Shown piece after piece: positions 1-52,153 of a stretch of 52,153 bases of DNA. The notes under the pieces were generated by a model. That model ran no database searches and was not told where the DNA came from. It worked only from the letters and a program-made list of their open reading frames with translations. Position numbers and translations under genes: made by a program. The DNA is from Fragilaria crotonensis (taxonomy: Eukaryota > Bacillariophyta > Fragilariophyceae > Fragilariales > Fragilariaceae), in assembly GCA_022925895.1 (NCBI GenBank), contig JAKSYS010000445.1, forward strand, positions 1 through 52,153. Reading direction: 5' to 3'. The first letter of the stretch is position 1, and each line of letters starts with the position of its first letter.

Positions 1-1980
1 TGTATCCTGTAGCTAGTAGCCATAGGGCACTCCAGTACCATTTCCTAGTGTGGTGCGAGGCGCAAATCAATGTTGATTGTCACAATCCCCAATTTAATTC
101 ATATTCTGTGTTCAGACTTGGAGTTGCAGAAAATAGTCCTATCAAATGCTTCATTGGTGATATTGATGGCACCCTTGGATTGTATGTACTAAGCTTACTC
201 ATAGACTAGTACACAAATCAATGTGCCTCAATCCCAAAGAACAGCATGTCCTGGGTGCCAAATTCCTTTGTAAATGCAAAATGTGAGGGCTGAAATGGAG
301 ATGCAAAAAATGCAACTGTCAGGAATTATGAAGATTTTTTGGTCGTAGTACTGATGGCAGCCATTGATTGCAATGGATATGCAAACTGATTGACTAGTGG
401 GCAATTCAATGAGCAATTTGCAACTATAGCACATTTGATGCTTTCCACTTAAATGGATGATATTCAGTAGGCAGACAGTGAGATAAAACAAAATTGTACT
501 GGTGTGGGTTGCTTGGTGTGCATTGATTGTATTGCTTGATGGCATCCTTGGAAGCGCTTCACTTTCCAAGCTCATTGACTTCTTGAACAAGATTCAATGC
601 ATGATCCCAGAATGCAATAAAAATACTATGCAGAAATTCTCATTTTGGAAATGAAAAACTAGCTGTCATCATGATGGTTTCTTAAGTGTGTATTGGGTGT
701 ATTGACAGCACCCTTTGATTGTCAGTACTATCCATGCCCATCAACACTTGTTGAATTCAATGCACAAATCAACACTTTGGGTGTGGGATCCTAGTTAAAG
801 AGGTGCAAAATCTGTGGTCAACCTGGGAATTGGAAAGTTTTGGTCAATATTTGTTGAGTTTTTATATGTTGTGGTATTGATGACACCCATTGATGGTAAC
901 TGACTTCTGGTAAACTCAGTGCACAAGCAAATCCAGCACACTTGTTTACTTGGTGTAGGATCCGTGCTCAAATGCAAAAACTGCGGTCAGCTATGGGCAT
1001 GGAGAAATTATTCTGTCAGTGTTTGTTGTATTTTCTTGGTTGTTTTGTTGACCCTTCTTGATTCTAACAACTTTCAATACAAACTGACTGTTGCGCAAAC
1101 AAGTATGCAAAACCCCGGAGTACACAACTTTTGCAGATTGGGGTTCCCACTTCAATTCATATTCTGTGGTCAGACTTGGAGATGCGGAAGATGGTCCTGT
1201 CAAAGTCTCTTTCAGTTGCATTGGTGATAATCATGACACCCTTGGATTTTTGTAGTGAGCTTACTTATTGGTTGAATCACAAGGCGATGCACAGCCAAGC
1301 CCCAAATATACAGGGTGCAGAGTCCCCATTGTAATGAAAAATCTGAGGGCTGCATTGGAGATGCAGAACAAATCTTCTGTCAAGGAATGTTGAGGGTGTA
1401 TCAGAAATGTTTTTGACACCTAGGATTTTTGTAGTGAGCTTACTTATTGGTTGAAAGGCAAGTCAGTGCACAAGCCCCAAATATACAGGGTGCAGGGTCC
1501 CCATTGTAATGCAAAATCTGAGGGCTGCATTGGAGATGCAGAACAAATCTTCTGTCAAGGATTGTTAAGGGTGTATCAGAAATGTTTTTGACACCCTAGG
1601 TTTTTTTGTAGTGAGCTTACTTATTGGTTGAAAGACAAGTTAGTGCACAAGCCCCAAATATACAGTGCGGGGACCCCTTTGTAATGCAAAATCTGAGGGC
1701 TGAATGAAAGATGCAGAAAAAATGTTCTGCCAGAGTTTGTCAAGTTTGCATTGATGATACCGACGGCATCCTTTGATTGGGTGGGTATATATACCCATTG
1801 ACTAGTGTGCAATTCAGTGGGTAATTTGCCACAATTGCCGATACAGGGTTTTTGATTAATGAATATTCTGCAGTCAGACATTAATATTCAGAATTGTACT
1901 GTTGTATTTTGTTGAGTGTGTATGGATTGTATTGATGGCATCCTGAGATCCTTTCAACCTTTTTGCTCATTGACTTCTTG
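1..1980. repeat. Diverged ~178-bp tandem satellite-like array
   Basis: The stretch repeats a degenerate unit about 166-187 bp long. A marker resembling ATTGATGgCACCCTTGGATT recurs near 161, 344, 531, 697, 876, 1042, 1225, 1405, 1585, 1763 and 1933. Between markers come recurring blocks such as a GCAAAATCTGAGGGCTG-like block, GGAGATGCAGAA and CACAAGCCCCAAATATACAG. The last units (about 1250-1750) are the most alike; the leftward ones are strongly diverged. The period is close to one nucleosome repeat. Open frames inside it look like chance. It runs off the left edge, so the full array length is unknown. Confidence 0.8.
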
Positions 1981-3075
1981 AAGATTCAATTATGATGCCA
2001 AAATGCGAACAAAAAAACACAAAAATGATCAATACTCAATGGATTTTGGATTTTTAAAAATCAAAACTGGCATTTACTCCATCATCAAATGCCTGAGACT
2101 CATTGGCTGAAGCTCCCGCAACAATATTTGCTTTGGGAGTTAGTGTTGGTGTTGCGACATAAGTTAATGTGAAATTTAGGATGCGATCACATGTTATCTA
2201 CTAGTGTTGTAATCACACAAATCAGAAGTACTTTATGTTCTGAGCTTGTCAGTTGCACTATAACAACCCTAGCATTGACTTTCGTTGCTGGAGCTTCTGT
2301 AAATGAGTCTCAGGCATTTGATGATGGAGTAAATGCCAGTTGATTTTTTAAAATCCAAAATCCAATGAGTATTGATCATTTTGTGTATTTTGTTCGCATT
2401 TTGGCATCATAATTGAATCTTCAAGAAGTCAATGAGCAAAAGGTTGAAAGGATCTCAGGATGCCATCAATACAATCCATACACACTCAACAAAATACAAC
2501 AGTACAATTCTGCGGAATATTAATGTCTGACTGCAGAATATTCATTAATCAAAAACCCTGTATCGGCAATTGTGGCAAATTACCCACTGAATTGCACACT
2601 AGTCAATGGGTATATACCCCACTCCAATCAAAGGATGCCGTCGGTATCATCAATGCAAACTTGACAAACTGGCAGAACATTTTTCTGCATCTTTCATCAG
2701 TTTTGCATTACAAAGGGGTCCCCGCACCCTGTATATTTGGGGCTTGTGCTAACTTGTCTTTCCCAATAAGCTCTACAAAACCTACAGTGTCAAAACATTT
2801 CTGATACACCCTTAACAATCCTTGACAGAAGATTTGTTCTGCATGCAGCCCTCAGGCATTTTGTGGGGACCCACCCTGTATATTTGGGGCTTGTGCACTG
2901 ACTTGCCTTTCAACCAACAAGTAAGCTCACTACATCTAGGATGTCAAAAACATTTCTGATACACCCTCAACATTCCTTGACAGAAGATTTGTTCTGCATC
3001 TCCAATGCAGCCCTCAGATTTTTCATTACAATGGGGACCCTGCACCCTATATTTGGGGCTTTTGCATTGACTATC
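1290..3075. repeat. Large inverted repeat (arms ~0.8 kb, spacer ~180 bp)
   Basis: The left arm (about 1290-2110) and right arm (about 2290-3075) are reverse complements. For example, the 20 bases from 2081 (CATTTACTCCATCATCAAAT) reappear inverted near 2318-2337, and the sequence around 1840-1990 reappears inverted at about 2405-2565. Similarity extends through several satellite units, with small indels that differ between arms. The spacer of about 180 bp (2110-2290) is unique. An inverted duplication of the right end of the satellite array explains it; a foldback transposon is possible, but I see no clear target duplication. Confidence 0.85.
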
Positions 3076-3625
3076 ATACTAGCTAGTCAGCATTGAATAA
3101 AGGGATACAAAATCCATGGGTAGAACAGTGAGAAAACCTTTAAGAATTATGTTTTGTATCTCTAACTCAGACTTCAGATTATGAACGAAGCAACGTGTAG
3201 TAAAAGACTGTGTACTGGTTACTGGTGTACTGAAATCGCTGAACACCGGAGGTAGACTAAGGTGCTACGGTAGTACACCAAGTACAATGATTACGATTTG
3301 CCGACAACTGAGTAAATTGATTTGACTTTACAACAATAAGAAATACAAACACCAGGACCATTTTGTAGTAGTAACTGAGAAGCCCTGATGGCATTAGATG
3401 TATTGCTACTAATAGCTACTAGTATGCAAAGTTTAGTACCTAGTACTACATAGATAGGATGGGGGATCGGGAAGAGCACTGCCAAGTTCTAGTATACCTG
3501 CTGCTACCATAATGATTTTACTGTACTTCCATCAAATACATTTAGCTGCTGTTTTTCTCTGTCTGCCAAAGCCAAGATATCTTCATCAGCAATCATGTCG
3601 AGGACTCCACCAGTCAGATTCCGCG
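3076..3625. other. Intergenic, nothing recognised
   Basis: AT-rich sequence with a few GTAC-type short repeats (for example around 3200-3290). No convincing coding frame, RNA or repeat unit seen. Confidence 0.5.
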
Positions 3626-4657
3626 TCAGGCATTGTCATCGTTCTCCTCTTCAATCATCAGGTTCTGGCATGCAAGATTGTCTTCAGCAGCAGCCAGCAA
3701 GAAATGGAGATCCAAGATGTTGCAGCCACCACTTGCAGAATTGAGAACTTGTTGTTGTGTCCATTTTACGGAGAAGAAGAAGGTGCTTTGCATTAAAATG
3801 TATCGCAGTCCCGGCCCTGTCTCAACCTTTGCAGCACCTAACCGGGCACACAAGCGACTGTGCACATGTTTTGGCGACTTGTGGTTTCTCTCTCGCCCAC
3901 TTGCTCCAGCTACATTGCGGTGAACTGCAGACAGCAGGTGTTTGATTGAACTGTAGTCAGAGTCGTTGGACAACATCCGCAGCTCTGACGGTTTCATCAT
4001 TGTATCCTTGAAGTTGCAAAACATCTCTTCATTTGAATTGTTGTGCTTGTTGGACCTTGTAATGTAAGTGGCGAACTCACCGAACATTTTCTGATGATGG
4101 TCATCATTGCCATTTGCAAGACAAGCGAGAGCAATCTTGGCTTGTCGGCTTCCCCAGTTGAAGGAACTCTTCTCCAAATTCACCTGCAATCCTTGTCCGC
4201 CTCTCAGTATACATTGGATGAGTTGCAAAGGCAAGTGCATGTGCTTCTGTGTAGATGCTTGCAAGACAATGGTCTGTTAGAATTGTCATTCAAAACAATA
4301 TCATCATTATTCAGGTTCAAGCCTTACTTGACAGCACCATCAACAAGGCAGAAGGTAGCATCCTTGCCTTCAAAATAGGTGGGACAGGAACTGATTGTTC
4401 GAAAAAGGACTTCGAAAGCGGCGACGCCCTTCAATACGCCGGATCTGCGACAAGCTGCTTCAGCTTGTGCAGCTTGTCACATATGTCGATGTCAAGAGAG
4501 GGGAGTAAGGGGTTGCTGTTTGATGGACAGCACGTGCAAAAAGCATGTTTAACTTCTGCATTTTGTCTGCCTTGAGAGAATCAAAGTGTTGCCAACCGCC
4601 AGAAAAGAATGATGAACTATTATACAGGTGTTGTAAACAGCGTGTATTAAACAGCAA
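3626..4657 (-). pseudogene. Decayed hAT-like transposase remnant
   Basis: The minus strand carries transposase-like pieces in different frames. The 5' piece (4460-4657) contains the string FARAVHQTATPYS, which resembles the region after the BED finger in hAT-type transposases. A middle piece (4104-4289) reads LASIYTEAHALAFATHPMYT. The 3' piece (3626-4264, 212 residues) contains ASGRERNHKSPKHVHSRLCA followed by RLGAAKVETG, which resembles the C-terminal hAT dimerisation region (ER..., H..RxRL...KVE). At least two frame changes and internal stops separate the pieces, and no terminal repeats were located, so it is non-functional. The family call is by motif resemblance only. It matters because two elements in this window (21452 and 29362) carry 8-bp target duplications of the hAT kind. 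Confidence 0.5.
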
Positions 4658-4748
4658 TTAAACAAACACATCCATAGTTATAGTTCGCGGAGTGCGTACT
4701 ACAGTGTGCTCTCGTTTTGTGTTGAACAGGGACTTCTACGCGCGGACA

Positions 4749-4860
4749 ACGGGTAATGGGTAATGGGTGGGTATGGGTACGACCTAGTGGGCATGGGTGG
4801 GTAATGGGTGGTCCGAGCTCGACCGTGCGAAGAGTGGGTGGGTCATGGGTGGTCCAAGCC
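4749..4860 (+). repeat. G-rich GGGTAATGGGT-type degenerate repeat
   Basis: Runs of GGGTAAT, GGGTGGG and CATGGGTGG repeat across about 110 bp, giving many G-triplets on the plus strand with short loops. This could form G-quadruplex structures. It only loosely resembles TTAGGG telomere sequence and is not a telomere array. Confidence 0.7.
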
Positions 4861-4869
4861 TGCGTACCG

Positions 4870-5819
4870 GCTGTCTTGGGTACCCATGGGCACAGGCGTC
4901 ATACCCAGTGCAGGACTCTGCTACAGACCTATCACGTACACACATACTGACCAGAATGGAAAATACCACTTCGGTGGCAAAAAGCAATAAATGTAGCGAT
5001 AATTGTTAAACTAGCAGGGCATGTTCGTCAGACTGGGGCGGCGCGGCAACCTCAATCAAGACGCTGACCTCGCGCGTACAAAGAGTGTCACTCGTTCTCA
5101 AGGCCAACGATATTACGCACTTGCAAACATGCCTGTCTGGAAACGAGGACGTTCTCATTCATAGTATGTGTGTCGTACTTGAAACATTTATACTTTGCAG
5201 TATATCCATATGTTGTATATGACATACATGTGAATTCAATGTACAGTGCCGAGTGCCGACACTAGATAGAAAGGAAGGCTTTCCGATTCTACGGTATCAG
5301 TTCTGTAGTCGGAGTAGTGTTCGGCGACTCGTATCATTACGAACAGGCATTCTAATACCAGATACCAGAGGGACACTCATGGTACTCAGTAATGATTTCC
5401 CTGCACGCCACCGTACTCCGATGACAGACATTATTAGAGATACACACGCTTAAATGCATATGCTGAGTGTCTAAGTCTTAGCGAGCGTGTACTATGAAAA
5501 TTGTACTTCAATATTGCAGATACTCGATCATATCATCACTACGTTCAGAGACTTTGACTCTCACATGTATCTCATACTAGTATATGAGTATATGGAGTAT
5601 CCATATACATATGCGAAGATTTCGCACCCTTCTCCAGATTCTGTCGTGCCACGTCACACGAAAGATGTCCGATTAGTTGGAACTCTAATTTGGTGATACT
5701 ACTACCGGTATATCTGTGACTATGATAATGAAGTACTCGAGTACTATGCAACTATGCATACTACCCTCGAGATTACCGGTAGACCAGAGAGTACCTGGTA
5801 CGATGCGCACAATAATATT
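4870..5819. other. Intergenic, nothing recognised
   Basis: Unique sequence with scattered AGTAC/GTACT words and short AT-rich stretches (for example around 5590-5610). Open frames are short and show no recognisable protein. Confidence 0.5.
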
Positions 5820-5820
5820 G

Positions 5821-6055
5821 TCAATATATTGCAATACACGTTTCTTGCAATACAATATATTGCAATACTCGTTTATGCCAATACAATATATTGGTATTGT
5901 GATTCGAACCAATACAATATATATTGTATTGTCAGGACAAACCAATACAATATATTGTATTGTCACATCGAACCAATACAATATATTGTATTGTCAGGAC
6001 GAAGCAATACAATATATTGTTAACAATATATTGCAATACAATATATATTGTGCAC
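5821..6055. repeat. Palindrome array 1: 20-bp perfect palindrome every 31 bp
   Basis: The core CAATACAATATATTGTATTG is its own reverse complement. Copies (perfect or with one altered side) start at 5848, 5879, 5910, 5943, 5974 and 6005, so the step is 31 bp except for one of 33 bp, where the core gained two bases. The 11-base linkers are also related (TCAGGACGAAx, TCACATCGAAC). The right end reads TTAACAATATATTGCAATAC and then a GCACATCCC-like flank that is shared with array 2. No protein-coding content. Confidence 0.9.
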
Positions 6056-6168
6056 ATCCCTTGTGATCCTGAGATACAGTTGTATTAGTACAGTGCTGTA
6101 CTTCGAGTACACCAGTAACACCAAACAGTCGCTGCTTTTGCACGTATCCGTCAGTATTATGCTACTTA

Positions 6169-6392
6169 CAATATATTGTACAATATATTGCAATACTTGT
6201 TAACGACAATACAATATATTGGTATTGTAAGATGAACCAATACAATATATTGTATTGTCAGGTCGGACCAATACAATATATTGTATTATCAGATCGAACC
6301 AATACAATATATTGTATTGCCAGATCGAACCAATACAATATATTGTTAACAATATATTGCAATATATTATAATACAATATATTGTTGCGCAT
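6169..6392. repeat. Palindrome array 2, 31-bp period
   Basis: This is a second copy of the 5821-6055 array about 115 bp further on. Cores start at 6207, 6238, 6269, 6300 and 6331, exactly 31 bp apart, with linkers of the CAGATCGAAC type. It ends with the same TTAACAATATATTGCAATA block and then TTGCGCATCCCT, paralleling the end of array 1. The two arrays are therefore a direct duplication. Confidence 0.9.
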
Positions 6393-8207
6393 CCCTGCCT
6401 GGTACTAATAAGATACAATAGTCTACTGTGCTAAGCATTAACCATTGACGATATCGGAACACTGAGTACTGAGTCCTGCTACTAGTGCACTGGCAGAATT
6501 ACATTTTGTGTGTTGTATGATGACCTCTCTCTCCTTTCTTCCCGTGAGGCGTTGTTCGCAAACATAGAGGCACATAACTTATTCTGAAGTTACAACCTAC
6601 TGCAGATTGCAGATTCGAGAACAGTTCATTAGTCCACAAGTCCATGATGACACACGTTTCCACACCAAGTACAAGTTAGGTTGCTCAAGATCTTCATTTG
6701 CAAAGGCTAAGATGCCACATTGACCTTTGCAAATGCTGCTGGATATGCATGTAACTCTGTGGATGAGCATTGTTGATGCTCTCATGGTACAATGACATGG
6801 CTAGTACTAGCTAGAAGCTCTAATTTCATTATTGATGTTGACAGACATTGAGGACAAACAATAACAACATAACTGACAATCTTCCATCATTTTCATGACC
6901 ATCATAATTGCTGTCACTCTCCCGCTCATGTTGTGGTCATCCAGCATTTTCATTGAATTGGTACTGCAAGTGATTGGAATGAATCTGTTGCAATCTACAC
7001 TATTTCATGAATGGGCACTGGATGCAGAACCACAGCAGGAGGGGAGGCCTTAAGGATTATTGAGCATGGTCAACATGAAGCACCAGCAAAAAGGCACAAA
7101 TGTCATTTAGAAATTTCTTGGCATAATTCATCATTTGTCTCTATGCTACAAATTAGTGACAAAGATCTTGGTGGGGTGTACAGAAAATTCCAGGAGCAGA
7201 GTATTGCATACTGCATTACTAGTTTCTTGTTTTTCTTCATAAGCAGATGACAGAAGTGGTCCTCCACAATGCAGCATCCATCAAATTGAGTTCAAGACTC
7301 CTTTCCCTGGTGCTGTCAGCAATTACTGTGACCTTGCTCAGCATCCTCTGTGATGTAGTAAGTGAACTCTTTGTATCATGATTGTACTTTTGTTGATTCC
7401 AGCAGTTCCAGCTGTACAGCTTTGAGAGAAAGAACAATTCCTGTCACCATCTGTCACCCATTTATGTTCAGGAAGAAAAGCCTGGATCTGAACATCTTGA
7501 TGTTGTTGTTGTGCATACTGACTTACTGGGTCAATGGAGAAAGTGGCAGTACAAATCATAGAGGAACAGGGTTGGCACTGTTTTACCTTTTGAAGCATGA
7601 TGCTCCAGCATGGCAATTGTGATCTTGTTATGTGGTGTGATGATTGTGGATAGAATGCTGTTGCCCTGAATGTTGATGGTATTGCAATACATAACGTGTA
7701 ATAGTACCTGGTAGTTCTCTTGACTTGATGCTTTGACTTGCATGGCTATGTTGCATCCTCAGTGCATGCATCTGTTGCAGTGATGCATTGTGTACCAGTC
7801 GCAATGCTCGAAACCCAAGTCTTCACCTTCCAGTTGCTTAAACCTCCAGTACTGGTATGACCATACCACTATTTTGCTTCCATACGGCAGTACCAGGTTC
7901 TACGCCATACTGAACACTTTGCGCATTCTATTGCTGAAAAGCATCGAACGCCTCCTGCCTTAGTCAAAATATTCAAACGCGCATTGGAACATTGGAACAT
8001 TGGTACGGAGTACACTCAAACCTCCCACGACTTGCACCGATGGCCCTATGACCTATGACCCTATGACTCATGCGTATGACGGTTCGTAGTGCAGAATCTA
8101 GTAGGAATTCTCCACTACGAGTTCAGTACTAGAGTATACCATGATCCATAATGCATGAAACAGTATCACAGTTTGTTGGGAATTGGTATGCTGGGGAGTA
8201 TTGGAGT
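6393..8207. other. Long gene-poor stretch
   Basis: Short open frames occur on both strands (for example minus 6597-6785, plus 7011-7250, minus 7338-7616), but none resembles a known family and they overlap each other. The composition is like the repeat-rich sequence to the left. It may contain decayed transposon material, but nothing I can name. Confidence 0.4.
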
Positions 8208-8218
8208 AGCGAGGTGTA

Positions 8219-8430
8219 GAATAGCGACCAAGGGAATTATGACCGAGGATGACCGAAAATTGGAAACGGCCCTAGTTTTGCACCCAGCCGAGTTGACTAC
8301 CAAAAAATTTAAATGGGGCTTCGTCTACCGTAGACGAAGCCCCATTTAAATTTTTTGGTAGTCAACTCGGCTGGGTGCAAAACTAGGGCCGTTCGGTCAT
8401 CCTCGGTCATAATTCCCTTGGTCGCTATTC
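8219..8430. repeat. Near-perfect hairpin, ~105-bp arms, 1-nt loop
   Basis: The left arm (8219-8328) and right arm (8330-8430) are reverse complements. They meet at 8329 as CGTCTAC-C-GTAGACG. The only internal difference is a 10-base stretch (AAATTGGAAA, about 8256-8265) present only in the left arm. Weaker pairing continues outward a further ~11 bases on each side. It looks like a recent inverted duplication or foldback element. Confidence 0.9.
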
Positions 8431-8441
8431 CCACACACCGA

Positions 8442-8854
8442 GTACCAGGTACTGTAGTACAGGTAATGGAGTACTGGAGTACTGGAGTACTGGAGAACCA
8501 CTTCACTGTATGCCAATAGAGTGTTACGAGTACTGTAGTATTGTTCCAATGAGGTTACTGGAGTACTACGTCATACGTAGTAATATTTTTAGTGCGAGTC
8601 GGGAGTCGGGAGTCGGGAGTACTGTACAGTACAGTTTGTGTACTGACTGTACTACGCATTCGAGTACGTAGTGCTGGCAAAAATGGAAACGTCAGTGAAT
8701 ATGGCTTCGAATCTTGCAACCGTGCTTCATCTCAGAATTTGTTGCGCATTGCACCAGTTTCACTTCATTTTCCAGTGCATGCTGTAATAGTGTTTGACTT
8801 TTGACTACCCCACCTTCCAAGCATTTGTCATAGCGGAGTACTCCAGTATTCATC
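8442..8854 (+). other. Upstream region of the pyrophosphatase gene, GTAC-rich
   Basis: Contains stacked GGAGTACT units (8467-8490), three tandem GGGAGTC units near 8589-8610 and a TACTGTACAGTACAG palindromic stretch. No gene. It presumably includes the promoter of the following gene, but no TATA-like or initiator element can be singled out. Confidence 0.45.
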
Positions 8855-9814
8855 ATGGATGAAACTCTTGTCCCCATATCGGGAAGCTCAGAACTGAGGT
8901 CGTCGCTCTCCAGAACTTCGTCTCGCGGCTCCTTCGGTTCCGACTCTGATCTTAAAAAGCAGACCCAAGGTCCCGAAGACACTCTCGAATACCGCATCTC
9001 CATCAAGAGCGACTGCGGAAAGGTTGTTTCACTCTGGCACGATATCTCCCTAACCTACATCGACCCAATCACCAAGGAACACACGGAATACCTCAATTTC
9101 GTTTGCGAAATCCCGAAATTCACTCGCAAAAAATTCGAAATTGCCACGGACGAAGTGGGAAATCCCATCAAACAGGATGAAAAGAAGGGAGTCCTCCGAG
9201 AATTCAAAAAGGGCGACATTTTCTTCAACTACGGTTGCTTGCCCCAAACTTGGGAGGACCCCACCTTTATCCACCCCGACGCCGAAGGCTGTCGGGGAGA
9301 CAATGACCCCCTCGACGTGTGTGACATTGGCGCTCGCATCGTTGCGCCCGGATCCGTCCGGCCCGTCAAGGTTCTCGGCGTCCTGTGCATGATTGATGAA
9401 GGCGAAGCGGATTGGAAGGTGGTGGTCATTGACGCCGCCGACAAGTGGGCACCATTCTTGGACGACATCCATGATGTCGAACGGGAACTTCCAGGCACGT
9501 TGGACGCCATCCGGGAGTGGTTCCGTACCTACAAGATTCCTGATGGAAAACCACCCAATGTCTTCGGATTGGGAGAGGAGTTTATGGATAAGGAATATGC
9601 TCTTTCGATTATTGAAGAGTGCCATCATGCCTGGGAGGAACTTGTGTCTGGTGAGAAGGAACGCACGGTCGCCCTTGGTGGTCACGATGATGAAGTCAAG
9701 AAGCTTGTTCGTAAGCTTTCCAAGAACTCTCTCTTCGCGCTTGCTCCTGAGATTGATGCCCATCCTGAGGCTCATCCTGAGGATTATGACGACAACGATG
9801 CTCTGTCGTTTTAA
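8855..9814 (+). CDS. PPA: Soluble inorganic pyrophosphatase (family I)
   Basis: Intronless, 319 residues. It hydrolyses pyrophosphate to two phosphates, pulling biosynthetic reactions forward. The family I signature is at residues 139-144 (DNDPLD), with D147 just after it; these acidic residues bind the catalytic metals. Preceding it are EIPKFTRKKFEI (85-96) and the FNYGCLPQTWEDP block (114-126), and after it the ADKWAPFLDDI and DGKPPN blocks typical of eukaryotic-type enzymes. The Ser-rich N-terminus (residues 9-32) and the ~60-residue acidic/basic tail after the fold are outside the conserved core. No signal peptide is evident, so a cytosolic location is inferred. The first ATG lies in CATCATGG and is the only sensible start. 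Chance frames on both strands overlap it. Confidence 0.95.
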   Translation: MDETLVPISGSSELRSSLSRTSSRGSFGSDSDLKKQTQGPEDTLEYRISIKSDCGKVVSLWHDISLTYIDPITKEHTEYLNFVCEIPKFTRKKFEIATDEVGNPIKQDEKKGVLREFKKGDIFFNYGCLPQTWEDPTFIHPDAEGCRGDNDPLDVCDIGARIVAPGSVRPVKVLGVLCMIDEGEADWKVVVIDAADKWAPFLDDIHDVERELPGTLDAIREWFRTYKIPDGKPPNVFGLGEEFMDKEYALSIIEECHHAWEELVSGEKERTVALGGHDDEVKKLVRKLSKNSLFALAPEIDAHPEAHPEDYDDNDALSF

Positions 9815-10734
9815 ATGAGGCGGTATGAGATACTCACACGCACACCCTGATGCCTTGCGTGTGTGCTAAAGAACGAGATTGACGCAGTTGCGCATTTGTT
9901 GGAACACGTAGCATTTTAGAGGAGTGCCCGGGACAAGTACGGTGTACTCTGGTACTGACTGACCTTGAATGAGTAGTTAGAACTCTATTATTGGTGTACT
10001 TCTGATTTCTGATAGCTTACGGTGTTCCTGTTTTCAACAGAACTGTAGGCAGAGTATGTGCCCTGTATTAGGGGCGATGAAGGCCATCGCCTCTAGCAGG
10101 CGATTAGCTTCAGGTATGCATAGGTGCTCCAAACTGGGGATGACGATCATGGTAAGATAGGGTACCTGCAGTACATGCTTGTACTCGCGTGCTCCGAATG
10201 GAATGCATAGTTATATAAAGGTGTTCCAGAGGGGTAAGAACCTTTCCACTGGCTACTGGATACAGGTATACCATGCCACGAACGGGCACAGTACCGTTCA
10301 CTCACGAGCTCGCAAAAAATAGAGCGCGACTGGTGAAATTATCCAGGGAATGTTCACATGCAACGTCATGGACACATTGACAACTGTACTCAACTGTTTG
10401 TCTGTGAGTTCTTCGTTTTCGTTGCTTTCTTCGCGTCATCGGCGTTACGTCAATTCAATCCTGTGAGTATACTTTAAGAGTTGTTGACCAACGATGGTGA
10501 AGAAGAATTGGAGCATGGTGACGGAAAGCACTTGAAAGAATCTCTTTACGATTGAGACCGTACCAAGTAGCACAAGTACCCGGTACTCCAGTGCTGTAAC
10601 CTTCGTTGTGCATCACTGGCTACTGGCACTGTACTTCGAAGACATCGCACAACTTTGAGTGCATCTCGATGCATCTAATCTCCTTTCACCTCCTCACCTC
10701 TCAACTCCACCTATCGACAGAAACAAGCACAATC
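9815..10734. other. Intergenic
   Basis: About 0.9 kb with no supported gene. It contains a short CCCTGTATTAGGGGCGATGA-type stretch near 10060 and scattered GTAC words. The end (10660-10734) is C/T-rich and is presumably the leader of the next gene. Confidence 0.5.
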
Positions 10735-11009
10735 ATGGTCAATCTTGATGGCCACGCAGTGGCATTCTACTCATCTCTGGTTGGATTTTACAGCATCACG
10801 AGTTATTCGTTGGGCCGTGGTTGGTTCAAGCGCGTGGTGCATCTCCATCCTGTGGTAGGTTTGTCTGTTGCCTTGGGAGCCGCCGGACTTATCATGCCCT
10901 TTACTGTGATTCCTGTCCGACGCCTTTGAAATTACCCACCCATCAATTCGAACCCTACAATGAGAAGGCGGTGTTCCCCAAGTATGCGGATATTAACAGT
11001 GATCGTTAA
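10735..11009 (+). pseudogene. Small membrane protein with one frame break (complex I accessory-like?)
   Basis: From the ATG at 10735 (ACAATCATGG) the frame gives 64 residues. It has a hydrophobic stretch (VGLSVALGAAGLIMPFTVIP) followed by VRRL and a stop at 10927-10929. The overlapping frame continues without a break as LKLPTHQFEPYNEKAVFPKY to a stop at 11009. The joined order (membrane span, basic residues, then a polar tail with a PTHQ(F/Y) motif) resembles small mitochondrial complex I subunits, so a single missing base near 10918-10928 is the likeliest explanation. No GT-AG intron of a suitable length fits the junction. The function is tentative. It could be a real pseudogene or an assembly indel. 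Confidence 0.5.
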
Positions 11010-11131
11010 TGAGCTATACTTTAGTACTCGGAGTACTCAAGTAGTATTTTTTTATGCAACACTGTTTGTTGCAACTGTAGAGATTATGAACACATGCAAA
11101 TGTACTTGGAGTATTATAGTAGTTAGCCGTT

Positions 11132-12401
11132 TCATGCTCGTTTTTGTGTCACTTGTGCACCCTTGAGACCAGCCTCCTCAATCGTTTGCATCAAATCTAC
11201 GAGCGGTTTCGGAGGAAATCCGGAAACGAGCGTAAATGCTTGGGCATTGTTACTGTCCGCCACGACAACATGTGCGGCCAAATCCGCCACAGTGGAAGTC
11301 GTGTTGATAGTAATGACACGACGTTGTCCATTGACCAAACGTACTTGAATGTTTGTGGTGGGCAGTGACGCATCGACTGCGGGAGGTTCCGACGGCAGAG
11401 ATGCGGGATCAATCGTGGCGCTCGATGTGGCAGCAGCCGACGAATCGGCACCTGTCAATGTTGAGGAAGATCCCAACGAATTGCCTTGTCCTGAAAAGGA
11501 CGAAAACGTGTGCACATATTCCTCACTTCTCTTATCAATGAGTCCAACCGAAACATCTCCTCCTCCAAATTCTGCTGGGGCTCGTCCCATGGCAAGTGAT
11601 CGTAGAAAATCGGCATTGGCTGGATCATCAAGACGGCGGTAGGGACCATCGTCCACGACGAAACCGTCGCGATACATGGTAATGGTACGCCGCGGGGGTT
11701 TATCAGCGTTGTCACCTGAGGATGCAGCTTCGGCCCTGCCAAAGACGGCATCCACAAAACCATCCTCGTCATCATCGTCTCCTCGATTTGGTTGTACTGC
11801 GAGGCCGCTACAGAAAAAATGTCGAGTTCTAGTGAGAAACAACAGGCAACAGTCAACAGGCAAATTGAGTGTTGCAATGAAGGACGAGGAGTGGTATCAC
11901 GTTGCTGTGCTGTGTTCTGAGTGGCGGAGAACGATTGCGAACATGATCGTGTGATGGTTGATGATTGTGATCATCAGAGCGATGACGCACATTAACTGAC
12001 AGATGATTCAGTGTGTGACATGGATATGTGATCACTGGTATTGAGTGTCATGTTTATGCACAAGTACTCCAAGCACCCAACATACTGATATCTCGGAACA
12101 GCAGCGGTTCATTCTCGTACCTGCCACATGAATAACATTATTATCACACCCAAATACAAACTCCAAACATTCAATTGAATGATTAGGACTTCACTCCTAC
12201 GCAGTATACTGTACGATCCAGATACAGTACCTAGTTCACCACCGTTCCATAGAACGCACATCACAAGTCCCCAATTCGATTTGGGCCTTACCTTCCTCCT
12301 CCTTGAGCTCCGATTCCACCTACAAAGCGATTATCACGCTCATCATGAGAGTCGTCGTCATCATCCTTCTTATTGCTAAACAAGCCGTGAACGTTGCTCA
12401 T
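11132..12401 (-). CDS. SEP-UBX domain protein (p47/Shp1-type Cdc48 cofactor)
   Basis: Two exons: 12401-12292 and 11807-11132, 261 residues, with a 484-bp intron (donor GTAAGG, acceptor TTTTTCTGTAG). The join is in frame (AG|C) and yields the continuous motif RFVGGIGAQGGGSGLAVQPN (residues 25-44), typical of Shp1/p47 proteins, which supports the splice. SEP domain: about residues 77-135 (TITMYRDGFVVDDGPYRRLD). UBX domain: about 188-261, with the loop SGFPPKPL that inserts into the Cdc48/p97 N-domain. Family role: adaptor for the Cdc48/p97 segregase in membrane fusion, protein degradation or phosphatase regulation. There is no UBA domain at the N-terminus, unlike p47 itself but as in the shorter UBX cofactors. 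The linker 136-185 is Ser/Ala-rich and probably disordered. Confidence 0.9.
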
Positions 12402-13386
12402 GGCGAATGATTTCAAGATTTTTCGTTGTCGTGGTGATTCTGTCATCGGTTTTTTTTCGATGCGCTTCTCTGTATTGTATGTATGGTACAGTGTACAGGT
12501 GGAACCCCATATCCCGTATCCTATCTCACATAGGCCGATGTATGAATTCGTCCACCGCCATGTCGGATAACACGAAATCTGTCTTCGTCGGACGGAGGAC
12601 GAGCGTTGTAGAACTGGGAAATCGAATGAATCGGATCAAATATCGAAACATCGAAACCACGTATTCCACGCTGAGAAAACCCTCAATATTTTGATACTGA
12701 GGCATATCTTTAAGGTTAGTACTACGTTTTGCAGGAAGGAGCGGCACTAAACTTTGAGAGGGTTTAGCGACTATGATATCTTCAGCCATGAAGTATATAA
12801 AATATCTTTGCTATTGCCATATTTCGTCTAACGACGCCATCCTAGGTGCACCCCTAGAATTGAATCTCTGCAAATGTCTTCGCGGATCAATCGCCAAGGG
12901 CGAGGCGCACCTCACTTTTTGAGGCCACTCACAGATCCCCAAAGGACCAACCAAATAATACGGGGCTGTCATATTATACATACATATCATTCTTCACTTG
13001 TAGGTCTATCGGCGTTGTGTTGAAAGAGATTGCTTTCATCTCTTTCCTCTGCTACACTAGTCAAGGTCTACTTTTTGTTGCATCCATTGCTTGTGCTTTC
13101 ACGACGACGAACAAACATTTAGCGTCTCGAGGATTGTCGAAGCAAAACGTGGGCTCCTACGTTCGACACCACTTAACTCGCAAAAAAAGCTTTGCATTTG
13201 CAAGACTCGACAACCGCACGACGTATTCCATATCGATCCACTGCTTTGTTTTGCATTTCGTTATTCGAGGACACAGGCTCCTGCAGCACAAGCACAATAC
13301 TACGACTTTTTGATTGTCCACAAACAGGACAGTCTCAAAACGGCGGAACCATTTCATCCCATTTCAGCTACATTTTCCAGGCCGCA
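12402..13386. other. Intergenic; one weak minus-strand frame
   Basis: Contains the divergent upstream regions of the flanking genes. An 87-residue minus-strand frame (12526-12789, starting MAEDIIVAKPSQSL) has a plausible start but no recognisable family, so I do not call it. Open frames at 13017-13380 sit immediately upstream of the next gene and may be its leader. No RNA or mobile element seen. Confidence 0.4.
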
Positions 13387-14899
13387 ATGGGGCAGTGTTC
13401 CACGCTGCCCTCGGAGGCCAACAACAACCACAGCAACGCCTCGACTCAGGCTTCGTCGTCTGCGTTTAAAGCTAGATACCGTCAAGGCATGACCGAATCG
13501 TCCGACAATTCTGCAACTCCCCTGACAGCATATCATCACGCGCAGCAACACCAGCCGCAAACAAGAGGATACACAACGCATGTGCAAACAGGTGACCCGG
13601 TACAACTACCTCCGAGACCTCAACAGCAATACCAACAACAACCTCCGGTTGTTCCGTTTGGTGCCATGCCACCAAATCCACAACATCGGCAATCGCCAAA
13701 CAGTAACATGCCACAGCCCATGCAAGAAGAACGTGAGCCGGTACCCCCAATGCCCGAAGTGGCTGTCCGACAACGGTGTTACAAACTGAATCTGGAGAGT
13801 GAATACGTTGGAATTCACGCCGCTTCGACTCCCCGACAGGATGGTCAAATCTTTGGTCCATTTGCTGATTATCCACCCCCACTCACCTATTCGGGAAGTG
13901 ACGATTCGTCAACCGGGACCAACCCAACTCATGTGGCCATTCAAACGGCTCAAATCTTTCGAGGCATTACCGTGGCCAAGGATGGAACTATTCTGAGTCA
14001 GAATGCACGTGCGACCCGTTCCAACCGCAACAGCAAAACCAAGAGGGGAGAGAAATCGAGACAAGCGGCCAAGATTGACCAGGCCAAAGACTTGGTAGAC
14101 GAAGCGGTCATGACTGGAAGAGTAAGTGGAGATGGTCGGGAGGAGCCTTCAAAGGAGATAACATGATGTCTGCGATCGATGCGTCCTAACAACATCTCAT
14201 TCCTTTCCTAATATCCAGACTGCTGACGACAAGGAGGCACAAATGGTTTCCCTCATTATCATTGGCGAATACGATGAAATGAAGCAATTGGTTCGCGATG
14301 GTTCCAAGAAATTACGCGATGCTACTGGACTGCCTGATGATTGTCTCCTCGCTGTGAATCGCCCTCGCGGCACCATATCGCCCGTCATGAGCCCCTCCCG
14401 AAAGCGTGTCTCTCCCTACGCTCTCGCAAGTAGTAGTCCCCATTCGGTAAATAGCAATCCTCTGCTGAGTCCAACGTCTAACAAGGCGCGTCATATGGCA
14501 GCCACAGCAAGCGTGGTTCCGCCCAAACTCAAGGGCCATCCTAGAGACCCATCGCGACGCGGTCCTTCTGGAGGCGGGGGCGGTCTCATGGACGATGGAC
14601 GACCCAACTCTCGTCGTGGATTTTCGCCCATTCATGATCCATGCAATGATATGTTTGGAACTTCACTTGGTTTGACGCGAGGTTTCAACTCCATTTGGAA
14701 TTGTGGAGGAAATGTCGGAAGTGGAACAATGACTTCGACTCAACATGTCAACGAACAAAAGGGGTATTCCACCAATGTGGTGACTCCACAACCGCGAAAG
14801 CCGATTGTGGAGGCGAGACATGACAGCAACTACCGCGGGATGAGGAATTCGAAGAGAATTGAAGCACCACCTCAACATCAGGCAGCTGTTAACGCATAA
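13387..14899 (+). CDS. Unrecognised low-complexity protein with N-myristoylation-type start
   Basis: Two exons: 13387-14121 and 14219-14899, 471 residues. The 97-bp intron has donor GTAAGT, a CTAAC branch-site-like element near 14187 and acceptor ATATCCAG, and splices in phase 0. I chose the ATG at 13387 rather than the longer upstream frame because it gives MGQCSTLPSE. Gly2 and Cys4 fit N-myristoylation plus palmitoylation, so membrane attachment is inferred. Residues about 40-120 are Gln/Pro-rich. A conserved-looking core (RCYKLNLESEYVGIHAASTP, then IFRGITVAKDGTI) precedes a basic segment and the splice. Exon 2 starts with a short helical stretch (DKEAQMVSLIIIGEYDEMKQ), then Ser/Arg/Pro-rich sequence. 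No enzymatic domain is seen. Confidence 0.8.
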
Positions 14900-15200
14900 G
14901 TACTCGCGTATCTAGTCAGGATTGCTGTCTAAAACGTAGCAAGACTCGTAGAATGCTCGAAACTGGGTTGTTGTCATGCATCGCATCTCGATTTGCATAG
15001 TGTGCTGAGCGTACAAGTAATCAATAGTAGGATGCATCGATCCTCGCTCTATGAGTCTTACGTCACATGCTAGTAAAACCCCTCGACAACAAGCATGAAT
15101 GGGCATCCTTTTCGGAAGATATGAATGGAAACCATTTAGTCCATTAGTGTTGACGGTTCATACTTCACAGAGAATCAGTAACACCCCAACTTTCCATAAA
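14900..15200. other. Short gap between convergent genes
   Basis: Three hundred bases holding the 3' ends of the flanking convergent genes. No further gene seen. Confidence 0.6.
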
Positions 15201-16648
15201 TTAATGGCGAAAGTTCCTCACAGTCTCAATAAAACAATGAGCATTCTCTTCTGGCGTCGTCGCTTCGATTCCATGTCCCAAATTCATGACATGCCCGGTG
15301 GGTCCTGCCTTTCTCAAAATCTCTTCCGTGCGTTCCTTGATGACTTCATGACTGGCATAGAGAATTCCTGGATCCAAATTTCCCTGAACTCCGCCTGGTC
15401 CCTGAAGACCACTGGCGGCTCGACTCTTGGCAATGCGTTCTCGTCCTTCGGCCATGTCCACGGTCCAATCCAACGATACCACATCGACACCTGTGGCGGC
15501 CATGCGTTCAATGAGCGCCCCCGAGTGTTTAATGTACACGACAGTAGGAACTTCCGGATGTTGTTCGTGAATCTAATATCATGATGATGATTGTCAAATG
15601 TGCGGTGTGAGAAAAAATACAGGATGGAAATCATGTGGTCTTTTTCTCGAGTTGAACGTCATGACGTACCTTATCCAAGATAATCTTTTGATACGGAGCC
15701 GCAAATTCATCATAATCCCGAGCACTCAAATGTCCGGCCCAAGAATCAAAGATTTGAATCAATTGTGCGCCGTGTTCAATTTGAAAGAGAGCATATTCGG
15801 CAATGGAATCGGCCAATGATTTGAGAATTTGGTGGAGGAGTGCCGGTTCGTTGAATGCCATCTTTTTGATTTCCAGATATTCCTTGGATGTTTTGCCTTC
15901 AACAAGGTAGGTGGCGAGGGTGTAGGGACATCCGACAAAGCCCAAGACTGCCGTTTCTGGAGTAACCTCTTGGCGGAGGGTGCGAAGCGCTTCGGCAACG
16001 AAAGGAGCGGCAGTGGAGGGGTCAATCATGTGCATCTGTGTGTACGAAGGGTTTGAGGGAGGGATACAAAGAATAGGATGAGGAGATGATTCAAGACCAA
16101 CAGTACAATCCAAGTCCAACCCGAGCAGCCAAATTGATGAAAATCAGCGAGACGAACAGTTTGTGGCATACCTTCTTGGCATCTTCGTACGACCGAATTG
16201 GCTCCATGATCGGTCCCTTCTTTTCATCAATCGTAAACTCCATACCCATGCCAGGAAGCGGTGTCAAAATATCAGAAAACAAAATGCATCCATCCGTTTG
16301 ATAGTTCCTCCATGGTTGGAGGGAAACTTCGACTGCAACCTCTGGGATCTCCGATCTCTGTCTAAATGTTGGATACTTTTGGCACAAATCCCGATATTCC
16401 TTGATATGACGACCCGCCTGGCGCATCATCCAAACTGGAGTGCGTTCGACAGTCTCACCACGGGCAGCACGAATCAAGAGCGGATCTTTGGTACTTCCGC
16501 TTCCACTGGCAGTGGAGGAGGTGGCGGCGGCTTCTGTCGTGCTGAAGCGAGCCGTATGTTGTTGGCCACGACTGTGATGCTGGACTGGAACAAAGGCCGA
16601 TGAAACACCGAGGAGGGTAACAAGGACGGCGGAGGATGAGAACTTCAT
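15201..16648 (-). CDS. hemE: Uroporphyrinogen decarboxylase, plastid-targeted
   Basis: Three exons: 16648-16172, 16035-15670 and 15572-15201, 404 residues. The introns (136 and 97 bp) are both phase 0, with donors GTATGC and GTACGT. It decarboxylates the four acetate side chains of uroporphyrinogen III to coproporphyrinogen III in heme and chlorophyll synthesis. Visible family landmarks: [15 protein letters not shown] (RQAGR at 76-80), the substrate-binding Asp in FSDIL (126), Tyr202 in [12 protein letters not shown], Ser257 in [10 protein letters not shown] and His381 in [13 protein letters not shown]. The N-terminus [20 protein letters not shown] has a hydrophobic signal peptide ending at an SAF-V motif, the diatom-type plastid import signature, followed by a Ser/Thr-rich transit segment to about residue 53. 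All key residues are present, so it should be active. Confidence 0.95.
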
Positions 16649-17977
16649 GATGATAGTTGTCTTTTATCAGCTGGTCTGGCGTGGGTTAGGCTAGGTTAGA
16701 CTACCGGTAGGCTCCGTCGTTCAGTAGAATCAAATCGGTTGCAGAGAATGTTATTGTGTCGACTTCTCATTGCTCCATCCAACACCAACTTTTCATGATC
16801 CGAGGATAAGTTGAAGTTCAAACGTCCTGTACGTCTTCCGTCAAAACCTACGTGGAATGTTCCTACCTGCCACTTGGAGCATGAAGCATGAAGCATGAAC
16901 AGCATGAAGCAATGAAGCCTTCTGTGAATTGATTCGCAGGGTTCAGGTACTGGCGCATGTACTCCAGTACCAGGTAATGTACGACTAGTACTGAGTGACA
17001 TGCATAGATGCATAGACTTCAGTACAATAAGCTTTCACTGTACTGGAGTACGGAGTTGGGATTACTTGCACTGGAACGTGCTGATGCCCTATGCCCCTAT
17101 GCCCTATCATCAATGCACATTGCACGTAAAGGTCCAATGAAGTCTACAGCAAGGTACATGTACCGGTAGACCTTATGCATAGTATTACCGGGTACCGGTA
17201 CCGTGTACGCCAAAATACCTGGTACCACTGTAGTCCGAGGACTGTACATGGTACTACTACTAGTACAAGGGAATATGTGCAAATACCAGAAACTTCAATA
17301 TAAGCCATAATACATACTCGCATGGTATCATACTTGTACTGTAGAGCTGTTGATACTTGATACTCCGAGTACTACTATTACAAGGTACCTGGTACAGTAC
17401 CTGGTACTATACCAGGTACCTGGTTACAGGGGCTGTATGCATAAATACGACGTACTCCGTATGATACTGTACTCGAGTACATGTCAATCCGATGCGTTGG
17501 ACCGCTGCACCGTTGCACACGTATGAAAACATGTGAAAGGCCAGGTTGTATGATGTTATTCCGAATCCAAGATTTTCGACTCAACGGATCTCGTTTCTCT
17601 CATTCTGAGTTCAGAAGTCTGAAGTACAAGGTACAAAGTAGTTACTTTGCGTTAGACGCTCGGAGAACAGCACTCACTCACACAATGTGCATTCCCTACC
17701 ACATCTAAAGAGCATCTTAGATACATGTGCGTTCGGTAACCATGCTACACACATGTAACACATTTTGTTCCACTAAAGCAACAGCACAGTCGTTGTGTCG
17801 AGTATTTTTATCCACAATTCAACACTTGACGAGAATTTGCGCATCTTGTGAGCTTCATCACCGACCCCCGACTCAACTCCTAAAACATCTCAAGTTCCAC
17901 CAAGTCATTGATACATCGATACATACAAACGTTCCTTGTTGCTGCAATTCGCATACGTTCAGTACTAGTTAGCCATC
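16649..17977. other. Intergenic, extremely rich in GTAC/AGTACT words
   Basis: About 1.3 kb between divergent genes. It is packed with GTAC-containing palindromic words (for example 17186-17230 and 17383-17425, with stacked GGTACC, CAGTACC and ACCGGTA motifs). It also has a short GAAGCAT/GAACAGCAT run near 16879-16910. No gene is supported. It must contain both promoters. Confidence 0.6.
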
Positions 17978-19577
17978 ATGTTCAGGAGCGTCTTTCAAAG
18001 CACGTCCAAGCCCACCACAACCACTGCTGCTCCAGAACAAGCCAAAAAGCCTCGTCGTCGACTACCAGTGTACGAAGAATCGGTCGCCATGTTGGCCGGT
18101 TCGCTTCTCATTTATTTGCTGGCCGATTTGCGCGACATGGTCCGTGCAGGAGAAATCACTGGCAAGACTCTCTTGGAACCGCCCATGACGACGGAACAAA
18201 TCATGCAACAGATTCAGGAGAATAAGGATGCCCTCAAGGCAAGGGCGATGGATCACGAGGATCTTCAAAAACGACTGGATGCTCTCCAAAGTCTCAAAGA
18301 AGAAGGCATTTTCCAATCAATGTTCGGGTCCAAGCAAAATACCATCATGACACACTTTGTCGACACGAATGGTGAGTACTAGATGACGATGGCTCGATCA
18401 ATCGTTGAGAATCGCAAGAAGTCAAACACTTCTTGCTTGTCGCAATGCTGATTCTCACTGCCATGCATATTGTATACAGCCCAAGAAGAAATGGTCCATG
18501 CCATTGTCGTCAATGAAGGACGCAAACGCATTACCGTCATGTTTCGAGGTTCCGTCACGCAAAAGGATTTCGTCCAAGATGCTAAATGTGCTCAGAAGAA
18601 GATTGATATGCCCATTGCCGCTCTTCGAGATGATGTCGACGGTATTCGCATTCATACGGGATTTCATGGTGAGCAGGCTAATACACCATACAGTAGAGGA
18701 AAAGATATCAACCTACATGTTTTCGGATTACGCTAACGCTATGACCTCCTTGTCGTTTCTCGCAGGTTATCTTTTTCATTTCAACAAGGAAACAGGAATG
18801 ACACGTCTCGAGGAAATCATGGTCGACGTAAAAAAAAGTCTCGAAACCTACCGAGGATATGACTTGTACACCTGCGGCCATTCACTCGGTGGAGCACTCT
18901 GTACTCTCTTTGGGTTCTTCGCTGCAGCCGACGACGACATTTGTTCTCTTTTACAGGGCAGTCCAGTCATTGTCTACAGCATTGCCAGCCCGTACGTGGG
19001 CAACTGGAAATTCCGATTTGCCTTTCAACATTTGGAACGACAACGTCGCCTCCAACATTTGCGAATTGCAAATTTGGAAGACATGGTGACACTACTGCCC
19101 TTTGCCGCACCGAAATTGTCGGCACTCTCCCCCGCCCTCAGCATCGTCAAGGGGGCCGGTAATCTCTACAAACACACCGGCATTCGCCTACAAATGACGC
19201 GGCAGCACATTTGTACCATATCGTATCCCAAGGATCAAGATGCTTCGACCGATGAAGAATATGCCAAGGAGGTGCAAGACGCCATGCGATCGGGCAAGTC
19301 GTTGGCACAAGCCTTTTATTACTTGTTGCGACAAGACTTTGATCGCATCGTTCTGTACCACTCGTGTGAAGAATATGAATCGAGATTGGAAAAGTGCAAG
19401 AGTGAACTCATGAAGGTCACGTTGGATGAATTGTACGCCGACAAGAATATCGTAGGAGATATTCTGGATTCCGACTACGAGCCAAAGAAGATGGCGAGCG
19501 GCTTCGCACGTGCCAAACGAACTCTGTGGCATGTGGGAGGGTCGAAAAAATCTTCCAAATCCTTGCTTGGCAAATAA
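17978..19577 (+). CDS. Class 3 lipase (alpha/beta hydrolase)
   Basis: Three exons: 17978-18371, 18480-18668 and 18766-19577, 464 residues. The introns (108 and 97 bp) have donors GTGAGT and GTGAGC; the joins give AQEEM and FHGYLF in frame. The catalytic serine is in CGHSLGG (about residue 234), and the preceding IHTGFHGYL block and the N-x-x-D stretch (ANLEDMVTLLP) match the lipase_3 fold. The His in NLYKHTGIRL is a candidate for the triad. It presumably hydrolyses acyl esters of glycerolipids; substrate unknown. The N-terminal ~130 residues contain a basic stretch, one probable membrane span (VAMLAGSLLIYLLADL, about 36-51) and a coiled-coil-like helix, suggesting membrane anchoring. The Lys/Ser-rich C-terminus is outside the domain. 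Confidence 0.92.
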
Positions 19578-19636
19578 ACCAAGCGCGAAAATCACGCATT
19601 TGGTTCAGATCGTCGAGCAACGTTTTCACTGAAACC

Positions 19637-20941
19637 CTATTGATCGTTGGTGGGCGGTCGTCGTTGCATTGCGAAGCGACGATCCAAGCATGGGTATCCA
19701 CAACCCCAATCCTTCTCGTAGCAGTCTGTTTCCTTTACATAGACACCATCCGAGGTGCAGGGAGTAATGGCTTCGCCCTCGCAGATTTTAGCCTCTTCCA
19801 TCATTTTCTTGTATTTTGCGAGAGCTTTCTCGAATCGTTCTCGACCCAGACTCTCAATTGTCAAATCTAGACTCCGATTTGCAGCCTTGTACAGTACGAA
19901 GTCTTCGTAGTTTTGAGCGTACCATTCCGGTGATGAAAGGTAGGCCGCAATGGCGGGTGATATGTACGACTTGGCAATCAAGTGACATCCTTGATATCGA
20001 CCAGTGGTATACGAATACTGTCCACTTCTCTTCGCGGAAATGTACAATATGTCGGACGTGTCAAGACCCAACAAGAGCTGAAGTACAACCAGTGACTCGT
20101 GCAGGCGTTCTACAATCATGATCAAGTCATACTGTTTCAGAACGCCAACCACTCTCTTGGTGGCGCGACGCAAATCCTGTACCTTGGTGGGCTCTTCCTT
20201 AGACCACAGAGGTTTTTTGTCAAGACGACCAGTGTGCATGTATCCCACCTGCGCACCGGCCTCGCCACCATATCTTTCATCTGCTGTTTCGTTGGTTGCG
20301 TATCCTAGGGCAAAGTAGAATTTGCTTCTCAATTGCTTTAAAATGTACTCGTCATTCAAAGTGCGTCCCTGATTGGACCCCACGTAAAAGATCCAACTCA
20401 AGGCCCGATGTGCCGGATGTCGAATCGACGAGAACATGAAGGAATGTCTTGGATCGCGCTTGCGAAACAGCCGTGAGTCAGAGTGGCTCATATGGGCCAC
20501 ACACGCTTTTCCAATACGACGACGTCCATAATTCTTTGCCACGCGAATCGTAACACCGGCCAATGTGGACGATGCTGCCTTGTGAACCTTGCTGTAAATG
20601 AGACCAGCAGGAGTTCGCGTGTCAAAGTATGCGGCCGTTCCACACCAAGAATGTGCTGTTGTTGTTGAGTTCCAAGGGGAAAAGACGCGAGGCATGAAAT
20701 TCCAATGGTCGTCCGGGACCATTGGCCAATACTCTCCATCTTGGCCCGAATCAACTGGGAAAAACGCGTTGCCCGCATTCGCCATCACAGTTTTCGCATG
20801 ACTGCTAGTACTTGCTGCCGTCTCCGTCCATCGCAAAGTACCGAGGTGTTCATCAACATTCTTAATGCTCGAGAAATTAGCAATTAGTAACGTCGCCACG
20901 AGACATCTCACACATAAGGTCGATGATCGAATCGGCCTCAT
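19637..20941 (-). CDS. Gal3ST-like sulfotransferase, type II membrane protein (copy 1)
   Basis: Intronless, 434 residues. It transfers sulfate from PAPS to a sugar hydroxyl, presumably in the Golgi on glycolipid or polysaccharide (substrate unknown). The N-terminal hydrophobic stretch (about residues 10-24) fits a signal anchor. The 5'-phosphosulfate loop is KVHKAASSTLAG (118-129), very like the KTHKTASSTL loop of galactose-3-O-sulfotransferases. The 3'-phosphate site is SSIRHPAHRALSW (171-183), with R174 and S182. The conserved block HLIAKSYISPAIAAYLSSPE follows, and a Cys-rich tail (CYEKDWGCGYPCLD) ends the protein. It converges on the lipase gene with a gap of only 59 bp. A close paralogue in the opposite orientation lies at 31324-32624. 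Confidence 0.85.
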   Translation of the reverse strand: MRPIRSSTLCVRCLVATLLIANFSSIKNVDEHLGTLRWTETAASTSSHAKTVMANAGNAFFPVDSGQDGEYWPMVPDDHWNFMPRVFSPWNSTTTAHSWCGTAAYFDTRTPAGLIYSKVHKAASSTLAGVTIRVAKNYGRRRIGKACVAHMSHSDSRLFRKRDPRHSFMFSSIRHPAHRALSWIFYVGSNQGRTLNDEYILKQLRSKFYFALGYATNETADERYGGEAGAQVGYMHTGRLDKKPLWSKEEPTKVQDLRRATKRVVGVLKQYDLIMIVERLHESLVVLQLLLGLDTSDILYISAKRSGQYSYTTGRYQGCHLIAKSYISPAIAAYLSSPEWYAQNYEDFVLYKAANRSLDLTIESLGRERFEKALAKYKKMMEEAKICEGEAITPCTSDGVYVKETDCYEKDWGCGYPCLDRRFAMQRRPPTNDQ

Positions 20942-21451
20942 ACTTCTCCATAAACAGGAACTTCTCCGCGAAGAGTAAAGAATTTAGGCCCGTTGTTCAG
21001 GCGAACCACGCTCAAGACGTGCTATCATTTTTGACTCCTCTGATTTTCAGATTTTGACCGTTTCCATCGTTCTAACCAATGACCAACTGGCCAACGTGCT
21101 GATGCGAGAATTTTAGTAAACTTTCTTGATGAATTCTTCAGGAGGAATTGGAAAAATTCAAAATATGAGTCGAAATTCTAACTACATGCTTCTTTTTCAT
21201 TGACAATTGGACTACAAGCTACGTTGTACTGTAGTACAAGTAGACTTATCTTTAAAAACCACCTTTTGCAATTTGACAGTCGAACACGTTCGCCTTTCAT
21301 GTTCACTTCAACCCCTATTTTGTTGATGAGTGTGTCAGGTTAAGGGTTAAGGAATGGTCTTACCCGCACGTGACTTGAGTTGGGGCATCCTTTAGCATAT
21401 TGCCACCAAGATTTGATAGGGCCCCACCACCAACTGGGCATGGCACATGGC
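20942..21451. other. Intergenic upstream of the sulfotransferase
   Basis: No gene seen. The first part is the presumed promoter of the minus-strand sulfotransferase. The last eight bases (21444-21451, CACATGGC) are the left target duplication of the next element. Confidence 0.6.
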
Positions 21452-22124
21452 CAGGCCACTTTAATAGTGGCATTTTCTGGGAAAAACCACTATTAGCCAC
21501 TATTAACCTTTCTGGTGGCGCCACTATTAACGAGTTTTTTTACGTAGAATCCATACTACGGCGCATTTGCACACCTTAACTTTACTACGGTAGTACAGTA
21601 CTAGTACATAGCACACACTTCATTGATCATGACTCCGAACAAGAGCAGAAGACACTGTTCAATGAAGGCCATGCCATTGCATATGGCCTCACAGTATGTG
21701 AGCAAGTGGATGCACAGACAGCACAGTCAGTAGTTTCAGTTTCACATCAATTCTGTTTACATTTCAGTCATGATGTGAAGACTTTGAGTGGAGGCTTCTT
21801 AGCCACTGCATTGTTTCCAGGGACATCAATTGTTGAGAGTGACTTATCTGAAGTAAAGTGATGAATGATTGCTGAACTGGTCTTATAGACTTTCTTTTGG
21901 TGGATGGCATTCTGCATTCTACTGCATTCCAAGCAGTTTACAACGCTTCAATCCAGCGTATTCCTACTGTAGACTAGTACTACTTGTACCTGTGGCTCCT
22001 ACTGTAGTAGTGTTTCTGGCGTACACTGGCACGTGACCACTATTAGCCACTATTAACTTTCTGACGGCGCCACTATTAGCTTAATAGTGGTAATAGTGGC
22101 GTCGGCCACTATTAAAGTGGCCTG
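21452..22124. mobile_element. Non-autonomous hAT-like element, 673 bp, with 8-bp target duplication
   Basis: Perfect 20-bp terminal inverted repeats: CAGGCCACTTTAATAGTGGC at 21452-21471 and its reverse complement at 22105-22124. The element is flanked by an exact 8-bp direct duplication, CACATGGC (21444-21451 and 22125-22132). Subterminal CCACTATTA motifs occur many times in both orientations near each end, as expected for transposase-binding sites. An 8-bp duplication and CAGG-type termini fit the hAT superfamily. The interior encodes no transposase, so movement would need one supplied in trans. Confidence 0.9.
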
Positions 22125-22132
22125 CACATGGC

Positions 22133-22962
22133 ACATCTATACTCCAATGCCTCACCTTGCCTTCTTTCATCCACCTTACAATCATTCCATGGGAGAGTTT
22201 ATTGAGATGTCATTGTAACATGTGCTGTTGTTGTCATTCCCACTCAGGATTTCTTTCACCAACATGATTGATCCTCTCCTGGTCGATTGCCACCAGTCGG
22301 TATGATGGAATGTGACGAACTCGGAGTATAGAGTATACGATAAAAATTAGGTGAATGGGAGCGAGCCACTGCCAATCATTCTCTTCTTCATCCGCTTCCA
22401 CGTGGATCCATACTGCATTTGGAGTGCTTATGTGCTTATCATAGAGCATATCTACTAAAAAGTCGCCTGTCGCATTATGACGAGAAATGAAAAATGGTGT
22501 TTTGGCAAATGAATAGGATCCGGTGGCATCTGGCATCTGAATCTAAATGGTTTGTGACTACTTGTGTCTTACGTATCATACCTATTTTGAATTCAGTCGA
22601 GTCATCGACGAGGGATGACTGCATAGCAGTTGCAGGACATCCGTAAGGTCCGGATTTTGATGGTAGCTTCCGCTACAGAAGTACGGAGTACTCGGAGTAC
22701 GGCACAATGATTACCAGGACGAGGTGCGTTTCAGGATGTCCTGTGCTGTGTAGTTGAGTACGTACAGAGGACCCCCAACGAAGCCTAATAACATAGAAAT
22801 TCTGCATTCTTTTTTTTTATGTCTGGAATGTCCCCAAGTGAGCTGAAGATTAACACCGCATGTACATTCAGATTCTACGTACCTGTACCGCGCTACTTAT
22901 TTAGTATGAGACTTTGATGCAAACCAGAATACAGCGCGGCTGTCTGGACATATCATAGTATA
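22133..22962. other. Intergenic between two transposon insertions
   Basis: Apart from the weak frame at 22234-22536, nothing is recognised. There is a T-rich run near 22811 and GTAC words at 22680-22700. Confidence 0.5.
22234..22536 (-). CDS. Possible small hypothetical protein
   Basis: 100 residues from an ATG (MPDATGSYSFAKTPFFISRH). The composition is balanced, with an acidic stretch (VEADEEENDWQWLAP) followed by a hydrophobic segment (IHLIFIVYSIL), which is more protein-like than neighbouring chance frames. No family is recognised and no splice partners are evident. It could be an exon of a longer gene or chance. Confidence 0.25.
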   Translation of the reverse strand: MPDATGSYSFAKTPFFISRHNATGDFLVDMLYDKHISTPNAVWIHVEADEEENDWQWLAPIHLIFIVYSILRVRHIPSYRLVAIDQERINHVGERNPEWE

Positions 22963-23409
22963 GCTGGTTGCATCATGATGATGATTTTCGTAGGATGCGT
23001 AGACCCTCGTATGGATTTATTTGACATTTAACGATTCTACGTACTGAGCCATACTAAACATCTCGTTCTTAATTTTTTTGGAAAGCATGGCGCGTGAGAC
23101 CCTCGTATGGCATTTCCACAATGAGCGCAGCGGCATGTTCACCGATGTTGCCATAACTTTGTGAATTTCATTGCTGCAGTATTTCCATGAACGGTTTTCA
23201 TTCATGGACTTGAACACAAGTCTATAAACTCTCGTGGAAATACGGCAGCTCAAAAAAACAACGGAGATCTTGAGAGATCTTTGAGCGCCATTGTGAGACG
23301 AACGAAGCGTGCAATTTGCCGTGATAATTTTAGTTCGACAGGGTTAATGCTATTCTTTTGTACTAGGGTCTACGTGGGCTACTATAAGTTTTCATTTATT
23401 GCAACCAGC
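22963..23409. mobile_element. TIR element family A, copy 1 (447 bp)
   Basis: Ends are GCTGGTTGCA (22963-22972) and its inverse TGCAACCAGC (23400-23409). Similarity between the two ends continues inward to a CGTAGACCC(T)CGTA-like block, making imperfect ~50-bp inverted repeats. A diverged copy in the same orientation lies at 30532-30942. TA dinucleotides occur at comparable positions outside both ends in both copies, which would fit a Tc1/mariner-type TA target, but this is not secure. It has no coding capacity. It ends 120 bp before the next gene. Confidence 0.75.
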
Positions 23410-23528
23410 CGTAAGATGCTGTACTTATGTACTATGAATGGAGACCAATATCTGGCCCAGGTGCAGTACCAGTACTTGTAATGTAAAGGCGTCAACACCT
23501 CGGAGAATAGTTTTACTCTTGTTATTAT

Positions 23529-26500
23529 ATGCAAGGACACTCTCCAACATTCCTCAGCATGTTCGAACAAGAACGACTTGACCTTAACGCCAAACACTGG
23601 TGGCTCTTTGGACGAGAACCGGAAGTGGCCGTACTAGAGGAAGTAATGGAGAGGGCCGAAGGCGGAAGTAGAGAATTGGTCTTTATCGAAGGTCCGCCGG
23701 GTACGGGCAAGGCAAGCCTCGTGCATCACCTGAGTCATGGACACAAATCTTTGTTTGCGAGCGGAAAATTTGTTGCCAGTCCGAACTCCCCCTTTGCAGC
23801 AATCATCAGTGCGTGCGACGAGTTGATCAGCTGCATCTGCCGAGACAAAATTCTGCAAGATAAAATATCGAAGAGCATGTGTCACGAAATGAATGATACT
23901 GATGTTTCCTCCTTGATAACGTTTCTTCCAAGATCTCAAGACCTAATGGATGACAACGGCCTCCAATTAACCAGGTCATCACGGTCATCCCGTGACTTTG
24001 CTGAATCCAACATTGATGACAAAAAGAACTTGCTTACAAAGATAAAGTTTGCAGTTCGTGCATTCCTTCGCGTCGTCACGAAACACTCCACCCGTCCGCT
24101 TGTCCTGTGCCTTCAACAGCTTGAATGGGCTGACGTTTCAAGCATGGAAATTGTGGAATTCATCGCCGAAGATCGCGATCAAACTCAGTTTATTGTCGCG
24201 GCAACTGTTACCCTCAGCGAGGACGAGACTGCCGTAGGTCATCTTGTCCAAGCGTGGAAGAAAAGAGTTGCCAAAAGCGAGACATTGTCAAAAATAACCA
24301 CCGTCATAAAAGTAGACGATCTGAGCTTGGAACACCTCAATACGTTTCTGTCGGTGGTAACGAGAATGCGTGAGGCAGAGACGTTGCCTCTGGCTGCTCA
24401 CTTAATGACAAAAACAAATGGGAACTTGTTTACCGCCCTCCAGATTTTGGAAGAATGGCAGTATCAGCGCGTGCTCACATATGACAGCACGCGATCTCAA
24501 TGGCAGTGGGATCTTGAAAAGATTCAAAGCACACCTCTGCCGGAAAACATTGTCGACTTGGTCTCGAATCGGATCGGACACCTCCCAAAAAATGTCCAAC
24601 GCGTACTGCAACTCAGCGCATGGCTCGGCTACGTATTCGAACCGCAACTGCTCGAAGTCATCAAGGAGGCACTACCAGGAGAACCATTGGATGTAGAAAG
24701 CGTTCTTCTTCTGTGTTTTGAGGAGGGTTTGCTCGTGGACCAATTGGACGGCAGTGTCGCGTTCCTTCATACGGCTATTCACCAAGCGTCTCTGTTGCAT
24801 CTGCCACAAGGTGACGACTCGGAAAAGTTGCGCCTGAGGATTGGATTGTTGATTTGGAATCATCTGAAGGGCATACGAAAGCCGCAAGAATGGATGCTGT
24901 TCTTATGTGCTGACCATTTGGCTATGGGATCGAACCATATCGAAGATGAGACGATGATGCTCGAAGTGGCGGAGTTGAGCAATCGGGTCGGCAGAAAGGC
25001 CGTTGAAATTTCGGCATTTACTATGGCTGCAGACTACTTTAAGAAAGGCATCGAAATGTTGAACAAGATCCATTGCAGCAAGTGGGATGATTTTCATGAA
25101 CTGACTGAGTCCTTGTTCGTAAGCTTCGCCGAAGTTCAGTACTACAACGGCAAGTTCTCTGCGAGCATGGAGGCCATCGAAGCGCTACTTGGGAATGATC
25201 CCTCAGAATCTGCTTTCGTGCGCGCCAATCTCACCCGCCTGGAAATTCTGAAAGCTGAATGTAAACTGAAGGAGTTTGTGGATTCCTCGTTGGAATTCTT
25301 GAAGGAGCTGGGTGTCAATTTTCCTGCACATTTCACGAAGGCTCAGGACTATCTGGAGCGACGCAGGGTGACGGAAAAGTTAAATGGGATGGACGATGCG
25401 ACGATCATAAATCTTCCAATAGTAGGAGACCTGAACACCATTGTCGTTCTCAAAGTGTTGAATCAGATGACTGTCCCAGTAGAGACGCTTGGTTTGGTTC
25501 GTCTCAGCTCGTTGATCGTTCACAAGGCCGTGCTTTTTAGCATCACTCATGGTGTCTCAGAGTTGAGCCCTCAAGCCTTTGTACTCCTTGGCACGATCCT
25601 TATCAGTGAGAGAGGCATGCTTGCAGAGGGATATCGATTGGGACAACTGGCGTTGAAAATGTCTCACAGACTGAACCCTTCCGTCTTGGATGGTCGTGTT
25701 GTTGCCTGGGCCTACAGCATGACCATCCCCTGGCAGGGGACGCCTCTGGCTGAATGCATCCCTCCTTTGTTACAGGGTCACGCATCGGCTATGAAGCAGG
25801 GAGATCCTTTACCGCCTTCATGTTGATGAACATTTATTTCAGCATGTCTTACTTCAGCTCAAGTACCTCCCTCTGCTTTTGCAGAATGTGGAGAAGTACT
25901 CGAATCAAATGTTGGAATACGGCCAGAAGACAATTTTTCTTCAAATCCTTCCCATCTGGCAATGCGTGCTCAATTTATCGGGGTCGAGCGCAGACCCTTG
26001 CGACATAGATTCCGGGGAAGCTATGGACAAACAGAAGTTGGTGGGAAATGAGAACGGCGTCGGAGAGCAGGCTCGCTGGTCGTTTTTGATGCAAATCGCG
26101 TATTACATGGGCAACTTTGACTTGGCCTCTAGGATGTCTGTCAAGCTCCAAGCCCTGAACATCGGCTTCATGAAGGCGCATGTCCTCTACCAGGCGCGAG
26201 TCTTCTTCTTTGGACTGGTCGCAATCCAAAATGCTCGTAGCTCCGGTAAGCGGAAGTACATCAAGGAGGCCGCTCAACACATTTCCGACATGCGTCGTTG
26301 GGTGGAAAAGCAGGCCGTGAACCTCGAGCACAAGTTGTTGATCCTCGAAGCCGAGTATGAAAGCTTATCAGCCAAGAATGGCCAAGGCTTACAATGGAGG
26401 TACGATGCTGCCATCGCGGCGTCGACGAGGGCCGAATTCGTGCAAGATGCTGCGCTTGCACTTCAGCTGGCAGGCAGCGCAATGTCGCAGTTCGAGGATA

Positions 26501-26748
26501 CAGCGACCTCTGCAAAACTTTACTTTATTAGTGCGCATGATATGTGGGTGTCTTGGGGTGCGTTGGCTGTTGCGAAGTATCTTGAAGAAAAACTGAGGGG
26601 TAACTATCCTGGCATTTCTCTTGACCTATCCCAGGTGGATTCCGTTACAGTGGGATTCCTGAAAACGAACACTGAAAACACACTGACACCGCCCTTAACC
26701 CCTGAAAGCCACATTATAACATACAGAGATCATGAAGGCGATGGCTGA
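23529..26748 (+). CDS. STAND-type AAA/TPR protein with degenerate ATPase motifs and frame breaks
   Basis: The first frame (23529-25826, 765 residues) has an AAA_16-type NTPase: phosphate loop at residues 55-62 (GPPGTGKA), where the usual Thr/Ser after Lys is Ala, and Walker B-like LVLCLQQLEWAD (191-202), where the usual acidic pair is QQ. Next come the TKTNGNLFTALQ helical region and FLHTAIHQASLLHLPQGDDS, as in MalT- or Chk1-type modules, then helical repeats. The homologous region continues in a second frame at about 25795-25865 and a third from about 25866 to 26748 (ending ...SWGALAVAKYLEEKL). The two junctions each look like one missing base, and no phase-compatible intron was found. In relatives (PknB/histidine-kinase fusions) this module sits between kinase domains; neither a kinase before it nor GAF/histidine kinase after it is present here. 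Probably a scaffold-like pseudo-ATPase or a decaying gene. Confidence 0.7.
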
Positions 26749-27335
26749 TTAATTTCTTTGAAGCGTTTGGTAGTCTACCTTTGCTTTACTATGAACGGAA
26801 ATTGGGGTGGCAACAGCGCTAGAGATTTACCTGTCACTCCCAGGTGTTTACAGGTAACATGCGTTCGGTGAACACCTCAAATCTTTGATTAAAGTCGTTC
26901 GTTAGCGCCCGAAATCATAATTCTAGATATACAAGACGAAGAAGTACGGCATGTAACAGTTAGACTTAGTGTAATTCGGAAAGGAAGTAAAATTGTGAGA
27001 GCAGTCGCATAACAACAAAACCCTGAGTCCCGTTTGTGCAGTAACGTTTGTACTAGGCTACTGTGAGTCCCGATGCCGTACGCTTGTGTCGGCATTAAAT
27101 CAGTAATCAGTCCCCAATCGGCACGGTTTGTTTGGTATGGATAGAGTAATACAACTGCGGTACGAACCGATACTCATCGTGGTTTGCCACTGTCCCCACT
27201 CATCTTGCAAGTCGATTCCACAACCAGTCGCTTGCAAAGTCACCATACCTGCACAGAGGCCGCCGCCGGCAACGGGTCATCACTCCGATCCGATGGCATA
27301 ATCCAATGCGGAAGAAGGGGCTTCTTTATTTTGGA
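26749..27335. other. Gap between the STAND gene and the copia remnant
   Basis: No gene is recognised. It might contain the decayed 3' LTR of the copia remnant that follows, but no matching second LTR is present to prove it. Confidence 0.4.
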
Positions 27336-27338
27336 GCT

Positions 27339-29335
27339 TTACCATAGCACGTACCCGATGAGCTCTTTCAGTCGAGGTCCGGGTATCAACTTCGTCAATA
27401 AGTCGGCAATCTGCATCTCGCCGTTCTCCCAGGCTACCCGGATTATTCCTGCAGCTTGTGCTTCTCTGGCACGGTGATATGCAATTGCATTATGGCTTTT
27501 CTTAAGCACGGACTCGGGTGCCGTGGTGTTCTTCACCACTGATTGATTGTCACAAAAGACAGACGTCGGGCCATTCAATGGAATACCCATCATTCTGAGC
27601 TTAACGAATACCTTCAATCATATCAATGGCTACTAGTATCATAGCACAGAAGTCAGAGCCAAATGTCAATGTCTTGACCGTATTCTGTCTTTTGGAGTAC
27701 CGCAGGAATGGCGCCTTGTTTACAAAGACAAGCACACCCGTATGCGAGCGCCTCATCGCCTTGTAGCCAGCGTGATCTGCATTGACAAAGGACGTCATTG
27801 CGACTCCGTTACCTCGCGCTTCCAGCACATTGTGCGTGCGGAATTGCCTTCTCCTCATCCGGATAGAATTCGGACCAGTCACAGATCTTGAAAGCATTGT
27901 CATCAATGACTGGCTCGGTATCATTGAAGACCATCTTTGAGCGCTTATGGTGCTTGAGGTATGCAAATAGATGAAAAACCTGTTGCAGGTGTCCCTCTCA
28001 AGGAGAGACAACATACCTTGAGAGCATCAAAACGGCGACAAAGATATCAACACAATGGAGCTCATAGATCCAATGAAGCTTCAAACTCTGGTAATACTGT
28101 CCCCGTTTTCCATCGAGCTCCCGGGAATGGTCAAGCTCCGGGCGGTATCATTGCAACAGTGGCGTTGAGACCTTCGTTGGGAGGCAAAGGTCAACTTTAT
28201 CAAGCTTGAGCTCAACATCAGAGACCGCTTGCTTCACGTACTTCTTCTCCGAGGACATTGCCCATCTCGGCTTTTCCGGTCTGTCAGCGCCTTCTATGTA
28301 AAGTGTGCTGATTTGTGAGCCGTGATTGGTAGCTATCGGGCTCCTGTGTATGCTTCCTGGCTCCAAAGTGTAGTGGGATGCCAAGCCTCCATGACTTTCT
28401 TTGGTTTGTGGTCAATTGTTAGAATGTCATCTGTATAAACCAAAATATAGGACCAGTACTTGAATCCACACGGCTTAGTTTTCAATTTCATCCATACATT
28501 GGGCGGCGGGATCCACATTGCAGGAGGTATATCCGAGATCACGAAGCGAACCGGCGTGATACCTCGCAATCTTGCCGTTCGAGGGCTTCCTGTGCTCAGG
28601 TAAGAGATGACACCACGTATTTCTAGTGGAAGCTCCAGGCGCCCAGGGATCGTGATCAAGTGGGACAAGGTTGCGTTGAATTGAATCCCTAACAAGGTTT
28701 CCTGCTGCCCTGAGTTGGTTAGGGTAAAGGAGCGAGTCCTTCAGTCGGTCACCAGCCAAAGTAGAACGCCTCATGGATCACGAGCATCCAGGGCTCCCCT
28801 GGTGTTTGAGGGCTTTCCCAAATCGTCAATACTGTGGCAATTGGGACTTCCTGCACGGAGGGCAGATTGTCACAGAAGAGGAATACGTTGACCTTCTCAC
28901 CGGTCCGGAGCTCAAATACTGCCATATTGGAGCCGGCGCAGGAGGTATCGACATGCAAATCAATGGAGGTCTTGGTAAAACTGAAGCTATCGGTACCGTC
29001 GCCATGATCGCGCCCTTTGTGTGTTTTGGCAATGTGACGGATCTCCATCCGCCTCACGGTTCGCGACTTCGACAGCTGCGTTTGAGGCCCGGCTTCCTCC
29101 TTCTCATCGTGAGAGGTAGAGCCGGAGCGCTCTAGTAGTCAAGCTTTTCCTTTCTTATTCTTGACACCGTTTGAGGCAAATTGTGAGCCTGCACTTGAGC
29201 TGGTCCCAATCGTTCCTGCCGTCCTCTGTTCAGTCGCCTCTTCGTCGCCAGAACCGTCTTTGCGTTCAGATTTCGCTTTCGCAAGTTTGCGCTTCTCCCT
29301 GCGACTTTTGCGTTTCTCCTTTTTTTACCCCTTCA
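27339..29335 (-). mobile_element. Internally deleted Ty1/copia remnant
   Basis: Read on the minus strand. About 29335-29060 is a Lys-rich leader. The protease region follows at about 29057-28600, with VDTSCAGSN (DTS instead of the usual D-S/T-G) and GVISYLST. Near 28520-28460 it jumps directly into the late reverse transcriptase (FKYWSYILVYTDDIL; TDD where YVDD is usual). After that come RWAMSSEKKYVKQAV, then RNase H pieces (FVNADHAGYKAMRRSHTGVL, CDNQSVVKNTTAPES, ADLLTKLIPGPRLKEL). Integrase and the first part of RT are missing, and several frame changes occur, so it is dead. It is a different lineage from the copia element at 45-52 kb. Its left end abuts the TIR element at 29362. Confidence 0.85.
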
Positions 29336-29361
29336 AAGAGGGAGCTACTCTTGCATGATCG

Positions 29362-30366
29362 GGGAATGCTTAATGCACTAAAATTTAAGGCGCTAACTAA
29401 TCGCTAAACGAATCAGAATCCGCTGAGACGTCATCACTCCACAATGACTCTTTGCACCCCCTCTTTAAATAAAATTGTGTTCAATCGAGGTGTGAAGAAT
29501 TCGATCATTCATAATCGTATATATACATAATGTTAGGCACATGTAAGATTGGCCCTCCTTGTCCCAATCAATTTCAAGTCACATTCATTTAAGCAAATGC
29601 ATGCGTATACGTAGTCAGTACGCACACCAAGTACCAGGGATGTCATGTTTATACAAAATCGACTTCTCTGGTACTAGTACTACGAAGACAAATCTACGAT
29701 CGTTTGATACTGCACGTCTACGGGGTTTGTAGTCGACTGCACTACAGTACAGTACAAAATCAATACAGATGCTTCTACTTTAGTACGCGTAAAGTACGGC
29801 TTCTACGACAGTACGCCTAATTCTACAACGTGGTATTTCAGTACGATAAAACCTGTTTCAGTACGCCGGTGTTGTTGCACTCAGGTGAGACCATGGAGAA
29901 ATGCTGTGAAATCAATCAAAACAGCTTCACTCCCATTGTCACTACAACAGATAGACTACAATTACAACATGAATAGAACACACAGATTGGAGAGTTAAAG
30001 AGGGTCAACTACAAGAGAATGGACCCTCAACTGTTGACAGTTGAGGGTCCATTGTAAAATTACAATTTGATTGTTTTATGCACATCGGATGCGTACCAGT
30101 ACCTTCACACGTTTCTACAAGATTCTACGTACCTTGTGCTACGTATGTACGATTGTTCAGTAAATTCAAATTCAAGTTGGGCGCGGACGTTGAAAACATT
30201 GAGGGTGGCGGTGCCGGCGTGCAATTCAGAATACATTATCATGCATGAATAAGATTAGGATTTCTCAGATGACTATTTTGACCCCTCTCCCCGATGACGT
30301 CTCAGCGGATTCTGATTGGGTTAGGGCTTTAGTTAGCGCCTTAATCGTTAGTGCATTAAGCATTCA
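29362..30366. mobile_element. TIR element, 1,005 bp, with 8-bp target duplication
   Basis: Long imperfect inverted repeats of about 73 bp: 29364-29435 and 30293-30365. They share AATGCTTAATGCACTAA, TTAAGGCGCTAACTAA and AATCAGAATCCGCTGAGACG. An exact 8-bp duplication CATGATCG flanks the element (29354-29361 and 30367-30374). The interior is non-coding, with GTAC-rich stretches and a strong hairpin at 30018-30053. The 8-bp duplication is compatible with hAT or P-type elements; the termini (GGGAATGC/TGAATGC) differ from the 21452 element, so it is a separate family. Confidence 0.88.
30018..30053. repeat. Perfect hairpin, 17-bp arms, 2-nt loop
   Basis: AATGGACCCTCAACTGT, then TG, then the exact inverse ACAGTTGAGGGTCCATT. 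It lies inside the 29362-30366 element. A related half-site (GAGGGTCAACT) is at about 29999-30009. Confidence 0.9.
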
Positions 30367-30531
30367 CATGATCGACTAATACGACTTGCAAAAACACGGA
30401 TTGGTTTGCAAGCCTACGCACTTCTATCGTACAGAAATTTTCAACCCTACCCGTGCAACTGGGTTACAAAAGACCCTGTGTTTCGGTACTGCAGGTTTTG
30501 TCACAGTAACTGTATGTTCTATGGGCATATA

Positions 30532-30942
30532 GCTGGTTGCACGGAGAAGATCATTTTAGTAGGATACGTAGGCCCTCGTATAGATTTAATTATCCAAGAA
30601 ATTCCCAGGCACTCGAAGCCCTCGAGTTCGTTGTTTCACTCACACAAGAATGGCGTGTCACTATGGTGGCAACTACCGATATGGTCATAATTTTACAATT
30701 TTCAGGTCTTCTATATTTCCTCGCAAGCTTTCCACTCATGGTCATAATGACACATCTAAAGCCTTTTGAGGAAATACTAAAAACCTAGAAACGGCGGAGA
30801 TCTTGACAAACCATTGCGCGCCATCGTGAGCCGATCACAGCATGTAATTTGGCACGATAATTTTAAGTCTACAGGGTTAATGCTAATGTTTTATACCAAG
30901 GTCTACGTGGGCTACTATAATTTTCCCATGAATGCAACCAGC
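30532..30942. mobile_element. TIR element family A, copy 2 (411 bp)
   Basis: GCTGGTTGCA at 30532-30541 and TGCAACCAGC at 30933-30942. The interior matches copy 1 (22963-23409) in order, including CGGAGATCTTGA-, GATAATTTTA-, ACAGGGTTAATGCTA- and GTCTACGTGGGCTACTATAA-type blocks, with many substitutions and indels. The copies are clearly old relative to each other. Non-coding. Confidence 0.75.
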
Positions 30943-31323
30943 CGTAGAGGCTCCTATCGTACGCACAACGCACATACGGGAGGAAGTTGAAGTTACTACT
31001 TCGGCGGTTGCAAAACGCCGGAAATGTACTGTAATAATCCATGGAAACCGCATTTAACCGCTTGTGTCACACGTGTTCGACAAATTGCATACTTGCATAC
31101 GGGAGTACTTGCCTACGGCGTTTGAACCCTTCAGCAATTTTCGCATCATTTTTGTTCACATGTTTCATGTTTTGGCGACTGCCAGTGGCCAAAGGAAAAA
31201 CCATTCTCCACTGTAAAAAACAATAGTGAGCCCTTGTACTGCGAGTCTGCGAGTGTTGATTAATGCACGTTAACGGTAATGAAGTCAGGTTGATTTCTCC
31301 ACAACAAACACACACATTGGAGG
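30943..31323. other. Upstream region of sulfotransferase copy 2
   Basis: No gene seen. Presumed promoter and leader of the next gene; the last bases before the ATG are CACACACATTGGAGG. Confidence 0.5.
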
Positions 31324-32624
31324 ATGCGGTCGATTCGATTGTCGTCCTTTAGAAAACAAATCATACGCCTCGTAGTGACGTTACTACTTGCTAACTTTGC
31401 GAGCGTTAGGAATGTCCATGACGAACACGATGGTGAAGTGAAAACAGATACTTTGCAATTGGTGGAGGTGGCATCTGGCAGTCTTGCAAAAACTGTGATT
31501 GCGAATGAGGCAGCGCATTTTACCCAGTTGGTTCTGGCCAAGAAGGAGCTTACTGGCCAATCGTCCCCGACGAACATTGGAATTTCATGCCTCGCGTCTT
31601 TTTCCCTTGGAACTCAACTACCCATTCTTGGTGTGGCGAGAAAGCAGACTACGATGAGTACACTCTTGCTGGTCTCATTTACAACAAGGTTCATAAGGCA
31701 GCATCGTCCACACTGGCCGGTGTCACCCTTCGAGTGGCAAAGAATTACGGAAGTCGTTATCGTCGGACTCTCAATGGAGAAGCTGGAAGCGAATGTGCCT
31801 CCTTTCACAAACACACGTTCCTCCGGGAAATCCGGCGTTTTCACGATCGCAATAGAGCACGTTCCTTCATGTTCTCGTCAATTCGTCATCCGGCGCATCG
31901 AGCATTGAGTTGGATCTTTTATATGGGGTCCAACCGTGGCGAGGGCATGGATGAAGAATTCGTTTTAAGGGAATTGACCAACCGCGCATACTATCCTCAA
32001 CGAGTCAAAGGAGCCGGAGCACAAGCAACATACATGTACACAGACCTACCTCCACCATCACCTCTGTGGTCTCTGGAGGAGCCCACCAAGGTACAGGACT
32101 TGCGTTTATCCATCCAGAGAGTGGCTGATATTCTGAAAACGTATGACTATATCATGATTGTCGAACGCCTTCACGAGTCACTGGTTGTACTTCAGCTCTT
32201 GCTGGGTCTTGCCACGTCCGACATTTTATACGTATCCGCAAAGAGAAGTGGGCAGTATGCTTTTAAAAAAGGGCGATTTCCAGGATGTCACTTGATTGCC
32301 AAGTCGTACATATCACCCGCAATTGCGGCCTACTTTTCTTCACCCCAATGGTATGCCCAAAACTACGAAGACTACTTACTGTACAAGGCCGCGAATCGGA
32401 GTCTAGACTTGACCATTGACAATCTGGGCCGACGACGATTCGAGGAAGCTCTCGCCAAGTATAATAAAATGATGCAAGATGCTGAAGTCTGCGAGAACGA
32501 AACCGTCACCCCGTGCACGTCGGAGGGTGTCCGCGTCAACAAAACCGACTGCTACGACAGTGATTTGTATGATGATTTGGGATGTGGATACGCCTGCTTA
32601 GATCGTCTGTTTGTAACGCAATGA
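31324..32624 (+). pseudogene. Gal3ST-like sulfotransferase copy 2, one-base deletion
   Basis: Paralogue of the gene at 19637-20941, in the opposite orientation. The first frame starts at the ATG at 31324 and carries the signal-anchor region (IIRLVVTLLLANFASVRNV). Alignment with copy 1 shows one base missing between 31510 and 31511 (GAGG-CAGC versus GCGGGCAAC), after which the homologous protein continues in another frame to 32624. That downstream frame keeps every key feature: NKVHKAASSTLAG, SSIRHPAHRALSW, HLIAKSYISPAIAAY and the Cys-rich C-terminus. The downstream frame has its own ATG at 31587 (MPRVF), but using it would lose the membrane anchor. Only this one disruption is seen in 1.3 kb, so it is either a very young pseudogene or a sequencing indel. 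Confidence 0.85.
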
Positions 32625-34489
32625 CCCGTATCTGCACTTACGATTGACAGCTTTGAAGAGAAGTGATATCTCCGCAATCGCACCCAATTTTGTGTCTTTG
32701 ATTTTGGACTGCGTTCTGCGCATGTTCGTCGATGTCCCAACGTTAGTTTGTTGATCCTTGTGGTCACAGTGTGACGCACATCTCTCATGTCACGTCATTA
32801 CCAGACGAATTGTTCGCGATACAACAGGGCTTTTTGCGTCGTTGTTACCTGACGATTCTGAATGTGGACCAGCGAATGTGTACTGAGGGATCCACCGAAT
32901 CAAACGACTGCATGTGCACCAGTCGTATCCACGGAAGGTTGCTACGTTTTTTTCTTCTTATATTGGACCATGATTGTCACGAAAGGTCGTTCACGATTCC
33001 TTCTCAACCCCTAGTATTATTGATCGAAGACACCAATGATTGAAACAATGGAGAGCTTGAACATGGATCTCTTCACCATATGCGGCTGAGATGTCGTTGG
33101 AGAAAATGCGGAAGGCTCGGATTCCGCATCCGTGACAAACAGGTGGCTTCGAGGAAGCGAACATTTGCAGTGACTGACAGAAAAGAGAGTGACAACAACA
33201 GCATCTGTCGACAAAATACTTGGGATTATAAAGAGGAGAGGGATAGCTCGGTAGGACTAGTAGCGGCGCGTCAAGGGCTCCAGCGATGTTTCTCACCGGG
33301 GTGGGGGAACATAGCGGTTCCATCAACGGTTTTGCATGGTGCACCGCCTATCATTTTAGATTTAATTTTTGTTCGTTCTCAGTTTTAGATGTATCCACCC
33401 TTTCAAAGCAGCAGACAAAATGACATTATAGGTGCCTTCGGGTTCAGTCGGTTGGTCTGGAAACATGTATGTACTTCTTCCTCATGGGTTTGCTACCCGC
33501 CGAGGCAGTTGCATCGCATTCCAAAAATGGACGTGATGGGGAAGGCAACTGCAAAGCAGTCGTGTAACAACTATGAATGGCATTGTCATCGGTGTACTGT
33601 TACTCAAGGATTACGCAGTAACTTTGACAAGGATATGCCATGCGTCGTTCTTGGGGATATCTTCTGGAGATCGAGCTACAGGTAAGTAGATTACATGTAC
33701 ACCTCCCTTTTCTCACAGACGTTCATCTGCTAACATGGTGCAGTTTCACCTTTCACCACATGTCTATTTCGAGGTCGATGGGTTTCAGGGAGTCGCTGTG
33801 GAGGCTACATATATGCATATTATCTACCGTACACGAGTACCTGGTCCATTGTACTGCCCCCCCCCCCCCCAACATACAACAGTGATGTCATCACTCCTAT
33901 CGGTCCATTGCAGCTTGTGGCATCAAGTGATCGAACTTATCCGTCTTGCAGCATTGGACATGTGGACTGTATTATCGTTCAACTTAGAGTTTGTGAACTA
34001 CTTATGACATTGCACTTGATAGTCGTCATTACAAGACTGAATCCGACGGTTGTGACGTTTCGGTCACATAGCAGTTTTCCATTAATGTCTCAGCGATGTT
34101 TGGACGTGTGCAGTGACCAGTGACAGACGTTTGTCAAGTTTTGTTATGTACGTAGTATGTGTACGGTGAACTACAGCCACGGCATGACCGAACAGACATG
34201 ACATGAACGACGACATGTCGTCGTAGTAATATTAGCATTCCCGCGAATTGGAGTAATCCTCCATTTGGGTCATCCGCTGCAAAATAAATGTTAAGTTGAA
34301 AACCTGATCGGTTAATCACGAGTGTGCGTTGTTTCCAAGACGAATAGATGTCCTTCCCGAGTCTCAAACTTTTCACGACAGAACCATACTTTTGTCGTCC
34401 TTCCCTATAAATAATTGTTGTTCATTCTCCTCGATAGTTTTGAACAGCAGAACCGATATTGTTATTACAACTGCGAAAAAATCCATGCC
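32625..34489. other. Gene-poor stretch with one possible spliced fragment
   Basis: No recognised gene. A plus-strand frame at 33389-33685 is followed by a good donor (CTACAG|GTAAGTAG near 33682) and a candidate acceptor (GCTAACATGGTGCAG near 33743). The downstream stretch FHLSPHVYFEVDGFQGVAVE looks coding-like but is not in frame across that join. This may be a fragment of an unknown gene. A run of 14 C (33857-33870) is present. Short minus-strand frames at 32991-33344 show no homology I know. Confidence 0.35.
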
Positions 34490-36251
34490 ATGACGCGCCC
34501 CGTCGTTGCCGAAGTTGTATTCGTTCTGACTTTGTTGACTACTCTGATCGACGCCGCTGATGTCATTAATGCTCAGATTGGAATCTCTCCACAAAGTTTA
34601 GTTGGTGGTCCTTCCAATGCTCAGAATCAGAATGCCCTTCTTTCAGTGACTGCCAATGTAGCTCCACTTGATCCCGTTCTTGGGTCTATTGCAGGGAATG
34701 TCACTCTGGACACGGACAATGACGATGTTGGCGATGCAGTGCTGGCGGATATACTCGTCCTGCTCCAAAATGATATCGGCTCTGTTCTGGCAACTACAAT
34801 CACAGACAGTCTAGGCAACTACGTCTTTCACAACCTGCCACCAGGTCAATATCTTGTCAACCAGACGAACGTTGAAAGTGGTCTTTTGGATGTGAAGGAT
34901 CGTGATGGCGGCAACCCAAATATCATTGCCGTGGGGTTGGGAAGCGGTGAAAACTCGACTGGTAATGATTTTGTCGACGAACCATGCCGACAAATCATTG
35001 TAGACGTCGAAGAAGATACTGATAATGATGGCAATGGTGACAAACCCATTCCTTTGGTCAAGGTAGAGCTGCGGGCTCCGATTTCTGATACAACTGATGT
35101 GATACTCCTTAACTTCAGGACCGACAACAGCGGCAAGATTGACTTCCAATGCGTTCCACCAGGAAAATACAAGCTGGTTCAATTCAACAATAGGGGATAT
35201 CTCGACGTTGGCAAACCCGATGGTGGAAATCCCAACGTGGTAAATGTTGACGTCACAAAGGGCAATAGCCTCGGTAATCGCTTCGTTGACAGACTGCCGC
35301 CCACAAGAGCGCCTGTGCCACCTCCTCCCACCAGAGCGCCTGTGACCCGTCCTCCCACTAGAGCGCCAGTGATCCGCGGGAATCAAACGCCAGTCCCCCT
35401 TCCCACTGTGTCGCCAACGGTACAACCAGTTCTGAATCAGACCGTGACTCCGACAGCTCCGCTAGATGCGTTGCAAACCAACGTTCCAACCCAGGCACCA
35501 ACTCTACTGCCGACCAACGATCCTACCCTCGTCCGACCACTTTCCCAACCTCCTCGCCCACTCTACCGCCGACCAACGACCCGACATCTCATCCGACTTC
35601 ACTTCCAACCTCTTCACCAACTCTACCGCCGACCAACGATCCTACCCTCGCCCGACTTCTTTTCCAACTCCCTCACCAACTCTAGCACCAACCAACCTTC
35701 CCACGTTTCATAACTCCTTTCCCAACTCCTCACCAACTCTACTACCAACCCACGATCCAACCTTTCAACCAACTGCGTTCCCAACCCTCTCACCAACTGA
35801 ACCACCAACCAACCTTCCCACCTTTCAACCGACTCCTTTTCCGACCCCCGCACCAACTCAACTTCCGACCAACGATCCTACCCCTCGTCCGACTCCTTTT
35901 CCAACCCAACCGCCTACCAACGTCCCTACGCCTCATCCGACTCCTTTCCCAACCAAGTTCCCTACACCCTCGCCAACTAAACTGCCGACCAACCTCCCTA
36001 CGCCTCATCCAACTCCTTTCCCAACCAAGTTCCCAACACCCTCGCCAACTAAACTGCCGACCAACCTCCCTACGCCTCGTCCAACTCCTCTGCCGACCAA
36101 TCTCCCAACCCCCTTTCCGGTCCAGTCGTCTGTCAAGTTCCTACCGGCGCCATCTCCCTTTTTCGTCCCCTTTCAACCGGTCAAGATCTGGGTTAGCGCA
36201 CCAGTCCAACCTCCAACCAAATCATACAACTCTTGGTGGCGTTGGTGGTAG
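34490..36251 (+). CDS. Secreted SdrD_B-like / PT-repeat wall protein, with two frame slips
   Basis: Starts at the ATG at 34490 with a signal peptide ([19 protein letters not shown]). Two prealbumin-like SdrD_B/Cna_B domains follow: about 34683-34970 ([20 protein letters not shown] ... [15 protein letters not shown]) and about 35000-35275 ([19 protein letters not shown] ... [10 protein letters not shown]), each with acidic D-x-D-N-D calcium-type stretches. A Pro/Thr-rich stalk (PTRAPV, then PTNxPTxxPTPFPT units) follows. In the stalk, the PT pattern leaves the first frame at about 35525, runs in a second frame to about 35645, then a third to the stop at 36251 (ending SYNSWWRWW). Both switches occur at the same word, CCTACCCTCG, where later units have CCTACCCCTCG. 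If not read through, the protein ends at 35713. Likely an extracellular or frustule-associated protein (inferred). Confidence 0.8.
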
Positions 36252-36833
36252 TACAGCAGTGACTTTTGATCTGTCGCAATTTTCTATTCCTCGGATTTTG
36301 CCAATGCCGAATGCACCTCTGTGAAGGCCCGTCGCGCGTTCACTCTCCAAGCGACCCTCCGGAACCAGACCGCATTCTTGAATGACGCTCAAGTCTTGGT
36401 GATGACCTAGAAAATGTACTTCAATGTTCAAGTCCGCCGCGACCCTTGTCCTCCACATTGGTGGCTGCCTCCCGTCCACTGTATATCTCCATTTCTACGT
36501 CAGTACAAGGGCAACAACACATGTTTGTCTTTCTTTCGTAACATACCTGGGTATTCTCCGTTCGATTCGTCAACATCAGTACGAATATAAATGAGGGAGT
36601 TCAAGATTACAGAAATCCCATTGGCGATTTCCTCCAGCACGTCACATTCTCCGATTATATGTTCAGTGGTATTGCGTTGTCATCGTTGAGACTTTCCACA
36701 AATGTTGCAAGCAAAACAAATGATGACAGCAGTAATCTTGGGAGTATCTTTAATTTTGTCCGTTTGTCTGCGTGAGTGCGTTAATGCAGCCACAAATCAG
36801 AAATCCATCACTCCAGTATTGTTTTATCCCAGA
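36252..36833. other. Downstream of the PT-repeat gene
   Basis: No called gene. A plus-strand frame around 36275-36410 (containing NAECTSVKARRAFTLQATLR and ending QVLVMT) has protein-like composition and could be a 3' exon or frame-shifted end of the preceding gene; I cannot join it in frame. Confidence 0.35.
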
Positions 36834-36990
36834 TCCGATTAGGTTTCACCAATTTGACGTCAGCGCGTACCAATCAGGATGCTCTCAGTATGTTACTGTC
36901 TTACTGTAGTACTGTGTCAGTACGTTGAACGTGAAGACATCAGTTGCTGCGACGTGGGCGCTGACGTCAAATTGGTGAAACCTAATCGGA
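36834..36990. mobile_element. 157-bp foldback/MITE with 33-bp perfect inverted repeats
   Basis: The left repeat (36834-36866) and right repeat (36958-36990) are exact reverse complements over 33 bp. Each contains the palindrome TGACGTCA. The 91-bp interior is GTAC-rich and non-coding. No convincing target duplication flanks it. Confidence 0.85.
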
Positions 36991-37347
36991 CCCCGTTAAG
37001 CTAGGAGGCAGCTAAGCTCACAATACCAGTACTACGACTAGAACCTAGTTGCGGAATCACAAGGGTCTGTACAGGGAGACTCAATGGAAAGATGGACGCA
37101 GTACCTAGTAGATCATGCGAAAGGCGACATGATCGACTTTGAAACAGTGTTGTTAACGTTCAGGCGCAGAACTTTACTCGGAGCATGTACGCTTGCATTT
37201 TGGAGACCTACGGTAGAAGATAAGCTACGACACCCTTCCTGCAAGTATTCTACTTCTCATTGTATTCTCTGTCAAATGGACGAACTAAATCCGTGGCGAC
37301 CCGCTAGCGCATCTCCAAGAACTGGTCCTTATGTTCATCAAGTGTGA
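36991..37347. other. Short intergenic region
   Basis: An 87-residue plus-strand frame (37084-37347, starting MERWTQYLVDHAKG) ends right beside the convergent gene. It has no recognised family, and I consider it unproven. Confidence 0.3.
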
Positions 37348-39033
37348 TCAAGAGAACTCATTGAAGGACACTCCACTTCGAAGCAGCCTTCGTTTTCTTT
37401 GCAAATCATCCCATTTCAGGTGCAGACGATCCATGCCACGCTCCAGTTGTTGCTGAATTCGCTCCATTTCTTTTGCTGCATCTTCTGCACAGAAGGAGGC
37501 CGAGAACATTTTCTGGTCGACACTGTTTCGGCGATCCTTGCCACGTTCCCGAAGTGGATGGCCATTCTCAAAACTCATGCTTCGTCGACAAACACGCAGG
37601 AGCCCTCGATGGGTTTGAGTCGGATCCGTATCCCTGCGGGCCGCATCATCGTCATCATCATCGTCATCACCATGATGTTGATTTGGCAAAAGTGTGGAGT
37701 TGCCGGTATTGTTTGGTGGTCGTCGTGGCGACACGCTTCGTAGAAGTCGGCGAACGATGCCTTTGCCAATTTTTCGACGGCCAGCATTTTGTACCGCAGG
37801 GCTATTCGCATTAGGCTGGATTCTTATGCCACTACTGGAACTGCCACTTCCAATGCTGGTGCTGCTACAGGCGTTACTTTGGCCAGTCAATGGTATCCAA
37901 TTGTCCAGAGCTTTCTGCGGCTGCAATTTTCGATGAGCATTGAGTGCGTTCATAGGATCACCAATTCTCATTTCTACGAAAGTAGACCGTGTTTGCGCCG
38001 ACGTGGTCGAGGGTCCCCGATGCTTGGCATCGATGGCATCCAATTCTACGCGCATTCGAGCTATGGCCTCTTCTGTTTGGGACGGAGCATGGTTCAAGGA
38101 GAAAATTTCCAGATGATCTCGCATCGTGTCAACCATACTCCTTACGGGCGAACTTAGAGCTGACGCAGTAGAGGACACGGAAAGAATTGGCGACAAACGC
38201 GAAACCTGAGGGTATCGATCGAAACCTGACCGCTGTGATGGAACAAGAGATTTGATTCTGTCTCCAGAGATTCTCTTGGGAAGGCGGCTGTCATTGGGCG
38301 AAATCACGTCGACAATGTTTGGAACAGATGCCGCCCGCTGCAACCCTCGTCTCGGGGTATTTGGGCTCACTGAGGGTCGTCGAACTCGGCATTTCCCTTC
38401 AACTGCCGCAAGCTCCTGAGACGATTCAACTTCACTGTTGGAGCGAGTTTCGCTTCTGGTTCTCCTCCTCCTTCCTTCACACTTGTTAGATGTACCATCT
38501 GCACTTCTCAATTTTTCGATCTTTTTCGATGAAGACCTTTTCTTCTTCTTCTTTTCTTTCTTGCGGTTTAGATCTTGACCTGAAACGTCACTCGACACTA
38601 CCGTTTCGTGAGTATCTCCACATGAAAATTCCTTGTCTGTCTCCAGCGGATTAGATCCTATCTCCCTCGCTCTCCCATGTCCGGTTGTCGACTGATCTTC
38701 TATGGATACTGATTGAGCTCTGACGACAGAATGATTGCTTTCGCTGTTCTTACCTGATTCAAGTTTACGAGGTAACGGCTTCGGATTATCATCTCCCCCT
38801 TGCTTTCCGCTAATTGCAGATTTTTTCGAATGCCGAATTTTCCGCGGCAGTCGATTCTTGGGCTCTAGCAGAGAGCTTTCCATAGTCAAAGCCGACTGGA
38901 CTGTATGCTGAGAGTCCAACACTAGAGTACAATATGGCTCCGAGTTCCGGGATTTTCGTTTTCCTTGAGTTTCCGTCGGCGAAACGTCACGTTTGTTTTC
39001 GATGTTGATCAGCGGTTGAGATGGAGTAGTCAT
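37348..39033 (-). CDS. Unrecognised 561-residue basic, low-complexity protein
   Basis: A single uninterrupted frame of 561 residues. I do not recognise a family. Visible features: a strongly basic cluster (KKEKKKKKRSSSKKIEK, about residues 157-173) that could be a nuclear localisation signal; Ser/Arg-rich segments with many RxxS-type sites; a short helical block (QTEEAIARMRVELDAIDAKH); an Asp run (DDDDDDDD) encoded by a CAT/CGT triplet tract near 37640-37670; and a C-terminal coiled-coil-like helix (EDAAKEMERIQQQLERGMDR). Length and continuity make it very probably real. The start is the first ATG; a run of T immediately upstream (39060-39069) separates it from other frames. A regulatory or cytoskeletal role is a guess only. 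Confidence 0.75.
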   Translation of the reverse strand: MTTPSQPLINIENKRDVSPTETQGKRKSRNSEPYCTLVLDSQHTVQSALTMESSLLEPKNRLPRKIRHSKKSAISGKQGGDDNPKPLPRKLESGKNSESNHSVVRAQSVSIEDQSTTGHGRAREIGSNPLETDKEFSCGDTHETVVSSDVSGQDLNRKKEKKKKKRSSSKKIEKLRSADGTSNKCEGRRRRTRSETRSNSEVESSQELAAVEGKCRVRRPSVSPNTPRRGLQRAASVPNIVDVISPNDSRLPKRISGDRIKSLVPSQRSGFDRYPQVSRLSPILSVSSTASALSSPVRSMVDTMRDHLEIFSLNHAPSQTEEAIARMRVELDAIDAKHRGPSTTSAQTRSTFVEMRIGDPMNALNAHRKLQPQKALDNWIPLTGQSNACSSTSIGSGSSSSGIRIQPNANSPAVQNAGRRKIGKGIVRRLLRSVSPRRPPNNTGNSTLLPNQHHGDDDDDDDDAARRDTDPTQTHRGLLRVCRRSMSFENGHPLRERGKDRRNSVDQKMFSASFCAEDAAKEMERIQQQLERGMDRLHLKWDDLQRKRRLLRSGVSFNEFS

Positions 39034-40805
39034 GTTGGTTTTGCAGGATGGGGAACGCTTTTTTTTTTAAAAGATGATGCGTTGTGCGATAGATTTCTCA
39101 CTTGTTTGTTGACAAATGTGGGATGAATGCGACGCTGGGATTTGTGTCCGTAAGCGGTCATGATGACTTGTGACCATTCACAATTCAAGACCAACGGCCG
39201 ACTGGTGTTCTTGCTTTGTCCATATTCTACGAGCCTTTGTGCTATGATGTGACTATCCAGACAGCGGAAGCCAACCACCTGATCGTAAAAAGTCCCTTAA
39301 ATGGCGAAGGCTCACCTCATGAAAGTCAGCTAAATATACTGTTGTCAACCTTCCTGTATTTGTGCGGATTTTCTAAACACGCGATTTGCTTACCCACATT
39401 TATGAACTATGTACTGGCAGATGCTCGGAGTATTCCACAGTACAAGTAGTCAGACTATGATATAACGCAGTGACAATCCTGTCCATGTAGGGTTCGTTTC
39501 GAATGACCGGCAAAAATGTCAAAAACGGGACCATCCGGCACGCCACTCGTTCGAGTTCTGTGCGTTAACACGACCTCCACGATTCCGGGTGAAGGAAGGG
39601 GCGTCGGGGCGTCGCAAGATTCTTCTGACTTGTTGACCGTCGAAGATCGGTACAACACGTACTCTACTAGTAGAGTATTGGCTACCTCGTCCAGCTTCCA
39701 GGTTCGTACTGGTACGGTAGGGATGAAAATTGCTCCATACTCAGAGTACAGTACTAGAGTACGTCGTCTATGCATACAAATATACAAATTACTAGTACCA
39801 TGGTACCGGCGGCCGGCGGCTCAAGGCAGCACTCCAGAACGGGAGCACCGTAACCGAACACCGAGTGCTGGAAGACTCTATCATCAGACGCACTCGTCGT
39901 TGTTCCAACGTTTAGCCACCATGACACCAATTACACCGCCGCTTGCCGACACGTTGAGCAGCCACATCCGCCATGTTGGATATCATGGCAACCAGCCAAT
40001 GTTGTACAGAGAAGGCACGTTGCCGGACGACGTGATGGATACCCTCAACTTCCGGCAAACGGTGGAAGTACTATGTGTTGAGTCCTACCGGTAGTGTGTA
40101 AGGGAAGCGCACAGCTCTGTTGCACTGTGCCGGAATATTGCCAAACAAAGATTATGCTGAATCTTGTGCAAAACAAAGATGGATGGTTCCTAACTGCCCT
40201 TCACTAAGAAGGGTGTATTCAAGTGCATACTTGGGCCAGTATAGATGCGGACTCAAACTCAATTTCTTTTGAAGTAAAGATGAGGTTGATTCAGGGCATG
40301 TCAAATCATCAATCAACATCTTGAAGAAAGAGTGCTTGTGGTGTATCGAGCTGATAGATGGACTGGTGACATTTACAGATTTCGTGGACCCTTCCGATCC
40401 TGGGTCTTTGACTGCGTAATATGGAGATTTGCAGTCGCATGGAGTTGCAATCGACTTTCTAGTCGCAGTGACACGTCATCCTACTCTCGCAATGAATTAA
40501 CTAACATTGATGTTTAATGATCGAACGACTCGCATTTAGAGTTCAATAGTTTACAATAGTTTAAGGCGTCGCAAATGACAATGTTTGCTTCCCAGTATTC
40601 ATTGATGTAGGTTGTTCTTTCAATCCTTCTCTGAGCTTCTTTATGTTCTAGACATGGACCCAACCCCCAGCATCCTATGCCTCCTCATCCAACGCTGTGT
40701 TGGCGTTGCGATTTCTTCACGACCCGATAACTTTGCGTCCAAGACGTCAAATCTCCGTTGTGGAATCCTGGAACCCAGTGCCATCATGTTCATCAGCCAA
40801 TTGAC
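39034..40805. other. Mostly empty stretch between two minus-strand genes
   Basis: Contains GTAC-rich sequence (39650-39810) and one weak small frame (listed separately). The minus-strand frame at 39030-39278, just upstream of the 561-residue gene, might be an untranslated leader. Nothing else recognised. Confidence 0.45.
39921..40094 (+). CDS. Possible small hypothetical protein (57 residues)
   Basis: The ATG lies in a favourable GCCACCATGA context and gives 57 residues starting MTPITPPLADTLSSHIRHVG and ending VEVLCVESYR. The frame is open further upstream to 39516. No family is recognised. It may be a first exon or chance. Confidence 0.25.
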   Translation: MTPITPPLADTLSSHIRHVGYHGNQPMLYREGTLPDDVMDTLNFRQTVEVLCVESYR

Positions 40806-41900
40806 TTAGGTTCTCGAGAATTCGAGAAAGAACTTTCGAAGTTTGAGATCCTGTATGATTGGAGGCATATTCATCAAGGTCTTTCGTATGTTCGTTGTGA
40901 TTAATGAAGCCATTTCTTCATCGTCAGAAGGTAAATGGACAACCCCATCGTGGTTTTGTAACGCCGGTTTGCTTCTTGAACTTTCCTTTGTTACAATGGA
41001 TCTCCAGTACTCATCAGATTCTTGCTGAAGAGATCGCAACGAACGCAGGTGCAATTGCTCTTGTTGGGATTGGGAACTCAGGTAACTTTCACTCCTGGCT
41101 CTGGACGGGCTCATAAGTAAGCGCCTTCTTGCACCCTTGTCGTTTACTGCGGAGCAGCAACCTTCAGATCGCGGAGCCTTTCCATTTCTTGCGCTATTCT
41201 TGCCAAAGGAGCTGTCGGTTGAGTCACCCGGCAAGTTGGCGTGGAAAAATGACTTGTTTCGTTGGTTACAGATATCGTCGTTTGACGTCGCGTGATCTTT
41301 GCCACCGTAACGTCGAGATCGCCTTTTTTTCTGCCGCTCTGGTTTTGCTCGTAGTTTTCTTGCATCACTGCTATTGAGAGCAAGACTGCAATCGTCGTTG
41401 TTCCGAATGGCGGGGACTTTCGTTGCGAGATCACTTGATGCAATTGGTTCACTTAATCCGATTGCTACTCTTGGAAGCCCACCCAGTTTAGATACAGGAA
41501 GTTCAGGAGCGTCAAGGTTGATTTGCGCACGAGAAACACTCCTTGAGGAGGAAGATACACTTCTGTTGTTGTTGCAAGCGAAGCCGCCCCAGTTGGAGGC
41601 ATCTTTCGCCGCTGATGATTTTCCTCGGCAAGTCTTTTCAAAGGACGCCTTGGAGATCGGTTCTACGTCATCAAGACGAGGTGTATGCCTGGCAAGTGCT
41701 TTCGTAGTGCTCTTAACCATAGACTCCAATTTGAGCTCGATAGCATGATGATGTTTGTGCCCCGGCGATCGTTTAACGATGACATTATCCTCCAGGTTGC
41801 TGTAACCTCTGTCCTTGATGCGAGTGGAGCGGTGATGGAAATTGGAAGTGCAGCCATCGACATGACGCGGTTTGAATTCATTGTATGCTCTATGTAACAA
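40806..41900 (-). CDS. Unrecognised 364-residue basic protein
   Basis: A single open frame of 364 residues. No family is recognised. It contains a basic cluster (KPERQKKRRSRRYGGKDH) suggestive of nuclear targeting, Ser-rich runs (SVSSSSRSVS) and a helical Gln-rich block (SQSQQEQLHLRSLRSLQQES) followed by a conserved-looking C-terminus (EEMASLITTNIRKTLMNMPP ... LRKFFLEF). Its general make-up resembles that of the 37348-39033 protein (basic, Ser/Arg-rich, helical C-terminus), but I see no alignable identity. The true start is uncertain: the first ATG is followed by plausible coding sequence, but an upstream exon cannot be excluded. Confidence 0.65.
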   Translation of the reverse strand: MLHRAYNEFKPRHVDGCTSNFHHRSTRIKDRGYSNLEDNVIVKRSPGHKHHHAIELKLESMVKSTTKALARHTPRLDDVEPISKASFEKTCRGKSSAAKDASNWGGFACNNNRSVSSSSRSVSRAQINLDAPELPVSKLGGLPRVAIGLSEPIASSDLATKVPAIRNNDDCSLALNSSDARKLRAKPERQKKRRSRRYGGKDHATSNDDICNQRNKSFFHANLPGDSTDSSFGKNSARNGKAPRSEGCCSAVNDKGARRRLLMSPSRARSESYLSSQSQQEQLHLRSLRSLQQESDEYWRSIVTKESSRSKPALQNHDGVVHLPSDDEEMASLITTNIRKTLMNMPPIIQDLKLRKFFLEFSRT

Positions 41901-43339
41901 ACGTTGTTTGCGTTTCCAGCAGTTTTCTCATTTGATTTTTATCACCAGAGAGGAACGAAGCAAAATTTGCTCGAATGATGTGACGAAAAGGGTTTTGAAT
42001 CCGAAGTCGGAAGTTACATCGCGGCCATTTGAAAATTCTACACTTAGAAGAAGTGACATCAGTAACAGAATCCGACATCAAAAGATGTATTGAAGTTGAA
42101 ACCAGAATACTTTGAATCTTTGGACAGAACAGCACATCGCAAATCGCGAGATCACCGACATGCGTTTGTGTACCGACAACGGAATATCTATTTTGTCCCG
42201 CTTCTCTCCACGTTGATGACATATAGTGTTTATAGTAGTACTTGTAAATGGCTAACGTAACAAGTTGTCATGGGAAAGGAAAGGGAATGCATCTGCATAC
42301 CCTAGTACTCATCATGAATTCTATCATCATACTCGGACTTCATATCACAAGTCCATACAGCAAGAAGCGCGAACCGACCTGTCGTAGGATTTTAAGTAAA
42401 AAACAATGGATGACTTGCTGTCGTCATAATTAGTTCAACCCTGGCCACAATGCATACTGAAAACACATGCAGAACTAAATGAAGTCCGCAGATTTGTCAC
42501 GCTTCTCAGCACTTCGCATGCCACAGCATGCCACCGAAGTTGTCAATGATGTATCGGAACATTCACAAGGTCCTGGAGTACAAGTACCTTAAGAACTTTG
42601 CTAAGGTGCTATGGTAGGTCAGAATTGATGTTTGGCTATGTTCAATTGGAAGAAAGGAGGCGTTGGAGACGTTTTTGTCTTATCCAAGATCCCACCTCAA
42701 AGCGTGGCGACTGAAAAGGTCTGCCGGCAACTCATCCTTTTTATATAAATTGTCGTGTTTCTCTCACGAAACAGTTCGGGTTTTAAATAGCCCAATCCCA
42801 ATAGATGTGGACGTCATCAGAACTTCATTGAGAGGGTCTGCAGGTATGGACACCACTGTCAGATGTAATGACTTGCATGGCAACCCAAACGGTTCAGAGT
42901 GCACCAGAGATGCTATCGTAACGCGAAGAACAATATTGAATGCTTTTACAACATCGGCTGGAATCGTAAGCATTTCTAAGCACCTGCCATGACAAGGGGG
43001 AATGAGTTTCATAGTACGACAGGAATGTTTCGGACCCCATATAATTGAGTCTTACATGTATGACCCAACCAACAGCGCAACTTCAAGAGGAAAATCCTAA
43101 TAGGCATTGTGATTGCTGTTCGTTATTCTACGACCAGAGTGTCAGGCATCTTGACGACGATGGTGTTCTTCGCAGCCGTCGATGACCCAAAGGACCGAAA
43201 TGTCTTGTGGTAGTGGTGGCTTCGTCGCCTTCCTTAAATATAAATATATGGGTCGTAATTGCAGGATTGTGAAGTACTTCGAAGTTGTCATAATTTATAT
43301 ACTTAAGAATCTCAGTGCTCAAATATATGGAAAACAGAT
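41901..43339. other. Gene-poor region upstream of the tRNA
   Basis: Short overlapping frames on both strands (for example plus 42663-42992 and minus 42764-43012) have no recognisable products. No repeats or RNA genes noticed before 43340. Confidence 0.45.
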
Positions 43340-43411
43340 GTCGGTTTGGTCTAGTGGTATGATTCCTGCTTTGGGTGCAGGAGGTCCGAGGTTCAATCCC
43401 CCGAACCGACC
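43340..43411 (+). tRNA. trnP-UGG: tRNA-Pro (anticodon UGG)
   Basis: A 72-nt cloverleaf. The acceptor stem GTCGGTT pairs perfectly with AACCGAC. The anticodon arm is CCTGC-TTTGGGT-GCAGG, with anticodon TGG reading proline CCN codons. The T arm (CGAGG TTCAATC CCCCG) has one A-C mismatch. Internal RNA polymerase III promoters are visible: box A TGGTCTAGTGG and box B GGTTCAATCCC. No intron. The CCA tail is not encoded, as expected for a nuclear gene. A T-run terminator follows. Confidence 0.95.
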
Positions 43412-43414
43412 TAG

Positions 43415-43420
43415 TTTTTT
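43415..43420 (+). terminator. RNA polymerase III terminator (T6)
   Basis: Six consecutive T residues starting four bases after the tRNA discriminator, the usual Pol III stop signal. Confidence 0.85.
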
Positions 43421-43915
43421 ACATTTTGACATCATTTCACCTTACGATATGTATTTGCAGTACATTATTTATTATATCTTTTACGACAGTACATCAACAC
43501 AATCGATTTGGAAGGCAGACGGAAGGATGGTTTCTTCTCCATTATTTAACTTCGTGTTGCATTTGACTGGAGATCGGATTATAATGCAAGTGATGGAAGC
43601 AATTGTGTACCTCAGTAGTAGATATTGTTGCTGTATTTTGAATTATATTTGATGGGAAGTGTGCCTGTACGGTATTGTCCAGGATCTTAACGACACTGAG
43701 CAGATCTCAGTTGGAAAGTACTTGATTCCGGCCCGATGGAACCAATTACAGGATCAAGAATTGGGTGTTAATTAGATATCGGCTTCAACGAAGAGGAAGA
43801 TGTTTTAAAGTATCGTGCAAGAGTAGCAATTATAGCTGTTGGAATGATTGAACACTCTGAGATTCCCAAGTAATACTGAAAAATTCATCCATACGTGTTT
43901 TCGAAGCATGATGCC
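43421..43915. other. Gap between the tRNA and riboflavin synthase
   Basis: AT-rich, no gene seen. The last part is the 3' flank of the minus-strand gene. Confidence 0.55.
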
Positions 43916-44921
43916 TTATTTCTCAGCCAACATTTTCTCGAGCGATGCGACCTTCGCTTCCAGTGCTTCCAGCCGCGGGATCAGCGCCGCAAGCGTGTTT
44001 TCTGAGTATTTCCCCAAAACGTCGACCTCCAGGTTGACCTTGGCACCAGGCAATTTGGCTGGAATAATGATCTTCTTTTGCGTATACTCTACGAGCATAA
44101 ACGAGAACCACTTTTCAACTGTGTTGACATCAACGACGGTCAGTGATGTTCCATCAATGGCAATGAATCCCTTTGGAACGATATACCTCAATATTTCATC
44201 TGACGTTTGGATCTTGTACCAAAGCGAGTCATTGTCAATCCACCTCTCCAGAACAGTTCCCGTGCCATCCACATGACCCTGAACGAAATGGCCAGAATTC
44301 CTGCCACCAATTTCGGACGCACGTTCGAGATTCACCGCATCCCCTGCGGTAAGTGTCCCAAGGTAGGTTCGTCGCAATGTTTCCGGTGCCAACCCTGCCT
44401 TGAATGTGTTGCCGTCCAGTTCTGTCGCTGTGAGACAAACGCCGCTCACACAAATCGAGCATCTGTTGATTAGTATTTTGTGGGAAGGGAAATTAGGTAG
44501 GGATGAATTGTTATGTTTCTTGAAAGAACAATACAAGAGAGCGTGTTTGTGTCATTTCCAGCTGTCATTCGTACAACATCGGGTACAGCCACACAACACA
44601 ACAACCAGTGACGGCGTTATACATATACATGGCATATAGTACTCACCCCAAATAGGCCCCATCCATGACGACATTTGCCTCCACGACAATTTCAGTTCCT
44701 TTTCCTTTGGATCCATCCCACAATATCATATCATCACGTTCCTCGAGCGAAACCACCTTACCCATTTCCTCTACAATTCCAGTAAACATGTGCAGCGGAG
44801 TGAATTTGTGAATGGAAGTACGACAACAACGAGGCACGCCTGATGTCGATTGAGCGTTCAAAACAAATGATGACGAACACGTTATCGTGACTAGTAGCAG
44901 CAGAACGAAACAGTGGTACAT
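43916..44921 (-). CDS. ribE: Riboflavin synthase, plastid-targeted
   Basis: Two exons: 44921-44647 and 44462-43916, 273 residues, with a 184-bp intron (donor GTGAGT, acceptor ATCAACAG). The split Gly codon (GG|A) joins AYLG to CSICVSGVCLTA in frame. It performs the last step of riboflavin synthesis, the dismutation of two 6,7-dimethyl-8-ribityllumazine molecules. The classic start MFTGIVEE is at residue 45, SGVCLT is at 98-103, and the second barrel begins with GHFVQGHVDGTGTV, so both lumazine-binding domains are present. The preceding MYHCFVLLLLVTITCSSSFV is a signal peptide with a plastid-type Ser-Phe-Val junction and a short transit segment. The C-terminus adds a coiled-coil-like helix (LEALEAKVASLEKMLAEK), the usual trimerisation element being helical here. 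Confidence 0.95.
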
Positions 44922-45072
44922 TTTGAGAAGTTGTGAAGGTGAAATGAGTAGTTGTTGACGTTATGTGACGATAGGTCAACAAGCAAGTCAATAATTGGAC
45001 GTGGCCATTGGAAAATGCACCCATCGGTTGGAGCAAAATGTTGTGCGTTTTGCACGTTACAATACGCCCACT

Positions 45073-45460
45073 TGAGACTATCACCGGAGATGATACTCTA
45101 ATCGTAGGAAATAGTACGTAGTACCGTAGGAAAATTACTGTAGGAAGGTTTCACACAAAGTACGTTCTGAGAAATTATAAGCTACAGTAAAATTCGGCAC
45201 TCGATCGTATGAACGACAAACTCGTCGAACGTGTCAAATGGCATTTGACATTTCGGGTAGTTCGTACGAAATTAATTAGAGACCGGACAGTACAGCGTAT
45301 CATGTTTCACATTTCGATGGATGACCTCACAGTAGCACAGTACAACGATGGCATCGCAGTCCAGTGCAGCGTAGGTTTCAATTCTCCCCTTTCATCCATA
45401 AATGCTGAAACAAAACACAAAACGTCAGTTAAAATAGATACGAGTCAAACGAGGGTTACA
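45073..45460 (-). repeat. 3' LTR of the copia element
   Basis: Matches 51845-52153 from 45073 to at least 45383. On the minus strand a TG...CA-bounded LTR would begin at 45460 (TGTAACCC) and end at 45073 (GTCTCA). The 45460 boundary is a guess, because the other LTR is cut off before this point and no clear polypurine tract precedes it. Confidence 0.75.
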
Positions 45461-45494
45461 GTTTGAACAAGAGACACAAGGGTTTGAATGGCCG

Positions 45495-48400
45495 TTACCA
45501 TCCTTGGACCAGTTTGCGGACGCGTTCGAAACTCTCACGATTTAGTCCTTTCGTAAGAAAATCCGCCCACTGCTCCTGAGTGTCGACCTTCACGATGGCG
45601 ACCGTGCCATCACGCACGTGCTGCCAGAAGAAGTGCCACTTCACCTGGAAGTACTTCGTGCGGTTAGTGATGCGTTGGTTTACGGCAAGAAGAAGGCGCC
45701 ATTGTCTTCGAAGACCTGACACTTGATCGTCGACGTGAACGTGCGGGAAGTTTGATGCCGGAGGCGACTTCCTGAAGCATGGAACGGAGGGGCAAGAGCG
45801 TACGCATCGCGGAGCTGAGCGGAGTATTCGGCTTCGAGCGTGGACAACGAGATCTCACTTTGGAGGTGAGATTTCCACAAAATGGGACATCCGCCGAGCG
45901 TGATGATGTACCCAGTTCGAGACTTCGCGGAGGTCGGAGAACGATCGGGATCACGGCCATGAAGGCCTGCGAAGTCGGCGTCGACGTAACAGTCGAGATT
46001 CAAGGTGCCGGTGGGCTTGACGATCATGCCCATGTCGCTCGTGCGATGCAAATATCGAACGAGAGTTTTGACGGCGGACGCGTGGCTTCGTTTCGGACTG
46101 TGGCAAAACCTGGCGACCTGGCTGACGGCGAAAGCGATGTCGGGGCGAGTGTTTGTGGACAGGTAGAGAGCATACCGACGATGGAACGGTAGCTCCAGGC
46201 TTCTCCGTCATGGGATCCGTCGGGGTCGATTCCGAGTGCGGCCTGAGCGGCTGGCGTCCAGTTGTAATTGCTGTCGGACATGCCAGTCGCTTCCTTGATT
46301 TTCTGGATGAGACCTTCTGGGTCAACGTCAGCGTGCCATTCATAGCGTCGCGAGTAAAATTGATGCCGAGTCAGTAAACGTGCCCTCGCGAGTAAAGTTA
46401 AACCCTTCGCTTCCAGGTTGGCGAAGAGCTTGTCAAGGTCGTTCTGGTCGCGATAGGCGATACCCAAATCATCCACATATAGGACCACCATTGTATCTTT
46501 GTAGAGCAGACACGGGTCGTTAGCGCAGGCTTTAAAGCCTTCCTCGCGCAAAGCCTCCGACAAGTGTTGGTACCAAAGTCGTGGCGCCACACTTAAGCCA
46601 TAAAGGCTTTTCAGGAGTCGAAGGCACGTGGCGTGGCCTCTCGGAGAGTGGAATCCACGTGGCAAATGGATCCAGACTGGATCCGAAAGCGGGGCTTGAA
46701 CGAACGCGCTGCTGAAGTCAATGTGCAGGTTTTCCAGTTCAAAGTAAGTGAGAGAACTAGGAACAACCGTACAGTACTCCAAGCCACGACTGGGGCAAAA
46801 GTCTCCTGAACGTTTTCTTGGAGATCGCCTCTTACACAGTAGCGTGCCTTGTACTTACTGATAGTACCATCGGGAGTACGTTTGCGACGAAACACCCAAG
46901 TACCGGGCAAAATTCGAGTCTTGGCTTCCGTGATCGGCACTTCGATCCATGTACCGTTTTTCTGCAAACTTTGAATTTCGTCGTTTGCAGCCTTCAGCCA
47001 TTTTTCGATGTTGTCGTGATCCGCCATCGCTTCGTTGAAGCTCAGAGTGTCAGGATCGCTGACACTCGCCTTATACGATGAGGGAGGTGGCGAAAGACAC
47101 TCGGCGACTTCGTTGTACAGCCATTCGAGGGAGGTTCCATCGAATTCGGCCATGTAACCGTGTCCTTGTTGTCCGTCGTATCCGAGGCGGACAGGTGCCG
47201 AACGATTGCGAGTGGAGCGACGAGGTTCGTGTTTAACAGGTGTGCTCTTTGCTTTGTTGCCTTTGGAGCGACTGGTTGCTCGCTCACTTTCTTGTCGCTT
47301 TCGTTTGTAGGACGAATTGAGTCGGCGACGATGGGAAGAGTTTGACCGGAGTTGGAGTCGGGAGTTGTGGCGCAATCGTAGGCGGTTGCGGAGTCTCCTT
47401 GGAGTCAGCAACGGAGTGGCAGGGGAGGAGGCACAACGACTGGTGGTGGCGTCGCGATTTGCTCCCTTGGAGGCGGCAACGGAGTTGACAGCGGAGGTGG
47501 AGCGACTGGAAGAACCTGAGGAGGAGTCGCGTTGTCGAGAGCAGTTGCGACGCGTTGCATCTGGGAGAGGAGTTCGTTGGCTTGCTCGTAGTCGGTGGAC
47601 CAACAATCAACCTTTCTTCGTCTTCGTCGTCGAGGACGTATTGGAACGTCGAGTCTCGGAACATTCGTTGCCAGCAATCATCGTTGAAGTTCGGAAGGTC
47701 GTCGGCGGAAGCGGGAACAGTTGCGAACCAATCGTCGAAGACGATGTGAAACTGGGTGATGTACCCCGTTTGTGGATTGAGAACGAGAGGGACCGAGCTG
47801 GCGTGTTTGTCGGAGAACCGAGGGTTGACGGTGCGAGTTGAGCGAGGAGTCCAACGTGGCAATTTCTTGCCGTCCGAGATCATTTTGTCGAGGACGTAAA
47901 CTGGACATCCCCAAACGTGGACGTCCATCAATTTCTTTTGCTCCCAACGAGTCTTTGTGAAGACATCGTGCGGGAAAGGCCAGTTCGTGGGTCAGGCATG
48001 TGGTTCACTAGGAACACAGCATGCTTGACGGCGAGGGGCCAAAGTGTGGGTCGGCGACGTCCGGCCAATGGATGGCCGAATGCAGCATCATGGTTCGCGA
48101 TGGCCATGATGGTTCGAATGTTGCGTTCGGCGATCCCATTGTGATGGTGAGCGCCGACGCCAGCGAATCGGATGACTTGTTGGAACTCGGAGAGGTTGCG
48201 AGAGAACTCGGCGGACGTAAACGTTTTCGAGTTGTCGGCGAGATACTCTTGCGGCGTCACTCCTGTGTTGCGACATTCGCTCGAAGCTCTCTTTGCCTTG
48301 AGCCGTGCGAGTTCAAACTGACTTGATGCTCGACGAAAATGTAGCCGGATGCGTGGTCTACGAAGATGCAACCACCGGTGTACATGTCGTCGAGTTTCGT

Positions 48401-49240
48401 TTTTCCGGCGGAGGTGAGAAGACGTCCGCGAGTGCTGCAAATCAAATGGTCGACGGAGATGCGTTGACCTGGGAGAAGATTGTCCGTTTTGAGAGCGTGC
48501 GCTCTATCCTTGACAATCGAAGAAGGCGTCGTGCCAGGAATCGGACGTCTGTGTTGTTTGCCATATTGGCAGGCGGCGCATTTTGGAAACGAGGTAAGTC
48601 GACATGCAGCGGTTTGCAATCGTCGACTCTCTTCCGTCTTGCTGACGACACCCGAACGCAGGATGAATTGAACCTTTTTGAAACCGACGTGGCCCAAACG
48701 ATAGTGCCAACAAAGCAATTCTTTCTCTGCTTCGTTAAGGTTGAGGTTCCTTTCGTGGACGGTGTTCACAATCGAAACGAGAGCGTCGGCGGCCTTGAAA
48801 GGATCGGTTGCGTTGTACGCTTCCGACGTTGGGAGATTGTTCTGCGGGTTGACGTTTGCAGTGACGGGTCCTCGGTTGACGTCGTTCGGGACGCCACTGA
48901 GCGTCAGACGATTCGGTTCGATGGTGATCGTTTCGTCAGGGTAGGTCTGGAGGAGACTGGACGTTGAGAGGAGTCGGACTTTGATGTTGGGAACGTGGAA
49001 CGCGGGAACTTTGAGAAGTCGAAGGTTTCCGAGCTGATCGTGGACAGCCCAAGTGACTTCGCCTTGGCCTTTGATTTGGAGACCCTTAGCGATGCCCTTG
49101 AGTTGAGTGATCGTTCCGGGCGACGTGACGGGGCCTTCGAAATCGGAGATGTCGGGCGTGATGGAAATGCTGGCGCCCGAGTCCCAAATGATGGGGCTCG
49201 TGTTTGCCTTGGGTCCGAGGGCTTCGCGCATGCGTGCAGG
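45495..49240 (-). pseudogene. Copia pol region (protease, integrase, RT, RNase H), frame-broken
   Basis: Protease: WDSGAS near 49183. Zinc-binding integrase head: CWHYRLGHVGF ... CAACQYGKQH, about 48690-48540. Integrase core: SVDH and IFVDHASGYIFVEH in one frame, then YLADNSKTFTSAEF and HHHNGIAERNIRTIM (about 48180-48090) in another. Post-integrase region: VHVWGCPVYVLD, about 47915. RT: GTWVFRRKRTPDGTISKYKA (about 46900-46840), IDFSSAFVQAPL and the catalytic YVDDLGIAY (about 46479-46453). RNase H: DCYVDADFAGLHG to the end WADFLTKGLNRESF (stop near 45495). Successive pieces lie in different frames, with at least seven changes, so a full Pol cannot be made from this copy as written. Confidence 0.88.
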
Positions 49241-50215
49241 GGCTTGAAGAGCCATGCGAAGCGGCGTCGAATGGCACGCCAAGTGAACGTGTGACAGGAT
49301 TTTGTTGGCGGCGGCGCGTTGGTGGAACGTGAGCGGAGCGATTGCGAACGGGTCGGGCGAGTTGGCGGGTGCCACAGGGCAATACTTTGCGGTTCGTGGC
49401 GACGGACGGGAGCGTTTGGAACACCAGGGAGGGCACGAACGCTTGGATTTGCTGTTTCCCTCTCCTTTGGCCTGTGGTAGGCGGCAACGGTGCAGGGCGA
49501 CGAGAATTGCGAAGCTTGTCGGCGCGACGTTGGAGACGGAGTGCGCGTTCTTTGAGAGTCGCGAAGTGACGAAAGTCGTCGCGCTCAGCAACCGTGGGAG
49601 GTCGCGAAGCGACATATCCCTGTTGTCGGAGACGGAGAGGGTACGAACGGTGCAGCTTGTTGGCGCGAATGCCTGAATTGAAGCGTGGCGGAGCGAACGA
49701 CTTCTTGAGGAGTCGCGAAGCGACGACGTTGATGACGAGTGAACGGAGGAGAGAGGGAGCCGTCGAAGCACGGAGGTTGCTGTAGGAGCGTTGACGGGAA
49801 GACCGAGAGGAAGAAGAGAACCCAAACGGTAGGAGCGAACGCGAGCGTTGGGTGACGAAGCACAACTTGGTGAAGATTGTTGGCGACCCAAGCCAAAATG
49901 GTCGACCATGGAATGGCGGACCAAATAGATAGCCAAAGTAACCAAATTAGGAACAATGGCACAGATGAGGAAAGAGCAAAAGTAGCCATGGGTTCGCACC
50001 TCGGATGAGGTTTAAGAGCGAACGAGAGGAGACGTGATGTTTGGTTTGACTGGGAAGTCAAGCAACCAAACGGAGGGATCCGGCGCCAACATGCTGAGAT
50101 TTGCCCTTGGCGACGGTGCCGGAGCGGGAGGACGACGTTCTCCACCGGTGTGAGTGGCGGTCGTGTGCGTGACGGTCCAACGACGACACTTCTCACCAGT
50201 TGAAGGTTTTATCCT

Positions 50216-51525
50216 TCACTTTCTTGGAATTGCTAGTTCCGGGAGTGGTGGAATTGTGCGCCAGGATTTATGTTTGTTTGTGCGATCCTGGCGGGACCCA
50301 GAGGAGGAGGACGATCCGGACTTACGATTGAGCTCCGGACACTTGTTCGCCCAATGACCGGGTTTTCCACACTTGTGGCAATTGCCCTTCTTCGTTGGAG
50401 TTTCGGTCCCGGATGCCTGGGACTGAATCAACGTAAGTACCTCGCTCGGGAGATACCTGCGGGGCAGTTGCGACATTGCCAAACGTCGCAGACGGAGCTC
50501 GGACATCAGGTGCATGACTCGCTGGAGGCCATTCCTTTCTGTCAAATTGCGTACGGTACGCGTCTTCAGCTTGGCGACAAATATCTTGGAACGTCAATTT
50601 CTCGGCGACCATGTGAGCATGGGCGCCTGACTTTCCTTGTACCCAATGTCAAGGAGCGCCTGATCAAGCCGCTGCTTCGTCGAACGAAGAGGAAAGCGGA
50701 AGTCTTCGTTTCCGGCTCCTCCGGCCAAAAGGGAAGTTTTGAGCATCGTGAGCGTGAGGTTGTGGTCGTACTGACCGGCCGTCGTGAGCTCACGTGCGTC
50801 CTTGCGATAATCGGCGGCGAGGGCTTCAAGGTTTTCGCCGGCGTACTGGGACGGGTGGCGAGCCTTGATCGCGGCCTTCAAGTCTTCAAGCGCTCGATCG
50901 ACGTCGACTGGATCGTCTTGATGAGCTGGAGCCAGACGACGTGAAACGAGTCGTCGTCGTCCATTTCTCTTTGATCTTGCTCATGAGAGCGGGATCGAGA
51001 GACGAGAGAAGGAACTTGGTGGCGGCGAGGTCGTTCGACTTGTCGTACTTGTCGTAACGAAGAATCTGCTGGGAGCTGAGAGTCTTTGCGGTCGCGACGG
51101 TGTAGCGAGTGGCTCCTGACGACGTTCGTCATCACGGAGCTTTCAGGATCGGGGAGATAGCGATGGTATCCATCCCACAATCGACGAGATGGTCCCAAAC
51201 GGCGTTCTGGAAGTCGACGAGACTGCTCGCTTGGGTAAATAGGGTCGTCATGCCGGTACGACGAAAGTTGTACCCCTTTGTGAGGCGGAGGCATGGACAG
51301 GGCGGAGTTGATTTGGTGACGTGATGTCGTCGGCGGCGCTCGGATCGAGGCCGACCCAACCAGGAGCTGGCTTACCGCCAGTCCAAGCGGACCAATCGTC
51401 CCTAGAAAGGAGACAATGTTGCCCATAATGGGCTTATCGGGCCTATCAGAGGCGACGATAGGGTCGGAGACAGGTGGCGTCGGGGACGCGGTGACGGGGT
51501 CAGAAGTTGGAGTCGGAGACGCCAT
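50216..51525 (-). pseudogene. Copia gag region with CCHC zinc knuckle, frame-broken
   Basis: Starts at 51525 (MASPTPTSDPVTASPTPPVS). The capsid-like part changes frame near 51276 (HKGYNFRRTGMTTLFTQASS) and again before 50881 (HPSQYAGENLEALAADYRKD) and 50612. The nucleic-acid-binding zinc knuckle CHKCGKPGHWANKC (CX2CX4HX4C) is at about 50339-50380. The frame ends at 50216. Between this stop and the protease (about 49240) lies ~1 kb of low-complexity linker with a strongly hydrophobic stretch. Confidence 0.85.
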
Positions 51526-51844
51526 CTCGGAGAGATCAGGAAGAAAAGAACTTGGAAAGGTCTTAGAAGGACAAGCACGGCGTGCTTTAAACGTAGAATA
51601 GGTAGCCTAGTTGGTAACTTAGGCGCTCGGAGAGACTTGCTTGTAGGTTGGAAACCGTAGAGTAAGATAGTCAACGGAGTTGACTTAGAGCTGTAGCGTA
51701 GACGATTGCGGAGCAATCGGGAAACAGATCCGGAAAGGATCAACCTGAGTGTCCTTGGAAAGGAAACAATGAATTCCTATAGAGAGGAATTGGCTTGGAA
51801 GGAAGCGTGAGGGGTTAGCCTATAGATTGGGCAAAATAACCACT

Positions 51845-52153
51845 TGAGACTATCACCGGAGATGACTCTAATCGTAGAAAATAGTACGTAGTACCGTAGG
51901 AAAATTACTGTAGGAAGGTTTCACACAAAGTACGTTCTGAGAAATTATAAGCTACAGTAAAATTCGGCACTCGATCGTATGAACGACAAACTCGTCGAAC
52001 GTGTCAAATGGCATTTGACATTTCGGGTAGTTCGTACGAAATTAATTAGAGACCGGACAGTACAGCGTATCATGTTTCACATTTCGATGGATGACCTCAC
52101 AGTAGCACAGTACAACGATGGCATCGCAGTCCAGTGCAGCGTAGGTTTCAATT
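51845..52153 (-). repeat. 5' LTR of the copia element (incomplete)
   Basis: Direct repeat of 45073-45383, truncated by the window edge. Compared with the other LTR it lacks two bases near 51866 (GATGACTC versus GATGATACTC) and has one G-to-A difference soon after; the rest visible here is identical. Confidence 0.9.

Follow-up and report, generated by a model that had tools for sequence, protein, structure and literature searches.

A Probable Miniature hAT-Superfamily Transposon With Regularly Spaced Candidate Subterminal Binding Sites in Fragilaria crotonensis

Subterminal repeats of described hAT systems

Several transposons of the hAT superfamily contain short repeated sequences behind their tips. 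Hermes of the housefly has many short subterminal repeats, two of which form a quasi-palindrome that is bound cooperatively by two BED domains, and shifting these quasi-palindromic repeats by one base relative to the tip severely impairs cleavage (PMC10368747). Within each end of Hermes the repeats are co-oriented, STR2-STR7 of the left end lying in antisense and STR1-STR5 of the right end in sense direction, and the same paper points out that comparable biochemical data are lacking for other hAT transposases (PMC10368747). The maize system Ac/Ds produces 8-bp target duplications, has 11-bp tips and includes short non-autonomous relatives, and its transposase binds several AAACGG sites in the outermost 200 bp at either end (PMC3260210). 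Mar, a non-autonomous hAT-type MITE of Drosophila with a length of 610 bp, has 11-bp tips starting from CAG and 8-bp duplications (PMC3517528), and for Kat1, a domesticated hAT transposase of Kluyveromyces lactis, short subterminal repeats were proposed to aid cleavage (PMC4763223).

Here, we analyze a feature of a 52,153-nucleotide stretch of DNA from the diatom Fragilaria crotonensis, referred to as the window in its entire length, which very probably represents a miniature non-autonomous DNA transposon of the hAT superfamily, whose two arrays are candidate subterminal binding regions. The family to which it belongs resembles Ac/Ds in its 8-bp duplications, subterminal sites and short relatives, while its motif is a different one and a regular lattice is not described in the accessible part of the Ac/Ds source (PMC3260210). 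Where Hermes has the motif AAG(T/C), for which the accessible text describes no even spacing, the elements reported here have clusters of CAATA on a 31-bp lattice, with some five to seven units at each end (PMC10368747). Mar differs by its Buster-type target nnnTAnnn, compared with a preference here for T as the second and A as the seventh base, and arrays such as those found here are not mentioned in the accessible part of its description (PMC3517528); the repeat reported for Kat1 is the hexamer TGAATT, in contrast to palindromic clusters on a lattice (PMC4763223). An even, tip-anchored lattice of such length is thus described neither for Hermes nor for Ac in the portions of the sources available (PMC10368747, PMC3260210), and a literature search, thin on subscription papers, found no diatom hAT with such arrays, which may nonetheless be published. 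The kind of structure is known, and its layout is unusually regular.

The window element and its family

A genome search with window positions 5401-6800 as query returned at least 126 matches, and the closest among those listed, C62, C158, and C124, were 99% identical to query positions 402-995/997, corresponding to window positions 5802 to 6395/6397. Copies of the family are scattered over the 62-Mb genome and end on either side in the tips CAGGGATGCGCA or variants close to it; the tip CAGGGATG resembles that of Ac. For 25 elements both ends could be located, comprising 23 of 37 fetched stretches, the window element and L044. No clear end pair was found in the remaining 14 stretches, including L029, which lies inside L044; the 17 loci L021-L037 were screened with up to two mismatches allowed in the duplication, and eight of them passed. 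Perfect 8-bp target duplications flank 22 of these 25 elements, the exceptions being L014 with one mismatch, L007, in which the duplication appears only if the tip starts one base later, and L004, which has none. Among 22 insertions, counted with L014 and without L026 as a probable duplicate of L024, 18 have T as the second base of the target and 16 have A as the seventh. These two positions constitute the Ac-type target pattern. L024 and L026 look like a single insertion represented twice, once in each orientation, their duplications being reverse-complementary, and L007 and L013 have a common left flank.

Unoccupied sites were found for two members of the family. The left flank of L012 matches 17 other places in the genome and that of L010 matches two, and all six fetched stretches (four for L012 and both for L010) read through the junction with a single target copy, which is exact in five and has one base changed in L048. 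For the window insertion itself no unoccupied site is available since its flanks have no second copy in the genome. The family has moved in the past, and the parts and boundaries of the window copy are given in Table 1.

Table 1. Features of the hAT element in the window, with positions counted from the first base of the window.
Feature	Position	Strand	Basis
Left 8-bp target duplication CCTGGTAC	5794..5801	.	duplication comparison
Non-autonomous hAT element (MITE), 596 bp	5802..6397	+	copies, tips, duplications
Left tip GATGCGCA, first four bases of CAGGGATGCGCA missing in window copy	5802..5809	+	
Array 1, CAATATATTG sites 5822, 5853, 5884, 5948, 5979, 6010, 6024 plus 22-bp variant 5910	5822..6033	+	
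Degenerate internal right tip TGCACATCCCTT	6051..6062	+	window and siblings
Array 2, CAATATATTG sites with up to one mismatch: 6169, 6181, 6212, 6243, 6274, 6305, 6336, 6350, 6360, 6375	6169..6384	+	
Right tip TGCGCATCCCTG	6386..6397	+	
Right 8-bp target duplication CCTGGTAC	6398..6405	.	duplication comparison

Longer relatives carry the transposase. The C71 and C23 elements, 2,694 and 2,700 bp in length, have perfect duplications and the same arrays, and their transposase sequence is split into more than one piece; C55 contains an open frame of 601 aa. The Pfam family Dimer_Tnp_hAT matches C55 with 27.2 bits and C71 with 27.8 bits (cut-off 21.4), and zf-BED matches a C71 piece with 24.1 bits, while the intact C55 protein reaches 18.3, below the zf-BED cut-off of 20.6. 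A single-sequence search of solved structures with the transposase gave no match. With a profile made from three hAT proteins of the same genome (C55, C303, and C15), four matches with E-values from 2.6e-10 to 5.5e-10 were obtained, of which 6dww and 8edg are named Hermes transposase, to which the profile is homologous, and 2bw3 and 4d1q are named transposase; the latter two we presume to be Hermes transposase too. An assignment to the P-element superfamily, in which 8-bp duplications go together with a THAP-domain transposase, was rejected, as Pfam lists hAT and zinc-finger families and no THAP at an E-value of 0.01. Phage records and viral contigs gave no match.

The 8-bp duplications, short inverted tips of the kind that starts with CAG or TAG in hATs, a transposase with the BED finger towards its N-terminus and the hAT dimerisation domain towards its C-terminus, and single-copy unoccupied sites identify the family as hAT, and the window copy is a hAT-type MITE by its length of 596 bp and by tips and a right-end register as in the C71 and C23 elements. 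The original prediction had listed the terminal array of an unknown mobile element among its possibilities; the inverted tips, 8-bp duplications, dispersed copies, unoccupied sites and transposase-bearing relatives bear out the mobile element, and "unknown" can now be replaced by hAT. The only open reading frame of at least 100 aa overlapping the window element (5716-6066) spans flank and repeats, and the window contig (C387) has no transposase match among the 30 matches listed. The window copy was presumably moved by the transposase of relatives such as C71, C23, and C55.

Two of the loci have a more complicated structure. L004 (G000:C55:208500-213100), the C55 copy, is a rearranged copy without matching target duplication, in which a right-type tip with its flank occurs twice, at 467 and about 1278, approximately 810 bp apart. 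In L001 (G000:C629:15800-23500) the array ends lie 6.8 kb apart and enclose a transposase frame matching DDE_Tnp_4 (E-value 2.3e-12), which we take to be PIF/Harbinger-like, and this locus is probably a hAT copy into which a different transposon has inserted. Other repeats were observed in the window as well. Tandem repeats with periods of 175 bp and 155 bp occupy positions 1234-1729 and 2725-2999, and their units share CACCCTGTATATTTGGGGCTTGTGC in opposite orientation, perhaps as parts of another repeat element; at 35300-36114 lie tandem repeats that are rich in C, have periods between 27 and 72 bp and a strong strand skew, and perhaps code for a low-complexity protein. Elsewhere in the genome, G000:C97:29749-33762 has one open frame of 1,456 aa with three silicon transporter domain matches. 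Of 19 matches to the silicon transporter family in this genome, 18 score above the curated cut-off, with up to 646 bits, compared with none of 14 control genomes, which very probably marks the host as a diatom.

Directional motif and 31-bp lattice

The window feature had been described as two arrays of a perfect 20-bp palindrome phased at exactly 31 bp within positions 5821-6392. The arrays are real, and all starts were recovered (5848, 5879, 5910, 5943, 5974, and 6005, and again 6207, 6238, 6269, 6300, and 6331), while the motif had been over-read and needs correction. The palindrome is perfect at 5943, 5974, 6238, and 6300 and imperfect at the other listed sites, with one mismatch at 6269, three at 5848, and an inserted G in the sites 5879 and 6207, whereas 6005 and 6331 consist of the left part only and run straight into TTAAC. 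Common to the listed sites is the 15-mer CAATACAATATATTG, which contains an extra AT in the 5910 version, and the inner core CAATATATTG also occurs off the listed positions, at 5822, 6024, 6169, 6181, 6350, and 6375. Six matches to the palindrome with up to three mismatches are present in the window, compared with 0.01 expected in shuffled sequence, and over all 881 contigs of the assembly (62.1 Mb) it occurs at 85 places with up to one mismatch, compared with none for the reversed control. Every step in both arrays measures 31 bp except that from 5910 to 5943, which measures 33 bp. As had been noticed, this length change lies inside a core, where the extra AT produces a 22-bp version of the site; in L011, L012, and L013, which are almost identical to the window copy, every step of this array measures 31 bp, which identifies the longer step as an AT insertion in the window copy.

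The two arrays are related to each other. Array 1 (5851-6045) and array 2 (6179-6371) are 89% identical in direct orientation (174 of 195 columns), so that the TTAAC end block, correctly described as common to both, fits an internal duplication. Moreover, a degenerate right tip TGCACATCCCTT follows array 1 in the window and in sibling copies. From this sequence arrangement we infer that the subfamily of the window may carry an internal copy of a right end behind the left tip.

Across the family, 31 bp is the commonest interval between neighbouring sites, accounting for 281 of 508 intervals that are not independent of each other, as many of the 39 stretches are related copies; the next most frequent intervals are 10 (54), 14 (49), and 12 bp (27). 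This count was based on CAATATATTG with up to one mismatch and on intervals up to 100 bp, and six loci were left aside, namely L038-L041 and L043, which are other or site-free, and L029, which is contained in L044. Random spacing in other copies, which the original prediction had named as evidence against itself, did not occur.

In most elements the lattice is also anchored to the left tip. In 19 of 24 elements the site centres lie exactly 60.5, 91.5, and 122.5 bp from the left tip, and the window copy fits this register at its first sites if the four lost tip bases are allowed for; an offset of 2 is seen in L008 and L021, L020 follows no regular pattern, and L044 is decayed and was scored in the opposite orientation. 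At the right tip, the pattern 18.5, 33.5, 43.5, 57.5, 88.5, 119.5, and 150.5 is common to eight elements (the window element, L002, L003, L005, L008, L011, L012, and L014), among which L002 and L003 are the transposase-bearing C71 and C23 elements, whose distances are therefore those of array 2 in the window. The same pattern is shifted by one in L010, the right end of which had been moved one base by hand before the register count owing to an extra C in its tip, and the other elements are shifted by 1-8 bases or irregular, L007 being site-free there.

The sites have a direction. In 24 like-oriented elements, many of which are close copies, the 15-mer CAATACAATATATTG was found 163 times in forward orientation (88 left and 75 right), nine times in reverse and 41 times as part of a fully palindromic site. 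The left and right sites thus share one direction along the element, although the tips are inverted; in Hermes, too, the repeats of a given end are co-oriented. Judged from the sequences, the perfect 20-bp palindrome is one variant of this directional site and is commonest in the window's own subfamily. In 152 distinct 31-bp units, which had been selected by their inner core and were of mixed orientation, the outer positions were paired no more often than expected of independent columns; we therefore rely on the directional count above.

Core and linkers differ strongly in conservation. When units were placed solely by tip distance in eight elements chosen from the 24 for their intact left lattice, the inner 10 bp agreed at 98.5% and the outer 10 at 92.5%, compared with 49.2% for the linkers; the 15-mer hardly varied. 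Representative sets, from which L044, L010, and near-duplicates had been removed, showed identities of 0.655 (inner), 0.496 (outer), and 0.329 (linker) for 12 left ends; for 14 right ends the values of 0.354, 0.364, and 0.322 are uninformative because the registers differ between subfamilies there. The earlier claim that conserved cores with changed linkers of constant length reflect selection for spacing is therefore supported for the core by the contrast with the linkers, and selection for the spacing is likely and falls short of proof, as re-amplification of an array keeps the unit length anyway.

More distant hATs of the same genome have clustered end motifs too. The transposase of C303 is 33% identical and its hAT domain scores 19.2, below the cut-off of 21.4; this element has its own tips and an 8-bp duplication, and contains AACCGG 13 times in 600 end bases, compared with a maximum of 6 for any six-base word in shuffled sequence, and not at all in 2,067 inner bases. 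In C870 and C15, CTGCAG is clustered near the ends at irregular steps, and C870 has a short array with a period of 30 bp and 2.8 copies. The 31-bp lattice is absent in these three distant hATs, and since their motifs are irregularly placed it is no general rule of hATs here. For C393, the scripted search did not find the ends. Beside the C15 hAT, at 596-1644 of L040 (G000:C15:15000-21500), lies a second duplication-bounded candidate element of 1,049 bp with tips CAGAGTCCTGCACT, the duplication CTGAGTAT and internal tandem repeats of 29 to 34 bp.

Possible mechanism and alternative explanations

By analogy with Hermes and Ac, we propose as the most likely reading that the BED domains of a transposase multimer bind the clusters. 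The likely monomer site is CAATA: CAATATATTG consists of CAATA opposite its own reverse complement TATTG, a further CAATA precedes it in CAATACAATATATTG, and a fourth pentamer behind it, changeable in sequence and direction, completes the 20-bp palindrome wherever it reads TATTG, so that each unit comprises three or four CAATA pentamers. The clusters keep fixed distances from the tip to be cleaved, and their 31-bp step, close to three turns of the helix, would bring successive ones to nearly the same face of it. BED zinc fingers of a multimeric transposase supplied by the longer relatives could then bind along the lattice, and the bound transposase would join the two ends and place its catalytic domains on the CAGGGATGCGCA tips, resulting in excision and subsequent reinsertion with an 8-bp target duplication. 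The register of the sites would presumably matter for this process. A platform for a dimeric DNA-binding protein, as suggested originally, is plausible, with the transposase as the candidate protein. More specifically, the lattice might be register-locked, with multimers placed at every third turn on sites facing the same way, a selected phase to the tip, and ends that are read with opposite polarity and could not be confused; we advance this detailed version tentatively, as one possibility.

It is also possible, and should be weighed with similar reserve, that in the same transposon the core motif alone matters and the 31-bp step is a by-product of arrays growing and shrinking through unequal exchange in units of 31 bp. 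Between subfamilies, linkers that share their rank resemble each other no more than linkers of different rank do (0.338 and 0.344 in six elements), some arrays have a two-unit period (e.g., L009 with an identity of 0.879 at a rank difference of 2), single copies deviate with 33-, 64- or 30-bp steps, and the irregular end motifs of the three more distant hATs point in the same direction. However, the first lattice site lies equally far from the left tip in 19 of 24 elements across subfamilies, to which common descent may contribute, and re-amplification inside an array does not enforce a tip distance; moreover, an exchange by-product leaves unexplained why the cores are nearly identical while the linkers drift. 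Judged from the linkers, the arrays are re-amplified, and their constant unit length may in part be a by-product.

An explanation in which the arrays are mainly regulatory, a host or element protein repressing the transposase promoter through them or marking the element for silencing, appears unlikely to us: it accords with the position of the arrays between tips and transposase sequence in C71 and C23, but in the short elements devoid of transposase both arrays are still in register, as would be expected if movement required them in cis rather than if they controlled a promoter. Hardly credible, finally, is a host chromosomal platform with a centromeric, replicative or silencing role, or an origin as simple slippage repeats, which the AT-rich palindromes with helical phasing and the slippage-type AT insertions in some cores might suggest, as the copies lie in scattered contigs, are bounded by target duplications and are missing from related sites, so that boundaries and unoccupied sites refute either as the main explanation, though a secondary use by the host is conceivable. 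The roles in centromere, replication or silencing raised in the original prediction are left without support by arrays that reside in such insertions, and a centromere satellite with long head-to-tail arrays was rejected likewise, the arrays being short and located inside dispersed, duplication-bounded copies.

For the biology of this family, recognizing the feature as part of a hAT transposon removes a misleading centromere or silencing lead. The hAT family of Fragilaria crotonensis is one in which candidate transposase sites are legible from the sequence, and its regular lattice offers a simple system for how hAT multimers count and phase subterminal sites. The structure belongs to a known kind, and the way it is laid out is a variant that merits a test of binding.
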